Shown: in pieces, positions 1 through 64,000 of the stretch | Position numbering within the stretch: the first letter of the stretch is position 1 | Layout: every line of letters starts with the position of its first letter | DNA from: Burkholderiales bacterium | GTDB taxonomy: Bacteria; Pseudomonadota; Gammaproteobacteria; Burkholderiales; Usitatibacteraceae | NCBI GenBank assembly: GCA_025360815.1 | Contig: JANYBL010000005.1 | Span: forward strand, 1 to 64,000 | Length of the DNA stretch: 64,000 nucleotides | Reading direction: 5' to 3' | Notes under the pieces: generated by a model | Seen by the model: only the letters and a program-made list of their open reading frames with translations | The model's database searches: none | What the model was told of the DNA's origin: nothing | Program-made: the position numbers and the translations under genes

Positions 1-294
1 GTAGTACCGACCGGCAACCGAGGTGGCAATGCCGAGAGCAATTTGGACCTTCGCGACAACAGCGATGGAAAAGAACACGAAGCCGGCGCGGTTGAGAGGC
101 TTGTGCATGCCCATCTCATCGCAGAAGCACCATGCGGCGAATGCAGTAAGTGCGAGCGACAGCAGGCGAAGCGGCGCTAACGGCTGAGAGAAGTGAGATA
201 GCAGCAATATCAGAAATGCAGCCACTGCGAGTGCTACAGCACCAACTCTCGCATTCAGGGAGGCGGCGCGAGGGTCGAATATGGACGTATTCAT
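1..294 (-). CDS. Membrane protein, C-terminus cut by window edge
   Basis: An open frame on the minus strand starts with ATG at 294 (MNTSIFDPRAAS) and runs off the left edge after 98 codons. Alternating hydrophobic stretches (about residues 17-36, 41-58 and 68-90) suggest at least three membrane helices joined by short loops. A weak ribosome-binding sequence (TTGGGAGC) precedes the ATG. I do not recognise the family and no catalytic motif is visible. No partner gene can be named, because the next gene in its direction lies outside the window. The coding call rests on the uninterrupted frame, its hydrophobic periodicity and a sensible start. Confidence 0.55.
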   Translation of the reverse strand, partial: MNTSIFDPRAASLNARVGAVALAVAAFLILLLSHFSQPLAPLRLLSLALTAFAAWCFCDEMGMHKPLNRAGFVFFSIAVVAKVQIALGIATSVAGRYY

Positions 295-1190
295 GATGCT
301 CCCAAGGTGGTTTATGATGCCTAACTCAATTTAGGGAGCACCACAGCCTCATAACATTCCGCGTTGCACCCTAACATTTCAGTGAAATTACGAAAAATCG
401 CTTGTAATCAATAAGCTTCATCAATTATTTGTATAAACATACAGACATAACAAGATCACGATTCTCATCATATGTAGAAAAGCTATTTTTCAATTAAATT
501 AACACTGCTCTGAGCAGTCGAGCACCGCATTCCCACCGCTACAAGCGACGAAAATTATCGATAGGGTTTGGGAACGAATTCGTAATTTTCAATATAACAT
601 GCAGTCTGAGGAATCCTATGCTTACTGGATTCGTTTTTTTAAATGGCCTCAATTGCGCCATCCGCACGAAATGGCTGCTGATGTGGTGCGTATCGTTTTC
701 ATTTTTTGGTGACGGAGCGCAAAGTGCTGGTTTTAACGCATCGGGTTGCGCTATTTGCAATTTTTATCCGTATCAGCGGCTTCATGGCGTCGATTTACTT
801 TGTCGATCTTGTTCATGACAGCAAATCATTTATGCGCAGGTTTGTTGCTGTACGCAATCCTCGTATAGATTCGTGGTGCAGCAATAGCATGGTTGATATA
901 TCGTCGGTCACAAATGATTGCGCTGCACGGTTGCGATGATCATGCAAGCAAGCTCCATTCGAGTGAGCCGCAAAACATTTCAGCAGCGCCACACAAAAAA
1001 TCTATCAGGCGATAGTTTCGTCATGTCATGCCAAGATAAAACCGACGCATTTGGGGAAAATATGCCGAATGTGGGCACATAGCTGGGGTGTCGAAAGCGC
1101 CATCCGACGTGCTTTGGCAGGGGCGTTTGCCTGCGTGAACCTAAACGCCAGCGTTACCTAACGCGCAATATAGCGCGTTAATCTGAAGCG
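295..1190. other. Intergenic region, no supported gene
   Basis: About 900 bases without a convincing gene. The first half (about 350-640) is AT-rich, as expected for a promoter region of the minus-strand gene ending at the left edge. Two overlapping plus-strand frames at 618-818 and 706-939 have odd compositions and no family resemblance. The only clear structure is a perfect hairpin at 1159-1180. Confidence 0.5.
1159..1180 (-). terminator. Perfect 8-bp hairpin after the small membrane protein gene
   Basis: TAACGCGC and GCGCGTTA pair perfectly around a six-base loop. The hairpin lies 11 bases past the stop of the minus-strand gene at 1191. No T-run follows on the minus strand, so it is either a weak terminator, an RNA 3' end stabiliser or a protein-binding palindrome. 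Confidence 0.4.
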
Positions 1191-1547
1191 TTATTCGTTG
1201 GTGTTTGCGCTATCGGATTTGCCCGCGCGGTCGGTAAAAAGCTTCTTCCATTGTTTAACGAGCAAGAACGTCGCAATGACGAGGACCGAACCGAGGATCA
1301 CAAGCTGAAGCAGTGCGTGCGGTAACGCAGCCTTGAAGTCGACCATCAGTTCAACCATCACCGTTCCCAGCAATTCCGCGCCCGAGATCGCAATGAGCAT
1401 CGACAACAAAATTACAATCGTCCATTGCGGCCATTGCACTTTTTGCTCGGATGCGAACACGGGGGACGCGCTTGCGTTCATGTTTGCGCTAACTTCAACA
1501 TTGGTGGTCATGTTTTTTGATGGATCTGATGGTAGGGATTCGTTCAT
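1191..1547 (-). CDS. Small two-helix membrane protein of unknown function
   Basis: 118 residues. The N-terminal ~38 residues are polar (rich in Ser, Asn and Ala). Two hydrophobic helices follow (about 43-70 and 79-98), with a basic, polar tail (KQWKKLF... to ...SANTNE). No enzyme motif is present. It lies downstream of rhlE on the same strand, 223 bases after its stop, so read-through from rhlE is possible but not required. A 282-residue open frame on the opposite strand (1333-2181) overlaps both this gene and rhlE. I treat that as a shadow because it has no start context and conflicts with the helicase. Confidence 0.55.
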   Translation of the reverse strand: MNESLPSDPSKNMTTNVEVSANMNASASPVFASEQKVQWPQWTIVILLSMLIAISGAELLGTVMVELMVDFKAALPHALLQLVILGSVLVIATFLLVKQWKKLFTDRAGKSDSANTNE

Positions 1548-1770
1548 GTCGGCCTTCGGAAAGGCTACTAAAAATCATTGTTGCCTGCTTAGTAGCGCGA
1601 ACTTGCGAACTGGTTCAAATTTGTTGATAAACACCAAGTACTGCGGGGAGTATGTCCTCTATATTGCAGCAACTATCATACCAGTCATCGGCTTCAGCTT
1701 GTTTTATTGCCGCCTACCATCGCAGTGGTTCCCCCGAAACGCCCGGAGTCAAAAATCAGACCGCTTTGCG

Positions 1771-3351
1771 CTATTTCTCACTGGTTTCGGCTTCGATCTG
1801 CTGGGCCCGCTGATCTTCACCCGCTTTGCTACCGACCGCTCTGCGGAAGAGTGCGGCTGTCGGGCGCTGTTGCTTGCTGCGTTGAGGTGCCGTGGATTTG
1901 GCGGCGAGGCTTGCCAAGCTGTTTGCATCGGGCTGCGCAGAGGATTCATAGGGCTTGCTGAAATCAAAGCCGCCCGACATCGGCGCAGGCGCAGCGCTTG
2001 CCCCGTATTGTGGGCGAGGACGCTTGTGACCGGCGTCTTTGTCATGGCGATGGCTGTTGCTGCCACGGTCCGTTCGGTCGTTCCTGTCTCCCTTACCGGC
2101 CTTGGTGTTCTGATCGCCCCTTTCAGCCTTCTCGCCCCGATCACTCCTATCGCGTGGGATGGCGCTGGACGATGCCTGTGAAGCACCGTGGCTTGATGAA
2201 TGCTTACGATCGCCCGCAAACTCAGGAACTGGCAGTCGCGGGATCTGGCGTTTTAGCAGCTTCTCAATGCCGGCCAAATAGTCCATCTCATCCGGGCTGA
2301 CCAGCGAAATCGCCTCGCCGGGGCTACCCGCGCGGCCGGTGCGACCAATGCGGTGTACATAATCTTCCGGCGTATTCGGCAATTCATAGTTGATCACGAA
2401 CGGCAGCTGATCGATATCCAGGCCACGCGCAGCAACCTCGGTGGCGACCAAAATTTTCACTTTGCCTTGCTTGAATTCATCCAATGCTTGAGTGCGTTCA
2501 AGCTGCGAACGGTCGCTGTGAATCGCCGTTGCGAGCAAGCCATCGCGGGCAAGTTTGCGGGCTAACTGGTCGGCATCAATTTTGCGGCGTGTAAAAATCA
2601 GCACTTGCTGCATATCGCGCGATTTGATGAGGTGCGCCAGCAGCGCATGTTTGCTGGCGGCTGGCACTTCATAAGCCGAATGGGTGACGAGCTCGGAAGG
2701 CGTGTTACGGCGCGCCACTTCGATCATCGTCGGGTTGCGCATGAACTGATTGGCGAGGCGTTTAATCTCTTCTGAAAACGTCGCCGAGAACAGCAAATTC
2801 TGCCGGTTCGCCGGCAGCAAACCGAGGATACGGTTGATCGCCGGCATAAAGCCCATATCGAGCATCCGGTCCGCTTCATCCAGAATCAAAATCTGCACTT
2901 GCGATAAATTGATGCTCTTGCCTTCAACGTGATCAAGCAGACGACCCGGCGTGGCAACAACAATTTCCACGCCCGCTTGTAATGCCTTGATTTGCGGCTT
3001 AATGTCGATGCCGCCATAAACCACGGCCGCGCGCAACGGCAAATATTTGCCATAAGTGCGAACCGATTCTTCGACTTGTGCAGCAAGTTCACGCGTCGGC
3101 GTGAGCACGAGTGCACGGACGGGATGGCGGGCAGGCGAGGTGCTGGCGCTGGCGAGCGGTGCCAACAAATTCAACATCGGCAATGTAAAGCTCGCCGTCT
3201 TGCCTGTCCCGGTTTGCGCACAACCCATGATGTCGAGCTTGGCCAAAATAGCGGGGATTGCTTGTGCTTGGATCGGGGTCGGCTCGGTATAGCCGCTTTC
3301 TTCAACAGCACGCAATAATTCGGGAACTAAATTCAATGATGCAAATGTCAT
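1771..3351 (-). CDS. rhlE: DEAD-box ATP-dependent RNA helicase RhlE
   Basis: ATP-driven unwinding of short RNA duplexes in ribosome assembly or RNA decay, in the cytoplasm. All helicase blocks are visible in order: Q motif (EPTPIQAQAIP, ~23-33), Walker A AQTGTGKT (45-52), PTRELAAQ, TPGRLLDH, DEAD in DEADRMLDMGF, SAT, ARGLDID and HRIGRTGRAG. After the ~370-residue core comes a long polar, Arg/Lys/Ser-rich tail (GDRNDRTDRGSN and similar), as in other proteobacterial RhlE proteins, probably for RNA binding. The first ATG (MTFASLNLVP) begins directly at the Q-motif region, so no earlier start is needed. RhlE is preferred over DbpA, SrmB or DeaD because the core is short and followed by a disordered basic tail. 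Confidence 0.93.
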   Translation of the reverse strand: MTFASLNLVPELLRAVEESGYTEPTPIQAQAIPAILAKLDIMGCAQTGTGKTASFTLPMLNLLAPLASASTSPARHPVRALVLTPTRELAAQVEESVRTYGKYLPLRAAVVYGGIDIKPQIKALQAGVEIVVATPGRLLDHVEGKSINLSQVQILILDEADRMLDMGFMPAINRILGLLPANRQNLLFSATFSEEIKRLANQFMRNPTMIEVARRNTPSELVTHSAYEVPAASKHALLAHLIKSRDMQQVLIFTRRKIDADQLARKLARDGLLATAIHSDRSQLERTQALDEFKQGKVKILVATEVAARGLDIDQLPFVINYELPNTPEDYVHRIGRTGRAGSPGEAISLVSPDEMDYLAGIEKLLKRQIPRLPVPEFAGDRKHSSSHGASQASSSAIPRDRSDRGEKAERGDQNTKAGKGDRNDRTDRGSNSHRHDKDAGHKRPRPQYGASAAPAPMSGGFDFSKPYESSAQPDANSLASLAAKSTAPQRSKQQRPTAALFRRAVGSKAGEDQRAQQIEAETSEK

Positions 3352-3854
3352 GCAAACAGCCTAAAAGTAATATTGGGCTGGCTCCATGTGGCGGACAAAA
3401 TCAAAAAAATGATTTGCAAGCATGGGGACAGCAAAAAACGCAGCACGCGCTAAAAATAGCGAAAATCGTCGCGGATGGTTGTAACAATTTTGCAGCAGTA
3501 GCGATGTCATCAATATTCGCAAAAGCGCTTACAAAACAATTAACTAACCGATATTGTACCGTGGCTTGGGGTGAGGCTGTCAGAAAACTGGGGGACTGCT
3601 TGAATATAACAATTCCGATGACAAAACCGCTGTGGATACGCTAGCCTGACTTGTTAATGCATGCATTGCTCCAGGTATCCTGATACATTCGTTTTTCTGA
3701 TTTATCCTCGTTTGTCCGTGTATTGGCTTCTGGCGGGCTCGCAATTTTGATTTTTTTGGTTTTTTGGTTTTGATATACGATCTCCCGCGTTTACTCATTG
3801 CGTCAATCCCTCTATTTTCGACACAATCGAGTCGCATCATCGCTCGTTCTGCAA
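3352..3854. other. Divergent promoter region between rhlE and the protease gene
   Basis: About 500 bases separate the rhlE start (minus) from the protease start (plus). It must hold both promoters, and a long 5' leader for rhlE is possible. Open frames here (plus 3258-3644, minus 3580-3864) have no recognisable features. I cannot place a promoter with confidence. Confidence 0.4.
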
Positions 3855-5426
3855 ATGAACCCATTGAATCCTATGCCCGTTAATCCCTGTTACATACTTC
3901 GCCGCACCGCGATCTGCATCTGCGTTGTCATCCAACTTTTTCAAACGGTGAGTGCGAAACCTAATATCACCAGAAACAAGCCGACAGATAGCGCCGCGGG
4001 CGAATCACAGCCCGCAGTGCAAGCCGCGAAATTGATCTCGCAGGTCGCGCCAGTGGCATTGCCGCCCGCTTCGGCGTCAGCACGCGAGTTGTTTGCACGC
4101 TATAAAGATCGGCTGGTGCAGGTGCGGATTTTGCGCAATAGCGCCAACGAGCAATCGTCGCTCGGCTCAGGGTTTGTGGTGCGCGACGACGGTGCAGCGG
4201 GGGTGTGGTTGTTGACGAATTATCATGTGGTCTCCTCTTTGGCGATCAATCCGGAGAAATTTCGTCTGGAGCTTCGCCAAACGAACGAGCGTACCGTCAG
4301 AGCTAAGCTGATGGCCATTGATGTTATTCACGATCTTGCGGTGTTGCGGACGGAGCCAGAAAGTCCGGTTGTGCCTTGGCCAGCATTTAGCTTGCGCGAA
4401 TCGTTGCTTACACAAGGTGAGCGTGTTTTCGCACTAGGCAACCCGCTTGAGCTGGGCTTTTTAATTTCAGACGGCATTTATAACGGCCCTGCGGAATCGC
4501 GCATTTATGAGCAGATGTTATTTTCCGGTGCGCTGAATTCAGGCATGAGTGGTGGCCCGGCAATTGATGAATCGGGCAGGGTCGTTGGGGTGAATGTTGC
4601 CACGCAAAGGCGCGCCATGCTGATCAGCTTTCTGGTGCCGATTCGTTATGTCCGCCAGTTGCTTGAGCGAGCGTGGTCAGCCGCACCGCGCAATGAATGG
4701 CGTAGCGAAATCGCGCGACAACTGTTGGCTCATCAGGATTTTGTGGTGGGCAAATTTTTCACCGCCGAACAAACAAAACCGCCCGCAGCTGCTTCGGCCA
4801 CCTCTGCGCAAGTGCCCGCCGCAACAACTATTGCAACCTCATCTGCAACCTCATCTGCAAACTCATCTGCACCCCGGACATCTCCGTCATCCACAACAAG
4901 CGCCAATGTCGGCTTTGCAAGCCAAACCCTTTCCGGACGTATCGTGCCAACTCTCGATGGCAGCCTGACCAAATGTTGGGCGGGCGGTCGCGATGGCGAA
5001 CGGTTGCGCTACCAACAAGACACGCTAAATTGCAGCCTGAATTCGGAGCTTTTCGTCCGCAATAATTTGTATGCGGGTTCACTCAGCATCAACCACGCAT
5101 TGCTTAGAAACGTTAAATTAGCCACGCCGCAATTCTTGGCGCTGTTTAATCAAAGCACGTTTCTGAATTCTTTGTATGGGCGCGGCAGCGCCGAGATGAC
5201 CCCCACCGAGTGCCGCGACGACTATGTCAAAACAACGGTCCATGTGTATCGCGTCTCGATTTGTGTGGCTGGATTTCGTAAATTCGATGGTGTTTACGAC
5301 TACACGGTCAGCGCAAATCAGGTGGACGATGCGAGCGAGCGAATGAGTAGTGTACTGTCAATGAAGGGCGTTTCTTTCAAAAATGGGCAACGATTGAGCG
5401 ACATGTTTTTGGAGCGACTCCAATGA
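3855..5426 (+). CDS. Exported trypsin-like serine protease (S1C-like) with C-terminal unknown domain
   Basis: A chymotrypsin-fold protease made with a signal peptide (hydrophobic stretch ICICVVIQLFQTVSA near residue 30), so it should act in the periplasm or envelope. The triad is visible: His in TNYHVVSS, Asp in HDLAVLRTE, Ser in GMSGGPA. The first ~290 residues resemble a DegP/HtrA protease core, but no PDZ domain follows. Instead there is a Ser/Thr/Ala linker with three 12-bp repeats (4834-4869) and a ~170-residue C-terminal domain I do not recognise. The frame extends to a TTG at 3798. I prefer ATG 3855 because the signal peptide then sits normally. The stop overlaps the start of the FHA gene (ATGA), so the two are probably translationally coupled and functionally linked. 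Confidence 0.85.
   Translation: MNPLNPMPVNPCYILRRTAICICVVIQLFQTVSAKPNITRNKPTDSAAGESQPAVQAAKLISQVAPVALPPASASARELFARYKDRLVQVRILRNSANEQSSLGSGFVVRDDGAAGVWLLTNYHVVSSLAINPEKFRLELRQTNERTVRAKLMAIDVIHDLAVLRTEPESPVVPWPAFSLRESLLTQGERVFALGNPLELGFLISDGIYNGPAESRIYEQMLFSGALNSGMSGGPAIDESGRVVGVNVATQRRAMLISFLVPIRYVRQLLERAWSAAPRNEWRSEIARQLLAHQDFVVGKFFTAEQTKPPAAASATSAQVPAATTIATSSATSSANSSAPRTSPSSTTSANVGFASQTLSGRIVPTLDGSLTKCWAGGRDGERLRYQQDTLNCSLNSELFVRNNLYAGSLSINHALLRNVKLATPQFLALFNQSTFLNSLYGRGSAEMTPTECRDDYVKTTVHVYRVSICVAGFRKFDGVYDYTVSANQVDDASERMSSVLSMKGVSFKNGQRLSDMFLERLQ
4834..4869 (+). repeat. Three 12-bp tandem repeats in the protease linker
   Basis: The unit CAACCTCATCTG occurs three times in a row, the last copy with one change. 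It encodes the Thr/Ser/Ala linker between the protease core and the C-terminal domain. The 12-bp period keeps the frame. Confidence 0.8.
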
Positions 5427-6448
5427 CCTGGGTGGTTGAGCAACTGCATCGGGATGGCAGCATTCTGGCACGCGTAGCGCTTTCAAATCGGCATGATTCC
5501 CTCGAAGTCGAAACACAAGCGCAGGCAAATCTGGCTACGCTTCGAATCGGCCGCGCACTCGATAATGATTTGGTCTTGGAGGATCCGCATAGCGCAGCGC
5601 ATCACGCCGAACTTCAAATGGACGCAGATGGTCGCGTATCGCTACGAGATCTCGGCACGCAAAATGGCATCATCGCTGCCCGCAGCAAGCGCGCTCAAGT
5701 TGTACATTTCAGCGAAAACATCGCAACGGAGCAAATTTACCGAATCGGCCATTCGCTCATCCGAGTTCGCAACAGCGCATGGCCGTTGGCACCCGAGCAA
5801 ACCTTATCGCGTCGCGCCGTCTGGCCGTACGCCCTGCTCACGGTGGCGCTCGTAATATTGCACGGCGCGTGGCGAATTTGGCTTCGAGATGTAAACCAAA
5901 ATTCGCCCGCCTACCTTTACGATCTGAGCGGCCAAGTCGCGCTGTTCTGCATCTGGAGCGGCATCTATGCATTGTTCGGGCGGCTCATCAGCGGCAACGA
6001 ACGATTTTTCTCGCATCTGCTGATTGCCTGTATCGGCTATCTGAGTGGGACGCTGATTTTGCATCTGCTTGATGTGATCGCATTTGCCATGTCATGGCTG
6101 TGGCCGATCCGCATCGTCCAGCCCGTCATCGTGATTGTCGCCGCGATGACGGTTCGCGCTCACCTTCGACTAGCTGATGTGCGTCACTGGCCCACCTTGC
6201 GCTACGCGGTCGCACTTGTCGCGACCATTGCCGTCATCATCCCGATTGGGCAACACTGGATTTCACGACAACGCCTAACCGATGTGCAAACCATGGGGCT
6301 TATTGAACATCCGTCGTTACGACTTGCCAAACCGATAACGGTTGAAGCGTTTTCTATGGCAGGTGCGGCGCTGAAAGAGCGCGTTGATAACGCGAGGAAA
6401 AAGCAAGATGAGGGAGAGGATGAGACTGGGTATGAAAGTGAGTTTTGA
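5423..6448 (+). CDS. FHA-domain polytopic membrane protein
   Basis: 341 residues. The N-terminal ~115 form a forkhead-associated domain, a phosphothreonine-peptide reader. The sequence has RIGRALDNDLVLED, then HHAEL and DLGTQNG, which match the conserved FHA loops (GR, the S/H block and the NG). About five or six hydrophobic helices follow between residues ~130 and ~290, then a charged tail (KKQDEGEDETGYESEF). Its ATG overlaps the protease stop by four bases. A cytoplasmic FHA head plus membrane anchor suggests a phosphorylation-dependent assembly or signalling point for the paired protease. No Ser/Thr kinase or phosphatase gene is seen nearby. The stop codon lies inside a 12-bp tandem repeat. 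Confidence 0.82.
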   Translation: MTWVVEQLHRDGSILARVALSNRHDSLEVETQAQANLATLRIGRALDNDLVLEDPHSAAHHAELQMDADGRVSLRDLGTQNGIIAARSKRAQVVHFSENIATEQIYRIGHSLIRVRNSAWPLAPEQTLSRRAVWPYALLTVALVILHGAWRIWLRDVNQNSPAYLYDLSGQVALFCIWSGIYALFGRLISGNERFFSHLLIACIGYLSGTLILHLLDVIAFAMSWLWPIRIVQPVIVIVAAMTVRAHLRLADVRHWPTLRYAVALVATIAVIIPIGQHWISRQRLTDVQTMGLIEHPSLRLAKPITVEAFSMAGAALKERVDNARKKQDEGEDETGYESEF

Positions 6449-6485
6449 AATGAGTTTTGAAATGAGTTTTAAAATGAGTTTTAAA
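6438..6485 (+). repeat. Four 12-bp tandem repeats spanning the FHA gene stop
   Basis: The unit RTGAGTTTTRAA is repeated four times without gaps. The first copy contains the stop codon of the FHA gene. The unit is AT-rich and unlike the surrounding coding sequence. Replication slippage is the simplest origin. Confidence 0.85.
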
Positions 6486-6574
6486 AATACTATGATTACT
6501 GGTGCCGTCGGTTCAAGACCAATCAAAAGCAACTGATTGACGCCATCACGAAAAACCCTGAAATCCAGCACTAG
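6485..6574 (+). pseudogene. Possible remnant of a DUF3606-like small gene
   Basis: The frame from 6491 reads YDYWCRRFKTNQKQLIDAI and stops shortly after. From memory, this lines up with the core of the DUF3606 family (pattern YWTKxFGVTxEQLxxAV). There is no start in this frame, because a stop lies just upstream in the 12-bp repeat. An ATG in another frame (6474) dies at 6536-6538. It looks like the broken tail of a small gene. The alignment is short and recalled rather than computed, so confidence is low. Confidence 0.3.
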
Positions 6575-6605
6575 AGCGGCTTTTCAGACATTCCACCTGT
6601 AAATT

Positions 6606-8180
6606 CTAGGAGCTACAAGATAACATAGAGCACCCCGCTTTTTGCCTTGCCCAATCAGGCCGAATCGCGCTGAATGCTTCGCGGCCTGCTTGCACGGTGT
6701 ACGGGTTGCGCATCACATCCAGCAGTTCTGTCACCATGCTGGCATCGCCCTGCTCTGCGCGGTCAATGGCTTGTTGCGCGAGGTAATTTCTGAGCACGTA
6801 GCGGGGGTTTAACTGATTCATGCTGTTGATGCGCGCGGCAGTAAGACGGTTGTCTTGGCTTAAGCGGCGCGCATAGCGGGTGAGCCAATCGACAAAACTT
6901 GCGCGGTGTTGTTGGAACAATGCTTCAACATAAAATGCGCCACGCAACACCTCGACAGCGGGATAAGCAGGATCGATTTGTGCTAACTGGCGAAAAAATT
7001 CGGTCATATCCACCTCTGCGCGTTGCATCAGCGCGAACACATCGCCAATTAACGTGGCATCGCCATCGTGCCAGTCGGTGAACCCAAATTTGCCGGCGTA
7101 AATTCTGGCTGATTCGTTACTGTACGTTTCATCGTATTTATCAAGACATTCGCTTAGCGCATCACCGTTGGCATGGATGGTTGCCAGGGCGCTGGCGAGC
7201 CGCTCCAAATTCCATCGTGCAATTTCGGGTTGGCGGCCGAAGCAGTAGCGTTTGCCTTCGCCATCGGTGGTGTTGGGTGTCCAGCCAGGATCGAAATTAT
7301 CGATCCAGCCGTAGGGGCCGTAGTCGATGGTGAGTCCTAAAATCGACATGTTGTCGGTGTTCATGACGCCATGCACAAAGCCAACGCGCATCCATTCGGC
7401 AACCATCTTGGCGGTGCGGATACATACCTCGGAAAACCAGGCTGGAAGCCGTTCCTGGGGCATTTTATCTGCTAAATTAAGGTCAGAAAAATCACGATCA
7501 ACCGTGAACGAAACCAATGTTTTAAGCAACTCTAATTCGCCCTGCGCGGCTAAAATTTCGAAATGCCCGAAGCGCGTAAACGAAGGCGCAACGCGGCAAA
7601 TAATCGCCCCCGATTCCGCGGCTGGGCGGCCATCGTAAAACATATCGCGCACCACACGATCGCCCGTTTCAACCAGGCTCAACGCTCTGGTAGTTGGAAT
7701 GCCCAAATGGTGCATCGCCTCAGAGCACAAAAATTCGCGGATTGATGAACGCAATACGGCACGGCCGTCCGCACCGCGCGAATACGGTGTACGGCCTGCG
7801 CCCTTGAGTTGCAGCTCGTATCTTTCACCAGCGCGTTCGCCTTTTTTGTTTACCACCTCGCCCAAATAAATCGCGCGGCCATCGCCCAATTGGCCCGCCC
7901 AGTTGCCAAATTGATGGCCACCGTAGCGCGTTGCGTAAGGCACACTGCCGGGCAGGATAGCGTTGCCAGCAAGTGCTGCGGCCATCGAGGGGGATCGCAT
8001 CGCAGCATCGTCAAGATCAAGGCTGGAAGCCACTTCTGGCGAATAGGCGAGTAAGCGTGGCGCGGTGACTGGCGTTGGTGTAACGCTTGACCAGACGATG
8101 TTTGAGACTTGCCGAACCATGTTGGGCAGGGCCGTTTCGCCGGGCAGCTCGCGCAGGAAACGATTATCGAAATTAAGCAT
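6606..8180 (-). CDS. selO: Protein adenylyltransferase SelO (YdiU family)
   Basis: A pseudokinase-fold enzyme that transfers AMP from ATP to Ser/Thr/Tyr of target proteins, linked to redox stress. Family signatures are clear: RYGGHQFGNWAGQLGDGRA, QLKGAGRTPYSRGADGRAVL, REFLCSEAMHHLGIPTTRAL, HGVMNTDNMSI and DYGPYGWID. The protein ends in Cys-Ser-Ser. The Cys stands where human SELENOO has selenocysteine, and bacterial members usually have Cys. The frame extends upstream to an ATG at 8204, but MLNFDNRFLRELPGE (ATG 8180) matches the usual N-terminus of the family. Length (525 aa) is normal. It stands alone, convergent with the FHA gene. Confidence 0.93.
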   Translation of the reverse strand: MLNFDNRFLRELPGETALPNMVRQVSNIVWSSVTPTPVTAPRLLAYSPEVASSLDLDDAAMRSPSMAAALAGNAILPGSVPYATRYGGHQFGNWAGQLGDGRAIYLGEVVNKKGERAGERYELQLKGAGRTPYSRGADGRAVLRSSIREFLCSEAMHHLGIPTTRALSLVETGDRVVRDMFYDGRPAAESGAIICRVAPSFTRFGHFEILAAQGELELLKTLVSFTVDRDFSDLNLADKMPQERLPAWFSEVCIRTAKMVAEWMRVGFVHGVMNTDNMSILGLTIDYGPYGWIDNFDPGWTPNTTDGEGKRYCFGRQPEIARWNLERLASALATIHANGDALSECLDKYDETYSNESARIYAGKFGFTDWHDGDATLIGDVFALMQRAEVDMTEFFRQLAQIDPAYPAVEVLRGAFYVEALFQQHRASFVDWLTRYARRLSQDNRLTAARINSMNQLNPRYVLRNYLAQQAIDRAEQGDASMVTELLDVMRNPYTVQAGREAFSAIRPDWARQKAGCSMLSCSS

Positions 8181-8390
8181 TGGGATTCCGTAAAAGGAGT
8201 GCATTGATCCGTATTTTACCGCGCTATATTTTCTAACCCGCGCTATCGATGCGGTCTGCGCGCTATTTTCTGTTTATCGCAGGTGTCCAGACCATTTGTT
8301 AATCGCTGGCGCAGCTTGCTAAATTTACCGACTTCCCGACTTCAAATCGCCGTTGTGTAAATGAATCATTTAGGTATGTTCATTTCAGGA

Positions 8391-8427
8391 CGTCGTCCAA
8401 AATCAAAGGTTGGGCGACGCGCTTTTT
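8391..8427 (+). terminator. Terminator-like hairpin with no upstream plus-strand gene
   Basis: CGTCGTCCAA (8391-8400) pairs with TTGGGCGACG (8410-8419), with one G-U pair around a nine-base loop. It is followed three bases later by TTTTT. This fits a rho-independent terminator reading rightward. The nearest gene to the left, selO, runs the other way, so it may end an unannotated short RNA or protect against read-through into the MFS gene. Confidence 0.5.
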
Positions 8428-8496
8428 ACGCTGAATCGATTAAAAAATAGCATAAACTAGCCCACCATCCAAAGTGTCCACCACAAATCCCGCGCC

Positions 8497-9801
8497 ATGT
8501 CCTCACCCACCGCCATTGCCTCCATCGCTGACACACGGGTTAGTCTGAAAACCGACGCCACCATCATCTCGCTCATCGGCTTTGCCCATGGCACATCGCA
8601 TTTTTTTCATCTCACGCTGCCGCCGTTGTTCCCATGGTTTATGCGCGAATTCAGCTTGAGCTTTGTGCAGGTGGGAATGTTGATGACGACATTTTTTGTT
8701 GTTTCCGGTGTGGGGCAGGCTTTCGCCGGGATCGTGGTGGATCGCTTCGGTGCGCATCGGGTGTTGTGCGCCGGTGTGGCGCTGCTGGCTTGCTCTGCGT
8801 TGCTGGTGGCCGCATCGCTGAATTTTGCAGCCCTGTTCTGCGCGGGAGCGGTGGCTGGTTTGGGTAATTCAGTTTTTCATCCCGCGGATTTCACGCTGAT
8901 TAATCGCCGTGTGTCGCTCTCGCGGTTGGGGCATGCTTTTTCGGCCCACGGATTGTCGGGCAACTTGGGTTGGGCGCTCAGTCCAGTTTTGATGCTGGCG
9001 CTCGCCACCACTTACGGTTGGCGGTTCGCCGCGCTCGGCGCAGCACTCGTGGGCGCAATTGCGTTGGCGTTTTTGATCTGGCATCGCGGATTGCTGCAAT
9101 ATCAATTGGCGCCAGCGTCAATCAATCAAAATCCCGCGCTGGAAAGCCAATTAACATCTATCTGGCATTTTCTCAGCTTGCGCGTGGTGTGGCTGGCGTT
9201 CGCGTTTTTCTTTTTCTCGACGATGGCATTCGGGGCGCTGCAAAATTTTGCGCCGCCGTTGTTGCGTGAGCTTTACAGCGTTTCGTTGGCACTGGCGACT
9301 TCTGCGCTCACCGCATATTTGCTGGGCGCTTCGGCTGGCTTGGTGTGTGGCGGCTTTGTCGTCAACAACGGCGCAGTGAATAGCGGGCTGAAGTTTGAAT
9401 ATCTGATCGCGGCTGCGTTGGCGGTTTCGGCCTGCCTCGCATTTTTGTTGGCCACAGCGGTGTTGCCAACGTTATTTGTTCTGCCAATCATGGCCTTGAT
9501 GGGCTTTGGTGTGGGCTTGTCTGGCCCCTCGCGGGACATGTTGGTGCGCCGCGCCACGGCAGCGAGGCTCGGCGAGGGCGCATTTGGACGAGTCTACGGC
9601 TTGGTCTACGCGGGACTTGATGTCGGCTTGGCGGTGTCGCCAATCGTGTTTGGGTTGCTATTAGACGCACACTTACCAGCGTGGGTGTTTGTTGGCGTGG
9701 GTTGCGCGTTTATTGGGGCCATTTTCACAGCGTTGGCGGTCGCCAAAGATTCAGCTAGCCTCGCCGTAAGCGAAGCGGCAAAGCCGATTGGCAATCTATA
9801 G
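8497..9801 (+). CDS. Major facilitator superfamily transporter
   Basis: 434 residues with twelve hydrophobic helices in two halves. The MFS loop between helices 2 and 3 reads GIVVDRFGAHRVL, matching the GxxxDRxGxRxxL signature. Other cues are HGTSHFFHLTLPPLFPWFMREF in the first helix region and NSVFHPADFTL in helix 4. The HP motif and overall pattern recall the FsmR/fosmidomycin-resistance and YfkF-like branch, but the substrate cannot be assigned. Its stop is only five bases from that of the convergent ppx gene, so the two transcripts must terminate inside each other or collide. Confidence 0.88.
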   Translation: MSSPTAIASIADTRVSLKTDATIISLIGFAHGTSHFFHLTLPPLFPWFMREFSLSFVQVGMLMTTFFVVSGVGQAFAGIVVDRFGAHRVLCAGVALLACSALLVAASLNFAALFCAGAVAGLGNSVFHPADFTLINRRVSLSRLGHAFSAHGLSGNLGWALSPVLMLALATTYGWRFAALGAALVGAIALAFLIWHRGLLQYQLAPASINQNPALESQLTSIWHFLSLRVVWLAFAFFFFSTMAFGALQNFAPPLLRELYSVSLALATSALTAYLLGASAGLVCGGFVVNNGAVNSGLKFEYLIAAALAVSACLAFLLATAVLPTLFVLPIMALMGFGVGLSGPSRDMLVRRATAARLGEGAFGRVYGLVYAGLDVGLAVSPIVFGLLLDAHLPAWVFVGVGCAFIGAIFTALAVAKDSASLAVSEAAKPIGNL

Positions 9802-9806
9802 CGGGC

Positions 9807-11369
9807 TTAAACCTCGGTGGCATGCATCCCGGTGATCATCACGCTAATGCCCGCGTTCGCCCACTCGGCTGCTTCCTGCTTGAGCTCATAATCCGTTAAA
9901 TCATGGCTCGCCAGCCATATTGGCTCCACGTCCAATGCAAAGCCTTCTGCCTCCAACGCGCTTGCGGGTGCATGCGGTAGCCGAGACAGCGTGAACAGCC
10001 CAGGGTCAATATTGCGACGGCTGCGCGAGAGCAAAACTGCCAGCCGCAAGCAGAGCGCGCGTGCAGTGAATTCACGGTCTGCCAGAAGATCCACTGATAA
10101 TTTTCCAAGCTTTCCGCGTTGCGACAAAATCAGCGCCGCTAATGTCGCCTGCTCTCGCTTTGAGAAACCCGGCATGTCCGCGTTGCCAATAATGTATGCC
10201 GAATGTTTATGAAAGGCCGCTTGCGCAATTGAGATGCCAATTTCATGCAAACTGCACGCCCAGCCTAGTGTTTGGCGGGATTGAAACAAAATTTCGGCAT
10301 CAATTTCGTTGGCAACTACGCCTGCGCTATCCAGATGCAGGGCATCAAAAAAGCGCATGGCCAAATTCTCGACGCGGCGGGCTTGGGTGTAATCGATGTG
10401 ATAACGTTTGCCAAGCTGCGTGACGGTGATATCACGAATGTCCGCATGCGTGCTGCGGCCCAATAAATCGTAAAGCACGCCATCGCGTAACGCCGTATCC
10501 GCGACAGACATCTCGCGCAAATCCAGCTCTTCAAAAATGGCCGACATAATCGCCAGACCGCCTGGCAACACGGGCAGTCGGTCGCCTTTCACGCCTTTGA
10601 TGCCGAGACCGTCTAAACTTTTAAAATCACCCGCCCGCAGCGCTTTGTCTTTTAGCCACGCTAAACCATCGCGGGTAATGCCATGTTTACTTAAGCCGTT
10701 TTCGACCATAATTGCGCCCAACGCCTTCGCAGTTCCGCTGGAGCCGTAGGCATTGCGCCAGCCTTCTTTTTTGAACGGCACGATAATTGATTCCAGCTCA
10801 CGTGCCGCTGCGTATTGCGCATCTTTAAACGACTTTTTATCGATTTTGCCGCCGGGAAAATAACGCTCTGAGAACGTCACGCAGCCGATATAAAGACTCT
10901 CCAGCAGCTTTGGCTTTAGCCGATGGCCGACAATAAATTCAGTCGAGCCGCCGCCGATGTCGATCACCAAGCGATTTTGGCTGTCCGGCGGCAGGCTGTG
11001 CGCTACGCCGACATAAATGAGGCGCGCTTCTTCACGCCCGGCGATAATTTCAATCGGATAGCCCAGTGTGGCCTCAGCCTCACGTACAAAATTATTAGCG
11101 TTCTTGGCGATCCTCAGCGCATTGGTACCGACCACCCGCACCGCATCTTTGGGCATGCCGCGCAGCCGCTCGGCGAACAGGCGCAGCGCGGTGAGCGCAC
11201 GCTCTGCAGTCTTGTCGTCAATCTGTTTATCGGCCGTGACGCCAGCCCCAAGACGCACGGTTTCTTTTAAATTGTCGAGCGCATAGATCTGGTCATCAAC
11301 CACGCGCGCGATTTGCAAGTGGAAGCTGTTGGAGCCCAAATCAATAGCAGCAAGGGTGTTGTGGGCCAT
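9807..11369 (-). CDS. ppx: Exopolyphosphatase / Ppx-GppA family
   Basis: Hydrolyses terminal phosphate from inorganic polyphosphate (or pppGpp in GppA). The ASKHA phosphate-binding loops are present: AIDLGSNSFHLQI at residues 8-20 and VIDIGGGSTEFIVG near 140. The C-terminal ~200 residues form the HD-like helical domain typical of the long form (CSLHEIGISIAQAAFHKHSAY). At 520 residues it matches Escherichia coli Ppx/GppA length. It is divergent from ppk across a 183-base intergenic region, so polyphosphate synthesis and breakdown share one regulatory region. Ppx rather than GppA is favoured by this neighbour, but sequence alone does not settle it. Confidence 0.9.
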   Translation of the reverse strand: MAHNTLAAIDLGSNSFHLQIARVVDDQIYALDNLKETVRLGAGVTADKQIDDKTAERALTALRLFAERLRGMPKDAVRVVGTNALRIAKNANNFVREAEATLGYPIEIIAGREEARLIYVGVAHSLPPDSQNRLVIDIGGGSTEFIVGHRLKPKLLESLYIGCVTFSERYFPGGKIDKKSFKDAQYAAARELESIIVPFKKEGWRNAYGSSGTAKALGAIMVENGLSKHGITRDGLAWLKDKALRAGDFKSLDGLGIKGVKGDRLPVLPGGLAIMSAIFEELDLREMSVADTALRDGVLYDLLGRSTHADIRDITVTQLGKRYHIDYTQARRVENLAMRFFDALHLDSAGVVANEIDAEILFQSRQTLGWACSLHEIGISIAQAAFHKHSAYIIGNADMPGFSKREQATLAALILSQRGKLGKLSVDLLADREFTARALCLRLAVLLSRSRRNIDPGLFTLSRLPHAPASALEAEGFALDVEPIWLASHDLTDYELKQEAAEWANAGISVMITGMHATEV

Positions 11370-11464
11370 AGGGGAATATTAGAATTTTTTTTAGAAAGTT
11401 TGAACATTCAATTTGATCAGCTGAAAGTATGTCATAACAAGGCGCACAATAACCTAACAGCAAC

Positions 11465-11482
11465 GAGTCATAAAAATGTCAT
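11465..11482 (+). promoter_or_regulatory. Candidate PhoB binding site (PHO box) upstream of ppk
   Basis: GAGTCAT-AAAA-ATGTCAT gives two 7-base direct repeats with a four-base spacer, the layout of the enteric PHO box (CTGTCAT repeats). They match 5/7 and 6/7. A second ATGTCATAA half-site lies at 11429-11437. The box is 71 bases before the ppk ATG at 11553 and could also act on ppx. Phosphate-starvation control of ppk is known in Escherichia coli. Confidence 0.5.
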
Positions 11483-11552
11483 AAGCTATAGGTAAGGTGA
11501 ATTTAAACAAGACGCTGTATTTTTATTGCCGATAACCGAAACGAGCACCAGC

Positions 11553-14246
11553 ATGAGCACACCAAAAGCAAGCAAAGCCAGCACAAAAAAAGTCGGCGCT
11601 GTCGAAAAAAAATCAAAACAAAAAGTTCGGCCCCACGCATCATCTAAAAATGATGTGGCCCCAATAGTCGCCAGCCCCGCCGTTCCTAAAGCGTTGGCAA
11701 AAGCAAAGCAAAAGATCAAAAAAGTGCCGCTTATCGTCGCCACCAAGTCGATTTCGACGACGCCGAAAATCGCGAAGGTGCGTAACACCGCCAACCTTGC
11801 GGAACCAAACATGCCCGGCGTTGATGCCGCGCTAACAACATCTCACCTCGCTATTAAAGCTTCGATAAAAGCGGCTAAAAAACGTGCAGTGACAGGTGAA
11901 AGAAATGCCGCCAGCACTGTGGCCAACACAACGAACGTAATCGCAAGCGCACCTTTATCGTTAAACCGACAAAAATCATCTGGTCATTTTTTAAATCGCG
12001 AAACACAGTTGCTGGCGTTCAATCGCCGTGTCTTGGCGCAAGCTGAGGATACAACCGTGCCGCTTCTGGAGCGGTTGAAGTATTTGTCGATTGTATCGTC
12101 AAATATGGACGAGTTTTTTGAGATTCGCGTGGCTGGCTTGAAAGAGCAAATCAAGTTAAATTCAGTCGCCATTAGTAACGATGGCCAATCCGCGATGCAG
12201 ACGTTTAATTCAATCGCCATCGAAGCGCGGACGATTGTGAACCAGCAATACGCGCTACTAAACGATGCGCTCTTTCCCGCGATGGCCGCGGAGGGCATTC
12301 GATTTTTACGGCGGGCACATTGGACGTCGGCACAGCAGGTTTGGGTAAAGGAATATTTTTTCCGCGAAGTGATGCCAGTGCTCACGCCAATCGGTTTGGA
12401 TCCGGCGCACCCGTTCCCGCGCATTTTTAATAAATCACTCAATTTTGCGGTGGAGTTAAGCGGCCGTGATGCCTTTGGCCGCGATTCCTTGCGGGCGATT
12501 GTGCAAGCGCCGCGCGTTTTGCCGCGGGTGATTCGGCTTCCTGCATCGGTGACAGATGGCGCAAACGATTTCGTGTTCCTGACTTCGGTCCTGCACGCGC
12601 ATGTGGGTGAATTATTTTCCGGATTGGAAGTCGTTGGCTGCTATCAATTCCGCGTGACGAGAAATTCAGATTTGTTTGTGGATGAAGAAGAGGTTAAAAA
12701 CCTGCGATTGGCGCTGCAAGGCGAATTGCCGCAACGCCATTTGGGTGATGCTGTGCGTCTGGAAGTGGCGGATAACTGTTCGCTTGAAATGACGCAATTT
12801 TTACTTGCGCAATTTGGCCTGGAAGACATTGATCTCTATCGGGTGAATGGTCCTGTGAATCTGGTGCGTTTGATGAATGTGCCCGATCAGGTGAACCGCC
12901 CCGATTTAAAATTTGCGCCGTTCACGGCTGGTTTGCCAAAAGCATTGTTGAAAGCGTCAAAACTCAACGGTAACAACCGGGATATTTTTGAAACCCTCAA
13001 AAAACAAGATGTGCTGCTACATCATCCATTCCAAAGTTTTACGCCGGTCATTGAGTTTATCCAAACCGCCGCGCGCGATCCGCTGGTGGTGGCGATCAAG
13101 CAAACGGTTTATCGTACCGGTACCGATTCCGTCATCATGGAAGCGCTCATTGATGCCGCCAAGCGTGGCAAAGAAGTGACCGTGGTGGTTGAGCTCATGG
13201 CACGTTTCGATGAAGAGGCAAACCTCAATTGGGCCGCCAAATTGGAGGAGGTTGGGGCGCATGTGGTGTATGGCGTGGTGGGCCACAAAACGCACGCGAA
13301 AATGGCGCTCATTGTGCGTCGTGAAAAAGAGTTTTCAGACGAAGAAATCAGCGATCAGAAAACCAGCCCCAAACATGAAACTGGACACGACGGGAAACAT
13401 GGCAGTAAGCGCGACGCGAAACATGATGGGAAGCATGACAACAAGCAGGACAGTAAGCACGACAGCAAACATGAAAACAAACCGGTACTTCGTCGCTACG
13501 TCCATCTCGGCACCGGCAACTATCATCCCCGCACCGCCAGGCTTTATACCGATTTTGGCCTCATCACGGCTAATGAAGCCATTTGCGCCGATGTGAACGA
13601 GGTTTTTATTCAGCTGACCGGCTTGGGCCGTGCCACTAAGCTATCGCATGTTTGGCAGGCACCATTCACGTTGCACGATAAAGTGATCGCCGCCATTGAT
13701 AACGAGACCAAAATTGCCAAGTCTGGACGCGCCGATGCGCGCGGCGTCATTATCGCCAAAATGAATTCGCTGCTTGCGCCGGAAGTCATCGAGGCGCTAT
13801 ATCGCGCCTCGGCGGCGGGGGTAAAAATTGATTTAATCGTGCGCGGTGTGTGTGCGTTGCGGCCCGGTGTGCCGGGCTTGTCCGAAAACATTCGCGTCCA
13901 TTCCATCGTTGGTCGCTTTTTAGAGCACTCGCGTATTTTTTACTTCCGCAATGGCGGCGGCGCGGACGAACGGGTCATGTTATCTAGTGCCGATTGGATG
14001 GAGCGTAATTTTTTCCGTCGTATTGAGCTTTGCTTCCCCGTCATCGACCCGCGGCTCAAAAAACGCGTCCTAGCCGAAGGGCTGATGACCTATTTAAGTG
14101 ATAACTGCCAAGCGTGGGAAATGAGCGGCGACGGCAGCTATGAACGTAAAAAGCCAGCCGAGGGCGCAAACGCCGCCAATAGTGCGGGCGGCGAGCGTCA
14201 TAGCGCGCAGGAGGAATTATTGACGTTGTTGGCGGTGGACAATTAA
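11553..14246 (+). CDS. ppk1: Polyphosphate kinase 1 with N-terminal extension and KHD repeat insert
   Basis: Makes polyphosphate reversibly from ATP. The conserved body runs from FLNRETQLLAFNRRVL (~residue 146) through SSNMDEFFEIR, VKEYFFREVMPVLTPIGLD, HHPFQSF, AIKQTVYRTG and VELMARFDEEANLNWA. The phospho-His block HKTHAKMALI has the catalytic His at residue 581, followed by RRYVHLGTGNYHPRTARLYTDFGL. Two features are unusual: a Lys/Ala-rich extension of ~144 residues, and an insert of about 50 residues (595-645) after the catalytic His block, made of nine Lys-His-Asp-x tetrapeptides. The frame extends to TTG 11526; ATG 11553 is preferred. The ends and all catalytic blocks are intact, so the enzyme should be active. 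Confidence 0.95.
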   Translation: MSTPKASKASTKKVGAVEKKSKQKVRPHASSKNDVAPIVASPAVPKALAKAKQKIKKVPLIVATKSISTTPKIAKVRNTANLAEPNMPGVDAALTTSHLAIKASIKAAKKRAVTGERNAASTVANTTNVIASAPLSLNRQKSSGHFLNRETQLLAFNRRVLAQAEDTTVPLLERLKYLSIVSSNMDEFFEIRVAGLKEQIKLNSVAISNDGQSAMQTFNSIAIEARTIVNQQYALLNDALFPAMAAEGIRFLRRAHWTSAQQVWVKEYFFREVMPVLTPIGLDPAHPFPRIFNKSLNFAVELSGRDAFGRDSLRAIVQAPRVLPRVIRLPASVTDGANDFVFLTSVLHAHVGELFSGLEVVGCYQFRVTRNSDLFVDEEEVKNLRLALQGELPQRHLGDAVRLEVADNCSLEMTQFLLAQFGLEDIDLYRVNGPVNLVRLMNVPDQVNRPDLKFAPFTAGLPKALLKASKLNGNNRDIFETLKKQDVLLHHPFQSFTPVIEFIQTAARDPLVVAIKQTVYRTGTDSVIMEALIDAAKRGKEVTVVVELMARFDEEANLNWAAKLEEVGAHVVYGVVGHKTHAKMALIVRREKEFSDEEISDQKTSPKHETGHDGKHGSKRDAKHDGKHDNKQDSKHDSKHENKPVLRRYVHLGTGNYHPRTARLYTDFGLITANEAICADVNEVFIQLTGLGRATKLSHVWQAPFTLHDKVIAAIDNETKIAKSGRADARGVIIAKMNSLLAPEVIEALYRASAAGVKIDLIVRGVCALRPGVPGLSENIRVHSIVGRFLEHSRIFYFRNGGGADERVMLSSADWMERNFFRRIELCFPVIDPRLKKRVLAEGLMTYLSDNCQAWEMSGDGSYERKKPAEGANAANSAGGERHSAQEELLTLLAVDN
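13371..13478 (+). repeat. Nine 12-bp tandem repeats encoding Lys-His-Asp-x in ppk1
   Basis: Nine consecutive units of 12 bases, loosely AARCAYGACARY, encode KHET, GHDG, KHGS, KRDA, KHDG, KHDN, KQDS, KHDS and KHEN. The repeat sits between two strictly conserved Ppk blocks and keeps the frame. Units have diverged by a few bases, so the array is not brand new. Alternating Lys/His and Asp could bind metal or polyphosphate, but that is inference. Confidence 0.9.
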
Positions 14247-14499
14247 ACTCGCATTTAAATTGCGTAAACTTAAAAATGCCAAGGCGTCAACAAAACTAGA
14301 CTGTCGCTAGGCGGCGTTTTTCGAAGAAGATTTTCAATTGTGATGTGCTGGCGCACCGATAAAGCAATATCTAGATTGTCGTCAAATTGGATTATGGTCA
14401 AATTCATACCGCAGTAAAACGATAATAATATTTTTTGCTGATTTATCTTCTGAGTAATAGTGCAGCTGGCGGCGGAGTGGCAATTCAAGGGGAGTTCAA

Positions 14500-15699
14500 A
14501 TGTCCGGTTTAAGCGAAGAACAAGCACGTGCGTATATGCACAAATTGCTGGGTGCCATGAGCCAAGCGGGCGGCTCCGATTTGTTTATTGCACATGACTT
14601 CCCGCCCAGCATGAAGGCCAACGGCACCATGCAGCCGCTGGCGTCACAAAAGCTGACGGGCGACGTGACCAAGGTGCTCGCGCACGCGATGATGAATGAC
14701 GAGCAGCGCTCAGAATTCGCGAAAGAGTTTGAATGCAACTTTGCTATTTCAATCGCCGGGCTGTCGCGATTTCGTGTGAATGTTTTTATGCAGCAGCGCT
14801 GCGTGGGCATGGTCATCCGCACTATCGCGGCGGAGATCCCCAATTTTGAAAAGCTTGGGTTACCGCCGATTTTAAAAGAAGTCATTATGAATAAACGCGG
14901 GCTGGTGCTCGTGGTTGGTGGTACGGGCTCGGGCAAATCCACGACCTTGGCGGCGATGATTGACCAGCGAAACCGAACCTCCGCCGGCCACATCATTACC
15001 GTGGAAGATCCGGTTGAATATGTGCATCAATCTAAAATGTCGCTCATCACGCATCGCGAGGTTGGTATTGATACCCACACTTGGCACCACGCGTTGAAAA
15101 ACACCTTGCGGCAAGCGCCGGACGTCATTTTAATAGGCGAAATCAGGGATGCCGAAACGATGGAGCATGCCATTGCGTTTGCCGAAACAGGGCATTTGTG
15201 CCTCGGCACACTGCATGCGAATAGCGCAAATCAGACCATTGATCGCATCATCAATTTTTTCCCGGAAGAACGCCGAAACCAGTTGCTGATGGATCTATCG
15301 GCCAATCTGCGAGCCATCATTTCGCAGCGCTTGGTGCGTACACAAGATGGCAAAGGCCGCAAAGCCGCAATCGAAATTTTGCTCAATACGCCAACAATTG
15401 CCGAGCGAATTTTTAAAGGTGAATTCCAAGAAATCAAAGCGATGATGGCGAAATCGATCCAGCTTGGGATGCGGACGTTCGACCTTGCTTTGTTTGATCT
15501 TTATAACGAAGATCATATTTCGTATGAGGAAGCTATTCGAAATGCCGATTCAGCCAACGAGCTACGTTTAAATATCAAGCTAAAAAGTAAGCGCGGTGAG
15601 CCGGGCGTGGAAACCGGCAGCATGTTCTCGATGCACCCAGAGCCCAAGCCTGCGGCAGAGGCGGAAGGCGCTGAAGATGAGAAAAAAGTAGAGGCCTGA
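14500..15699 (+). CDS. pilU: Type IV pilus retraction ATPase PilU
   Basis: A hexameric ATPase of the PilT family that aids pilus retraction at the inner membrane. PilU rather than PilT is indicated by the N-terminal GGSDLFIAHDFPPSMKANG, HECNF-type block (FECNFAIS), FRVNVFMQQRCVGMV and the long acidic tail. Walker A GGTGSGKSTTLAAM, the Asp box, the Walker B block ILIGEIRDAETMEHA and the His box AETGHLCLGTLHAN are intact. The last ~30 residues (EPKPAAEAEGAEDEKKVEA) are a charged tail. No pilT or other pil genes are adjacent, so it may sit apart from the pilus operons or be the last gene of a scattered set. Confidence 0.92.
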   Translation: MSGLSEEQARAYMHKLLGAMSQAGGSDLFIAHDFPPSMKANGTMQPLASQKLTGDVTKVLAHAMMNDEQRSEFAKEFECNFAISIAGLSRFRVNVFMQQRCVGMVIRTIAAEIPNFEKLGLPPILKEVIMNKRGLVLVVGGTGSGKSTTLAAMIDQRNRTSAGHIITVEDPVEYVHQSKMSLITHREVGIDTHTWHHALKNTLRQAPDVILIGEIRDAETMEHAIAFAETGHLCLGTLHANSANQTIDRIINFFPEERRNQLLMDLSANLRAIISQRLVRTQDGKGRKAAIEILLNTPTIAERIFKGEFQEIKAMMAKSIQLGMRTFDLALFDLYNEDHISYEEAIRNADSANELRLNIKLKSKRGEPGVETGSMFSMHPEPKPAAEAEGAEDEKKVEA

Positions 15700-15892
15700 C
15701 ACTGTGCGAGGTCTGGTTTAGTGGACGGGCAAGTTGGTGAATTATGCGGCCAATTGGATCCTTGATCAGTGGGTTGATTGATGGGCACGGTCAATCCTGG
15801 AAGCCCATCACGCAAATCATCTTCATGATCAAATTGCCAATCTGTGCGTTAGCACACAGACACGGCTCATGGCCGCTTCAACCAGCGCGCAG

Positions 15893-15914
15893 GTTGACCT
15901 GACGCCTCGTCAAG
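15893..15914 (+). repeat. Half copy of the GTTGACCTGA repeat
   Basis: GTTGACCTGACG followed by CCTCGTC matches, with a four-base gap, the reverse complement of the right half of the palindromic element at 30205-30264. The two copies share the order GTTGACCTGA, CG, GCCTCGT. No transposase or longer terminal repeat is visible. Confidence 0.5.
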
Positions 15915-16450
15915 CCCAACGTTTTTTTGCAATCCGCCAACATCCAATATCGGCGCGCTCACTGAAGCTTTGAATATTGCCCTGGCCCTAGCGAACCCGT
16001 CAGAGTCGCGGTCCAGAGCGGTTGCCGGGCTCCAGCGGGCAAGAAAAGCTTGGCAAACAAAGCAACGAAGCGCCACACGCCATCACAAACAAAAGGTAAT
16101 CAAAGGAATTTGAGGGGTCCAATTTCTTTCACACGATGACCATCCGATATAAGTCCGCCAAGACTTTTACGCGACCAAACGAATGTCGGTTTTCGGGCGA
16201 TCGCGATGTCCGTATGGTTCAATAGTGCACATTCAGATCGACTGTGCACGCTGAAGAAGGCCGTCTATTGGCGACAAGAGCCCGTTTTGAGGATGATTGG
16301 ATGTTTATCGCGAATCCAGTAGGATTTTAAGCTTTTGTGAGAATTTCATTCTTGGCAGTCTCAAAAAAACGTTTAAAAAGTCCTTAAATTCAAAGCCCGA
16401 ATTAAGACTTTTCTGAGCACCTACAAGCGCCTGACTAATTTTAATTGGCG

Positions 16451-16500
16451 ACATCCATCCAGCTTGGGATGCGGACTCTCGATCTTACTGTGTTTTATTT
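16451..16500 (+). pseudogene. Decayed partial copy of the pilU 3' coding region
   Basis: Fifty bases align with pilU positions 15451-15500, about 41 of 50 identical by eye, including a 16-base exact stretch (AGCTTGGGATGCGGAC). Similarity ends abruptly about 200 bases before the matching end of pilU, and stop codons follow. It is best read as the remnant of a duplicated pilU segment or of a lost pilT/pilU paralogue. Confidence 0.55.
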
Positions 16501-16611
16501 TTGAATTTCAACCACGATCGTAACCATGCATCCATCTAGACCAGCCGCTAGACCCGCGATGCAGTTCTACTAACAGTGATGATCAGCGCGTTGAATCATG
16601 CATGCTCTGCA

Positions 16612-17193
16612 TCACCCCGCCTCGTCGTAAGCCGCCTCCAGCCACAGCTTCACATGCAGATCAAAATCGGCCATTTTTGCAATACGAACGCGGTGGCTCA
16701 ACATGCCGTTCCAAGTTCCGGCTAATTCTAAATTGCCCGTCAGCTCGATTTGTTTGAGATGCAGTCCAATATCGAGCCGCTTTGCCGTGGACGGTTGCAG
16801 AATGGCAAATTGCTTTTTGCGGTGCACACTGACGCAATCTTTTTTCGGCACGAACGTAATATCCTTGCCAAAGGTTTTGATCGCTTTGCAAATCGCGTCA
16901 TAGATCGGCTTAAGCGTCTCTTTGTCGCCCGCGAATAGTGCTTCAATCGGATCAGTCTCAACCACCGCATCAGGCTTGCGTGCTTCATGCGCAACGAGGT
17001 TGGCGTAGCTGTGGCTCATACGGCCTTCGGTTTTAAGGTAGGCCACGATATCTTTGTGATGGTCAGTGCCAAGCGAGCGGGCGATGTTGACCCATGCACC
17101 TAACGATTTGCCGGTGCGCTCCTGAATGTTGGCGCGCATTCGTACACTTTGTAACTCACTTGGTGCTTCGTTGTTATTCATGTTGCTGTTCAT
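16612..17193 (-). CDS. DUF4287/DUF5655 domain protein
   Basis: 193 residues. The N-terminal half (about 17-65) fits DUF4287: QERTGKSLGAWVNIARS, then HKDIVAYLKTEGRMSHSYANLVAHE. The C-terminal half (about 80-190) fits DUF5655, with VPKKDCVSVHRKKQFAILQP and the ending HRVRIAKMADFDLHVKLWLEAAY. Both domains are common together in proteobacteria and actinobacteria. DUF5655 is thought to be nucleic-acid related, but I know of no demonstrated function. It is a soluble, probably cytoplasmic protein, 119 bases upstream of the amidase stop and on the same strand, though not obviously linked by function. Confidence 0.8.
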   Translation of the reverse strand: MNSNMNNNEAPSELQSVRMRANIQERTGKSLGAWVNIARSLGTDHHKDIVAYLKTEGRMSHSYANLVAHEARKPDAVVETDPIEALFAGDKETLKPIYDAICKAIKTFGKDITFVPKKDCVSVHRKKQFAILQPSTAKRLDIGLHLKQIELTGNLELAGTWNGMLSHRVRIAKMADFDLHVKLWLEAAYDEAG

Positions 17194-17312
17194 TGTTTGC
17201 AGATAGGTCTCGTAGGCTACTTGTTGCGACTGCGTTGTTTGGCAGCTTCATTAGACTGCTTCATTCAACGGCTTTGTTGGACTGCATTATTGGGCAGCTC
17301 TACCGAGCCGTC

Positions 17313-18971
17313 TTATCCAACTGCTTTATTCGGTTTTGTTTTCATGATCGGGTTTATTGATTTCGCAAACATCGGTGCGCGGCGCAGATTGCTAGCTTGC
17401 TCATAGGCATACGCGATTTCGATTAACTTGGGCTCACTCCACGCGCTGGCTACAAACGATATCCCGACCGGCAGTCCATACACTGCACCGGCCGGCACAG
17501 TAATATGCGGGTAGCCCGCTACCGCTGCGGGCGAGGTGAAGCTTCCGCCGCTGTTGTCACCTTTGATGCAATCGGTCAGCCAAGCGACATCGCCGGAGGG
17601 TGCAACCAGCGCATCGAGTTTGTGTTCTTTCATGACGGCGTCAATGCCTTCTGCCCGTGAATAGCGGTGGTTATTGGCCAGTGCATCGAGATATTCCTGG
17701 CTATCGAGGCCGCCTTTTTTCGCGGCGCGAATGAATGTGTCCTGACCAAAGTAGGGCATTTCTGTGGTTTTATTTTTTTCATTAAACTCGATAATGTCTT
17801 GCAAGGTTTTGATTTTTGCACCGGGTGCAAATTCAGCGAGGTATGCCGCCATGTCGGCTTTTAATTCATAAAGTAGTACCTGAAATTCCGAATCGCCGTA
17901 TTTGCCGGCGTTAGGTAGCACAACATCGATCAGCGTGGCGCCTTGCGCTTTTAAAACGGTTAGCGCATCTTCGATCACGGCAACCACCAGATCGTTTGCA
18001 CCATTTGCAACGTCAAAATTTGCCCGGACAACGCCTATCCGCGCGCCTTTCAAGCCATCTACCTTGAGAAATTTGGTGTAATCCGTTTTGTTTTTATTCG
18101 CATCACTCGTGGCCGCATCACGCTTATCGCTGCCGGCCATGGCGGTCAATAAAATCGCGGCGTCGGTCACGTTGCGCGTCATCGGCCCGGCGGTATCCTG
18201 CGAATGTGAAATAGGGATAATGCCGTTCCGGCTAATCAGACCAAGCGTTGGCTTAATGCCAACCAAACCATTGACGTTGGCCGGTGAGATAATTGAACCG
18301 TCCGTCTCAGTGCCAACTGCAACTGCCGCCAGCGATGCCGCAATCGACGCGCCAGAACCTGAGCTTGAGCCACTGGTATTTCGGTCCAATGCATACGGGT
18401 TTTTGGTGAGCCCACCGCGGCCGCTCCAGCCGGAAGTGGCACGTGATGATCGAATATTCGCCCACTCACTGAGGTTGGTTTTGCCTAAAATGACGGCACC
18501 CGCTTCGCGCAATTGCGTCACCAAAAACGCATCGCGTGGTGGTTTTAAGCCGACCAAAGCCAGTGAGCCAGCGGTGGTCTGCATATTATCGAAGGTGGCA
18601 ATATTGTCCTTGAGTAACACTGGGATACCGTGCAACGGTCCGCGTGGCCCTTTGGCTGCGCGCTCTTTGTCGAGTGACGCCGCAATTGCTAATGCATCCG
18701 GGTTGAGTTCGATGATTGAGTTGATGCTCGGCCCGGATTTGTCAATCGCGTTGATGCGCGCCAAGTACAAGTTGGTGAGTGCTTTCGCCGTGAGCTTTCC
18801 GGATGACATGGCGGCTTGCAGATCGGCAATCGTTGCTTCGACGATGATTGCATCACTCGATTTGCGGCGCATCGTTTTATTCGTCGCCGCTACGGCGTCG
18901 CCGCTGCTCCTTGCTGCGTTCAAGATGCCAGCGCCGGCAATCCCGATTTGGATGAAATTTCTACGATTCAT
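17313..18971 (-). CDS. Tat-exported amidase (amidase signature family)
   Basis: Hydrolyses amide bonds with a Ser-cisSer-Lys triad. Lys is in HGIPVLLKDNI, the signature GSSSGSGASIAASLAAVAVG carries the bridging Ser, and GTETDGSIISPA carries the nucleophile region. The N-terminus has the twin-arginine pattern NRRNFIQIG followed by a hydrophobic stretch and AARS, so export by Tat is likely. Two ATGs are possible (18983 and 18971). I chose 18971 because a GGGAC sequence lies at the right distance, but either works. The family includes glutamyl-tRNA amidotransferase A; this one is a stand-alone exported member, and its substrate is unknown. A 300-residue frame on the opposite strand is a shadow. 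Confidence 0.9.
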   Translation of the reverse strand: MNRRNFIQIGIAGAGILNAARSSGDAVAATNKTMRRKSSDAIIVEATIADLQAAMSSGKLTAKALTNLYLARINAIDKSGPSINSIIELNPDALAIAASLDKERAAKGPRGPLHGIPVLLKDNIATFDNMQTTAGSLALVGLKPPRDAFLVTQLREAGAVILGKTNLSEWANIRSSRATSGWSGRGGLTKNPYALDRNTSGSSSGSGASIAASLAAVAVGTETDGSIISPANVNGLVGIKPTLGLISRNGIIPISHSQDTAGPMTRNVTDAAILLTAMAGSDKRDAATSDANKNKTDYTKFLKVDGLKGARIGVVRANFDVANGANDLVVAVIEDALTVLKAQGATLIDVVLPNAGKYGDSEFQVLLYELKADMAAYLAEFAPGAKIKTLQDIIEFNEKNKTTEMPYFGQDTFIRAAKKGGLDSQEYLDALANNHRYSRAEGIDAVMKEHKLDALVAPSGDVAWLTDCIKGDNSGGSFTSPAAVAGYPHITVPAGAVYGLPVGISFVASAWSEPKLIEIAYAYEQASNLRRAPMFAKSINPIMKTKPNKAVG

Positions 18972-19109
18972 GTTGCGTCCCATTAAATGATGAAGCTGAT
19001 GATGCGAATGATAATTCGGCGGTTCGTTTTAAAATACGGCTACTGGCGGAAATCTTGAGGTATTGTTGCTCGGAACGGCAGTCTGGAAGCGGACTTTGTG
19101 TATTTTTTA

Positions 19110-19139
19110 CAGTGCCAGTGCCAGTACCAGTACCAGCGC
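19110..19139 (+). repeat. Five hexamer tandem repeats between amidase and fadD
   Basis: CAGTGC, CAGTGC, CAGTAC, CAGTAC and CAGCGC follow one another without gaps just past the fadD stop. This is a 6-bp period, like the repeat in tgpA. Confidence 0.75.
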
Positions 19140-19165
19140 ACAGCAATTCCACACCAATAATTTTA

Positions 19166-20869
19166 CTATTTATCCCGCAGCTCCCGCCGCAGAATTTTGC
19201 CCACATTCGATTTCGGCAGTGCGTCGCGGAACACGATCGACTTGGGGCATTTGTAACCTGTGAGATTTTTTCGACAATAGTCCATCACGGCGGCGTCGGT
19301 CAGCGCGGGATCTTTTTTGACAATAAAAAGCCGAACTGCCTCGCCTGTTTTTTCGTCCGGCACGCCGACCACCGCACACTCCAGCACGCCTGGGCAGGAC
19401 GCGACGACATCCTCAATTTCATTCGGATAAACGTTAAAACCTGAAACCAAAATCATGTCCTTCTTGCGATCAACAATTTTCACATGACCGTTTGGCAGCA
19501 TGATGCCGATGTCGCCCGATTTAAAGAAACCGTCTTTCGTCATGGCGTTGGCGGTCTCATCCGGCCGCTGCCAGTAGCCGCGCATCACTTGCGGGCCACG
19601 GATGCAAATTTCGCCAGATTGCCCCACCGGCACTTCGTTTTCAGCATCGTCGCGGATCGAAATTTCCGTACTCGGCATCGGCATGCCAACATCGCCCGAA
19701 TAGACGGTGCTCATGATTTCGTTGCAGGTGGCACCCGACGATGTTTCCGTCAAGCCATAGCCTTCAACAATCGGCGTGTGGGTTAGCCCCAACCATTTGT
19801 CGGCTACCGCACGTTGCACGGCCATTCCGCCCCCGTTTGAGATTCGCAACCCGGAAAAATCGAGCTTAGCGAAGGCGGGACTATTGACGAGTGAATTAAA
19901 CATGGTGTTGACGGCAGGTAGCACGTTAAATTTCTGCTTGCCGATGGTCGCAATCATGCCTTCCAGATCGCGCGGGTTGGGGATCAGAATATTGTGTCCA
20001 CCGGTTTTGATTGCCATCCACATGCAACTGACGAGGGCAAAAATATGGTACATCGGTAATGCGCAGACGATGACCATCGGCTCGTTCAATGTCCCTTTGC
20101 TAGCGTCATTCAACGCGGGCTGTAACCACGCTTCGGCAATCAGTGCATTGCCGTAAATATTGGAATGCACCAGTACCGCGCCTTTGGAAACGCCCGTTGT
20201 GCCGCCTGTGTATTGCAGAAACGCAATATCATCTGCGCACAAATTTGGCTTGCTAAACGGTAGGCTGCGGCCAGCGCTTATGCAATCGTTAAACCAGACT
20301 GAACCGTGCATGCTAAATTTCGGCACGGCTTTTTTAACGCGGCGCACGACGAAATTGGTAATCATGTCTTTCGGAAAGCCCAGCAAATCGCCAACGGACG
20401 CCAAGATAACATGCTTGATTTTTGTTTTCGGCAGAATTGCCTCCAACGTCGTCGCAAAATTTTCCAGAATAACGATCGCCTCGCAACCGCTATCGGTTAG
20501 CTGGTGCTCCAATTCACGCGGCGTGTAAAGCGGGTTCACATTCACCACCACATAACCCGCCCGCAACACCGCGATGATGGCAACGGGATACTGCAGGATG
20601 TTGGGCATCATCAGCGCGATCCGCGCGCCGCGCGCGAGGCCCTTCGATTGGAACCAAGCTGCGAGCGCTGTGGAGAGGACATCAACTTCGCCATAGCGCA
20701 GCGTTTTATCCATGCAGGTGAAGGCGGGATTGTCGCAAAATTTGCTAAAGGCCTCGTCGGCCATCGCGGGCAGCGAGGCGTAACGCGATAGATCAATCTC
20801 GTGGGCAACGCCCGCTGGATAGTGCTTTAACCACCATTTGGGTTCTAATCCGGCTGCATTCTCCATCAT
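19166..20869 (-). CDS. fadD: Long-chain fatty acid-CoA ligase
   Basis: Activates free fatty acids to acyl-CoA via acyl-AMP. The AMP-binding motif LQYTGGTTGVSKGAVLVHSN is near residue 220. EGYGLTETSSG and the C-terminal signature DGFFKSGDIGIMLPNGH, then IVDRKKDMILVSGFNVYP, are complete. The last Lys (NVGKILRREL) is the catalytic lysine of the ANL superfamily. Length 567 matches FadD. Two consecutive ATGs follow a strong GAGGAG. It is the last gene of a six-gene lipid operon, 77 bases after the acyl-CoA dehydrogenase stop. It should supply the CoA thioesters that the upstream genes act on. Confidence 0.92.
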   Translation of the reverse strand: MMENAAGLEPKWWLKHYPAGVAHEIDLSRYASLPAMADEAFSKFCDNPAFTCMDKTLRYGEVDVLSTALAAWFQSKGLARGARIALMMPNILQYPVAIIAVLRAGYVVVNVNPLYTPRELEHQLTDSGCEAIVILENFATTLEAILPKTKIKHVILASVGDLLGFPKDMITNFVVRRVKKAVPKFSMHGSVWFNDCISAGRSLPFSKPNLCADDIAFLQYTGGTTGVSKGAVLVHSNIYGNALIAEAWLQPALNDASKGTLNEPMVIVCALPMYHIFALVSCMWMAIKTGGHNILIPNPRDLEGMIATIGKQKFNVLPAVNTMFNSLVNSPAFAKLDFSGLRISNGGGMAVQRAVADKWLGLTHTPIVEGYGLTETSSGATCNEIMSTVYSGDVGMPMPSTEISIRDDAENEVPVGQSGEICIRGPQVMRGYWQRPDETANAMTKDGFFKSGDIGIMLPNGHVKIVDRKKDMILVSGFNVYPNEIEDVVASCPGVLECAVVGVPDEKTGEAVRLFIVKKDPALTDAAVMDYCRKNLTGYKCPKSIVFRDALPKSNVGKILRRELRDK

Positions 20870-20946
20870 GTGCTCCTCGACAGTTTATTGTGAGCGGCTG
20901 ACAGAAATCATCTTAAGCGGCCGCTATATTTCCTAAATTCGAAACG

Positions 20947-22167
20947 CTACTTTTTGCCGAGATATTGTCCAAACTCCATCTTTGCGAGCGAGGCGCGATG
21001 CACCTCGTCGGGGCCATCAGCCAAGCGCAGGATACGCGCCCAAGTGTAGGCGTAGGCCAACGGGAAATCATCGCTCAACCCACCCGCACCGTGAGCCTGA
21101 ATCGCCCAATCAATAATCTGCGCCGCCATGTTGGGCGCGACAATTTTAATCATGGCGATTTCTTTTTTCGCCACTTTATTGCCGGCGACATCCATCATGT
21201 ATGCCGCTTTCAGTGTTAGCAAACGCGCTTGTTCGATCATGCAACGAGCTTCGGCAATGCGCTCGCTCCAGACGGATTGCGCGGCGATGGGCTTGCCAAA
21301 TGCGGTGCGCGATTGCAGACGTTTGCACATCAGCTCAAGCATCCGCTCCGATAATCCGATCAAACGCATGCAATGGTGAATGCGCCCCGGTCCCAAACGA
21401 CCCTGTGCGATCTCGAAACCCCGGCCTTCACCAAGCAAAATGTTTTCTTTTGGTACACGAACATTCTCAAATACAATCTCGCAATGCCCGTGCGGTGCGT
21501 CGTCATAACCGAACACCGGAAGAGGGCGCGCTACCGTCACGCCGGGGGTATCCGACGGGACCAAAAGCATCGATTGCTGCGAATGCACGCTTGCATTTGG
21601 ATCGGTCTTGCCCATCACGATATAAATTTTGCAGCGCGGATCGCCTGCGCCTGATATCCACCATTTGCGTCCGTTGACCACGTAATCGCTGCCATCGCTT
21701 TCGATCTTCGTCTCGATATTGGTGGCGTCCGACGAGGCAACCCCCGGTTCTGTCATTGCAAACGCCGAGCGGATTTCACCACGCAAGAGTGGCCTCAACC
21801 ACTGATCTTGTTGTTCCGCTGTGCCGTACTGGCTAAGCACTTCCATGTTGCCCGTGTCGGGAGCGGAACAATTGAAAACTTCCGGTGCCCAATGCACACG
21901 TCCCGTAATCTCCGCAAGCGGCGCGTATTCCAGATTGGTCAAGCCCGCGCCGTGCTTGCCCGGCATGAACAGATTCCACAAACCTGCGCCCTGCGCTTTA
22001 GGCTTTAGCTCGTCCAGCAATTGTACCGGCGTCCAGCGTTTACCGGCCGCGGTATTGGCAGCGATATCGTCGTTGAATCTCTTTTCGTTGGGGACAATAT
22101 GCTCCGCGTAAAACGCCTCCATCCGTTGTTGCAGCGCGATGACGTTTTCAGAATAGCTGAAGTTCAT
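20947..22167 (-). CDS. Acyl-CoA dehydrogenase, ACAD10/11-like
   Basis: A FAD-dependent dehydrogenase. FAD/acyl-CoA motifs are present: [36 protein letters not shown] and [19 protein letters not shown]. Near the C-terminus [17 protein letters not shown] stands where medium-chain enzymes have the Glu-containing YEGT block; this is the pattern of the ACAD10/11 branch. In animals that domain is fused to a kinase-like domain, and the pair removes a 4-hydroxy group through phosphorylation and phosphate elimination. In Pseudomonas, LvaC and LvaA are the split form. Here the kinase-like gene lies 51 bases upstream, so the split version is the likely function. Length 406 is normal. Confidence 0.88.
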
Positions 22168-22218
22168 AACGATTTTCCTTCTGAACGCAAAAATGCTTCG
22201 TTAAAATTATTTGACTAT

Positions 22219-23340
22219 TTAGTCGTTGCGCTTAGTGGTTAACCGCTCAACGACTTTCCAGCCAAGTTCGGCAATCGGCTTTGCGGCTTTGCCCATCGCG
22301 ATCGCCTGTTCGGAGGCGGCGGTGCCGTCGACCACCCGCTTCATGATCCCTTGCAAAATGCCCGCCATGCGGAACATGTTGTAGGCCAAGTAATAATCAA
22401 AATTTTCGATTCCCGCCTTACCATCGCGATTGGTTCCGATACGTCCAGTGCGTTGGCAATACTTGGCAATATATTCTGGCTGCTCGGGAATGCCGAGCGC
22501 GGCCAAATCCAAACCAGCTAGCCCCCGAAATGCGCTCGGCGGCACTTGCCACGTCATGCAGTGGTAGGCAAAATCAACCAGCGGATGTCCGAGGGTGGAA
22601 AGCTCCCAATCGAGAATCGCCAAAATTCGTGGCTCGGTCGGATGGAGAATCAAATTATCAAGCCGGTAATCGCCGTGTACGAGGCTGGTTTCGTCTCCTG
22701 GGGGTATGTGCTCAGGCAACCAAGAGATGAGTCGATCCATCGCGTCGATTTTTTCGATCTCCGAAGCACGATACTGCTTCGTCCAGCGGCCGATCTGTCG
22801 TTCTAAGTAGTTGCTAGGTTTGCCGAAGCTACCCAAACCAATGGCGGCATAATCGACTTGGTGCAATCTCGCCATGACCGCATTCATTTCATCAAAAATG
22901 GCGGCACGCTCGGCGTTGGATAACCCGGGCATCGCCGGATCCCAGAGCACGCGGCCTTCGACCATTTCCATGACATAAAATGCGCGGCCTATCACGGCTT
23001 CATCATGGCAAAGGGCAATCGTTTTGGGGAGCGGAATATCGGTTTTCCCGAGCGCGGTCATGACTTCATACTCGCGCTCAATCATGTGTGCGGACGGCAG
23101 CAGATTGACCGCCAGGCCCGGCTTGGCACGCATCACGTAGGATCGATCCTTTGTCACCAATTTAAAGGTGGGATTAGATTGCCCACCTTTAAATTGCTCG
23201 ACCATCATGCCGCCAAAGTCCCCGCCAGTGCTTGTGGCCAGCCATGTTGCCAATGCGCCAATATCAAACTCATGCTGCTTGGCGACGGGCTTGGTGCCTT
23301 TGAAATGTTCAAATCCGGATGTTGATTGGCCGTCAGACAC
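22219..23340 (-). CDS. Aminoglycoside-phosphotransferase-like hydroxyacyl kinase
   Basis: 373 residues of the APH kinase fold. The catalytic loop is LVHGDYRLDNLILHP (Brenner motif HGDxxxxN) and the metal site is ILDWELSTLGHPLVD. The N-terminal nucleotide-binding part shows QFKGGQSNPTFKL and YVMRAKPG with its Lys. Bacterial members next to an ACAD gene correspond to the kinase half of ACAD10/11 or LvaA, which phosphorylate 4-hydroxyacyl-CoA. It is therefore not expected to be an antibiotic resistance gene. It overlaps the upstream phosphatase-like gene by eight bases, which suggests coupling. Confidence 0.87.
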   Translation of the reverse strand: MSDGQSTSGFEHFKGTKPVAKQHEFDIGALATWLATSTGGDFGGMMVEQFKGGQSNPTFKLVTKDRSYVMRAKPGLAVNLLPSAHMIEREYEVMTALGKTDIPLPKTIALCHDEAVIGRAFYVMEMVEGRVLWDPAMPGLSNAERAAIFDEMNAVMARLHQVDYAAIGLGSFGKPSNYLERQIGRWTKQYRASEIEKIDAMDRLISWLPEHIPPGDETSLVHGDYRLDNLILHPTEPRILAILDWELSTLGHPLVDFAYHCMTWQVPPSAFRGLAGLDLAALGIPEQPEYIAKYCQRTGRIGTNRDGKAGIENFDYYLAYNMFRMAGILQGIMKRVVDGTAASEQAIAMGKAAKPIAELGWKVVERLTTKRND

Positions 23341-24076
23341 TTACTTGTTCTCCAACGTTGGCGCCAAACTTGCTGCGAAATTTTTCGTAGTGCTCATAGA
23401 GCGCTTCCATCGTCGTTTTACGAGTTCCAGTTTGCAGATAATCGGTAGGCGAAAGATTTATTGCACGCATCACCACATCACCTTTTGTGTTGCCAATATC
23501 GACGGCGTTGATGCACGCCGGCGCCTGCGCCAATGCGCCCATCATCATGCGTTGCCCACTTAAGAGGTAGGATAATATCGCGCGGTTAACGCCACCGTGC
23601 AGCACCAAGAGGGCGATATCCCAGTCGGTCGCGGTTCGCAACGCATCAATCTCGGGAATGACGCGGTCTAGTAATTCGCCAACCGATTCGCCACCTAAGA
23701 AACGTGTGCTTTCCTGCACCATGCCGTCGAACGCCCCGTGGAATGCGGTTTTTAAGTCGGCATCAGCGATGGAGCCCAGATGCCCGCCTTTAAGTTCGAC
23801 CAAATTGGGACGCGTCTCAATCATAATTTGTTGACCCGTTTCAGCCAACACATGTTGTGCGGTTTCAACGGTGCGAATGAGTCCGCTGACAATGACGCGA
23901 TCAAATTTAGCTTGTTGCGACGCAAATAGTTTGCCTGCTGCTTTAGCCTGCATTACCCCTTCGGGGGTGAGCGATGCAGTTTCGGGTGGAAGCGGTTTGC
24001 CAGATTGGTCAAAGTAAGTCACGCTGCCGTGGCGCATGATGAACAGTCGGCGACGATTGGCATCTTTGGGAATCAT
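23333..24076 (-). CDS. Histidine phosphatase family protein (phosphoglycerate-mutase-like)
   Basis: The catalytic RHG motif is LFIMRHGSVTYFD at the N-terminus, and the second catalytic His is in LLVLHGGVNRAIL. GLIRTVETAQHVL supplies the usual Arg. About 247 residues from ATG 24076, whose ATG overlaps the stop of the Mpo1-like gene (ATGA). The longer frame to 24121 is rejected because it would overlap that gene further. The family covers phosphatases and mutases. In this operon, dephosphorylation of a phosphorylated hydroxy-acyl intermediate is a reasonable guess, but nothing in the sequence shows the substrate. Confidence 0.87.
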   Translation of the reverse strand: MIPKDANRRRLFIMRHGSVTYFDQSGKPLPPETASLTPEGVMQAKAAGKLFASQQAKFDRVIVSGLIRTVETAQHVLAETGQQIMIETRPNLVELKGGHLGSIADADLKTAFHGAFDGMVQESTRFLGGESVGELLDRVIPEIDALRTATDWDIALLVLHGGVNRAILSYLLSGQRMMMGALAQAPACINAVDIGNTKGDVVMRAINLSPTDYLQTGTRKTTMEALYEHYEKFRSKFGANVGEQVSV

Positions 24077-24390
24077 CGGATTTTTACGTTTCCCGCCCAG
24101 ATTTGCGCATACATGATCCAATCGCTGACAAAACTATAGAGCGGGTATTTAAACGTAGCTGGGCGGTTATGTTCAAAGAAAAAATGGCCGATCCATGCAA
24201 AACCATAGCCTGAAAAAAGTGCCGCAAACAGCCAATAGGGATTTTGTTTAAAAATTGCCAGGCCAGCAAAAACGAGCACTAGCGATGTGCCAACGAAATG
24301 CAGGCGGCGGCAGGTGAGGTTGGCATGCTCCGATAAATAATAGGGATAAAATGTTTTCAGGGATGTGTATCGCTGGGCAGTTGTTTCCAT
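24073..24390 (-). CDS. Mpo1-like / DUF962 membrane protein
   Basis: 105 residues that closely match DUF962: FYPYYLSEHANLTCRRLHF near residue 15, GYGFAWIGHFFFEHNRPATF near 60 and KYPLYSFVSDWIMY. Conserved His residues lie in SEHAN, RRLHF, GHFFFEHN. Two hydrophobic stretches span the membrane. In yeast, Mpo1 is an Fe(II)-dependent dioxygenase that shortens 2-hydroxy fatty acids by one carbon (alpha-oxidation). Bacterial members are usually annotated only by domain. It is followed by the phosphatase gene with a four-base overlap. Three phased copies of TTATGCA precede its start. Confidence 0.88.
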   Translation of the reverse strand: METTAQRYTSLKTFYPYYLSEHANLTCRRLHFVGTSLVLVFAGLAIFKQNPYWLFAALFSGYGFAWIGHFFFEHNRPATFKYPLYSFVSDWIMYAQIWAGNVKIR

Positions 24391-24401
24391 TTGAGCGGCC
24401 T

Positions 24402-24432
24402 TTATGCAAAATCTTATGCAACATTTTATGCA
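24402..24432 (-). repeat. Three TGCATAA copies at exact 12-bp spacing upstream of the Mpo1-like gene
   Basis: TTATGCA on the plus strand occurs at 24402-24408, 24414-24420 and 24426-24432. The spacing is exactly 12 bases, in the gap between the aldolase stop and the Mpo1-like start. It could be slippage or a set of phased binding sites. Confidence 0.6.
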
Positions 24433-24444
24433 CTATTTTGCGTG

Positions 24445-25212
24445 TTAGTTTTTATACGATACATCCATTCTATCCAATTTACGCAGCAATGCTGGCCATG
24501 CCAATGCGCCTGGTCCCATGCCCTTGGTCGCCGCTTTGGCTTGTGCTTTGGCGCCATCGAGAATGGCTTGCGGAATCATGGTGATTTCACCACCGCCGGA
24601 TTGCGCGCGGATTTGAATCATGCAAGCAGCCTCAAAAAAATACATGCCCATGAACGCATCGGCAATGGTTCTGCCGACGGTCAGCAAGCCATGGTTTCGC
24701 AACATTAAAAATTGGTTGTTGGCCAAATCGCGAACCAAGCGCGGCTTTTCATCATCATTCAATGCAACACCCTCGTAGTCGTGATAGCCGAGGCTTGGGA
24801 TGACAAAAATCGAATGTTGTGATATCGGCAGTACACCGTTTTTTTGGGCTGACACGGCCACACCGTTGATGGAGTGGGTATGCAAAACACACTTTGCGTC
24901 ATCGCGTGCGGCATGAATGGCTGAGTGAATAACGAACCCGGCTGGGTTGACGGGGTAGGGGTTACTTGCATCTAGCTTATTGCCAGCACTATCGATTTTA
25001 ACCAGGCTGGACGCGGTGATTTCCGCGAACATCATGCTGTAGGGGTTAATCAGGAACTGATTATCCAAACCAGGAATTTTTGCGGTGATATGCGTAAATA
25101 TCAAATCATCCCAACCTTGCTGCGCAACCAACCGATAGCAGGCAGCGAGATCGGTTCGGGTCTGCCACTCCTCAATTGAGACGTGGTCTTTAACGGATGA
25201 GATGATTTGCAT
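24445..25212 (-). CDS. Class II aldolase/adducin family protein
   Basis: 255 residues of the zinc-dependent class II aldolase fold. Zinc ligands are in VLHTHSING (two His) and FLMLRNHGLLTVG. The N-terminal part, YRLVAQQGWDDLIFTHITAK, matches the family. Members include fuculose-phosphate aldolase, ribulose-phosphate epimerases and several decarboxylase-like enzymes, so the substrate is open. First gene of the lipid operon, 58 bases after tgpA, with 54 bases to the Mpo1-like gene. An aldol-type cleavage of a hydroxy- or keto-acid would fit the operon, but this is inference. Confidence 0.85.
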   Translation of the reverse strand: MQIISSVKDHVSIEEWQTRTDLAACYRLVAQQGWDDLIFTHITAKIPGLDNQFLINPYSMMFAEITASSLVKIDSAGNKLDASNPYPVNPAGFVIHSAIHAARDDAKCVLHTHSINGVAVSAQKNGVLPISQHSIFVIPSLGYHDYEGVALNDDEKPRLVRDLANNQFLMLRNHGLLTVGRTIADAFMGMYFFEAACMIQIRAQSGGGEITMIPQAILDGAKAQAKAATKGMGPGALAWPALLRKLDRMDVSYKN

Positions 25213-25270
25213 GATGTGCTCCTAGTGACTTCACACCCGATATGCTACTACGGCTGGCCGCCGATTAACG

Positions 25271-27388
25271 TTATCGTGCAGTCGAATTTGTCGTTCGGCT
25301 CGTTCTAAACCGACGCACGCCGAGAATAAATTGTGCGGTCGCATCGGCGGCGGTGCGATTGGGTAATCTATCGGCATGGCCAGAAGGCTGTCCGCGTCTG
25401 TGGCTCGGTCGTTTGGCTCGCCCCTGGCCCTGCCCCTGCCCCCGCCCCTGTCCTTGTTCCTGAAGTTGTCCGTACCGCAACGCAATGTATTGGTCAAATA
25501 AGGGCTTTAGCTCGGGGACGAGTCGCGGGTGGTGCGATGCAATTCGCTGCAGAAAGTCCATTGGCCCTTCCTCCGGCGTGCGCGTTAAGTCAGCACCTGT
25601 GTTGGATTTTAGCAGCGCTAACTTGGCGCAAAGCCGATCATACGCGGCCACAACTGGCTCTTTTTGGGTTTGGTAAACGCGCCAAAAAAGTACGCCGCCT
25701 ACCACGCCACCCGCAATGAATATGCCGATGAGCAGCGCCAAACCAGTTGAGCGCCAATCGACGTCACGTATGCCAAAATTTTCAAACAAATTTCGTTGAC
25801 GATCTGCGTTAAAACCCACTACCCATTGATTCCACTGGCTGTTGACTGCATCCCATGAATAACGAAGCTGGCGAAGAATACCCAGTTTGTCGGCCTCCAT
25901 CATGATGTTGAATGCACCTTGCGGCCCGACGGCAGCACTTAGGCCGCGATTAATCCGCAGCGGAGAGACAAAGGAAGTCGGGTCTACCCTGAGCCAACCG
26001 AGGTCATCAAACCAAACTTCTGTCCATGCATGTGCATCGGACTGGCGCACGATCATCTGTTTGGTAATGGGATTGATGTCGCCGCCTTGATAGCCCGTTA
26101 CAACCCGTGCGGGGATCCCTGCCGCACGTAAGATCAAGACAAAGCTGCCGGCATAGTGCTCGCAAAAACCTTGCTTGGTCTCGAACAAAAATTCATCCAT
26201 CGAATTCACGCCGAGCTTTGGGGGCTCCAAGGTGTAGGTGAACTCTTTGTTGTAAAGCGTGAATAGCTTTTCGACCAATGCTTTCGGATCGGGATTGTCT
26301 TCGGCTAATTTCTTACCGTAAGCGATGGTGCGGGGATTTAAGTTGCTGTTGTAGCGGAGACTATTTTGGCGATCAATCGGCGTAAGGGGGTCAAGCGTCC
26401 GGTAACCCAGATACGACGTCACATCGTAGGCAATTAGCTGGGAAACAGGCTCCCGTGATCGCATTTGAAAATCTGCCAGAAAAAACGCACGGCCCTGTGC
26501 TTCAGCAGGCAAAGCCGCGGGCAAATCCAGCGCAAAGAGCCAGGTTTTATTGTGCGGCTGAAGTGTTACCCGATACTTAATCGGCGGTGATCGCTTCTCA
26601 AAATTAAGTTGGCTGCGCTCCTCGGTGGAAATCGGTGTCCAGCCGCGCCCAGACTGCCTTGCCAGCACGGGGCCGCGCCAGTAAAGCTCTTGGCTTTGCG
26701 GCGTGACGCTCTCAAAATCGACTCTAAACGCAATTGCGTCAGACAGGCTCAGGCTACTAATATCGCCCGGCGTCATGCTGTCGGACAAGCCCGATATCGC
26801 TTGATTCTCCTGCGGCATGCTCCATAGCGGCCCGGATAGACGCGGAAAAAGAAAAAACAGCACCAACATCATTGGAATTGCCTGCAGCATGAGCCACGCG
26901 GCGGGGATGACTCGCTCGCGGATGGTTGCCTCCGTATTGATGCGTTGGAAACCAATTAGGGTGGCGATAAAAATCCACACACAGCCAAACATATATGCGC
27001 CCATAAAGATGGACTGCGAATATAGAAAATTGGTGAGCGCCAGAAAGAAACCCAGAAAAATCACCAGCAATACATCGCGCTTCATTTTCATTTCGAGCAC
27101 TTTGAGGCAAAGCATGACGATCAGCAACGTCACACCTACCTCGCGGCCAAACAAGCGTTTGTATTCAAAAAACGCGCCGACCGTAATCGCCACGGTGATA
27201 ATAGCCATTAGCCACCACGGTGGCGCGCGTAATGCTTTCCGCGCTATCCACAAACGCCAGAGCCCGGCAGCGACGCAAGTTGCCGTTACCCATGCCGGCA
27301 AGTGCGAAACATGCGGCGCAATTACAAACGACATCGCCGCTAGCAGCCACATGATATTGGCTAAGGTAAGTGCGCCCTGGTTAATCAT
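25271..27388 (-). CDS. tgpA: TgpA-like transglutaminase with DUF3488 membrane domain
   Basis: 705 residues. The first ~200 contain several membrane helices (DUF3488), followed by a periplasmic transglutaminase-like core. The catalytic Cys is in KQGFCEHYAGSFVLILR, His in DAHAWTEVWF and Asp in GWLRVDPTSFV. A later helix near 560 and a C-terminal cytoplasmic domain (YQTQKEPVVAAYDRLC) are usual for TgpA. Unusual is a Gln-Gly-Arg repeat near 640 (GQGRGQGQGQGR), built from hexamers of CAGGGS. The final VRRFRTSRTTNSTAR fits the family ending, so the frame appears intact. Its start overlaps the DUF58 stop by eight bases. DUF58, TgpA and MoxR normally act together in envelope assembly. Confidence 0.92.
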   Translation of the reverse strand: MINQGALTLANIMWLLAAMSFVIAPHVSHLPAWVTATCVAAGLWRLWIARKALRAPPWWLMAIITVAITVGAFFEYKRLFGREVGVTLLIVMLCLKVLEMKMKRDVLLVIFLGFFLALTNFLYSQSIFMGAYMFGCVWIFIATLIGFQRINTEATIRERVIPAAWLMLQAIPMMLVLFFLFPRLSGPLWSMPQENQAISGLSDSMTPGDISSLSLSDAIAFRVDFESVTPQSQELYWRGPVLARQSGRGWTPISTEERSQLNFEKRSPPIKYRVTLQPHNKTWLFALDLPAALPAEAQGRAFFLADFQMRSREPVSQLIAYDVTSYLGYRTLDPLTPIDRQNSLRYNSNLNPRTIAYGKKLAEDNPDPKALVEKLFTLYNKEFTYTLEPPKLGVNSMDEFLFETKQGFCEHYAGSFVLILRAAGIPARVVTGYQGGDINPITKQMIVRQSDAHAWTEVWFDDLGWLRVDPTSFVSPLRINRGLSAAVGPQGAFNIMMEADKLGILRQLRYSWDAVNSQWNQWVVGFNADRQRNLFENFGIRDVDWRSTGLALLIGIFIAGGVVGGVLFWRVYQTQKEPVVAAYDRLCAKLALLKSNTGADLTRTPEEGPMDFLQRIASHHPRLVPELKPLFDQYIALRYGQLQEQGQGRGQGQGQGRAKRPSHRRGQPSGHADRLPNRTAADATAQFILGVRRFRTSRTTNSTAR

Positions 27389-28394
27389 CGCTTGGTTCCA
27401 GGTTCAAGCCAAAAAGCGCCAAGCCCTTCAAACACTTTTCGTAGTGGATGTGCCCGGTTGACGGTTGAAACGATTGGCGTTGTAGTTTCAAACCGTATGG
27501 AACTTGTCGGCGCTCAGCCTCCAGTATCCACCACGTTAATCGGCTCAGGCGTTCTTCATGGCTTAAGTGTTGCAAAGTATCGCTGTCAAAGTCGAGCCAA
27601 AAATCGGCACTAGCCGTGGCGCCGAATTCTTTGGATAGCAGACCCTGCTCCCGCGCCAGCGCTTTCCAAGCAATTTGACGTGGTGTGTCGCCCGCTCGAT
27701 AAGCACGCAGCGATTGAAACTCCTCATCGCCTGCGACCGCGATATTGCCCACCCCATCACCGCGCGCATTGCTGGGAAGCGCGCCGCCCGCGGTGTCTGG
27801 TTTGGGGTAGGTTAAGCAGCGCATATTGAAATCAATATATGACCATGAATGAAACAATCCAACCGGGTATTCGGTAAAAATTTCTAGGCGTCCGCAGACT
27901 GCATAACCGCGTTTTTCGGCGACCATCGGGATCGAAAATGTTGTGCTGCTGCGGCTGGCAACATCACCGAAGCTCGGTTCAGCGTCGCGCAATTTAGTTC
28001 GCTTTACGCCTACCGCAAAACGGGGGAGGCTTGGGTTGGTTAAAACGAGCGAGAAATGCGCTGTCTCGCCTGCAAAAACAGCATCAACCTTGCCGGGACT
28101 AATCGATAGCTGTGCCAAATTTCGAAACGTATGGAGCATCGAAATGCTACCCATTCCAGCGAGTAAAAAGGTCAAGAAAAAACCGAGCGAAAGCGTGTAG
28201 TTGATCGACGCAATAAGCAGCAATACCAACACAAATGCAAAAAAATAGCCGGTGCGTGATGGAATGATAAAGATGCGACGCTGCACCAAAATAACGGGTG
28301 GTTTTTCTGGGCTGCGCGAACGAAAAATCCAATCTGCAATGCGTTGCCGAAACATGCTGGACAAGCCTGATAAACGAGCGTCGTTCACGGGCAA
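27381..28394 (-). CDS. DUF58 domain protein
   Basis: 337 residues with two membrane helices near the N-terminus (TGYFFAFVLVLLLIASINY and a second from about 65). The soluble DUF58 part shows FQSLRAYRAGDTPRQIAWKALAREQGLLSKEF, the signature block, which is related to von Willebrand A folds. It usually partners with MoxR ATPases. The start is uncertain: TTG 28394, GTG 28388 and ATG 28361 are all in frame and no clear ribosome site decides. The gene overlaps tgpA by eight bases and follows a DUF4124 gene. Confidence 0.87.
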   Translation of the reverse strand: MPVNDARLSGLSSMFRQRIADWIFRSRSPEKPPVILVQRRIFIIPSRTGYFFAFVLVLLLIASINYTLSLGFFLTFLLAGMGSISMLHTFRNLAQLSISPGKVDAVFAGETAHFSLVLTNPSLPRFAVGVKRTKLRDAEPSFGDVASRSSTTFSIPMVAEKRGYAVCGRLEIFTEYPVGLFHSWSYIDFNMRCLTYPKPDTAGGALPSNARGDGVGNIAVAGDEEFQSLRAYRAGDTPRQIAWKALAREQGLLSKEFGATASADFWLDFDSDTLQHLSHEERLSRLTWWILEAERRQVPYGLKLQRQSFQPSTGHIHYEKCLKGLALFGLNLEPSDD

Positions 28395-28412
28395 ACGGTG
28401 TTAAAACAAGCG

Positions 28413-29048
28413 TTATTTGCTGGTTTTGACATCCGATGCTTTAGGTTCAACAGCCTTTGCGTCCGTGGGTTTGGCGGCAGCTTTACCGTCGTTTGTTTTG
28501 GCCTCTGACGGTTTGGATTCAACTGGCTTATCGTTGAACATGAATGCACTAGGCTTGGCTTTGTCGCAGTCTTTGAGTCGGCGCTGATATTTGCGCAAGG
28601 CAGCAGGCTCGTCGCCATCGGGTTTGGAGGCGGAAATGATTTTGCTGGCCTTTGCCTGAAATTCAATCAACGTATCATTTAAAAAATTAATGCGTTCTTG
28701 CTTTGGTTTCCACGTTGTGTCCGACTTTTGCAGGTCGCCTGATCGTTGTGCCTTGTCGATCTCAATCGATAATTTTTCACGCTCACAAAGGCGATCCTCA
28801 AAATCGACAAACAGGGTTCCTAATTGCACCATCGACGTATTAACTGGCTTGCCGGCTACCGAATTCGATGCGGATGCGGGTTTGGCCAGCACATCTTTAT
28901 CGACGGCGCAGGGACGGTCACTGTATTCAATTTTGCCGTCAGCGCCCTTGCATTTGTAACTTTGTGCAAATGTATTTTCAGATGAGAGCATCAACATGCC
29001 AGCCAAGAAAGCGGCTAGTGTGAGGGCAGCGTTAATTGGGTTACGCAT
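28413..29048 (-). CDS. Exported DUF4124 protein with Lys/Ala-rich tail
   Basis: 211 residues. A signal peptide (ALTLAAFLAGMLMLSSENTFAQ) is followed by SYKCKGADGKIEYSDRPC, the short DUF4124 domain found near the N-terminus of many betaproteobacterial secreted proteins. The middle is helical and charged, and the end is a repetitive Lys/Ala/Asp/Pro stretch (DGKAAAKPTDAKAVEPKA). Its position between moxR and DUF58 is not part of the usual trio, so it may be a local addition. The role is unknown. Confidence 0.82.
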   Translation of the reverse strand: MRNPINAALTLAAFLAGMLMLSSENTFAQSYKCKGADGKIEYSDRPCAVDKDVLAKPASASNSVAGKPVNTSMVQLGTLFVDFEDRLCEREKLSIEIDKAQRSGDLQKSDTTWKPKQERINFLNDTLIEFQAKASKIISASKPDGDEPAALRKYQRRLKDCDKAKPSAFMFNDKPVESKPSEAKTNDGKAAAKPTDAKAVEPKASDVKTSK

Positions 29049-29134
29049 AGTAGAAATGGCCGTTTGAAATAGTGTGGTTGTTAAAATGAATTCAACTTAG
29101 CGATTAGCGGTTAAATGCTTTAGCGGTTGAATGA

Positions 29135-30082
29135 TTAAGGTATTGCAACATTCCGCAGTAATTCCTGTGCTGCATCAAGGATTTTGGTTTCGCCGCTGGT
29201 GATAGCGCGCAAACGATGCCCGACCACTGAGGGCGCAACCGCTTGCACGTCTTCCGGCAACACTTGCTGGCGTCCTGCCATCATCGCCCATGCCTGCGAG
29301 GCACGCAACAATGCCAAGCCTGCACGCGGGGATAACCCCATCTCAAAGTGCGCTGAATCACGAGTGTGATGAATGAGCGCTTGAACGTAATCAATCAATG
29401 CATCCGATACAAAAATGCCGGTGGCTGCATTTTGCAGCGCCAGCAACTGAGCAACGGTCATGGCGGGTGTAATCTTGGCAATGAGCTCGCGACGATCCTC
29501 ACCTTTTAACAACGCCCGCTCGGCCGCCTGGTTTGGGTAGCCTAGTTTGATGCGCATTAAAAACCGGTCTAATTGTGATTCCGGCAGCGGGAAAGTGCCA
29601 ATTTGGTGTGAGGGGTTTTGGGTGGCGATCACAAAAAATGGTGTGGGCAACGGCATGGTTTCACCGTCTGCCGTGACCTGATGTTCTTCCATCGCCTCTA
29701 ACAGCGCGGATTGTGCTTTAGGTGATGCGCGGTTGATTTCATCGGCCAAGATAACCTGCGAAAAAACGGGTCCGGGATGGAAACGAAACGTGCTCGACTC
29801 CCGATCAAAAATAGAGACGCCGACAATATCAGCAGGCAGCAAATCGCTGGTGAATTGAATCCGCTGATAATGCAGACCCAACAAGCTGGCTAACACATGC
29901 GACAGGGTGGTTTTGCCCACACCCGGCACATCCTCAATCAGCAAATGCCCCTTTGCCAAAATGCAGGCCATTGCGAGTTGAATTTGATGCTCTTTTCCTA
30001 AAATAATATCGCCAGCGCGTGCCATCACATCGGCTAAAGGACTGGAATGGGCATCCAAGCGTTCTTTTTTTTCGAGAAGCAT
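29135..30082 (-). CDS. moxR: MoxR-family AAA+ ATPase
   Basis: 315 residues of the MoxR AAA+ subgroup. Walker A is EDVPGVGKTTLSHVLASLLG and Walker B is VILADEINRASPKAQSALLE. Sensor I is in PFFVIATQNPSHQIGTFPLP and sensor II near LSPRAGLALLRASQAWA. MoxR proteins act as chaperone-like ATPases with DUF58 and TgpA. The order moxR, DUF4124 gene, DUF58, tgpA on one strand with small gaps makes an operon likely, continuing into the lipid genes. Confidence 0.93.
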   Translation of the reverse strand: MLLEKKERLDAHSSPLADVMARAGDIILGKEHQIQLAMACILAKGHLLIEDVPGVGKTTLSHVLASLLGLHYQRIQFTSDLLPADIVGVSIFDRESSTFRFHPGPVFSQVILADEINRASPKAQSALLEAMEEHQVTADGETMPLPTPFFVIATQNPSHQIGTFPLPESQLDRFLMRIKLGYPNQAAERALLKGEDRRELIAKITPAMTVAQLLALQNAATGIFVSDALIDYVQALIHHTRDSAHFEMGLSPRAGLALLRASQAWAMMAGRQQVLPEDVQAVAPSVVGHRLRAITSGETKILDAAQELLRNVAIP

Positions 30083-30524
30083 GTTCGGAAGGTCTTTTAT
30101 AGTACGCGGAGGAGCACAAATGCGGGTTTAAAATTCATCTTTATTTCGTTTTTAATACGCCTTCATTGTACGCTGTACGGATGGTTTAGCTATCCAGATG
30201 CAGGGTTGACCTGACGAACGGCAGGCAGGTTGCGGCGCGTCACGAGGCAACGTCTCAGGTCAACATGATGCACCACAGAAAACCGTAAAAGCCAACTACC
30301 GAGGCAAACTACCAAGACTAATAGTTAGAGCTCACGACCAAAAGCGTGTGGGCAGAAATCAACAGACAGTCTCATTATGCATAGCGTTAGCTTTCGTTAT
30401 TGTTAAATGTTGTCTAGACGGTGACAATGGAAGAAATGATCGGGCGCCGACGGCGAGGTGACTGGATAGCGTAAAGCAATGAAATCGACATCGCAAAAGC
30501 CGCATTTTTTGGGGAGAATGATTT
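30083..30524. other. Divergent region between moxR and the deacetylase gene
   Basis: About 440 bases with promoters for both divergent genes. It contains the palindromic element at 30205-30264 and no supportable gene. Confidence 0.4.
30205..30264. repeat. Palindromic 60-bp element with GTTGACCTGA arms
   Basis: GTTGACCTGA at 30205-30214 is inverted as TCAGGTCAAC at 30255-30264. An inner GTTGC/GCAAC pair could extend a stem. The right arm with its inner GCCTCGT (reverse strand) reappears at 15893-15914. It may be a REP-like or miniature mobile element. No flanking target duplication was recognised. Confidence 0.55.
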
Positions 30525-31496
30525 TTGGTTAATGTTTCGGCTGAACATATTGATGGCACTAGCGCTAACTCTAACAATGCGAGCACCGCGTTCATTACGC
30601 ACCCTGTTTTTTTAAAGCACGAAATGGGAGGACACCATCCTGAAAGTCCGGCGCGGCTGCAGGCTGTTTATGACGCGTTTGATCGTTCCGGCCTGATGCC
30701 GCGCCTGCAATCGGTTGAAGCGCCGCTGGCCACTCAGGATCAGCTTGAAGCGGCGCATTCATCGGATTATGTAGAGGCCATTTTTGCGGCATCGCCCGTC
30801 AGCGATTACGCCTATCTTGACCCGGACACCAGCATGAACCCTTCCTCGCTAGAAGCGGCTTGCCGCGCCGCCGGTGCGGTAGTCAAAGGTGTCGATATGG
30901 TGATGAAAGGCGAGGCAGAGAATGCGTTTTGCGCGGTTCGTCCGTGCGGGCATCACGCCATGCATGACCAAGCGATGGGTTTTTGTATTTTTAACAATGT
31001 GGCGGTAGGCGCCCTGCATGCGATTAACGCATATGGCTTGGCGCGGGTAGCGATTTTGGATTTTGATGTGCACCACGGCAACGGAACGGAAGACATTTTT
31101 CATGAAGACGAACGCGTCATGCTGTGTTCGAGTTTTCAGCACCCTTTTTATCCGGACACCGGGGCGCATTCGGGCAATCTGCATATTGTTCCGACACCAT
31201 TGGCGGCCCGCACCACCGGCCCCCAGTTCCGCCGCGCCATCGATGCCACCTGGTGGCCAGCGCTAGAAAAATTTCAACCAGAACTCATCATCATTTCTGC
31301 CGGTTTTGACGCACATGCGGACGATCCGTTAGCGAATCTGCAGTTGCATGAAGATGATTATGTATGGATCACCAAACGCATCCGGCAATTAGCGGATACT
31401 TTTGCGCAAGGACGCATTGTTTCAGCGCTTGAGGGTGGCTATAACTTGGCGGCACTGGGACGCAGTGCGGTGGCGCATGTTGAGGCACTGCTATAA
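30525..31496 (+). CDS. Histone-deacetylase-family amidohydrolase
   Basis: 323 residues of the arginase/deacetylase fold, zinc-dependent. Visible motifs: HPESPARLQAV, VRPCGHHAMHDQAMGFCIFN, ILDFDVHHGNGTEDIF with zinc Asp and His, and ISAGFDAHADDPL with the second zinc Asp, then ALEGGYN. Related bacterial enzymes act on acetylated polyamines or acetoin-related substrates. The start is TTG at 30525: an in-frame stop lies at 30519 and GGGGAG at 30511-30516 is spaced correctly, so no ATG is available. It stands between two divergently or oppositely oriented genes and has no obvious operon partner. Confidence 0.9.
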   Translation: MVNVSAEHIDGTSANSNNASTAFITHPVFLKHEMGGHHPESPARLQAVYDAFDRSGLMPRLQSVEAPLATQDQLEAAHSSDYVEAIFAASPVSDYAYLDPDTSMNPSSLEAACRAAGAVVKGVDMVMKGEAENAFCAVRPCGHHAMHDQAMGFCIFNNVAVGALHAINAYGLARVAILDFDVHHGNGTEDIFHEDERVMLCSSFQHPFYPDTGAHSGNLHIVPTPLAARTTGPQFRRAIDATWWPALEKFQPELIIISAGFDAHADDPLANLQLHEDDYVWITKRIRQLADTFAQGRIVSALEGGYNLAALGRSAVAHVEALL

Positions 31497-31609
31497 AAAA
31501 CACGAGGTAAAAATGAAACAATGCCTTGAAAGCCGCATGAATACTGGCTCTCGGGGCATGGCTCGTAACTAATTTTACGGCCGATACGTCGATCTCGCTT
31601 CTCTATTGC

Positions 31610-32392
31610 CTAAAACTTGCGAATCCGAACATTAACATCATCAAAAATCGGGATGATTGCCAGCATCAACGCCAGCGCTGCCAGCGGAATGGTGAAACTA
31701 AAACCGACGTATTTGAACCCCACCGCGCCGACTGCGCCGCCCAAAAAAAATAACGCAATTAATGAACACAATATTTTAATTTTTTTTCTATCCGCGCGAA
31801 CGACATAATCGGCGTCCGCAATTTCGGTACCGCGTAAAGGATGACGACGCAGTGGCGCGTTCCAATAAAACAGTTTGCCCAGCTCGATTCCGACGTCGGT
31901 GATCAAGCCCGTCACATGGGTGGTGCGGATTTCGGCTTTTGATATTTTCGTAATGAGTGCATTTTGCAGTCCCATGATGAAGCACAGCAGCATGATCGTC
32001 ATTGAGACAAACAGCCCCATTTGCACATTAAGATTTGCGCCTGCTAGGCCGAAACACAGCAATAAAAAAGACTCCAGCAGCAAGGGAATGGCGTAAATAC
32101 TATTGAGCGATTTTCGCCGCGCCCAATTCACCAAAACAGCCGTGCATGCAGCGCCGCCAAGAAAAGAAAGTAGCGCTCCCAGAGCGGCAAGCGCGGCGGC
32201 GATATTTCCAATAACCATATTGTCGGCTATTGACGCGACGATCCCCGACATATGCGACGTGTATTGCGCAACGGCCAAAAACCCGCCTGCGTTCACTGCG
32301 CCCGCTACAAAAATTAAATAGCGCGCTAAACTTAAGTCAAATCCTAGCAACCGATTTTTACCCGCGATATTGCGGAGATAGTTGACTGGCAT
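31610..32392 (-). CDS. DUF1275 (YoaK-type) membrane protein
   Basis: About 260 residues from ATG 32392 with six hydrophobic helices. LIFVAGAVNAGGFLAVAQYTSHMSG matches the first helix block of DUF1275. QNALITKISKAEIRTTHVTGLITDVG matches the second conserved block. The frame extends 83 codons upstream (to 32641), but that part is polar, without family similarity, and covers a repeated sequence, so it is left out. The function is unknown; some members are induced by stress. Confidence 0.85.
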   Translation of the reverse strand: MPVNYLRNIAGKNRLLGFDLSLARYLIFVAGAVNAGGFLAVAQYTSHMSGIVASIADNMVIGNIAAALAALGALLSFLGGAACTAVLVNWARRKSLNSIYAIPLLLESFLLLCFGLAGANLNVQMGLFVSMTIMLLCFIMGLQNALITKISKAEIRTTHVTGLITDVGIELGKLFYWNAPLRRHPLRGTEIADADYVVRADRKKIKILCSLIALFFLGGAVGAVGFKYVGFSFTIPLAALALMLAIIPIFDDVNVRIRKF

Positions 32393-32722
32393 ATTGCGTT
32401 GGTTTGTGCGTTTCTCGGGTGTTTCGGCAGGCTTTTTTTCGAGCGGATCGTCGCAAACGAAATTCAGGGCTTCAGGTGAGTGGCGTTGGCGTGGGCTGAC
32501 TGAACGACTTTTATAACACGCTCGCTGGCATGTGTCTGCAATCGTTCGGTTACCGATGATGTATAAGCGGCTCCAGTGCCAAATTTTCAGCCAACGGCTG
32601 TGGAAATGCTGGTGCGATGCCGATGCCAACGCCAACGCCAACGCTCATGCGAAGGCCTAAGCCACAGCTAGCGCTACCGCCGTTGCAAAATTCATTGTCG
32701 ACGTCATGGCACGAGCGAAAAA
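32393..32722. other. Gap between the hybrid-kinase gene and the DUF1275 gene
   Basis: 330 bases upstream of DUF1275 on the minus strand. Around 32593-32645 there are six-base repeats (GATGCC twice, then AACGCC and close variants). No further gene is supported. Confidence 0.4.
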
Positions 32723-35152
32723 TCAACCGTCTTTCGCCATCATCCTAGCGCTAATCCGTTCGGCAAAGGTATCCTTGTTGTACGGCTTGGTGATCACGCC
32801 GTCGTATTCGCTGTTGTCTTTGTGGATGGCGTCGATGGCAGCGGTGCTGTCAGCGAGCAACAGCGGAATCTGATGCCCGTCGCCGAACTGGGCACGAAGC
32901 TGGGCAGCAATGGTTCGGTGCGGATCAAACCCAGGTGTGTCGGTATCAACCACGACAACATCAAAAATATCTTGAAGCAGCGCCGCAAATGCGTCACCAG
33001 CCGTTTCAACCACCACCGCACGGAAATCTTTTTTTCGCAGTGCTTTAGCGGCGAGCGCAGCGTGTTCACGGTTGGCGTCAATAAGCAGCACGGTACCCGC
33101 TTTGGATTCACGCAGCGAATGGCGGGTGATTAGTGTGTGCGTGGCCTCGGTGTCGTCCTGCGTGCCCATAACGGCAGCAATGGCGTCGTTGATTTGATCG
33201 GGGCTGATCGGGTGGCGCAGATAAGCGCTGATGCCGTTCTCGCGGCATTGGATGGCATCGCCCGGTTTGCCGCCCCGCGCCAACATCATGATCGCCGTCC
33301 GTTTTAACTTTGGCATATGCTTGATGCGGAACGCGAGCACAAAGCCGTCCTGGAATGGCATCGAATTGGCGGTGATGACGAGTGGGATGGATGTCTCTTC
33401 ATCGGCCATGCGTGACAGCAATTGAATCGCGACAGCGGCATCGTCAGCCTCGCGCACGTGCATGCGCCAACTGCGCGCGAGTTCGGCCAATTCTTTACGT
33501 TCCTCTAAATCGCTGCTGACGATTAATACCGGCAAACCGGTGAGAGTCACGAACGTGGGGCGGCTGCGTGCTTCTTTGACTTGCCGGAACGAGAATGCCG
33601 CAGTGAACTGATAGGCAATGGATTCTTTACGCTCACGGATTTCAATTTTGCCTACCGCTGCATTGCCGCCTACTTTGCTGCCAACGATACTGGTGCTGGT
33701 GCCGTTGCGCCCGACAATGGCGCGAACAATTTGACGCGCCATGGCAAGCTGCATCGTTCCCGAAGGCGTGAGGGACTTGCTGCGTACGCTACCTTTAGGC
33801 TGGACATGTTCAACGCTGAAGCTCAAATGAATCACCTTGTCAGCTACGTACTCAGGCTCAATGGTGAGCGAGAGTTCGGCATGGCGGTCCAGCCCGCTAG
33901 CGGGATCGCTGGCGAGGCCGCACTCCATCAGGTTACGCAATGCCAATGTCAACCGCGCACCGTCGCCGATGAGGTGTTCCGGCACGTCCTGCTCGATACG
34001 AAGCTTAAGTTGGATCCGCCTCTCTTGCGCCAGCGGCATAATCCGGTCTAGCAGCGAAGCGACGCTTTCACGTAGATGAAATTCGCTTGATTCCAACATG
34101 ATTTCGCTTGTTTCAAGCCTCGTGAAATCGATCAAACCTGCAATCGCACCAAACGCGGATTGGGCGGATGACTCAACGCGTTTGAAATGCTCAATCAACT
34201 GGCTCGGTAGATCAAGCTGTTCGGCACGATGAATCGCGCTACCCGCGCCTTCAACAGTGGTGGCTAATTCGCGCGCTACTTTTTCGATGAGTTGCACCTG
34301 CACAGCGGTGGTGGCTGAGACCGCTTTGCCCTCGCCGCTTGCGCTCATGCTGCCGCTAGTGCCGGCGTGAATTTTGGGACGAAACAAATGCAAGCGCCCG
34401 GCAATACCGGCTTCACTTGCCACCGGGCGAGTTTGTTGTGCAATGAGTGCGCCAGTATTGAGTGGGAACTCGAGCTCGTCCGCGTCGGCAGAATCCATTG
34501 GAAAATAAATTGGCCCGATACGTTTTTCCGTCACCATCGAGGCGCCCTCGAATAGTTCGGAAGTTGCCATACCGATTAACGATTGTGGTGCGGATTTTAT
34601 TTCAAACAAATCGCAAAAGGCATCGTTGACCATTTCTACCAAACCGTCTCGGCTCTCAATCACGCAGGCGTCAGAAATATGATCGACCAAATCTAGCAGG
34701 TGCGTGCCCTGCACATTGGCCGCCATCTCATTCGCTTTCTCAACACTTAAATCGCGCAGCCAAACGGCAATGCTCGTGACCTTGCCAGCATCACGTGAAA
34801 TCGCCGCGAGCTTTAGTTCGACAGTGATTCGTTCATTACTACTTTCATCAGTAAAATCTTCATTGCTTCCAGCAGACCCTTGGGATTCTTGGGCGTTGGA
34901 AGCGCCACGGAGCAATTCGATTTCAAGCGTAGCATCGCGGGTTTTACCGTCTACGATGCGTTTGAGGGTTTGTTCGAAACGGTTGCGATCAGACTCATCG
35001 AGGGCATCGGCAAACAAATAGCCCGCAGTGCTCTCAGCGGACCGGTCAATCCACGCGCTGGTGCTGGCGGTTGCGTAAGTCATTCGCCCATCGACATCAA
35101 GTTCGAAAACGGCTTCATTGAGCGCGGCGATAATTTGTTGGTAGCGAGACAT
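32723..35152 (-). CDS. Hybrid histidine-kinase-like protein with dead kinase core and two receiver domains
   Basis: 809 residues: two PAS-like sensor domains (about 5-135 and 150-255), a helical dimer domain with ATPase-like fold (285-525), receiver 1 (540-665) and receiver 2 (685-805). The core appears catalytically lost. The H-box aligns ARELATTVEG with SHELRTPLNG, putting Arg294 where the phospho-His belongs. The N-box Asn is Cys411, and no Asp-x-Gly-x-Gly box is seen. Receiver 1 has Ala595 at the phospho-acceptor and lacks its acidic pair. Receiver 2 keeps Asp736 and Lys789 (ITKPYNKD). There are no membrane helices, so it is cytoplasmic. It probably acts as a scaffold or phosphate sink for another kinase. 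No response regulator is adjacent. Confidence 0.82.
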   Translation of the reverse strand: MSRYQQIIAALNEAVFELDVDGRMTYATASTSAWIDRSAESTAGYLFADALDESDRNRFEQTLKRIVDGKTRDATLEIELLRGASNAQESQGSAGSNEDFTDESSNERITVELKLAAISRDAGKVTSIAVWLRDLSVEKANEMAANVQGTHLLDLVDHISDACVIESRDGLVEMVNDAFCDLFEIKSAPQSLIGMATSELFEGASMVTEKRIGPIYFPMDSADADELEFPLNTGALIAQQTRPVASEAGIAGRLHLFRPKIHAGTSGSMSASGEGKAVSATTAVQVQLIEKVARELATTVEGAGSAIHRAEQLDLPSQLIEHFKRVESSAQSAFGAIAGLIDFTRLETSEIMLESSEFHLRESVASLLDRIMPLAQERRIQLKLRIEQDVPEHLIGDGARLTLALRNLMECGLASDPASGLDRHAELSLTIEPEYVADKVIHLSFSVEHVQPKGSVRSKSLTPSGTMQLAMARQIVRAIVGRNGTSTSIVGSKVGGNAAVGKIEIRERKESIAYQFTAAFSFRQVKEARSRPTFVTLTGLPVLIVSSDLEERKELAELARSWRMHVREADDAAVAIQLLSRMADEETSIPLVITANSMPFQDGFVLAFRIKHMPKLKRTAIMMLARGGKPGDAIQCRENGISAYLRHPISPDQINDAIAAVMGTQDDTEATHTLITRHSLRESKAGTVLLIDANREHAALAAKALRKKDFRAVVVETAGDAFAALLQDIFDVVVVDTDTPGFDPHRTIAAQLRAQFGDGHQIPLLLADSTAAIDAIHKDNSEYDGVITKPYNKDTFAERISARMMAKDG

Positions 35153-35279
35153 AGCGCTAGTTTACGAGATTTTGAGGTTTAGTTTTTTGATTCGCGATGT
35201 TTGTTTTCTTGGTGTTTGCTGCCCGATTTTAAGTTTTACGGCGAGTCGAGCGCCGGAATCAGACCCTAAGACGGGGCCA

Positions 35280-36989
35280 TCAATGCGAGGTGCGCAAATG
35301 TTCGAGCAGCAACTGCAGGTGCTCTGCGGCGGATTCAACGGGCTCGCTAAGCATCGGTAGTAGCGAGGTGGCAATCGATTTTCCCAGCTCCACGCCCCAC
35401 TGATCGAAGGTGCCAACATTCCAGATTGCGCCTTGTGTAAAGACTTTGTGTTCATACATTGCCGCCAATGCGCCGACGTAATAGGCATTTATTTTTGGCA
35501 ACACCAGCACCGTCACGGGACGCCTGCCCGGACAGGCGCGGTGTGCGGCGAGGAAATGTTGTTGATCATCCGATAGGTTTTTACCGGCAAGGTCCGTAAA
35601 AGCCGCTTCGGTTGACCTGCCCTGCCAGAGCGCATCAGCTTGCGCAATGCCGTTTGCAAGAAGTTTTTCATGATGGCCTTTAAGACCGCTTTGCGGCTCG
35701 GCCACTAGTAAAATGTCCGCGGAAATCGCGTCGGTGCTCTGATGAAGCAGTTGATGGAACGAGTGTTGGCCGTTGGTGCCGACTTCGCCAAAAATCACTG
35801 GGCATGTCGAATACGTGACCGCATTGCCGTCAAGATCAACCGATTTGCCTGTGGACTCCATCTCAACTTGCTGCAGATGGTTGGGTAGTAGCCTCAAACG
35901 CTCGGCGTAGGGCAGCACCGCATGCGCAGTCAAATTCAAAAAATTGCGATTCCAAATGCCGGTAAGCGCTAGCATCATGGGTAGATTTTGTGCTGGTGGC
36001 GTATCGCAAAAATGGTGGTCCATATCGCGTGCGCCCGCTAGCAAGTCGGCAAACTGCGCATAACCACCGGCCAGCGCTATCGGCAGGCCCGCGGCGGACC
36101 AAAGCGAATAGCGGCCACCCACCCAGTCCCAAAATGTGAAAATAGTTTCGTCGGTGTAGCCAGCTCTTTTAGCCAAGGTTGGGTTGGCGGTAATGGCGAC
36201 AAAATGTGCAGGCACCGCATCTGCGCCCAATGCAGCGACTAGCCACGCTTCGGCAGAACCGGCATTGGTCATGGTTTCATCGGTGGTGAACGTCTTTGAA
36301 GTGACTGTAAAAAGAGTCGTTGCAGGGTTCAGGCCTGCCAAGACCTGTTCCAGATTAGCGCCGTCAATATTGGCGACAAAATGTACGCGCGGGCTGCTTT
36401 TGTTTCGCGACGCGTCCGCACTAGCGGGCGCTCGCGCCAGCGCGGTGCAAACGAACGCGGGGCCCAGGTACGAGCCGCCGATGCCAATGTTCACGACGTC
36501 GGTAAATGCTTGCCCGCTAATGCCACGGCGCCTTCCGGAACGGACGGCGCTGCTAAAATTTTCCATTTTTTTGAGCTCCGCCAAAATCAACGGGCGCACA
36601 TCAACGCCATCCACTAGCAACGGAGTTGTGTTGCGCGGGTCGGCTCTCAAGGCCGTGTGCAATACGCAGCGCTCTTCGGTAACGTTAATGGCTGATCCGG
36701 CAAACATCGCGTCGCGCTTTTTGCCGACCTCCATTTGTTCAGCCAATGCCGACAAAGCGTTTAGGCATTCTTGGTCGATTGCATGCCGTGAAAAATCGGC
36801 GAAAATTGGACTCTTGGCGGTGTCGTCAAGTCCGCCTTCGGCAGTGGATTGGGGCACTACCATTTCGATCGGTTTAATTGCGCTTGCGGCGCTATTGGCA
36901 ATTGCGGCTGAGGCTCGCACAGAAGCTCGCGCCGAAGCAGCAATGGCGATAAGGGCGTCCCAAGCGGTTGTGGTCGTGGGTGATGTCAT
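35280..36989 (-). CDS. pgi: Glucose-6-phosphate isomerase
   Basis: Interconverts glucose 6-phosphate and fructose 6-phosphate in the cytoplasm. Signature FGEVGTNGQHSFHQLLHQST, the block VNIGIGGSYLGP and DWVGGRYSLWSAAGLPIAL are intact, as is GVELGKSIAT near the end. The frame begins at TTG 37037, but ATG 36989 (MTSPTTTTAWDAL) is preferred. About 40 residues ahead of the usual domain are Ala/Ser/Arg-rich. Length (569) is slightly above the usual 550. Downstream, the kinase-like gene starts 127 bases further on the same strand. Confidence 0.95.
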   Translation of the reverse strand: MTSPTTTTAWDALIAIAASARASVRASAAIANSAASAIKPIEMVVPQSTAEGGLDDTAKSPIFADFSRHAIDQECLNALSALAEQMEVGKKRDAMFAGSAINVTEERCVLHTALRADPRNTTPLLVDGVDVRPLILAELKKMENFSSAVRSGRRRGISGQAFTDVVNIGIGGSYLGPAFVCTALARAPASADASRNKSSPRVHFVANIDGANLEQVLAGLNPATTLFTVTSKTFTTDETMTNAGSAEAWLVAALGADAVPAHFVAITANPTLAKRAGYTDETIFTFWDWVGGRYSLWSAAGLPIALAGGYAQFADLLAGARDMDHHFCDTPPAQNLPMMLALTGIWNRNFLNLTAHAVLPYAERLRLLPNHLQQVEMESTGKSVDLDGNAVTYSTCPVIFGEVGTNGQHSFHQLLHQSTDAISADILLVAEPQSGLKGHHEKLLANGIAQADALWQGRSTEAAFTDLAGKNLSDDQQHFLAAHRACPGRRPVTVLVLPKINAYYVGALAAMYEHKVFTQGAIWNVGTFDQWGVELGKSIATSLLPMLSEPVESAAEHLQLLLEHLRTSH

Positions 36990-37373
36990 GTCGGTTCGAT
37001 CAAATTTTGTGAGGGATGGATGAAATGCGTGAAGCAAGTTTATCGCTTATGAGGCGGCTTGCGCGGCGATTGAAGTATCAATATGCATTTGTGCACGTAG
37101 CTCGGTCGATAGTCATGCCTATTCGAAGGTCACCGCGATAATTTTATGTCGAAGCAGGTTTTTATCAACGTAGTCGAGAGAGAGCCTTATTTTTCATAGG
37201 CGGGACAGGCGGCGCATAGAGAACAGCTTTTTAGGTAGATGGGTCGTCAAAACGTGCCTGTTCTCAGGAGGAATACTTACCCCTCCCGCCGAGCGGGCTT
37301 AGAATTTTTTGATATGCAAAATAAAAAAGGGGCAACCTAGCGGTTGCCCCTTTCCGAATGAAACGAAACAATA
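36990..37373. other. Gap between the small exported protein gene and pgi
   Basis: About 380 bases with no convincing gene. It contains the terminator of the small exported protein gene (37326-37353) and a GC-rich palindrome CCCGC-CGA-GCGGG near 37287. The remainder should hold the pgi promoter. Confidence 0.4.
37326..37353 (-). terminator. Rho-independent terminator
   Basis: AAAGGGGCAACC and GGTTGCCCCTTT form a 12-bp stem around a four-base loop, and on the minus strand a T-run follows. It lies 21 bases after the stop of the small exported protein gene. Confidence 0.85.
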
Positions 37374-37604
37374 TTACGACGTTGTTTTGGCTTTTTTGGC
37401 TTTATGTTTTTTTGCTTTCTTGCCAGTTTTGGCTTTTGCCTTGGTTTCAGCAGCGGCACTTGGCGCCGATGCTGATTTTGCTGGGGCGGATGTCACGCTG
37501 GCAGGTGCAGGTGTCGAAGCTGGCGTCGCCGGTGCTTGCGCGAACGCAACAGCCGAAGACATCAACGTAGCAGCAAGGAAAGAAGTGAGTGTAATTTTTT
37601 TCAT
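37374..37604 (-). CDS. Tiny Ala/Lys-rich exported protein
   Basis: 76 residues. A clear signal peptide (MKKITLTSFLAATLMSSAVA, cleaved after AFA-QA) is followed by an Ala/Pro/Ser stretch and a strongly basic end (KAKAKTGKKAKKHKAKKAK). A GGAGC ribosome site and a good terminator support a real gene. The mature protein would be about 53 residues, very basic and disordered. It resembles acid-shock or histone-like secreted proteins only in composition. Binding to anionic envelope polymers or DNA is possible but not shown. Confidence 0.75.
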   Translation of the reverse strand: MKKITLTSFLAATLMSSAVAFAQAPATPASTPAPASVTSAPAKSASAPSAAAETKAKAKTGKKAKKHKAKKAKTTS

Positions 37605-37696
37605 GAGTTTGCTCCGGTTTAGAATTGAAGCACATGCTTCAGAGCGAAAAACGAGTGAGGCTGCCGGCGGTTGACGCGAGTTGAATCGATTCGAAC

Positions 37697-39493
37697 TTAT
37701 TTTGTATCCCCGCCATCAATCTCAAGATGGCCCGCATTCCCGATTTGTCTCAGGTTATTGACGTTGACGATATTAAAGCGCTTGTCAATCAAGTCCGCAT
37801 CATCAAAATGTCGGGTGCCGACAAATGCCGTCGCATGTGTGCCCCATTGCCGCATTGCACCGGGGCTTAAAATGCCCATCGGCCAAAAGAAAAATCGCTC
37901 GCCGCGTTCTGTGCCGGCCACGAGGCCGTTGGGACCAAAGATGCTCTGGTGCCCTGTTCCATTTTCGTTGCGGGCATCAAGCGCATGTGATTCGACAGGC
38001 AGTGAAAGTAAATCACGCTCTGATTTGAGCTGATAAATTTGCAGTGGAGTGGCAGGTTTGAACGCATCAACAATACGAATACTGGTCAAATAATGAGTGC
38101 CCGAGGCGATTCTCACTACAACACGTTGCCCTGCCACAAATGTTGGTAGCGTTTCTGGCACAAACGCCCATTCTATATTTTCGGTAGGAGCCGGAGACGG
38201 TGCGAGCGTGGGCGTTGGGAAAAACAAGTGATAGCACCCGCAGCCGTGAATGCTATCGACCAACATCGGTAAGCCATCGTGATCGAGCGTGATGCGAACA
38301 ATCACGCCATCCAAATGACCACCCAATAAATCGAAGGCTGCCGTAGCCGATTTGGGCCGCTCGGTAAACCACGCACTGTACGATAATTGCACATGAGTTT
38401 TGCCAGCTATTCGAGTGAAGCCAACGCGCTGATATACGGCTGACTTCGCGGGCTCAACAATGACTTGTTCGTGAGGACCAAACTTTATTTCGCCGATCCG
38501 ATCAAATATTCCCTTGGTTTCCACCTCGAAAGCGGGCGCATGTCGGTTTAGTAGCCGCTGCCATTCGCCAGTCGAGAACTGCGGTATGCCCAAAACGTTG
38601 CGAACGCTGTCACGAAAACTACGTTCTATATCAACGCTTGTTTTGCCTTCATCGTGTTCTGCGGCCAGCTGATAACGGATGAATGCTTCCTCCTGTGTAG
38701 CATCGATAATGTTGGCGGCAGCTAAAAATGTATATTTGGTGCTGCGCTGCCAACCTAAAATGCCCTTAAAGAACGGAATGGACGTCAGCGGATAAAGCCC
38801 CAGAGCGCGCTTCCAGCTTGCGTAATGATCGGGCACCCGCCAGAGGGGAGCAAGTTTTTCAAGCAATGCTGTGTTGCTACCATTTTCACCCAGATCGCGC
38901 CGCACCAAGGCTTGCGAGCAATTGGTGAGAGCAGTGCGGACCGCAGCGGCATCGGTGAGGCCGACCGCATTTCGCCAACGTTGGGGTAAATTGCTGAATT
39001 CATTCTGGCGGGCGGCGAGATCGAGCCCACGTGCGTACCAAAGTAAAGGCGGCAACATTTTGGGCTCGGCTGCGGAGCCCGCTTGCAATTTCTCCCGAAG
39101 TTGGGGCTGAAACGATGCGATAAAACGATCAATGCGCAGATGAGGAAATCCGTCGAGTCGGTGCTCGCCCGCGTCGCGGATGCCGGCCGCTTCCACAATG
39201 ACGTCGAGTTTTTCGAACCAAGCTTGGCACGCTTGGGCAGAAGGTTGGGAATTATTTTTGTTGGCTTGCAGCGCGTCAGGCGCTGGGGGCGCTGCGCTGG
39301 TACGGGCAATTACCGCTGGTACGCTGCCACGGTCGTGCAGACTTATCGTTGTGCAACCTTGGCAAAGCAGCATCGTCATTGCGAAGGCAACAAAGGCGAG
39401 CCCGATGTTGGTCCGATTCGCAATGGCTGCACTTGGTTGGAAGGGCACAATGCTCGTGGTTTTTTTCGTAAGCATTTTCATCGATGTTGACAT
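37697..39493 (-). CDS. Large lipoprotein of unknown function
   Basis: About 598 residues. A long basic N-terminus is followed by a lipoprotein signal (FAMTMLLCQGC, lipobox Cys ~47), so the mature protein is membrane-anchored. It is mostly soluble, with no recognised domain. Notable is HGCGCYH near residue 416-422, a compact His/Cys cluster that could hold a metal, followed by a Pro-rich linker (FPTPTLAPSPAPTE). Blocks such as FVGTRHFDDADLID and WFTERPKSATAAFD look structured. The frame begins at TTG 39496; ATG 39493 is used, and ATG 39481 is also possible. It is divergent from the GspE-like ATPase across about 110 bases. Confidence 0.72.
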   Translation of the reverse strand: MSTSMKMLTKKTTSIVPFQPSAAIANRTNIGLAFVAFAMTMLLCQGCTTISLHDRGSVPAVIARTSAAPPAPDALQANKNNSQPSAQACQAWFEKLDVIVEAAGIRDAGEHRLDGFPHLRIDRFIASFQPQLREKLQAGSAAEPKMLPPLLWYARGLDLAARQNEFSNLPQRWRNAVGLTDAAAVRTALTNCSQALVRRDLGENGSNTALLEKLAPLWRVPDHYASWKRALGLYPLTSIPFFKGILGWQRSTKYTFLAAANIIDATQEEAFIRYQLAAEHDEGKTSVDIERSFRDSVRNVLGIPQFSTGEWQRLLNRHAPAFEVETKGIFDRIGEIKFGPHEQVIVEPAKSAVYQRVGFTRIAGKTHVQLSYSAWFTERPKSATAAFDLLGGHLDGVIVRITLDHDGLPMLVDSIHGCGCYHLFFPTPTLAPSPAPTENIEWAFVPETLPTFVAGQRVVVRIASGTHYLTSIRIVDAFKPATPLQIYQLKSERDLLSLPVESHALDARNENGTGHQSIFGPNGLVAGTERGERFFFWPMGILSPGAMRQWGTHATAFVGTRHFDDADLIDKRFNIVNVNNLRQIGNAGHLEIDGGDTK

Positions 39494-39605
39494 CAAATGA
39501 TTATAAACATTTTCGATGAATAACCGCGCGCATCACACGATCCACACCATCGCATGCCACATCGTTGTAATATAGCCAATCTCGTTGAAAAACATCAAAA
39601 ACGCT

Positions 39606-41432
39606 ATGGCCACTCCAGCTGCAGTAATTCAAATTCCAAAGTTAGTGCCTGCCGCCAAGGGGGCGAAATCCGACCGCTTTGTGACGCTACGCGAGACCGT
39701 GGATGCTTTAGCCGAAGACGGTTTTATACCGCAGGAAACGGCTGACAAACTCCTGCATGACCAGCGCACAACACCGACGGATGATCATCCGTTGGTGGTC
39801 GTGATGAAGGCGCGGATCAAATCGCTCAAGCCGCCAAACCGTGCCCTCGATATCGAAAAACTAACCGAGTGGATGGCGGCACGCGTGGGTATGCCGTATT
39901 TTCATATCGATCCGCTCAAAATTGATATGAATTCTGTGACGACGGTGGTCTCGTCCGACTACGCTGCCAAACGCAATATTTTGCCGGTACAGGTCAGCGG
40001 CCGCGACTGCATCATCGCCACTTGCGAACCGTTTGTAATCGGCTGGCAGCGCGATTTGGGCGAGATGCTAAAGCTCAACATTCAGATGGTGGTTGCCAAT
40101 CCTTTGGATATCGCCCGATATGTAGGCGAATTTTACAACTTGGCGCGATCTGTTAAACGCGGGAAAAAAGAAGAGGCACTCAACGGCACGATTAGTAACT
40201 TCGAACAACTCGTCGAGCTCGGTAAAGCCGGGCGCACGCTGGATGCGAACGATCACCATATCGTGCATTTGGTCGATTGGCTCTGGCAATATGCGTTTGA
40301 CCAACGCGCGAGTGATATTCACGTTGAGCCTCGACGCGAAGTGGCGACAATTCGTTTCCGCATCGACGGCATACTCCACCAGGTTTATCAAGTTCCCACC
40401 ACGGTTGCGGTGGCGATGACCTCGCGGATCAAAATTTTGAGCCGTATGGATGTTGTCGAAAAACGCCGCCCACAAGACGGTCGCATCAAAACACGGATGC
40501 CCGATGGCGAAGAAATTGAGTTGCGTTTATCGACCTTGCCGACCGCATTTGGCGAGAAATTAGTGATGCGTATTTTTGATCCCGATGTGTTGGTGCGTGA
40601 TTTTTCGGAGCTCGGTTTTTCAACTGATGATTTTGATAAATGGAAAGGATTGATTAATCATCCGGGCGGCATTGTGCTCGTCACAGGGCCTACCGGTTCG
40701 GGCAAAACCACGACGCTCTACTCCACGCTTAAAATGCTCGCCACGCCCGAAGTGAATGTTTGCACGATTGAAGATCCGATCGAAATGGTCGAGCCGGCGT
40801 TCAACCAAATGCAGGTGCAAAACCAGATCGATTTGGGCTTTGCCGAGGGAGTGCGGGCACTGATGCGACAAGATCCGGACATCATCATGGTCGGCGAGAT
40901 TCGTGATCTGCAAACAGCCGAAATGGCGATTCAATCAGCTCTAACCGGCCACTTGGTGCTCTCAACCTTGCACACTAACGATGCGCCAACGGCGATTTCG
41001 CGATTGCTTGATTTGGGTGCGGCATCGTACCTTATTAACTCCACGTTGCTGGGCGTAATGGCGCAACGGCTGGTGCGAACACTGTGCCCTCATTGTAAAG
41101 AAAAAGAACCGTTCACCGATCCGGACGAGCTAAAAATTTGGCATAAAACAGTGTTCCCCTGGAAGGGTGAGGCGCCGAAGGATATCTATCGGCCAGTGGG
41201 CTGTCTCGATTGCCGCAACACCGGCTATTTGGGGCGCGTCGGTATTTACGAGATTTTAATTCTTGATGAAAACATCCGACGTTTGATCGTCGATAACGCC
41301 GACTTGGCTGCGATTACGGCCGAGGCCTATCGCGCGGGCATGAAGCCGCTCAGATTGTCTGGCGCAATGAAGGTTGCACAGGGCATTACCACGTTGGACG
41401 AAGTGCTAAAAGTCGCGCCGCCCGCCAGTTAA
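39606..41432 (+). CDS. GspE/PilB-family secretion or pilus assembly ATPase
   Basis: 608 residues. The N-terminal MshEN-like part (about 20-180) precedes the ATPase core. Walker A is GPTGSGKTTTLYSTLKML and the Asp box is VCTIEDPIEMV. Walker B is DIIMVGEIRDLQTAEMA and the His box LTGHLVLSTLHTNDAPTAI. The zinc-binding four-Cys element is LCPHCKEKEP followed ~40 residues later by GCLDCRNTGYLG. ATG 39606 is chosen over TTG 39585. It resembles GspE/PilB extension ATPases. No gsp or pil partner genes are adjacent, so it is an orphan here. Confidence 0.9.
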   Translation: MATPAAVIQIPKLVPAAKGAKSDRFVTLRETVDALAEDGFIPQETADKLLHDQRTTPTDDHPLVVVMKARIKSLKPPNRALDIEKLTEWMAARVGMPYFHIDPLKIDMNSVTTVVSSDYAAKRNILPVQVSGRDCIIATCEPFVIGWQRDLGEMLKLNIQMVVANPLDIARYVGEFYNLARSVKRGKKEEALNGTISNFEQLVELGKAGRTLDANDHHIVHLVDWLWQYAFDQRASDIHVEPRREVATIRFRIDGILHQVYQVPTTVAVAMTSRIKILSRMDVVEKRRPQDGRIKTRMPDGEEIELRLSTLPTAFGEKLVMRIFDPDVLVRDFSELGFSTDDFDKWKGLINHPGGIVLVTGPTGSGKTTTLYSTLKMLATPEVNVCTIEDPIEMVEPAFNQMQVQNQIDLGFAEGVRALMRQDPDIIMVGEIRDLQTAEMAIQSALTGHLVLSTLHTNDAPTAISRLLDLGAASYLINSTLLGVMAQRLVRTLCPHCKEKEPFTDPDELKIWHKTVFPWKGEAPKDIYRPVGCLDCRNTGYLGRVGIYEILILDENIRRLIVDNADLAAITAEAYRAGMKPLRLSGAMKVAQGITTLDEVLKVAPPAS

Positions 41433-41512
41433 TCTAGCTAAACGCTAGTATTGGCGCTGTCTTTGGGGGGCTTTAAATATAGCTAGTCCAGCAATATCCA
41501 TTGCAATGGCGT

Positions 41513-42085
41513 TTATTTTCGTTGATGCTGAATTTCGCTGATATGCGGTAAAAATTGGCCCAACTTTCGATCCGAAAAAAAATGCTTAAGTGCTTCCTCG
41601 ATCGTGCGAAATGCAAGCTGATCCCACGGAATTTCGTTTTCTCGAAACAACTTTACCTCCAAGCTTTCAATGCCGGATGAAAAATTGAGATCGCACAATC
41701 GTGTCAAAAACAACATATAAACTTGGCTAATCTGCGGCAGCGAGATCGTGACATACGGCGTCAAGTTTGGCGCTTCAAACGCCACGCGGGCATTGGCTTC
41801 CTCCAGCGTTTCGCGTGCAGCGCCGGCCTCCAGTGTTTCGCCCTCTTCCATAAAGCCTGCGGGCAGCGTCCAGAGCCCGTAGCGTGGCTCGATAGCGCGT
41901 TTACAAAGCAAAATTTTATCTTCCCAAATCGGCAAAGTGCCGAGCACAATTTTGGGATTTAAATAATGAATGTAATCGCATTCCCCGCAAACATGCCGCT
42001 CCCGATCCTCGCCATGCGGAATACGATACTCGACCTTAGCGGAGCCGCATTGCATACAAAACCGAGGTGCTGGATTAGTGAGCAT
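41513..42085 (-). CDS. Nudix hydrolase with zinc ribbon
   Basis: About 190 residues. The N-terminal zinc ribbon is FCMQCGSAKVEY with a second pair CGECDYIHYLNP. The Nudix box reads GFMEEGETLEAGAARETLEE, with Asn where the usual Gly stands after EE, common in this subfamily. Such enzymes hydrolyse nucleoside diphosphates linked to another moiety; NADH-like or nucleotide-sugar substrates are possible. The frame starts at TTG 42094, ATG 42085 is preferred. It is convergent with the secretion ATPase and divergent from the propeller gene. Confidence 0.88.
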   Translation of the reverse strand: MLTNPAPRFCMQCGSAKVEYRIPHGEDRERHVCGECDYIHYLNPKIVLGTLPIWEDKILLCKRAIEPRYGLWTLPAGFMEEGETLEAGAARETLEEANARVAFEAPNLTPYVTISLPQISQVYMLFLTRLCDLNFSSGIESLEVKLFRENEIPWDQLAFRTIEEALKHFFSDRKLGQFLPHISEIQHQRK

Positions 42086-42467
42086 GACTAACAATAAACT
42101 CTTGAATAGCGGTAAAAATTAAATCCATCGTTAACCGGAAGCTCGGCGTGTTTCGCTCGACATTGAACAGCAACCGAGCGGTTGCCATCCACCGACGCTT
42201 TCGAGAAAAATAAAGAAAGATAAATCAGAAAATAAAGAACAATGTTAGCGGTAAACGAAACGATTGAATGGCTCGTTAACCAGATTGGATTTTTCGGTGT
42301 TTTACGAGTATTTCCGCCGATTTCCCGAGCACTTTCAGCTTAAAACATTGAGGCCCATGCTACCATAGCAACGCGTTTTTTTAATGATGCTGTGGCACGA
42401 TTTACGTCACTTATGTTTCGTTTAGTTTTCATCCATTTCTCGTTTTTGCCCGGCTCAAAGGATTTCC
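42086..42467. other. Divergent promoter region, Nudix gene and propeller operon
   Basis: 380 bases between two divergent genes. AT-rich towards 42360-42430, which fits the promoter of the plus-strand operon. No gene, hairpin or repeat was found that I would defend. Confidence 0.35.
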
Positions 42468-43502
42468 GTGTCATTTTTTCCGATCCATATGCAATCTAAC
42501 GTTGAGCCTGGCTCTAAACCGTGTTCAATCGCCTGCGCGGCATTAAGATTGGCATGTGTGCTGTGGGCACTCTTGTCGCTGGCGTTGTCATCCACATTAT
42601 CGTCTGCGGAAGTTGCCGTTGTATTGAACTCAGGCGAGGGCACGATCAGCATTATCGATAAAGCCACCATGACGGAAACTAAGCGCATTCCGGTTGGTAA
42701 AGAGCCTCACCATTTGATGGCTACGCAAGACGATCAACAGCTGATTATCGCCAACGCCGCATCTAACGAGCTCGTTTTTTTGAGCCCACTGACTGGCGAA
42801 ATTACCAATCGGCTCGGCCAAATTTCGGATCCTTACCAGCTTGGTTTTAGTCCCGATAGAAAATGGTTTGTGTCGGTTTCGATTCGATTGGATCGCGTCG
42901 ATATCTACAATGGCGCCGATTTCAAGTTGGTCAAGCGTGTTGCGGCGCCCAAAGCGCCCAGCCATGTTGCGTTTAACGGTGATAGCAGCCTTGCGTTCAT
43001 TACCTTGCAAGAGTCGGACGAGCTGGCGGCGATCGATCTAAAAACACAAACCCTGAAATGGAAAATACCTGTCGGGCGCATGCCTGCTGGGATCTGGGTC
43101 ACGCCGGACGATAAATACGCGTTGATTGGGATGACGGGTTCTGACTATGTCGAGGTCGTCGATTGGCGCAATCAGAAAACAGTCAAAAAAATCCCAACCG
43201 GCAAAGGCGCACATAATTTTCTCGCGATGGGCGATGGCAAACGGGTGCTCGTCAGTAACCGCGTCTCAAATACCGTCAACATCATCGACCAAACTACGCT
43301 GGCGGTGGTCGATACGATTGGCGTGCCCGGCGGTCCGGATTGTATGGAACTGACGCGTGATGGCAAGCAGCTTTGGGTCACATCACGGTGGGCGAAAAAA
43401 GTGACAGTGATTGATATGGCAACCAAGCAAGTGATTAAACAAATACCGGTCGGTAAATCGCCGCACGGAATTTATTTTATTTCACACGCCACGAGAAAAT
43501 AA
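42468..43502 (+). CDS. Exported YVTN/cytochrome-D1-like beta-propeller protein
   Basis: 344 residues. The start is GTG at 42468, with AAAGGA at 42457-42462 correctly spaced. A signal peptide (LACVLWALLSLALSSTLSSA) is followed by seven-bladed propeller repeats of about 42 residues: GTISIIDKATMTETKRIPVG, DRVDIYNGADFKLV, ELAAIDLKTQTLKWKIPVG and NTVNIIDQTTLAVVDTIGVPG. It lacks haem-binding motifs. Such proteins bind ligands or other proteins in the periplasm. First gene of a compact trio with the deacetylase-like gene three bases later. Confidence 0.88.
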   Translation: MSFFPIHMQSNVEPGSKPCSIACAALRLACVLWALLSLALSSTLSSAEVAVVLNSGEGTISIIDKATMTETKRIPVGKEPHHLMATQDDQQLIIANAASNELVFLSPLTGEITNRLGQISDPYQLGFSPDRKWFVSVSIRLDRVDIYNGADFKLVKRVAAPKAPSHVAFNGDSSLAFITLQESDELAAIDLKTQTLKWKIPVGRMPAGIWVTPDDKYALIGMTGSDYVEVVDWRNQKTVKKIPTGKGAHNFLAMGDGKRVLVSNRVSNTVNIIDQTTLAVVDTIGVPGGPDCMELTRDGKQLWVTSRWAKKVTVIDMATKQVIKQIPVGKSPHGIYFISHATRK

Positions 43503-43505
43503 GCA

Positions 43506-44327
43506 ATGTTTGAGTGGCCGCGCAACCCGATAAATGCTTCAAACGCTGCGCTTGGCGGGCTGTTTGCGATTTTTCTAGGTTCGGCTTCCGGTGCTGGCGC
43601 GGCTGATGCATTGGTGGCAGAGCGGCCTTTGCAATGTGTTGGTGCAAAGGGTGTGGTCTATTTGACAATCGATACCGGTCACATGGAACCGGCCGAAACG
43701 ATGGCGGCGATCCTCAAAAAATATGATGTCAAAGCAACGTTTTTCCTCGCCAACGAAAAAACGAAACGCGGTGATACATCGCTTGACCCCTCGTGGACAG
43801 CATTCTGGAAGGCGCGTGCTGTCGAAGGGCATGCATTCGGTTCTCACACTTGGCGGCACTGGTATTTTCGTGGTGATGTCGGTGCGGCTAAAGTCAGCTA
43901 TCGCCGGTGGGGCGCTAAGTCGGGCGAGACGTTAGGCCAGCAGCAGGTTTGTAGCGAGATCAGACAAAGCGAGGATGCCTTTAAAGCAATGACAGGGCGG
44001 GGCTTTGACCATATTTGGCGCGCCCCTGGCGGTAAACTCACGCCAAACACGACTCGTTTTGCCGAGGCTTGCGGCTACAAGCATGTGTCTTGGTCGCCAG
44101 CAGGATTGTCCGGCGATGAGTTGTCTAGTGAACATTTCCCGTCAGATAAATTGATTGCAGTGCAATTGAAGAACATCAAAGACGGCGATATTTTGCTCTG
44201 GCATTTGGGCATTTGGTCTCGCCAGGAACCGCTTTACCCAAGACTCGATGAACTGATCACAGGTCTAAAGGCCAAAGGATTTTGCTTCGCCAAAATCACG
44301 GATCATCCGAACTGGAAGAAAAGCTAA
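43506..44327 (+). CDS. NodB-like polysaccharide deacetylase with altered motif 1
   Basis: 273 residues with a signal-like N-terminus. Motif 1 is LTIDTGHM, so the second Asp of the usual TFDDG metal/base pair is Thr. Motif 2 is intact as GSHTWRHW, giving the two His ligands. Other family blocks: KKYDVKATFFLANE, FDHIWRAPGGKLTPNT and DILLWHLG. From memory a subfamily with DTG exists, so this may be a specialised active site rather than loss of function. Its stop overlaps the next start by one base. It may act on an envelope or exopolysaccharide, with the propeller protein as partner. Confidence 0.8.
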   Translation: MFEWPRNPINASNAALGGLFAIFLGSASGAGAADALVAERPLQCVGAKGVVYLTIDTGHMEPAETMAAILKKYDVKATFFLANEKTKRGDTSLDPSWTAFWKARAVEGHAFGSHTWRHWYFRGDVGAAKVSYRRWGAKSGETLGQQQVCSEIRQSEDAFKAMTGRGFDHIWRAPGGKLTPNTTRFAEACGYKHVSWSPAGLSGDELSSEHFPSDKLIAVQLKNIKDGDILLWHLGIWSRQEPLYPRLDELITGLKAKGFCFAKITDHPNWKKS

Positions 44328-45289
44328 TGTTTGAGTGGATATTTTATCAATTAGCCGATCGCTTCGCTGCCCTGCACGATTTAGTTTTTGAGTCGGCTGT
44401 ATTGCCATTGCTTCACTACGCCGGGCTTGGCGGGTTTGCTGAACAGGCGTTTGATTGGACTGAATTTTTTCTAATTGGCGCGATTGAAATTACGCTGTTA
44501 GCAATTGTGTTGGGCGCACTGGAAAAATGGCGTCCCGTTGAAGCGCAAACGGACGGGCAGTCGAAAAAAGTTGATATGTTTTACACCATGTTGCAGCGGC
44601 TGGGCTTTGTGCCGTTGGCGTTTTTTCTGGTAATGATCCCGTTCATAGACGGGCTTGATGCCTGGCTGCGAATGCAAAACATCATTCCACCGAAGCTTGA
44701 AGATGCGCTACCGTTCTTAAACGGTTCTCCCTTTTGGAGTTTTGTTTTTTACTTGGTTATTCTTGATTTTATTGGCTATTGGCTGCATCGCGGGCAGCAT
44801 AAATTCAATGTGTGGTGGGCGCTACACAGCCTTCATCATTCTCAGCGCCAGATGAGTTTTTGGTCAGACAATCGCAATCATTTGTTGGATGATCTGATGA
44901 TCCACGGCGCGTTCGCCTTGGTGGCGCTGCTCATTGGCGTAGCCCCTGGCCAGTTCGTGGTGATTGTGGTCGCTGGCCGTGTAGTGGAAAGCTTATCGCA
45001 CGCGAATCTGCGTTTAAGCTTCGGCCGTATGGGTGAATATCTGCTGGTGAGCCCCAGATTCCACCGGATGCATCATGCGATTGGTTTCGGGCATGAAGGG
45101 CGGCACCACGGCTGCAACTTTGCAGTGCTTTTTCCGATCTGGGATGTGTTGTTTGGCACGGCAAATTTTGAAAATAAGTACCCGGCAACAGGTGTTCGTG
45201 ATCAACTCGACGGACGCAATTATGGCGTCACATTCTTATCGCAACAGTGGCTTGCCATGGTGCGGCTGGTTCAGAGTTTGAGAGCTTGA
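44327..45289 (+). CDS. Fatty acid hydroxylase / sterol desaturase family membrane protein
   Basis: About 320 residues with four or five hydrophobic helices. The di-iron His motifs are complete: WLHRGQHKF (HxxxH), LHSLHHS (HxxHH), a lone His in NRNHLLDD and FHRMHHAIGFGHEGRHHG. The frame begins upstream at 44282, but ATG 44327 overlaps the deacetylase stop (TAATG) and is preferred. Family members hydroxylate or desaturate lipids and sterols in the membrane. Together with the preceding two genes it suggests modification of an envelope lipid or polysaccharide. Confidence 0.9.
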   Translation: MFEWIFYQLADRFAALHDLVFESAVLPLLHYAGLGGFAEQAFDWTEFFLIGAIEITLLAIVLGALEKWRPVEAQTDGQSKKVDMFYTMLQRLGFVPLAFFLVMIPFIDGLDAWLRMQNIIPPKLEDALPFLNGSPFWSFVFYLVILDFIGYWLHRGQHKFNVWWALHSLHHSQRQMSFWSDNRNHLLDDLMIHGAFALVALLIGVAPGQFVVIVVAGRVVESLSHANLRLSFGRMGEYLLVSPRFHRMHHAIGFGHEGRHHGCNFAVLFPIWDVLFGTANFENKYPATGVRDQLDGRNYGVTFLSQQWLAMVRLVQSLRA

Positions 45290-45427
45290 ATGCCGCATTG
45301 CTTGATCGCGTTGAGGCGGTGAATTTGCGACGCAACTCAGCGCATTGGCGGTTGGTAGTTAGTTGTTCAGCCGCTTGATTTTATCGGTTTTAATTGCAAC
45401 AAAATGAAATGTAACTGGGAGTACACC

Positions 45428-48400
45428 ATGATTCGAGCTTATTTTTGCCGCGCGGTTGTAACGAGTGCGATATTCGGTTGGTCAGCGTTGTTGGCATCCG
45501 CACAAGAAATGCCGTCGCGCGCCAGGTCGATCGATGCGCAAGAAGCTGCCAGCAATGCGACGACCATTCAATTGCGGTCAACAATCGCTCCGCGTTTTTC
45601 GGTGGTACTGTCGCCGAGCCAAGCACTGCTGCGAGAAGCGGCCAACAGCGCCCGCGGTAACGCCAAGGGAGCTGCCTCCGAAAAAACGGTGTCAACCCTA
45701 CTTGGTCTTGGCAAAGAACCCCCCGTCGCGCCGTATTATGTGGGCCCTGTTCTTGATAGCGGCATGGCGGCCAAGGAATTGTTTTGGCAGGCGGTTCCCG
45801 GGGGCAACGTTACCCATATTGTCGTGTCATCCGCTGGGGCGATGGGCATCCGCGCGAAGCTTCAACTGCCGCCCGGTTTGAAGATCGGCGAAATTCGTGT
45901 TGCCGCGACGGTTAATGGTGTTGCCGAGGCCTTGCCGTTAAGGCTTTCCCAAGACGGTGTGCTGTGGACACCCTACAGTGAGGGAAGTGAGCAGATCATT
46001 GAAATTTTCACACCGCAAAAAGTGAGCAAGTCGCAAATTCGGGTGGTGAGTGTTTCTCATTTTACAGAATCGATTTTGACGGGCAAAGTCGCTAAAGATC
46101 CGAGCATTCCGTCAGCGCCTACCGCGGGGTCATGCACGATTGATGTGGCGTGCACAACCAATAGTCCGGCGCTGGATTCTGCCATTGCCGAGCGAAGCAA
46201 CTCGGTAGCGAAGATTAATTTTGCAACGCCGAGCGGCAATTTTATTTGTTCTGGTACGCTAATAAATTCCAACACTGGATCGGTTCCTTTCCCCTATTTT
46301 TTGCTGGCCAATCACTGCATCTCGACGCAGGCGGAAGCCGCAAGCGTATCGACGATATGGTTTCGTAAGAACCTGAGCTGTGGCGCGAATGTGGCTAACG
46401 AAAACAATGCGTTTTTTCCGGGGCAGGTGACGCTATCGGGTGGCGCACAGCTCGTCTTTACGAATCAGATGGCTGACAGCACATTGTTGCGGCTCAATCA
46501 AAATCCACCGGCAGGTACGGTTTATTCGGGTTGGAATGCCGCACTCCTGAACAACGGTGATCCGGTTATTTCGCTCAGCCATCCCGCTGGGGCACCGATG
46601 AAGCGGGCGCAGGGCACGGTGGATGTAATCACGGCTACTGGACAACCGAGTACGACCAACACGACGGGTCTGCTTGGCTTGCAGGGTTACAACCAACAAA
46701 TGTATGGCATATTTTTTACGCAAGGCATTATCGAAGGTGGTTCGTCTGGTTCAGGACTTTTCACAGTCGGCACCGATGGTGGTCTTCAATTGCGCGGCGT
46801 TTTATCGAGCAGCACGTTGCGAAACGGCACCTCGTTGTCGTGCACCAATTTAAACGAAAATGCCAACTATGGCCGCTTTGAGATTTTCTATGAGCAAATT
46901 AAATACTTCCTGAATGGTCAGGCGCTGCCAGCCAGCGATGATTATCCCAACCAACCATCACCCACAGGGCCGGTACTGCCACTTAACGGCACGCTCAATG
47001 CCTCGCTAAACTACATTGGTGATTTGGATGTGTTCCGCGTGGTGGTGACCGAGCCGGGCACGCTTTCGGTGGGCAGTCGCGGCCTGGCCGCCGATGGCAC
47101 GCCGCTCGATACGATGGCGATTTTATTGCAGTCCGATGGTTCATGCATGCCAGACCCGACTGGAAAAAGCGAATGTAACAACAACGCCACCAATGACGAC
47201 GCACCGGATACGGTACCACCAGCGAGCCCGCGCGATACGAATTTCCTCATCAAGGATATTGCGGTGCAACCGGGCACCTATTATGTGAGCGTTGGCATGT
47301 GGGACCCACAGGCGATAACGCCGAGCGGATATCAGGTTTATTCGACATTCGTCTCGGCCAGATCGCCACAGACTATTACTTTCCTCAATCCTGATTCGCA
47401 GCCCTTGAGCAATGGCACCGTGCCATTTACCGCGACGGCGTCATCGGGTTTGTCTGTCACGGTTTCGAGCTTAACGACATCGGTCTGCAGCGTGACGGGT
47501 AGTAATATCTCTTTGTCTGGCGCGGGTGTGTGCACGATCACAGCCGATCAGGCGGGCAACACGATTTATGCAACCGCGGCGCAAGTTTCACAAAGCTTTA
47601 TTGTTTATACAGCACAACCACTTTCTAAACGCGGTGCAATCGATATCGATGGCAACAATAAGAGCGTGTTGCTGGTTCGTTCGCCCAATGCCATCGTGCC
47701 ATTGCGGGGTGGCCGCCTGCAGAGCAACCAGTTCGTGTTCACGCCGCAAGCCGATCCGGGCCCTTCTTTCCGCTTGGTGGGCGCAACCGATTTTGATGGC
47801 AACGGTAAAACCGATCTTGCCTTTCAAAACCCGACCGTGTTAGACGTAAATGGTCGCTCGAATGTGCTGGCATGGAATGATTTTGCTGCTGTTAATGAGC
47901 GCACGATTCGCTTGGTCAAGCCAGTCTGGGACGTGCAGGCAGTCGGGGATTTGGATGGTGATGGCCTAGGTGATTTGGTATGGCGCTATGTCGCTGATGA
48001 TCCGCGTGATACGGGTGTTTCATACATCTGGTTTTCAAACGGTGGGCTGGATCCGGTGGTGCGAAAACGTGGCGGCGCACCACTGAGTTGGAAACTGCTG
48101 GGCGCAGCTGATCTCAATGGCAACGGGGCTGCAGATATGATCTACATTAGCCCGACAGGCAATATCAGAGCCCTTATGGCAACGGCGGCCCGTACTTGCG
48201 CCAATTTTTCGGCAGGTGATATACCGTCCGGATTTACGGCGCTGAAACTCGCTGATTTCACTGGAAAACGTCGCGGCGATATATTAATTCGTAATGAATC
48301 CACAGGTGAGACGAGACTGCTTTCCCTGAATGCGGTTGGTATGTCGCTACCACCTTACATAGGCGACCCTGCTGATCCCAACGCCTCTTGTACCGCTAGT

Positions 48401-48622
48401 ACGCAAGTCGTGCCCAGCAAGGTGATTAACCTGCCTTTTGCCGACCCGACATGGCAGTTTTATGCAGCTGGTGATTTTAATGGTGATGGTATTTTTGACA
48501 TTGTTTGGAAGCAATCAAACGGAACGCTGACCGTTTGGCTGATGGGCAGCAATGGCGTCGTGCAAACCACGATCGCGAATGCGGGCATCGCTCCATCGGG
48601 CTATACCGTGTTTCAGCCTTAG
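45428..48622 (+). CDS. Large secreted trypsin-like protease with PPC, Ig-like and FG-GAP domains
   Basis: About 1064 residues. ATG 45428 is preceded by GGGAG at good spacing. A signal peptide (SAIFGWSALLASAQ) leads to a pro-region. A lysyl-endopeptidase-like S1 protease follows, with His296 (LLANHCIS), Asp350 (MADSTLLRL) and Ser440 (EGGSSGSGLF). Then comes a pre-peptidase C-terminal domain (~500-640), an Ig-like/MBG-type domain (ITFLNPDSQPLSNG...) and four FG-GAP repeats with calcium-loop patterns (DFDGNGKTD, DLDGDGLGD, DLNGNGAAD, DFNGDGIFD). Such layouts are typical of extracellular proteases. A terminator follows the stop. Confidence 0.88.
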   Translation: MIRAYFCRAVVTSAIFGWSALLASAQEMPSRARSIDAQEAASNATTIQLRSTIAPRFSVVLSPSQALLREAANSARGNAKGAASEKTVSTLLGLGKEPPVAPYYVGPVLDSGMAAKELFWQAVPGGNVTHIVVSSAGAMGIRAKLQLPPGLKIGEIRVAATVNGVAEALPLRLSQDGVLWTPYSEGSEQIIEIFTPQKVSKSQIRVVSVSHFTESILTGKVAKDPSIPSAPTAGSCTIDVACTTNSPALDSAIAERSNSVAKINFATPSGNFICSGTLINSNTGSVPFPYFLLANHCISTQAEAASVSTIWFRKNLSCGANVANENNAFFPGQVTLSGGAQLVFTNQMADSTLLRLNQNPPAGTVYSGWNAALLNNGDPVISLSHPAGAPMKRAQGTVDVITATGQPSTTNTTGLLGLQGYNQQMYGIFFTQGIIEGGSSGSGLFTVGTDGGLQLRGVLSSSTLRNGTSLSCTNLNENANYGRFEIFYEQIKYFLNGQALPASDDYPNQPSPTGPVLPLNGTLNASLNYIGDLDVFRVVVTEPGTLSVGSRGLAADGTPLDTMAILLQSDGSCMPDPTGKSECNNNATNDDAPDTVPPASPRDTNFLIKDIAVQPGTYYVSVGMWDPQAITPSGYQVYSTFVSARSPQTITFLNPDSQPLSNGTVPFTATASSGLSVTVSSLTTSVCSVTGSNISLSGAGVCTITADQAGNTIYATAAQVSQSFIVYTAQPLSKRGAIDIDGNNKSVLLVRSPNAIVPLRGGRLQSNQFVFTPQADPGPSFRLVGATDFDGNGKTDLAFQNPTVLDVNGRSNVLAWNDFAAVNERTIRLVKPVWDVQAVGDLDGDGLGDLVWRYVADDPRDTGVSYIWFSNGGLDPVVRKRGGAPLSWKLLGAADLNGNGAADMIYISPTGNIRALMATAARTCANFSAGDIPSGFTALKLADFTGKRRGDILIRNESTGETRLLSLNAVGMSLPPYIGDPADPNASCTASTQVVPSKVINLPFADPTWQFYAAGDFNGDGIFDIVWKQSNGTLTVWLMGSNGVVQTTIANAGIAPSGYTVFQP

Positions 48623-48644
48623 AAATTTTTTTAAATGTAAAGCT

Positions 48645-48669
48645 AAAAGGGCGCTTTGAGCGCCCTTTT
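48645..48669 (+). terminator. Rho-independent terminator of the large protease gene
   Basis: AAAAGGGCGCT and AGCGCCCTTTT form an 11-bp stem around a three-base loop, 22 bases after the protease stop. Confidence 0.85.
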
Positions 48670-48796
48670 AAAGTTCTTTTAATGTTCTCCTAGATTTCTT
48701 CAATTACTTAGGCATGCAAACATTTAAGCATCCAAACATTCAGGCTTGCAATGCGGTGCAGCGTATAATTTGTGCTACAAAATAGATTAAAAAAAT

Positions 48797-50191
48797 ATGC
48801 CAACTGAATTAAAGCAAGCCGCGCAACAAGCTATTCAACTACCCACCGCACGTATTGAATCTCTCGACCACGAAGGTCGCGGTATTGCGCACGTGGAAGG
48901 CAAAGCGATTTTTATCGAAGGCGCGTTACCGCGTGAACAGGTCACTTACCAAGCCTCACGCAAGAAGAAAAATTTTGAGACGGCGCACCTCATATCGATC
49001 CAAAAGCCAGCGCCAGAGCGGGTTTTGGCCAAGTGTGTGCATTATGAAATTTGCGGCGGGTGTTTGTTACAGCACGCTGATTATGCATTGCAAGTGGCAG
49101 CCAAACAGCGTGTGTTGGAAGATAATTTGGCGCGGATAGGCAGGGTTGAATGCGAACGTATCTTGCCCCCGATTTATGCGGCGCAATGGCAGTATCGCCA
49201 TCGGGCGAGGCTCTCTGTGAATTATGTCGCCAAGAAGGGCGGTGTGCTGGTCGGCTTTCGTGAGCGTAAATCGAGTTACGTGGCAGACATGAAATCTTGT
49301 GAAGTGCTGGCGGGCGGCATTGGGCAAATGATTGCGCCACTGCGCGATTTGATGACCAGCTTATCGATTCGTGATCGTATGCCCCAGATCGAAGTCGCGG
49401 TAGGTGAGCGCACCACGGCGTTGGTACTGCGCTTATTGGCGCCACCCTCTGCGGATGATGAAATCAAGCTCAAAGCGTTTGCCGACAAACATCGGATTCA
49501 ATGGTGGGTACAAGAAAAAGGGCCAGAAACCGCGGCGCCATTTTATCCGCTAGATGCGCCAGATTTAACCTACACTTTGCCGGAATATGATTTAGAACTA
49601 TTGTTCCGTCCCACTGAATTTACACAGGTGAACCACGCGGTCAATCGCTTAATGGTCGCGCGGGCGATGCGAATGCTTGATCCCCAGCCTGGCGAGAAAA
49701 TTGCTGATCTATTTTGCGGTTTGGGTAACTTTAGTCTGCCGATTGCCAGACTGGGTGCCCACGTGATTGGAGTGGAAGGCAGCGCGGCTTTGACTGACCG
49801 TGCGACTGAAAATGCCAAGCGAAATAGCCACAATGGGAACAGTCTTCGCGGCAGTAGCCTGAAAGGACATTCGCTTGCCGAGCGCTCAACATTTTTCCCC
49901 GCTGATTTATATACGGACCAAGTTGCTGCGATGCAACGTATTCCGGCGGTAAGTAAGATGCTGATTGACCCGCCGCGGGATGGTGCGCTAGAAGTTTGCA
50001 AATTATTGGGACGAGACATTCGTCCTGAGCTGAAACGCATTGTTTACGTTTCGTGCAGCCCGAGTACGCTCGCGCGCGATGCGGGTGAGCTGGTGCATAA
50101 CCAGGGCTTTAAATTAAAAGCGGCGGGTATTGTGAATATGTTCCCGCATACCGCGCATGTCGAATCAATTGCGTTATTTGAGCGCGATTAA
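48797..50191 (+). CDS. rlmD: 23S rRNA (uracil-1939-C5)-methyltransferase RlmD
   Basis: 464 residues, SAM-dependent rRNA methylation. TRAM domain ARIESLDHEGRGIAHVEGKA near residue 20. The Fe-S cluster Cys pattern is CVHYEICGGCLLQHADY at about 80-100. The SAM-binding motif is DLFCGLGNFSLPIARLG and the catalytic Cys is in VYVSCSPSTLARD. There is an unusual Asn/Ser/Gly-rich insert (NSHNGNSLRGSSLKGHSL) near residue 345. The first ATG at 48797 lacks a strong ribosome site but leaves no room for earlier starts. A strong terminator follows the gene. Confidence 0.95.
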   Translation: MPTELKQAAQQAIQLPTARIESLDHEGRGIAHVEGKAIFIEGALPREQVTYQASRKKKNFETAHLISIQKPAPERVLAKCVHYEICGGCLLQHADYALQVAAKQRVLEDNLARIGRVECERILPPIYAAQWQYRHRARLSVNYVAKKGGVLVGFRERKSSYVADMKSCEVLAGGIGQMIAPLRDLMTSLSIRDRMPQIEVAVGERTTALVLRLLAPPSADDEIKLKAFADKHRIQWWVQEKGPETAAPFYPLDAPDLTYTLPEYDLELLFRPTEFTQVNHAVNRLMVARAMRMLDPQPGEKIADLFCGLGNFSLPIARLGAHVIGVEGSAALTDRATENAKRNSHNGNSLRGSSLKGHSLAERSTFFPADLYTDQVAAMQRIPAVSKMLIDPPRDGALEVCKLLGRDIRPELKRIVYVSCSPSTLARDAGELVHNQGFKLKAAGIVNMFPHTAHVESIALFERD

Positions 50192-50220
50192 TTGCCGATC
50201 TATTTTCTGATGACAGAATA

Positions 50221-50253
50221 AAAAACGGCCTCAACAATGAGGCCGTTTTTTAT
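50221..50253. terminator. Bidirectional rho-independent terminator
   Basis: AAAAACGGCCTCA and TGAGGCCGTTTTT form a 13-bp stem with a four-base loop, flanked by A and T runs. It separates rlmD from the convergent Bax-inhibitor gene and can serve both. Confidence 0.92.
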
Positions 50254-50330
50254 TTGAAACGAAGCTGCTTAATGCCAAATGAATGCCAAATGAATGTCAA
50301 ATGAACGACTAATGCGTGACTAATGAATCG

Positions 50331-51026
50331 TTAATCCTTGTTGCCGGTAATTGCCATCAAAATTTGCAACAAGCTCGTAAAAATATTGTAGATGCTGATA
50401 TAAATGCTCAGCGTTGCGCTGATGTAGTTGGTCTCACCACCATGCACCACGCTGTTGATGGTGTAAGCAATCATCATGGATGAGAATAAAATAAACGCGG
50501 CACAAATCGCCAGCTGCAATGCCGGCATCTGAAAGAAAATATTGGCAAGCATCGCGACCATAAGCACAATCGCGCCGACAAACAAGAAGCGCCCCATGCC
50601 GGAAAGATCACGTTTAGTGGTGGCTGAAAACGCCGCCATTGCCATAAATACAATCCCCGTTCCGCCTGCTGCAACGGTAATGAGCTGCGCACCATTTTTA
50701 AGCGTGAGAGCCGCCTGTAGCAACGGTCCTAGGATCACGCCCATGAATAACGTAAACGCCAACAATAAATAGACACCCAAGCTGGAGTTTTTGTTTTTCT
50801 CAACCGCAAACATCAAGCCATAAACAACCGCAAGCAGTACCAGAACGCTCACAATCGGGCTGGCCCTCATGAACGAGAAATTCAAATTCGTGCCGATAAT
50901 GGCGCCAATGACGGTTGGGATCATGGTCACGCCAAGAAGCGCGTAAGTATTGCGCAACACGCGGTTCTGTGCCACTGCGGTGGTACTGCCTATCGAAGCA
51001 GGGGTTATTTGGAGATCAGGCTGCAT
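50331..51026 (-). CDS. Bax inhibitor-1 / YccA family membrane protein
   Basis: 231 residues, seven hydrophobic helices. NRVLRNTYALLGVTMIPTVIG and GPLLQAALTLKNGAQLITVAAGGTG match YccA/YbhL family blocks. The C-terminal helix region (YISATLSIYISIYNIFTSLL) is typical. The ATG at 51026 is preceded by GGAAGGA; the frame extension to 51059 is not used. Family members modulate membrane proteases (FtsH) or leak calcium. It is divergent from the LysR gene. Confidence 0.92.
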   Translation of the reverse strand: MQPDLQITPASIGSTTAVAQNRVLRNTYALLGVTMIPTVIGAIIGTNLNFSFMRASPIVSVLVLLAVVYGLMFAVEKNKNSSLGVYLLLAFTLFMGVILGPLLQAALTLKNGAQLITVAAGGTGIVFMAMAAFSATTKRDLSGMGRFLFVGAIVLMVAMLANIFFQMPALQLAICAAFILFSSMMIAYTINSVVHGGETNYISATLSIYISIYNIFTSLLQILMAITGNKD

Positions 51027-51641
51027 GTTGTAATTCCTTCCGTTAAGTTGACATGACAAATTATCATCAAGTATTTATCACTTTTTATTGTACAGCTTTG
51101 AACATTCGTATGTGCAAAAGTTCAATCAATATTCTCGATGTGATAGAGAAAAATTGATGGTTAACTATTTTCCTGTTCGTTTGTCGCTTTTACGATTGCG
51201 TAGTCGTCTTTATTTGCCGTATCAGCGCAATGCCCTTCATCACATTTTTGGCGCGAGACCAATAAATATTCTAGCTGGCCATCAAACGTGTTCAGATTTT
51301 AAGTTTTGATGGAGTTGAGTCCTGTGCAACGCCCGCGCCCGTGCGAACAGCAAATAGCAAATGGTGAACGGCAAGTGGCGATGTGCTTGGGATGAGAAGT
51401 GCGCGCGGAAATTAGAAACAAACGAATTTTACCGAGAAATCATCAATTGTAAAAACGAATTATAATGACAATATCGATTGTAGTTAACCTATAGCTAGGT
51501 TGTCCGATTTTATGTCCGCGGTTTGTATTCGCAGCTTGTGTTTCCCTTGATGTTTCTTTTTTTGCGTTTTGTATTTCATCTTATAGTTCGTTTTATCGTT
51601 TGTTGCGTCAAATCCGTCGCCACTTTTTTATTGGATAAGGC
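51027..51641. other. Intergenic region between the Bax-inhibitor gene and the LysR gene
   Basis: About 615 bases, AT-rich in parts. It contains an inverted repeat AACCTA-TAGC-TAGGTT at 51486-51501 and several -10-like sequences. No supported gene. Confidence 0.4.
51486..51501. promoter_or_regulatory. Possible operator (inverted repeat) upstream of LysR gene
   Basis: AACCTA and TAGGTT are inverted around TAGC. It lies 140 bases before the LysR start and could be an autoregulatory site. There is no direct proof. Confidence 0.25.
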
Positions 51642-52559
51642 ATGCACGTTACTTTCCGTCAACTCAAAGTATTCGAAGCGGTTGCTCGCCACCTCAATTT
51701 AACCCGCGCAGCGGAGGAGCTGCATCTCACACAGCCCACCGTATCGATGCAGGTCAAAGAGCTTTGCAACTCAATCGGCATGCCGCTGTTTGAGCAGGTG
51801 GGGCGCAAAACATTTCTCACCGATGCGGGACGTGAATTGCAAACCACGACCCATGAGTTATTCGATTCATGGGATCGTTTTGAGATGTCGATCAACAATC
51901 TGCAGGGCCTCAGGCGCGGCAAGCTGCGTATCGCGATTGTTTCCACGGCTAAATATTTTATCCCGCGCTTACTGGGGGAGTTTAGCCGCCGCTATCCGGA
52001 AGTAGAAGTAGCCATCGAGGTGCTGAATCGTGACCGCGTCATCGAGCGGTTGAATGCCAATCAGGATGATCTTTACATTATGGGTATGCCGCCAGTCGGG
52101 ACTCATTCAGGCAAGCAATATACGGTCGAGCCATTTTTAGAAAACCCGCTGGTCGTGATAGCGCCGACCAGCCATCCGCTTGCACGGCAACAACATATCC
52201 CTCTCAAACGCCTTGCCAAAGAGCGTTTTATTCAACGTGAAAAAGGCTCTGGCACCAGGCTCTCCGCTGAACGCTTTTTTGAAGAGCACCAAATCGCGCT
52301 CGATATGAAAATGGAGTTAGGGACCAACGAGGCAGTTGTGCAGGGCGTAGCGGGTGGTTTGGGCTTGGCGGTGCTCTCAGAACATGCCGTGGGGAATCGC
52401 GCACGCGGCGAGGGGATTGTCGTGTTGGATGTGCAGAATTTTCCTGTTAAGCGTTGGTGGTATATCGTCGAGCCAGAGGGAAAGAAGCTCTCGGTGGTGG
52501 CGCAGGCGTTCAGGGAACATTTGCTGGCATATAAGACATCAAAAAACAGCGAAAAATAA
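51642..52559 (+). CDS. LysR-family transcriptional regulator, CbbR-like
   Basis: 305 residues. The winged helix-turn-helix FRQLKVFEAVARHLNLTRAA and LHLTQPTVSMQVKEL occupy the first 60 residues. The effector domain follows (GKLRIAIVSTAKYFIPRLLG, EVAIEVLNRDRVIERLNANQ, NEAVVQGVAGGLGLAVLSEH). This is the CbbR branch, which senses NADPH or RuBP-like metabolites. No Rubisco or Calvin cycle gene lies in the window, so the target is unknown. ATG at 51642 is the only good start. Followed by tRNA-Ser after 86 bases. Confidence 0.9.
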   Translation: MHVTFRQLKVFEAVARHLNLTRAAEELHLTQPTVSMQVKELCNSIGMPLFEQVGRKTFLTDAGRELQTTTHELFDSWDRFEMSINNLQGLRRGKLRIAIVSTAKYFIPRLLGEFSRRYPEVEVAIEVLNRDRVIERLNANQDDLYIMGMPPVGTHSGKQYTVEPFLENPLVVIAPTSHPLARQQHIPLKRLAKERFIQREKGSGTRLSAERFFEEHQIALDMKMELGTNEAVVQGVAGGLGLAVLSEHAVGNRARGEGIVVLDVQNFPVKRWWYIVEPEGKKLSVVAQAFREHLLAYKTSKNSEK

Positions 52560-52645
52560 TCAATAACATCGAAAAAGCAGGGAAATTTTTTAATTTTTCG
52601 ATGCTGCTCGTCATCGCATGTCCAAAATGATAAAATATGTATTCT

Positions 52646-52735
52646 GGAAGGTTGGCCGAGTGGTTTAAGGCACCGGTCTTGAAAACCGGCGAGGGCGCGA
52701 GTCTTCCGTGAGTTCGAATCTCACATCTTCCGCCA
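52646..52735 (+). tRNA. tRNA-Ser(UGA)
   Basis: A class II tRNA of 90 bases. The acceptor stem GGAAGGT pairs with ATCTTCC, with G and encoded CCA at the end. The anticodon arm CCGGT-CTTGAAA-ACCGG presents TGA, giving serine. A long variable arm (GAGGGCGCGAGTCTTCC region) and the T arm TGAG-TTCGAAT-CTCA complete the fold. A terminator follows 36 bases later. Confidence 0.97.
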
Positions 52736-52770
52736 GATTCGTATCCAAAGTAGTTCGAAGAAATCCCAAA

Positions 52771-52797
52771 ACCCCCAGTCCTCACTGGGGGTTTTTG
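52771..52797 (+). terminator. Rho-independent terminator of tRNA-Ser
   Basis: CCCCCAGT and ACTGGGGG form an 8-bp stem around a four-base loop followed by a T-run. Confidence 0.9.
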
Positions 52798-52916
52798 TTT
52801 TTGGCTTTTTTGTACCTGTTCTGCCGTCCTATTTGAGGTTATGGCAGCGCTGATTAAATTTTGTCGCGGGGACTCCTAGTCCTAACGTAACGATTTTTGT
52901 GTATCGATTTTCTGGG

Positions 52917-54353
52917 TCAAACAGCCGACTCAAATAAATCTTCATGAACGGGCACTGCGCACTTTGTCTTCCCAAACGCATGGCCTTGTCTCAGGCGCTT
53001 AGCTAATATTTTATAAATATCCGCATCGAATTCTGCATCGATTTTCGTTGTCGCCATGTTCGCAACTAAATCGGCTAGTTCTGCATCGTTTTTTGCTGTG
53101 CCGCGATACAACCAATTCTCAAAAATATGTATGTGTTCCCATCCATGCTCAGGGTGCGTTTCATGTAATGTTATCGCGCCGTCAACCGGCCAAGCTGCAA
53201 ATCGGTGTTCAGCCAATGCCGTTAACAGCCGCAAGTTATGTTGCATCAGACTCTCTTGCCCGACGCAATAGCCTTTGCATTTTTTTAGTTGGTAGTTAAA
53301 GCAAGGACCGACGTGCTTTTTTGTCGCATGGGAGCACAAGCCGTACTCGGTTGCTATCGCGTCAATTGCGGCTTTGGCGCTGGCTTTGGTGGTGAATGGC
53401 CCATATAAATATGATGCCGATTGTTGCGCGAAGTCGACTTCCGTCGCCTTCAGAATCTCAACTGGTTTGGTTAGATCAATCAGCCGAATAAATGCCAACC
53501 CTTGGTTGCGCCGTAGCTTGTGGTTTCGTAAAGGCATTAGGGTCTTGACCAGTTGGGCTTCACGCAACAACGCGCCCAGTTCACCTGCGGTTTCCTCATA
53601 ATCAATTCGCATTAATTCGACCGATAAGCGTTGATCGTTGGCGCTGCGATGATCACTGGAAAAATGAGAGCGAACACGTGTGCGAATATTATTGCCTTTG
53701 CCAATGTAGATCGGCAAATCATTGACCCCGTAAAATGTATAAACCCCTGGCCCTTCTGGCAAGCCATCGAGCGCACCGGGCAGCAGCTGGGGCGGCAAGC
53801 TCGGTATTTTGAGCAGGGTTTTGATGGCGCTCGCGATTTCTACGGCCGGGTAATCGCGTTTCACCACCTCCATGAATTGCTGGACGGCGCGAGCGTCGCC
53901 CAATGCCCGGTGACGGTCTGCATAGTTGAGTAAATATCGATCCCGTAGTGCATCAAGTGAATGCGAGCGCTCATCAGGGTAGAGTCTTCTGGAAAGCCTG
54001 ACTGTGCAAAGCACCTCGGCGGTAAATGCCATGCCGACACGCCGAAATTCGTTTTTGATAAAACCATAATCAAAGCGGGCGTTATGCGCCACAAACACAT
54101 GTTTGTTTAAACGGCGATGCACTTCTGTCGCTACTTCCCGAAACTTCGGTGCATCGCGCACCATGTCAGGATTGATGCCCGTGAGCCACTGAATCTCAAC
54201 TGGAATCGCACATTCGGGATTAATGAGCGTGGCCCATTCGTCAACGACCTTACCGTCTACAACAGTCAGAATCGCAATCTCGGTAACGCGGTCCGCCGTG
54301 GCCGTCATGCCAGTGGTTTCGGTGTCGATGATGGCGAAGGGGATGGGGAACAT
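52917..54353 (-). CDS. DnaQ-like exonuclease fused to a UvrC-type GIY-YIG nuclease (Cho-like)
   Basis: About 478 residues. The N-terminal exonuclease has AIIDTETTGMTATADRVTE, HNARFDYGF and HRALGDARA, so the DEDDh residues are present. A GIY-YIG endonuclease follows (~195-275): GPGVYTFYGVNDLPIYIGKG, then RTRVRSHF. A Cys cluster (GLCSHATKKHVGPCFNYQL, then KKCKGYCVG) resembles UvrC/Cho. Fusions of these two domains are known in other bacteria. The ATG at 54353 is used; the longer frame to 54488 reads through a purine-rich low-complexity region and is rejected. It is divergent from imuA, with the SOS box between, so it may be SOS controlled. Probable role: nucleotide excision or repair of bulky lesions. 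Confidence 0.9.
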   Translation of the reverse strand: MFPIPFAIIDTETTGMTATADRVTEIAILTVVDGKVVDEWATLINPECAIPVEIQWLTGINPDMVRDAPKFREVATEVHRRLNKHVFVAHNARFDYGFIKNEFRRVGMAFTAEVLCTVRLSRRLYPDERSHSLDALRDRYLLNYADRHRALGDARAVQQFMEVVKRDYPAVEIASAIKTLLKIPSLPPQLLPGALDGLPEGPGVYTFYGVNDLPIYIGKGNNIRTRVRSHFSSDHRSANDQRLSVELMRIDYEETAGELGALLREAQLVKTLMPLRNHKLRRNQGLAFIRLIDLTKPVEILKATEVDFAQQSASYLYGPFTTKASAKAAIDAIATEYGLCSHATKKHVGPCFNYQLKKCKGYCVGQESLMQHNLRLLTALAEHRFAAWPVDGAITLHETHPEHGWEHIHIFENWLYRGTAKNDAELADLVANMATTKIDAEFDADIYKILAKRLRQGHAFGKTKCAVPVHEDLFESAV

Positions 54354-54489
54354 GGACTTGATTGATGAAGAACCAAAGTACAAAAGTACAAAAGGACAAA
54401 AGTGAAAAAGTGAAAAAAAGGGAAAAAAAGGGAAAACGGAAAAATGGCAAAAAACAAAGGGAAAAAATGACGGGTTAGCTTGCATCAAA

Positions 54490-54509
54490 AACTGTATTTA
54501 TGTACAGTA
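54490..54509. promoter_or_regulatory. LexA binding site (SOS box)
   Basis: AACTGTATTTATGTACAGTA contains CTGT-N8-ACAG at 54492-54507, the Gram-negative LexA consensus, with both half-sites perfect. It lies 67 bases before the imuA ATG and 137 bases before the start of the divergent exonuclease gene. It should repress imuA-imuB-dnaE2 and perhaps both directions. Confidence 0.9.
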
Positions 54510-54576
54510 TATTAAATTCTAGTAAAACTCAATGCATCTTAAATTGATCCAATCCCACCCGAAATAACTGCCAGCC

Positions 54577-55449
54577 ATGCATTCGCAAGCCAATATTGAT
54601 GAAATCCTCAAGCATCCCGCCATATGGCGCATCGGCCAAATGCCGGTTAGTGTGAAGGACGGTATCCCAACAGGGCATTCGATATTGGATGCACTACTAC
54701 CCTCGCACGGCTGGACGCAAGGTGAGCTGACCGAAATTCTCACCAATGAGCAAGGCATTGGCGAGTTGTTGTTGATGGCGCCCGCCATTCGGCAGGTCAC
54801 ACAAGCCGGACGTAGTGTGATCTTGATTGCGCCACCGTATTTACCGTACCCGATGGCAATCGAATCATTGGGCGTTCGCCTAAATCGAGTGGTGCTCATT
54901 CAGGCCGATGGTGAAGAGCGGCTATGGGCGACGGAGCAGGCAGCAAGGTCTGGCGCCTGCGGTATGGTTATTACCTGGAGCGGCGCTAACAGAAAAGAAT
55001 GGTGCTATCCGGCCTTGCGGCGCTTACAAGTCGCCGCTAGTAACGGCAATACTGCGTTAATGGCCTACCGGCCCGCCAACGCGATGTTGGATGCATCGCC
55101 TGCGCCTACCCGATTGGTGGTTCTGGCACAACAGGGTATGTTGCAAATAAAAATCGCAAAACGGCGTGGTGCGTTACTGGCTGAAACGATTAGTTTGAAT
55201 CTGCATACGCCGCACTGGCAGCGACGCACAGTTCAACATAACCGTGAAATTGAGGTTGCCCAACAAGCTGCACAAAAAGCCGCACAACAGCCCGCGCAAG
55301 CAGCCTTACAAGAGCGACGCGGCCAATTCCGACAAGATGCCGTGATTAATAGAACACCAGTTTCTATCTTGGCTACAGTGCAACCAGCTTTGCAACCGGC
55401 TGCACGTCCACCTGTACTTCCACCTGAACATCCGTCTAGTGCGCGATAG
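54577..55449 (+). CDS. imuA: Translesion synthesis accessory protein ImuA
   Basis: 290 residues related to RecA/SulA. HPAIWRIGQMPVSVKDGIPTGH and GWTQGELTEILTNEQGIGEL match the family. It is the first gene of the SOS-induced mutasome with ImuB and DnaE2. A Walker A motif is not preserved, as in other ImuA proteins. The C-terminal ~75 residues have Gln/Ala tetrapeptide repeats (QQAA, QKAA, QQPA at 55261-55296), another 12-bp tandem array. ImuB begins eight bases after its stop. ATG 54577 leaves normal spacing after the SOS box. Confidence 0.92.
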   Translation: MHSQANIDEILKHPAIWRIGQMPVSVKDGIPTGHSILDALLPSHGWTQGELTEILTNEQGIGELLLMAPAIRQVTQAGRSVILIAPPYLPYPMAIESLGVRLNRVVLIQADGEERLWATEQAARSGACGMVITWSGANRKEWCYPALRRLQVAASNGNTALMAYRPANAMLDASPAPTRLVVLAQQGMLQIKIAKRRGALLAETISLNLHTPHWQRRTVQHNREIEVAQQAAQKAAQQPAQAALQERRGQFRQDAVINRTPVSILATVQPALQPAARPPVLPPEHPSSAR

Positions 55450-55457
55450 GTTTTGCG

Positions 55458-57068
55458 ATGTTGTGGATTGCCTTATACCTACCCGAGTTGCCTCTGCAAT
55501 TAGCGTTGCGCTCGCAGCCGGTTAGCAAAAGTGAAAGCGAAACTGAGCCAGAATTCCAGCAGCTATCTCAACAGCCATTAGTCGTTTCAACCGGCCCCGA
55601 CAACCGGCCTATTGTTCAGGCGGCAAACGACACCGCCCAAGCAGTTGGAATTCAAGCCGGTATCTCGATTGCGTCAGCACGTGCATTGACGTTCAAAGGC
55701 CAAACGCTGCGTGTTGTTGCAAGACATATAGGTCATGAGCAGGAGGCCGTGAATAACCTTGCAGGATGGGCAGGCCAGTTCACGCCGTCCGTCTCGGTGA
55801 AAGACGCGGAAGGTTTATTGTTAGAAGTGGCATCCACGTTGCGACTGCACCAGGGGCTTGCGATGCTCTTAGGCCAGATTCGGCGCGGTGTTAAAGCCTT
55901 GGGTTATCGCGCCGCAATGGGGGTCGCGCCGACCCCGCTAGCCGCATGGCTATTTGCAAAAGCGCGGCATCAAGGTTTTGAAATACGGGTTTGCCAGAAT
56001 CGGTTTGAATTGGAATCGCGGGTCGCTAACTTGCCGATCGGCCTGCTCGATTGGCCTACAGCGGTTATCAGCACGCTAACGGGCTTGGGCATTAAACGGA
56101 TTGCTGATTGCTTGGCGCTGCCGCCTGATGGGTTCACAAAACGCTTCGGTGCCCCACAATGGTTTGACCTGCAACGATTATTGGCGAGATTACCCGATCC
56201 GCGCCGTTATTATCTGCCACCTGATACTTACCAGGCGCGTGCCGAGTTTGGCTTCGAGCTCAACGATGCGATGACGCTGTTGTTTCCCTTAAAGCGATTG
56301 TTGGTTGAGATGGAAGGATTCTTGCGCGGTCGGGGTGCGGGCGTACTGGATTACGCCATTACCTTGCATCATGCCCACCGCAGTCAAACATCAATCCGGA
56401 TTCGTATTGCCAAGGTAGAGCGGCAAAACGACCGGCTAGCGGTACTTGCGCGGGAACATTTGATAAACCTCCCTTTATCCGACACCGTAACCGCACTCTC
56501 GATTCAAGTAGATCGGTTACAGCCGTATCAAGAAGTGAGCGAAAGCTGGTTACCCGATCCACAACAACAGCCTGATAGTTGGTTTCGCCTGCTCGATAAA
56601 CTCACCGCCCGCTTGGGCGCAGATAACGTGGTGCAGCTACGAGCGGTTGAGGATCATCGGCCAGAGGAAAGTTGGACGGCGAGTGCGGCTAATATTTCAG
56701 TGGTTACTAAAGCACTTATTAAAAACCCCACTAAAACATCCGCAAAAACCGCACGTCTCAGCCAAGCGCTTTCGACACCCTTAGCACCACGCCCACTGTT
56801 TTTGCTTAATACACCACGAAAATTATTGCTTGAGCAAGGCCAGCCGCGTTGCCATGGCGCGATTCACCTTATCAGCGGTCCCGAATGCATTGAATCTGGC
56901 TGGTGGGACGGGCGCCCCGCCGCTCGCGATTACTTTGTGGGACGCAACCCGCATGGCGAGACGATGTGGTTATTTATAAATCACCACAACGCTGATCCCG
57001 GTAACCATACCAACGCCCATACCAGCAACGCACATGCTGATTGGTATTTGCATGGCTACTTTGCCTAG
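55458..57068 (+). CDS. imuB: Y-family-like polymerase ImuB (mutasome scaffold)
   Basis: 536 residues, Y-family polymerase fold without polymerase activity in known cases. The N-terminus MLWIALYLPELPLQLAL lacks the YxDxxxF acidic motif, as expected for ImuB. The helix-hairpin-helix region LTGLGIKRIADCLALPPDGF and RYYLPPDTYQARAEFGFELN are conserved. A Glu/Ser-rich insert follows the first 20 residues (SKSESETEPEFQQ). I do not see a convincing QLxLF clamp-binding peptide, which should be looked for. It is a likely partner of DnaE2 and the beta clamp in error-prone synthesis. Confidence 0.92.
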   Translation: MLWIALYLPELPLQLALRSQPVSKSESETEPEFQQLSQQPLVVSTGPDNRPIVQAANDTAQAVGIQAGISIASARALTFKGQTLRVVARHIGHEQEAVNNLAGWAGQFTPSVSVKDAEGLLLEVASTLRLHQGLAMLLGQIRRGVKALGYRAAMGVAPTPLAAWLFAKARHQGFEIRVCQNRFELESRVANLPIGLLDWPTAVISTLTGLGIKRIADCLALPPDGFTKRFGAPQWFDLQRLLARLPDPRRYYLPPDTYQARAEFGFELNDAMTLLFPLKRLLVEMEGFLRGRGAGVLDYAITLHHAHRSQTSIRIRIAKVERQNDRLAVLAREHLINLPLSDTVTALSIQVDRLQPYQEVSESWLPDPQQQPDSWFRLLDKLTARLGADNVVQLRAVEDHRPEESWTASAANISVVTKALIKNPTKTSAKTARLSQALSTPLAPRPLFLLNTPRKLLLEQGQPRCHGAIHLISGPECIESGWWDGRPAARDYFVGRNPHGETMWLFINHHNADPGNHTNAHTSNAHADWYLHGYFA

Positions 57069-57148
57069 GGTCTAAGGTACGCCACCTAAAGAACTCCACC
57101 CAAAGAACACACCTGCCGCAACCCGGCGCTTAATTAAAAATATCGATC

Positions 57149-60100
57149 ATGCTGCCCAGTTATGCCGAGCTACATTGCCTTACCAATTACACTTTTTTAC
57201 GTGGTGCATCACACGCCGAAGAATTGGTGCGGCAAGCGTGGAAGTTGGGCTATTCGGCATTGGCGATTACGGACGAATGCTCGATGGCCGGTGTGGTGCG
57301 GGCGCATGTGGAAGCAAAAGCGTTAGGTCTCAATTTACTCATTGGTAGTGAGTTTAATTTGATCGATGGCTTAAAACTCGTCATCATCGCCATGAATGTG
57401 AATGGCTACGGTAATTTGTGTGAGCTGATTACTTTGGCGCGGGGACGCTCTGAGAAGGGGCAATATCAGCTTGTATGCGACGACTTGCCAAAAGCCATTG
57501 ATGATTGCCTGTTGCTTTGGTGTCCCAATATCCATCATCCCCAGCATATTGAGCAAGCTCAGGTTCAGGCATTATGGCTCGCCACCCATTTTTTAAGCCG
57601 TTGCTGGATTGCTGTTGAGCTTTTACGCGGCGCTGACGATGAACACAAATTGCACACATTGCGAGAACTCGGCAAAGAAACCGGGCTGCGATTATTGGCC
57701 GCCGGTGATGTTCATATGCATGCCCGCAAGCGCCGTCATTTGCAGGATGTCGCAACGGCTATTCGCCTCAATAAGCCGGTTGCAGAATGTGGGACTGCGT
57801 TGTATCCCAATGGTGAACGCTATCTGCGCTCTATTGGTCGTTTGGGCAAGGTGTACCCACCGGACTTGCTGATTGAAACCGTGGCATTTGCAAGACGCTG
57901 CAAATTTAGTTTGTCCGAAATAAAGTACGAGTATCCCGAAGAGATCGTGCCAGCGGGCGAGTCGCCGACCTCATATTTGCGAGATCTCACCTATCAGGGC
58001 GTAAAAACGCGGTATCCCGATGGTCTCCCCGACAAGGTACATAAAACTATCGAATATGAGTTGGAATTGATTGCCGAGATGCAATACGAGCCGTACTTTC
58101 TGACCGTATACGACATCGTTCGCTTCGCCCGCAGCAGAAACATTTTATGTCAAGGTCGCGGTTCAGCGGCCAATTCAGCGGTCTGTTATTGCCTAGGTAT
58201 CACTGAGGTTGACCCCAGCCGGATGCAGGTATTGTTTGAACGGTTCATTTCGCGCGAACGCAACGAACCACCGGATATTGATGTGGATTTTGAGCATGAA
58301 CGACGCGAAGAGGTGATGCAGTATTTGTTCACCAAATACGGGCGGGATCGCGCAGCCATCACCGCCACGGTCGCCACTTATCATTACAAAGGGGCTATGC
58401 GTGATGTGGGCAAGGCGCTAGGTTTTTCATTAGATCAAGTCGATAAACTTTCAGCTGCAATGACATTACGCTTTGAGCCGGGCGTGCCTACAGAGCGATT
58501 GATTGAGGCAGGCTTTGATCCTGATAACGCCAAGGTGCAGCAGTTGTTGCAACTGGTGTCAGAGATTCGTTCATTCCCCCGTCATCAGTCGCAACACTCT
58601 GGCGGCTTTGTTTTGGATAACCGCAAGCTCACGCGCTTGGTGCCCGTTGAGCCTGCGCGGATGGACGGCCGCACCATCATTCAGTGGGATAAGTACGACC
58701 TAGATGCACTGGGGTTGATGAAGGTGGATGTGTTGGCGCTGGGCATCATGACTTGCATACGAAAATCGATGGATTTGATGAACGATTTTGCGGGTCAATT
58801 TGCTGCCGCAAACTCAACCTATAAGGCAATGACGATCCAAGACATTCCAAGCGAAGACTCCAAGGTTTACGACATGCTTTGCGCGGCCGATACAATTGGC
58901 TTGTTTCAGGTAGAAAGCCGTGCGCAAATGGCGCGGCTGCCCACCTTAAAGCCACGCACTTTTTACGACATCGTGGTGCAGGTCGCGATTGTTCGTCCTG
59001 GCCCAATCAAGGGTGGCATGGTGCATCCTTATCTGAATCGGCGCTCTGGGAAGGAGCCGGTTACGTATCCGTCCGATGACATCAAATTTATTTTGGAGCG
59101 TACGCTAGGGGTAACGATTTTTCAGGAGCAAGTGATGGCAATTGCCATTTCCGCGGCGGGCTTCACGCCGGGCGAGGCGGATATGTTGCGCCGGGCGATG
59201 GCAGCCTGGAAACGTAAAGGGGGACTCGAACCCTTTCGCGACAAGCTGATTGCAGGGATGTTGTTGCGGGGGTATCAGCAAAGTTATGCGGAGCAGATTT
59301 TTGAGATGGTGAAAGGGTTTGGGGAATATGGTTTTCCGGAAAGCCATGCGGCCAGTTTTGCCCTGCTGGTGTATGTGTCAGCCTGGTTGAAATGTTATCA
59401 CCCGGCGGCATTTGCGGCAGGCTTGTTGAACAGTATGCCGATGGGCTTCTATCGCCCAGCGCAGATTATTTATGATGCGCAGCGGCATGGAGTAGAGGTT
59501 TATCCGGTCGATGTAATGGCCAGCGATTGGCATTCCAGTTTGCTTCCCGACAAGAATGGCAGGCCTGCCATTCGGCTGGGATTGAAAGAAATAAAAGGTT
59601 TGTCTGCAACCGGCGGGCAACGATTAACCGATGCACGAAAGCAGCAAGCATTTGTGGATGTGGATGACATCAAAGAACGTGCCTTGCTGGATGCGAGGGA
59701 TATGCACGCTTTGGCGGAGTCGGATGCCTTTAAAACATTAGCCGGGCATCGCCGTACCGCGTTGTGGCAAACATTGGGAACAGAAATGCCGACGCGATTG
59801 TTGAAAGGCGCAAAACAAACTGAACGGCAAATATCGCTATTACCAAAAACGGAAGGCGAAGAAGTCTTGGCCGATTACGGTCGGATTGGACTGACACTAC
59901 GGGCGCATCCCTTGAAACTATTGCGACCCAGACTCAAAGGTTTGAAGCTGCAAGCCTCTGATGAATTACAAAACGCCCGGCAAGGCCAGATCGTACGGAC
60001 GACTGGGATTGTGATTAACCGGCAACGTCCTGATACGGCAGCAGGTGTGACGTTTGTGACGTTAGAAGATGAGTTCGGTTTGATCAACATCACCGTTTGG

Positions 60101-60268
60101 CGGACGATTGCTGAGCGACAGGTGGTGGAGCTTACACAATCACATTTGATGACAGTCTATGGGGTGATTGATCGTAATGAATCGACGGTTTATGTGGTCG
60201 CGGGGCGGCTGGTAAACCACAATGATTTGCTGGGTGGGTTGGTGACGAGTAGTCGGGACTTTAGGTAG
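57149..60268 (+). CDS. dnaE2: Error-prone DNA polymerase DnaE2 (ImuC)
   Basis: 1039 residues. PHP domain at the N-terminus (AELHCLTNYTFLRGASHAEE), then the polymerase core with CQGRGSAANSAVCYCLGITE and PPDIDVDFEHERREEVMQYL, carrying catalytic Asp residues. SQHSGGFVLDN and VQVAIVRPGPIKGGMVHPYL are present. The C-terminal OB fold is GQIVRTTGIVINRQRP. DnaE2 lacks the beta-binding features of DnaE1 and works with ImuA/ImuB. The gene is 80 bases downstream of imuB on the same strand. The start at ATG 57149 gives the normal family N-terminus. Confidence 0.96.
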   Translation: MLPSYAELHCLTNYTFLRGASHAEELVRQAWKLGYSALAITDECSMAGVVRAHVEAKALGLNLLIGSEFNLIDGLKLVIIAMNVNGYGNLCELITLARGRSEKGQYQLVCDDLPKAIDDCLLLWCPNIHHPQHIEQAQVQALWLATHFLSRCWIAVELLRGADDEHKLHTLRELGKETGLRLLAAGDVHMHARKRRHLQDVATAIRLNKPVAECGTALYPNGERYLRSIGRLGKVYPPDLLIETVAFARRCKFSLSEIKYEYPEEIVPAGESPTSYLRDLTYQGVKTRYPDGLPDKVHKTIEYELELIAEMQYEPYFLTVYDIVRFARSRNILCQGRGSAANSAVCYCLGITEVDPSRMQVLFERFISRERNEPPDIDVDFEHERREEVMQYLFTKYGRDRAAITATVATYHYKGAMRDVGKALGFSLDQVDKLSAAMTLRFEPGVPTERLIEAGFDPDNAKVQQLLQLVSEIRSFPRHQSQHSGGFVLDNRKLTRLVPVEPARMDGRTIIQWDKYDLDALGLMKVDVLALGIMTCIRKSMDLMNDFAGQFAAANSTYKAMTIQDIPSEDSKVYDMLCAADTIGLFQVESRAQMARLPTLKPRTFYDIVVQVAIVRPGPIKGGMVHPYLNRRSGKEPVTYPSDDIKFILERTLGVTIFQEQVMAIAISAAGFTPGEADMLRRAMAAWKRKGGLEPFRDKLIAGMLLRGYQQSYAEQIFEMVKGFGEYGFPESHAASFALLVYVSAWLKCYHPAAFAAGLLNSMPMGFYRPAQIIYDAQRHGVEVYPVDVMASDWHSSLLPDKNGRPAIRLGLKEIKGLSATGGQRLTDARKQQAFVDVDDIKERALLDARDMHALAESDAFKTLAGHRRTALWQTLGTEMPTRLLKGAKQTERQISLLPKTEGEEVLADYGRIGLTLRAHPLKLLRPRLKGLKLQASDELQNARQGQIVRTTGIVINRQRPDTAAGVTFVTLEDEFGLINITVWRTIAERQVVELTQSHLMTVYGVIDRNESTVYVVAGRLVNHNDLLGGLVTSSRDFR

Positions 60269-60458
60269 TGCGGATTCAAGTTGGAAGCGCAACAGAGTGT
60301 TTTATCGAGGAAGTTTGGGACAGTTCAAAAAGACATCGAGTAGCCTTAAAAAATAAACGACGCGGCTTTGCAGCGTGATTTCAGGTGACAATGCAGTTCT
60401 GCCGCTAATATCTTTTGCTACAACTTATTGCTAAATTTATCGTTAAACATGAGGGGCC

Positions 60459-61673
60459 ATGAACATTAGTTTTTCACACTTTTCACGCTCGGCACCAAAC
60501 GTAACCGGCATCAGCTCGATGTGGTTTATGTTGTTTATTTTGTACATCATGCTGACGTCAACCGCATCAGACGCGCAGAAAATTTTCGATACCGAGCTTC
60601 ACAAAGTTCGTGCGGTAAGCCTCGTCGCAGGCCTTGCTAACCCGTGGGGATTGGCGTTTTTACCAGATGGCCGAATGCTGGTGACAGAGCGGGTAGGGCG
60701 GATGCGGATCATTGAGAACGGTAAGTTATTACCCGCCGCGATTTCAGGGCTGCCATTGGCCGTAGAGCACGGCCAAGGCGGCATGCTGGACGTGGTGCTG
60801 CATCCAAAATACGGACAATCGACGGAATTCAATTGGATTTACTGGTCATACAATGCCGGAACCCCTGGCAGCTACGGCACCGAAGTTGCACGTGGTAAGC
60901 TCAACGGCCCTCGCGATGCACCTGCGATGACGGATGTGCAGGTGCTTTTTAAGATGATGCCGAAGTCGGAAAAGAGCTTTCACTTTGGCTCGCGCATTGT
61001 GTTTGATCGTCAGGGTTTCATGATTGTTACCCTCGGTGATCGGGGCGATGACCCGGCCAAGGGCTATCAAGAGCGTGCACAAAAGCTAAACGACCATGCA
61101 GGCAAATCAATTCGTTTAACCGATGATGGCAAAGTGCCGCCTGATAATCCGTATGTGAAAACACCCAACGCCAGGCCCGAAATCTGGACGCTTGGTAACC
61201 GCAATATGCAAGGTGCCGCGATGCACCCGCTGACGGGCAAAATTTGGTCACATGAACACGGCCCGCAGGGTGGAGATGAAATCAATATCCTAACTGGTGG
61301 CACGAACTATGGCTGGCCGGTAATCACGTATGGCGTGAATTATGGCTCGGGCACCAAGATCGGTGAGGGCGCCACAAAAGAAGGCATGGCACCGCCGCTC
61401 TATATTTGGGTCCCCTCGATTGCACCGTCAGGCATGGCGTTCTACACAGGTGCTAATTTTCCGAGATGGAAGGGGAATTTATTTGTTGGTGCGTTGGTCA
61501 AGCAATCGTTAGTACGGCTCACGCTTGATGGCGAAAAGGTCGTTAAAGAGGAGCGGATGTTTGAAAACAAACTCGGCCGCATTCGCGATGTGCGAGACGG
61601 GCCAGACGGTAATTTATATTTACTCACGGACTCAGCGGACGGCGAAATTATTCGCCTTGAGGTTGTTAAATAA
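60459..61673 (+). CDS. PQQ-dependent aldose sugar dehydrogenase (Asd/YliI-like)
   Basis: 404 residues, exported. The signal peptide (MLFILYIMLTSTASDAQ) precedes the propeller: ANPWGLAFLPDGRMLVTERV, EHGQGGMLDVVLHPKYG, FHFGSRIVFD, TLGDRGDDP, HEHGPQGGDEINIL and YGWPVITYGVNYG, all signature blocks of soluble glucose dehydrogenase-like proteins. PQQ is the expected cofactor, but no PQQ synthesis genes are in the window. It is followed by cytochrome b561, so electrons could pass into the respiratory chain. ATG 60459 is preceded by GGGGCC, a weak ribosome site. Confidence 0.92.
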   Translation: MNISFSHFSRSAPNVTGISSMWFMLFILYIMLTSTASDAQKIFDTELHKVRAVSLVAGLANPWGLAFLPDGRMLVTERVGRMRIIENGKLLPAAISGLPLAVEHGQGGMLDVVLHPKYGQSTEFNWIYWSYNAGTPGSYGTEVARGKLNGPRDAPAMTDVQVLFKMMPKSEKSFHFGSRIVFDRQGFMIVTLGDRGDDPAKGYQERAQKLNDHAGKSIRLTDDGKVPPDNPYVKTPNARPEIWTLGNRNMQGAAMHPLTGKIWSHEHGPQGGDEINILTGGTNYGWPVITYGVNYGSGTKIGEGATKEGMAPPLYIWVPSIAPSGMAFYTGANFPRWKGNLFVGALVKQSLVRLTLDGEKVVKEERMFENKLGRIRDVRDGPDGNLYLLTDSADGEIIRLEVVK

Positions 61674-61729
61674 TTGTTTAGTAATCGTTAAATAGCCGTT
61701 AAATAGTGAATAAATAAAGGAACGTAGCA

Positions 61730-62509
61730 ATGCAATCTGTACGCGTTTGGGATATCCCTGTTCGGTTGTTTCATTGGCTGCTGGTGCTCTCGATTACCGG
61801 ACTTTTTATCACCGCCAACTTAGGCGGTAACTGGATGGAATGGCATAAAAAAATGGGCTTTTTTACGCTCGGCTTGGTCACGTTTCGGATCGTTTGGGGG
61901 TTTATTGGCAGCTATCATGCGCGGTTCAGCAGTTTTGTACGTGGGCCTGCAGCCGTGATCGCATATGCAAGGGGCTTGGGTAAATCGCGCGCTAATTCCG
62001 GTGCCGAGTCGGGTGTAGAGTTGGACGCACAACCCAGCTCACAACCCAATGCAAAGTCAAATAATAAACATTTCTTGGGACATAACCCGATGGGCGCGCT
62101 AAGCGTGTTAGCACTGTTGGCTAGTATTGCTTTTCAAGCGGTCACGGGACTCTACGCTAACGATGACATTCTGTTGGAAGGACCCTATGCGAGCGCCGTG
62201 TCGAAGCAATTGAGTGATCAAATAACGAATCTGCACAAAATCAATTCTGACGTGCTGATCGCGCTGATTGTGTTGCATTTGGCCGCCATTATTTTTTATA
62301 CCATTTATAAAAAAGAAGCGTTGGTTAAGGCCATGATTACCGGTGAGAAAATGCTAAATTCCGGTCCTGAAGCGGAGAGTCAGGCGTTATTAGCGGGCAC
62401 TTACCTAGGTGGTCCAGCCGAAAAAGCCCGCCCAGCTTGGCGGTCGTGGCTATTAGCTGTTGTTGTAGCTGCGCTCACGTATGTGGTGGTGATGAGGGCG
62501 TTTTGGTAG
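61730..62509 (+). CDS. Cytochrome b561 family protein
   Basis: 259 residues with four hydrophobic helices. Haem-coordinating His: RLFHWLLVLS (first helix), MEWHKKMGFF, KHFLGHNPMGAL, IVLHLAAIIF. Unusual is a polar linker of about 35 residues between helices 2 and 3 (ESGVELDAQPSSQPNAKSN), which includes a 12-bp tandem repeat at 62028-62051. Homologues usually have a short loop here. The family moves electrons between periplasmic donors and quinones. It is probably in one transcript with the PQQ dehydrogenase (56-base gap). Confidence 0.9.
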   Translation: MQSVRVWDIPVRLFHWLLVLSITGLFITANLGGNWMEWHKKMGFFTLGLVTFRIVWGFIGSYHARFSSFVRGPAAVIAYARGLGKSRANSGAESGVELDAQPSSQPNAKSNNKHFLGHNPMGALSVLALLASIAFQAVTGLYANDDILLEGPYASAVSKQLSDQITNLHKINSDVLIALIVLHLAAIIFYTIYKKEALVKAMITGEKMLNSGPEAESQALLAGTYLGGPAEKARPAWRSWLLAVVVAALTYVVVMRAFW

Positions 62510-62560
62510 GAGAGATGTTGGTTCAGGAGCGCGATTGGCCAAAAGCGACCAATAAAAAAA

Positions 62561-62580
62561 CCGCTCTCGGAGCGGCTTTT
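62561..62580. terminator. Bidirectional terminator between cytochrome b561 and cytochrome c'
   Basis: CCGCTC and GAGCGG form a six-base stem around TCG, flanked by A7 on the left and TTTT on the right. It ends the b561 transcript in one direction and the cytochrome c' transcript in the other. Confidence 0.85.
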
Positions 62581-62602
62581 CTCATCACAACGTTAACAAT
62601 TA

Positions 62603-63061
62603 CTATTTTTGCTTATAGTCGTCGTGGCAGGCTTTGCAAGCTGCACCGGTCGCGCCAAATTGTTTTTTGATTTCATCGAAGGTACCGGTCTTGGAAATTG
62701 CAGCGAGCTTCGTGCTTTCTTCAGCGAGTTTGCTCATTTTGCCCTTGAAATCATCCATTTTTTCCCAAATTGCTGGCTTGGCTTGTGTCTTTTCTTTATC
62801 GCCTTTTTCAGTGCCGGGCGCGAAACCTTCTAGCGCCATCGGTGCCATTGTTGCGACGTTTGCGGCGCGCTTGGCAAAGGCTTCTTTATCGTAAGGCGCT
62901 TCACCTTTGACCATCGCTGCCATGGGTTTGAAATTCCAGCCAATGACTTCAAAAACACTGTGGCGGTATTCAATGGCCGCGTCAGCCTTGACCTGCGCCG
63001 ATGCGCCGAAAGTGAATGTTGCCGCAACTGCCGCAGAAATAAGAAATACGTTTTTACGCAT
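62603..63061 (-). CDS. Cytochrome c'
   Basis: 152 residues. ATG 63061 is preceded by GGAG at good spacing; the longer frame to 63184 is not used. A signal peptide (LISAAVAATFTFGASAQ) is followed by a four-helix bundle (AAIEYRHSVFEVIGWNFKPM, KRAANVATMAPMALEG, FKGKMSKLAEESTKLA) and the haem site KACHDDYK preceded by another Cys (CKACH) at the C-terminus. Cytochrome c' binds NO and is often involved in nitrosative stress. It is convergent with cytochrome b561. Confidence 0.93.
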   Translation of the reverse strand: MRKNVFLISAAVAATFTFGASAQVKADAAIEYRHSVFEVIGWNFKPMAAMVKGEAPYDKEAFAKRAANVATMAPMALEGFAPGTEKGDKEKTQAKPAIWEKMDDFKGKMSKLAEESTKLAAISKTGTFDEIKKQFGATGAACKACHDDYKQK

Positions 63062-63303
63062 GGGGGTTCTCCAGAAAATAGGTCGGAAAAGCAGGAAAGA
63101 CGACTTGATAACATGGCACAGCGCAAAAATCCGAGCACAATATCTGAATTTTAACGCATAGAAGATGTTTTTTTGAGCCAACAATAATAATCGTCAAAAA
63201 AATTGTTTTATGGGTATAAAAGTGATATCATTTTAATATCAATTCTGATTGATCGTTTTTACAGTAAATTGCATATCAATTTGCATGGCTCCTGGAGGAT
63301 TCA

Positions 63304-64000
63304 ATGAAAACATCAGCAAGTTTTATGGAAAAAGAATTTTCGAGTTTTGACGGATATGCCATGGTGGCATTGGCCGTGGTGTTGAAGGTTATTTTGGCGT
63401 ATTCCGTTTGGCAGCTCGCATTGCAGGTCAACCCGGACGTCAGCTTCTGGCGGGTCGTTTACATGCTGTTTCTGGCTGCCGCAGCGGTCTTTATATGGGT
63501 TGGGCTCTATACGCTGCAACCCAACGAAGGCGCGCTAGTCACGCTCTTTGGCGGCTATCGCGGCACTGATCGTTCAACTGGTTTGCGCTGGTGTTTTCCG
63601 CTCTATAGACGGCAAAAAATTTCGTTGCGTTCCCGCAATCTGAATAGCGACAAGCTGAAAGTCAACGACAAAAACGGTAACCCAATTGAGATCGGTGCCG
63701 CGCTCGTCTGGCGGGTGCGTGATACCGCGCAGGCAGTCTATGAAATCGACGATTATGAACTGTACGTTCGTGTTCAATCCGAAGCTGCAATCCGCCATTT
63801 AGCCTCGGCGTACAGCTACGACAACGGCGGCGATGAAAGCGAAACAAAAAATATCATCACGCTCCGCGGCGGCGCTGATGTTGTTGCCAAGGCGCTCGCA
63901 AATGAGCTGCAAGAGCGCTTTGATAAAGCTGGTATTTCAGTCGAGGAAGCCAAGCTTACGCATCTCGCCTATGCGCCCGAAATAGCGTCTGCCATGCTGC
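63304..64000 (+). CDS. SPFH/band-7 domain protein, C-terminus beyond window
   Basis: 232 codons before the right edge. GGAGG at 63294-63298 precedes the ATG at 63304. Two hydrophobic helices (about 22-40 and 50-70) are followed by the SPFH domain: LQPNEGALVTLFGGYRGTDR, GLRWCFPLYRR, KVNDKNGNPIEIGAALVWRV and SVEEAKLTHLAYAPEIASAM. Such proteins form oligomeric rings at membrane microdomains and stabilise proteases such as FtsH. The gene runs off the window, so the end is not known. Confidence 0.93.
   Translation, partial: MKTSASFMEKEFSSFDGYAMVALAVVLKVILAYSVWQLALQVNPDVSFWRVVYMLFLAAAAVFIWVGLYTLQPNEGALVTLFGGYRGTDRSTGLRWCFPLYRRQKISLRSRNLNSDKLKVNDKNGNPIEIGAALVWRVRDTAQAVYEIDDYELYVRVQSEAAIRHLASAYSYDNGGDESETKNIITLRGGADVVAKALANELQERFDKAGISVEEAKLTHLAYAPEIASAML

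Follow-up and report, generated by a model that had tools for sequence, protein, structure and literature searches.

The window, a 64,000-nucleotide stretch of DNA from a member of the Usitatibacteraceae (Burkholderiales), contains an open frame of 809 codons (positions 32723-35152) that begins with ATG at 35152, runs down the minus strand to 32723 and has no internal stop codon. All other features given below with window positions lie on the same strand. The 809-residue product has the domain order PAS-PAS-DHp-CA-REC1-REC2 and is derived from GacS/BarA-type hybrid kinases. Its PAS domains comprise residues 1-135 (34748-35152; Pfam PAS_4, 1.4e-8, and AlphaFold secondary structure) and about residues 136-260 (34373-34747; Pfam PAS_8, 6.6e-6, and the AlphaFold model). 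A DHp-like two-helix domain without a phospho-His follows (residues 277-345, 34118-34324), with model helices at 277-312 and 317-340 and a match to GacS (7z8n). The remnant of the CA (ATPase) domain spans residues 346-525 (33578-34117). REC1 (residues 540-663, 33164-33535) and REC2 (residues 685-809, 32726-33100) are joined by a linker (33101-33163) whose conserved TLITRHSLRE motif is common to canonical relatives. One member of the group, L011 of genome G010, has a short His-rich repeat insertion (NTSHHTSHHTSHHTS) at the DHp-CA junction, at the equivalent of about residue 351 of the window protein.

Pfam recognized two PAS domains and two receivers in the protein, with no HisKA and no HATPase_c match. 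NCBIfam gave BarA as its best model, but the score of 73 bits lies below the cut-off of 890, which places the protein outside the GacS/BarA equivalog. GacS (7z8n) was the closest solved structure by sequence (E 3.7e-11, residues 281-410). The AlphaFold model has a mean pLDDT of 75 and a pTM of 0.32; because this confidence is moderate, the arrangement of the domains in the model is uninformative. The folds of the PAS, DHp, CA, REC1 and REC2 domains are all retained in it, with segments at 1-135 and 136-260 (PAS), a CA-like mixed alpha/beta fold extending to 522, REC1 at 541-662 and REC2 at 686-808. In Foldseek searches ShkA (6qrj) was the top full-length match, and RetS and GacS matched the core. 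VIA-align gave CheY at Z 21 for REC1; its rows lie mainly over REC1, and families missing there may still be related.

Catalytic residues were assigned by alignment with the solved GacS and with eight canonical hybrid kinases from the order. The position of the phospho-His is occupied by Arg294 (CGC, 34271-34273), that of the N-box Asn by Cys411 (33920-33922) and that of the REC1 phospho-Asp by Ala595 (33368-33370), all three as the original prediction had read them. An active HisKA kinase has a phosphorylatable His in an HExx[TN] H-box, and N and G1 boxes for ATP and Mg. The window protein has Arg294 at the first site, and the HisKA model (E 0.001), which found 12 other sites in the same genome, did not match it. 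Besides Cys411 at the N-box, the G1 Asp and the ATP lid are gone, and the G1 Asp is replaced in all 20 full-length members aligned. The original prediction saw no G-box at all; this was right for G1, but a G2-box remnant can still be read, as MQLAMARQIV in the window protein and GMGVAVAKFMV in the other clade. Autophosphorylation by the window protein is very unlikely, and we infer that it has no catalytic activity.

REC1 has a receiver fold (Pfam Response_reg, CheY-like) without the phospho-Asp and is thus an aspartate-less receiver, or pseudo-receiver, as defined in the literature (PMC12632262). Where a canonical receiver has its DD, D, T and K residues, REC1 of the window protein has S546, S547, A595, A625 and H647. 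In 20 of 20 members the DD, D and K positions are without catalytic residues and the T has become Ala. In REC2, Asp736 and Lys789 are present, as had been claimed, but this receiver is not intact: its second Mg-binding acid is Ala693 in the window protein and Ala, Pro or Ser in every member. Asp692 and Lys789 are retained in 20 of 20 members and Asp736 in 19, and the T/S position varies within the window's clade. By its residues REC2 would therefore also be classed as a pseudo-receiver under the published definition (PMC12632262), despite Asp736 and Lys789. In one member, L024 of genome G022, the REC2 phospho-Asp is a Glu (GAA); such a change often mimics phosphorylation.

The gene was found in 23 of 28 genomes of the bacterial family, in all four genera. 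In two more genomes (G002 and G025) it is cut by a contig end behind pgi, the glucose-6-phosphate isomerase gene, which brings the species with the gene to 25 of 28. Genome G003, 98% complete, has pgi and no trace of the gene behind it; neither the gene nor pgi was found in the remaining two (86% complete). Outside the family we found no member in 250 genomes of the order and 370 of the class, sampled sets in which, at the thresholds applied, either canonical kinases or no hits came up. In the tree the 20 full-length members form one clade with 100/100 support, apart from canonical kinases.

The catalytic losses are ancient and family-wide. Across the 20 members the residue at position 294 varies among R, A, E, Q and H, and 18 of them lack the H-box His. 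The two His codons are each one base away from the Arg codons of close relatives (CGC/CAC and CGT/CAT), and both of these members are without the N-box Asn, so the ATP site is still dead. Two members with the N-box Asn carry Glu at position 294. No homologue among the 20 has both the H-box His and the N-box Asn, and the intact relatives that would have contradicted the original prediction thus did not turn up. Recent decay is ruled out, the losses being common to the whole family. HATPase_c was detected in 9 of the 20 members and HisKA in none; the H-box and REC1 losses therefore probably came first, with further erosion of the CA domain probably following in the window's clade.

We estimated dN/dS by Nei-Gojobori counting for the four pairs in which it was computable. 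The whole-gene ratios were 0.10 (L015-L018), 0.21 (L015-L017), 0.25 (L022-L023) and 0.28 (L005-L007), and REC1 reached 0.02 in one pair. The comparison of the window with its nearest relative is saturated at synonymous sites (pN 0.15, pS 0.76); the two proteins are 74% identical, compared with 67% for the neighbouring Pgi. The gene is under strong purifying selection, and neutral decay does not fit.

Mean identity between the two deep clades was 0.59 for REC1, 0.56 for the linker, 0.36 for CA, 0.34 for DHp and 0.29 for REC2. The corresponding values within the canonical set were 0.49 for REC1, 0.35 for the linker, 0.52 for CA, 0.81 for DHp and 0.53 for REC2, a rough comparison, since these canonical relatives are few and their depth differs. 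REC1 is thus the most conserved domain of the group and REC2 the least conserved across clades, an inversion of the canonical order. By these identities, constraint has shifted from DHp and REC2 onto the aspartate-less REC1. Three derived residues at the former active site of REC1 are invariant, Ser546, Ala625 and Arg646; canonical relatives share most of the GDAxxCRxxGIxxYL block and of the TRHS linker. The original prediction had overlooked this shift, as well as the missing second acid of REC2 and the pgi operon described below.

A decaying gene without function would account for the lost catalytic residues and for the free variation among R, H, A, Q and E at the former phospho-His site. 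Full-length open frames across four genera, the conserved operon position and a REC1 whose identity between the deep clades exceeds that found among active relatives speak against it, and the dN/dS values argue against a pseudogene. We regard this reading as scarcely credible; for practical purposes it is refuted. The original prediction, which held the gene not to be a simple pseudogene, is thus upheld by old, family-wide losses under strong purifying selection.

It also proposed that the protein may be a scaffold, or a decoy fed by another kinase, with emphasis on REC2 as the live acceptor. The same losses and selection support a scaffold-type role. A phosphate sink, in which another kinase or an Hpt protein phosphorylates Asp736 and the dead core is no more than a platform, would be in keeping with the retention of Asp736, Lys789 and Asp692. 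It also has a precedent in RetS, whose REC2 accepts phosphate from GacS (PMC5992135), and possible donors in the genome, which encodes several Hpt domains as well as 11 HisKA domains that exceed the cut-off. The two acids of a receiver bind the metal that stabilizes the phosphoryl group (PMC8510515), but the second is missing from REC2 in every member. The variable T/S position in the window's clade, the low identity of REC2 across clades and the one member with Glu at Asp736 also count against a sink, and the case for REC2 as a live acceptor is weakened. A decoy is conceivable but unlikely, and it is not the best reading.

The pgi gene (35280-37037) lies directly upstream; its frame is counted from a TTG, with an ATG 16 codons later. 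This same-strand arrangement was found in 19 of 22 genomes examined, namely the window and 18 of 21 others; in three relatives the gene does not adjoin pgi. Gaps measured at 14 loci in relatives ranged from -4 to 29 bp, with 4-base overlaps in two. The window departs from this pattern with a gap of 127 bp. This gap yielded no terminator-like site, and a terminator-like hairpin lies 5' of pgi. A promoter-like site upstream of pgi (37141-37168) is a consensus match only, the regional count being not above that of shuffles. The adjacency, the short gaps and the lack of a terminator-like site between the genes make co-transcription likely. Neither the link nor the gene is indispensable, as three relatives have the gene away from pgi and G003 has pgi without the gene. 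We found no literature tying pgi to a hybrid kinase among the top search results.

Only pgi recurs directly upstream in both clades, and no other neighbour is as widely common. In the window the kinase-like gene is followed by a DUF1275-like gene, of which the other loci have no homologue. Upstream of pgi in the window is a 599-residue lipoprotein-like frame (37697-39496), which is 51% identical in L030. As read from the sequence, transglutaminase-like, DUF58-like and MoxR-type ATPase genes stand in a row at 25271-30082. At L034 and other loci of the same genus, a divergent pair that resembles an ATP-dependent DNA ligase and an exonuclease lies upstream of pgi; this pair recurs beside pgi or the kinase-like gene in part of the family.

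Because the catalytic residues are nearly all lost while the gene is kept intact family-wide, its product probably acts through binding to other proteins and not as a catalyst. We place about half of our confidence in an ancient degenerate hybrid sensor kinase retained as a phosphorylation-independent regulator or scaffold, with PAS input and REC1 output. The two N-terminal PAS domains would receive the input, the DHp helices would dimerize and relay a conformational signal, and the CA remnant would serve structure. The output would be a binding surface on the aspartate-less REC1 and the TLITRHSLRE linker. Expression is probably tied to pgi through co-transcription, and in some relatives also through a stop codon that overlaps the next start, so that the protein level is probably matched to central sugar metabolism. 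The retention of Asp736 and Lys789 suggests some remaining role for the REC2 pocket and counts against a scaffold that acts through REC1. The operon also raises the thought that the protein directly regulates glucose-6-phosphate isomerase or sugar flux, by binding Pgi or by sensing a sugar phosphate through its PAS domains, without phosphotransfer. We consider this improbable; if true, a two-component protein would have been recycled as the partner of a metabolic enzyme.

The main rival to a scaffold with PAS input and REC1 output is action like that of RetS of Pseudomonas aeruginosa, in which the DHp and CA remnant would inhibit an active kinase of the GacS/BarA type by pairing with it. RetS resembles the window protein in its degenerate CA domain without G-boxes, its two C-terminal receivers and a DHp-CA region related in sequence and fold. 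GacS and RetS are among the closest solved relatives of that region by sequence, and the fold search also matched RetS (6dk8, TM 0.68 on target length). RetS, which acts on GacS without G-boxes of its own, takes phosphate onto its REC2, removes it from the GacS receiver and prevents GacS from autophosphorylating (PMC5992135). A potential partner is encoded in the same genome by L002 (G000:C31, 18445-21924), a BarA-like hybrid kinase whose H-box, REC and Hpt are intact, but GacS/BarA-type kinases are widespread and the presence of one is not specific evidence. The first receiver of L002 itself seems degenerate too, with VVESR in place of the acidic pair and LLRPC around the Lys position.

In the window's clade, E295 and T298 (RELAT for HExxT) could support transmitter phosphatase activity, for which the His is reportedly non-essential in HisKA proteins (PMC12632262). 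T298 is kept in 5 of the 10 members of this clade. It is Val throughout the second clade, which has AELSV or EELSV, and the His of HExxT is gone, so a phosphatase mode is not a trait of the whole family and lacks its full motif in the window protein though E295 and T298 remain. RetS has the His, HExxT and an Asp in both receivers; the window protein has lost the His, the G1 Asp, all the REC1 residues and one REC2 acid, and has tandem PAS domains and a pgi operon. A RetS-type sink mode is doubtful, since REC2 is without one Mg acid. The DHp domain, with which such pairing would be made, is weakly conserved across clades (0.34). Overall we consider RetS-like inhibition possible but lean against it.

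ShkA of Caulobacter crescentus, the top full-length fold match, has the same DHp-CA-pseudoREC1-REC2 order, and its REC1 binds c-di-GMP (PMC7010744). A similar second-messenger sensor, with c-di-GMP on the alpha4-beta5-alpha5 face of REC1, would fit the conserved GDAIxCRENGIsAYLR block on alpha4-beta5, but much of this block is common to canonical relatives. Of the c-di-GMP residues of ShkA (Arg324, Tyr338, Arg344 and a DDR linker), only Tyr338 has its match, in Tyr644; the two arginines align with Pro630 and Ser650, and the linker has no DDR motif. With the key arginines and the DDR motif absent, c-di-GMP binding of the ShkA type is not supported and we judge it very unlikely. ShkA is, moreover, an active kinase with a working REC2.

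DivL, also of Caulobacter crescentus, is a pseudo-histidine kinase with its phospho-His replaced and several PAS domains, and functions without kinase activity, which shows that a kinase core can turn into an input module (PMC4211667). DivL keeps its N, G1, F and G2 boxes, consists of PAS-DHp-CA only and has a conserved Tyr, or in proteins of its type rarely Ala, at the His site. In the window protein the site is Arg and the boxes are lost; in its relatives the site drifts, and two receivers follow the core. Signalling via a paralogous kinase is still promoted by a ChrS variant whose CA domain does not work (PMC9491836).

Canonical hybrid kinases from other families of the order (L057 and L058, for example) likewise have the REC1 G[DH]AxRCxxLGIxxYL block and the LITRHSLRE linker. 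They differ in that the H-box (HEIRT) and the N, G1 and G2 boxes are intact and no residue of the DD, D, T and K sets is missing. NifL of Azotobacter vinelandii shares a PAS-DHp-CA-like arrangement, and its structure 9qq6 is among the top fold matches. NifL is not known to have receivers, its CA domain binds ADP, and it controls NifA through direct binding and not phosphotransfer.

Pseudo-histidine kinases and pseudo-receivers have each been described singly. In a published sample, 0.9% of HisKA domains were without His and 2.0% of receivers without Asp, and the switching of pseudo-receivers has been termed a mystery (PMC12632262). We found no description of a protein like the present one in the open-access literature. 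Here a single protein combines catalytic losses in the kinase core and both receivers, yet selection has kept it family-wide, and constraint has moved onto its aspartate-less receiver. This provides a natural test of pseudo-receiver surface function, and the pgi operon gives an initial clue to the pathway. Pseudo-histidine kinases as such are known; the present one is new in joining a dead core and two pseudo-receivers to retention across the family, a shift in constraint and an operon with pgi.
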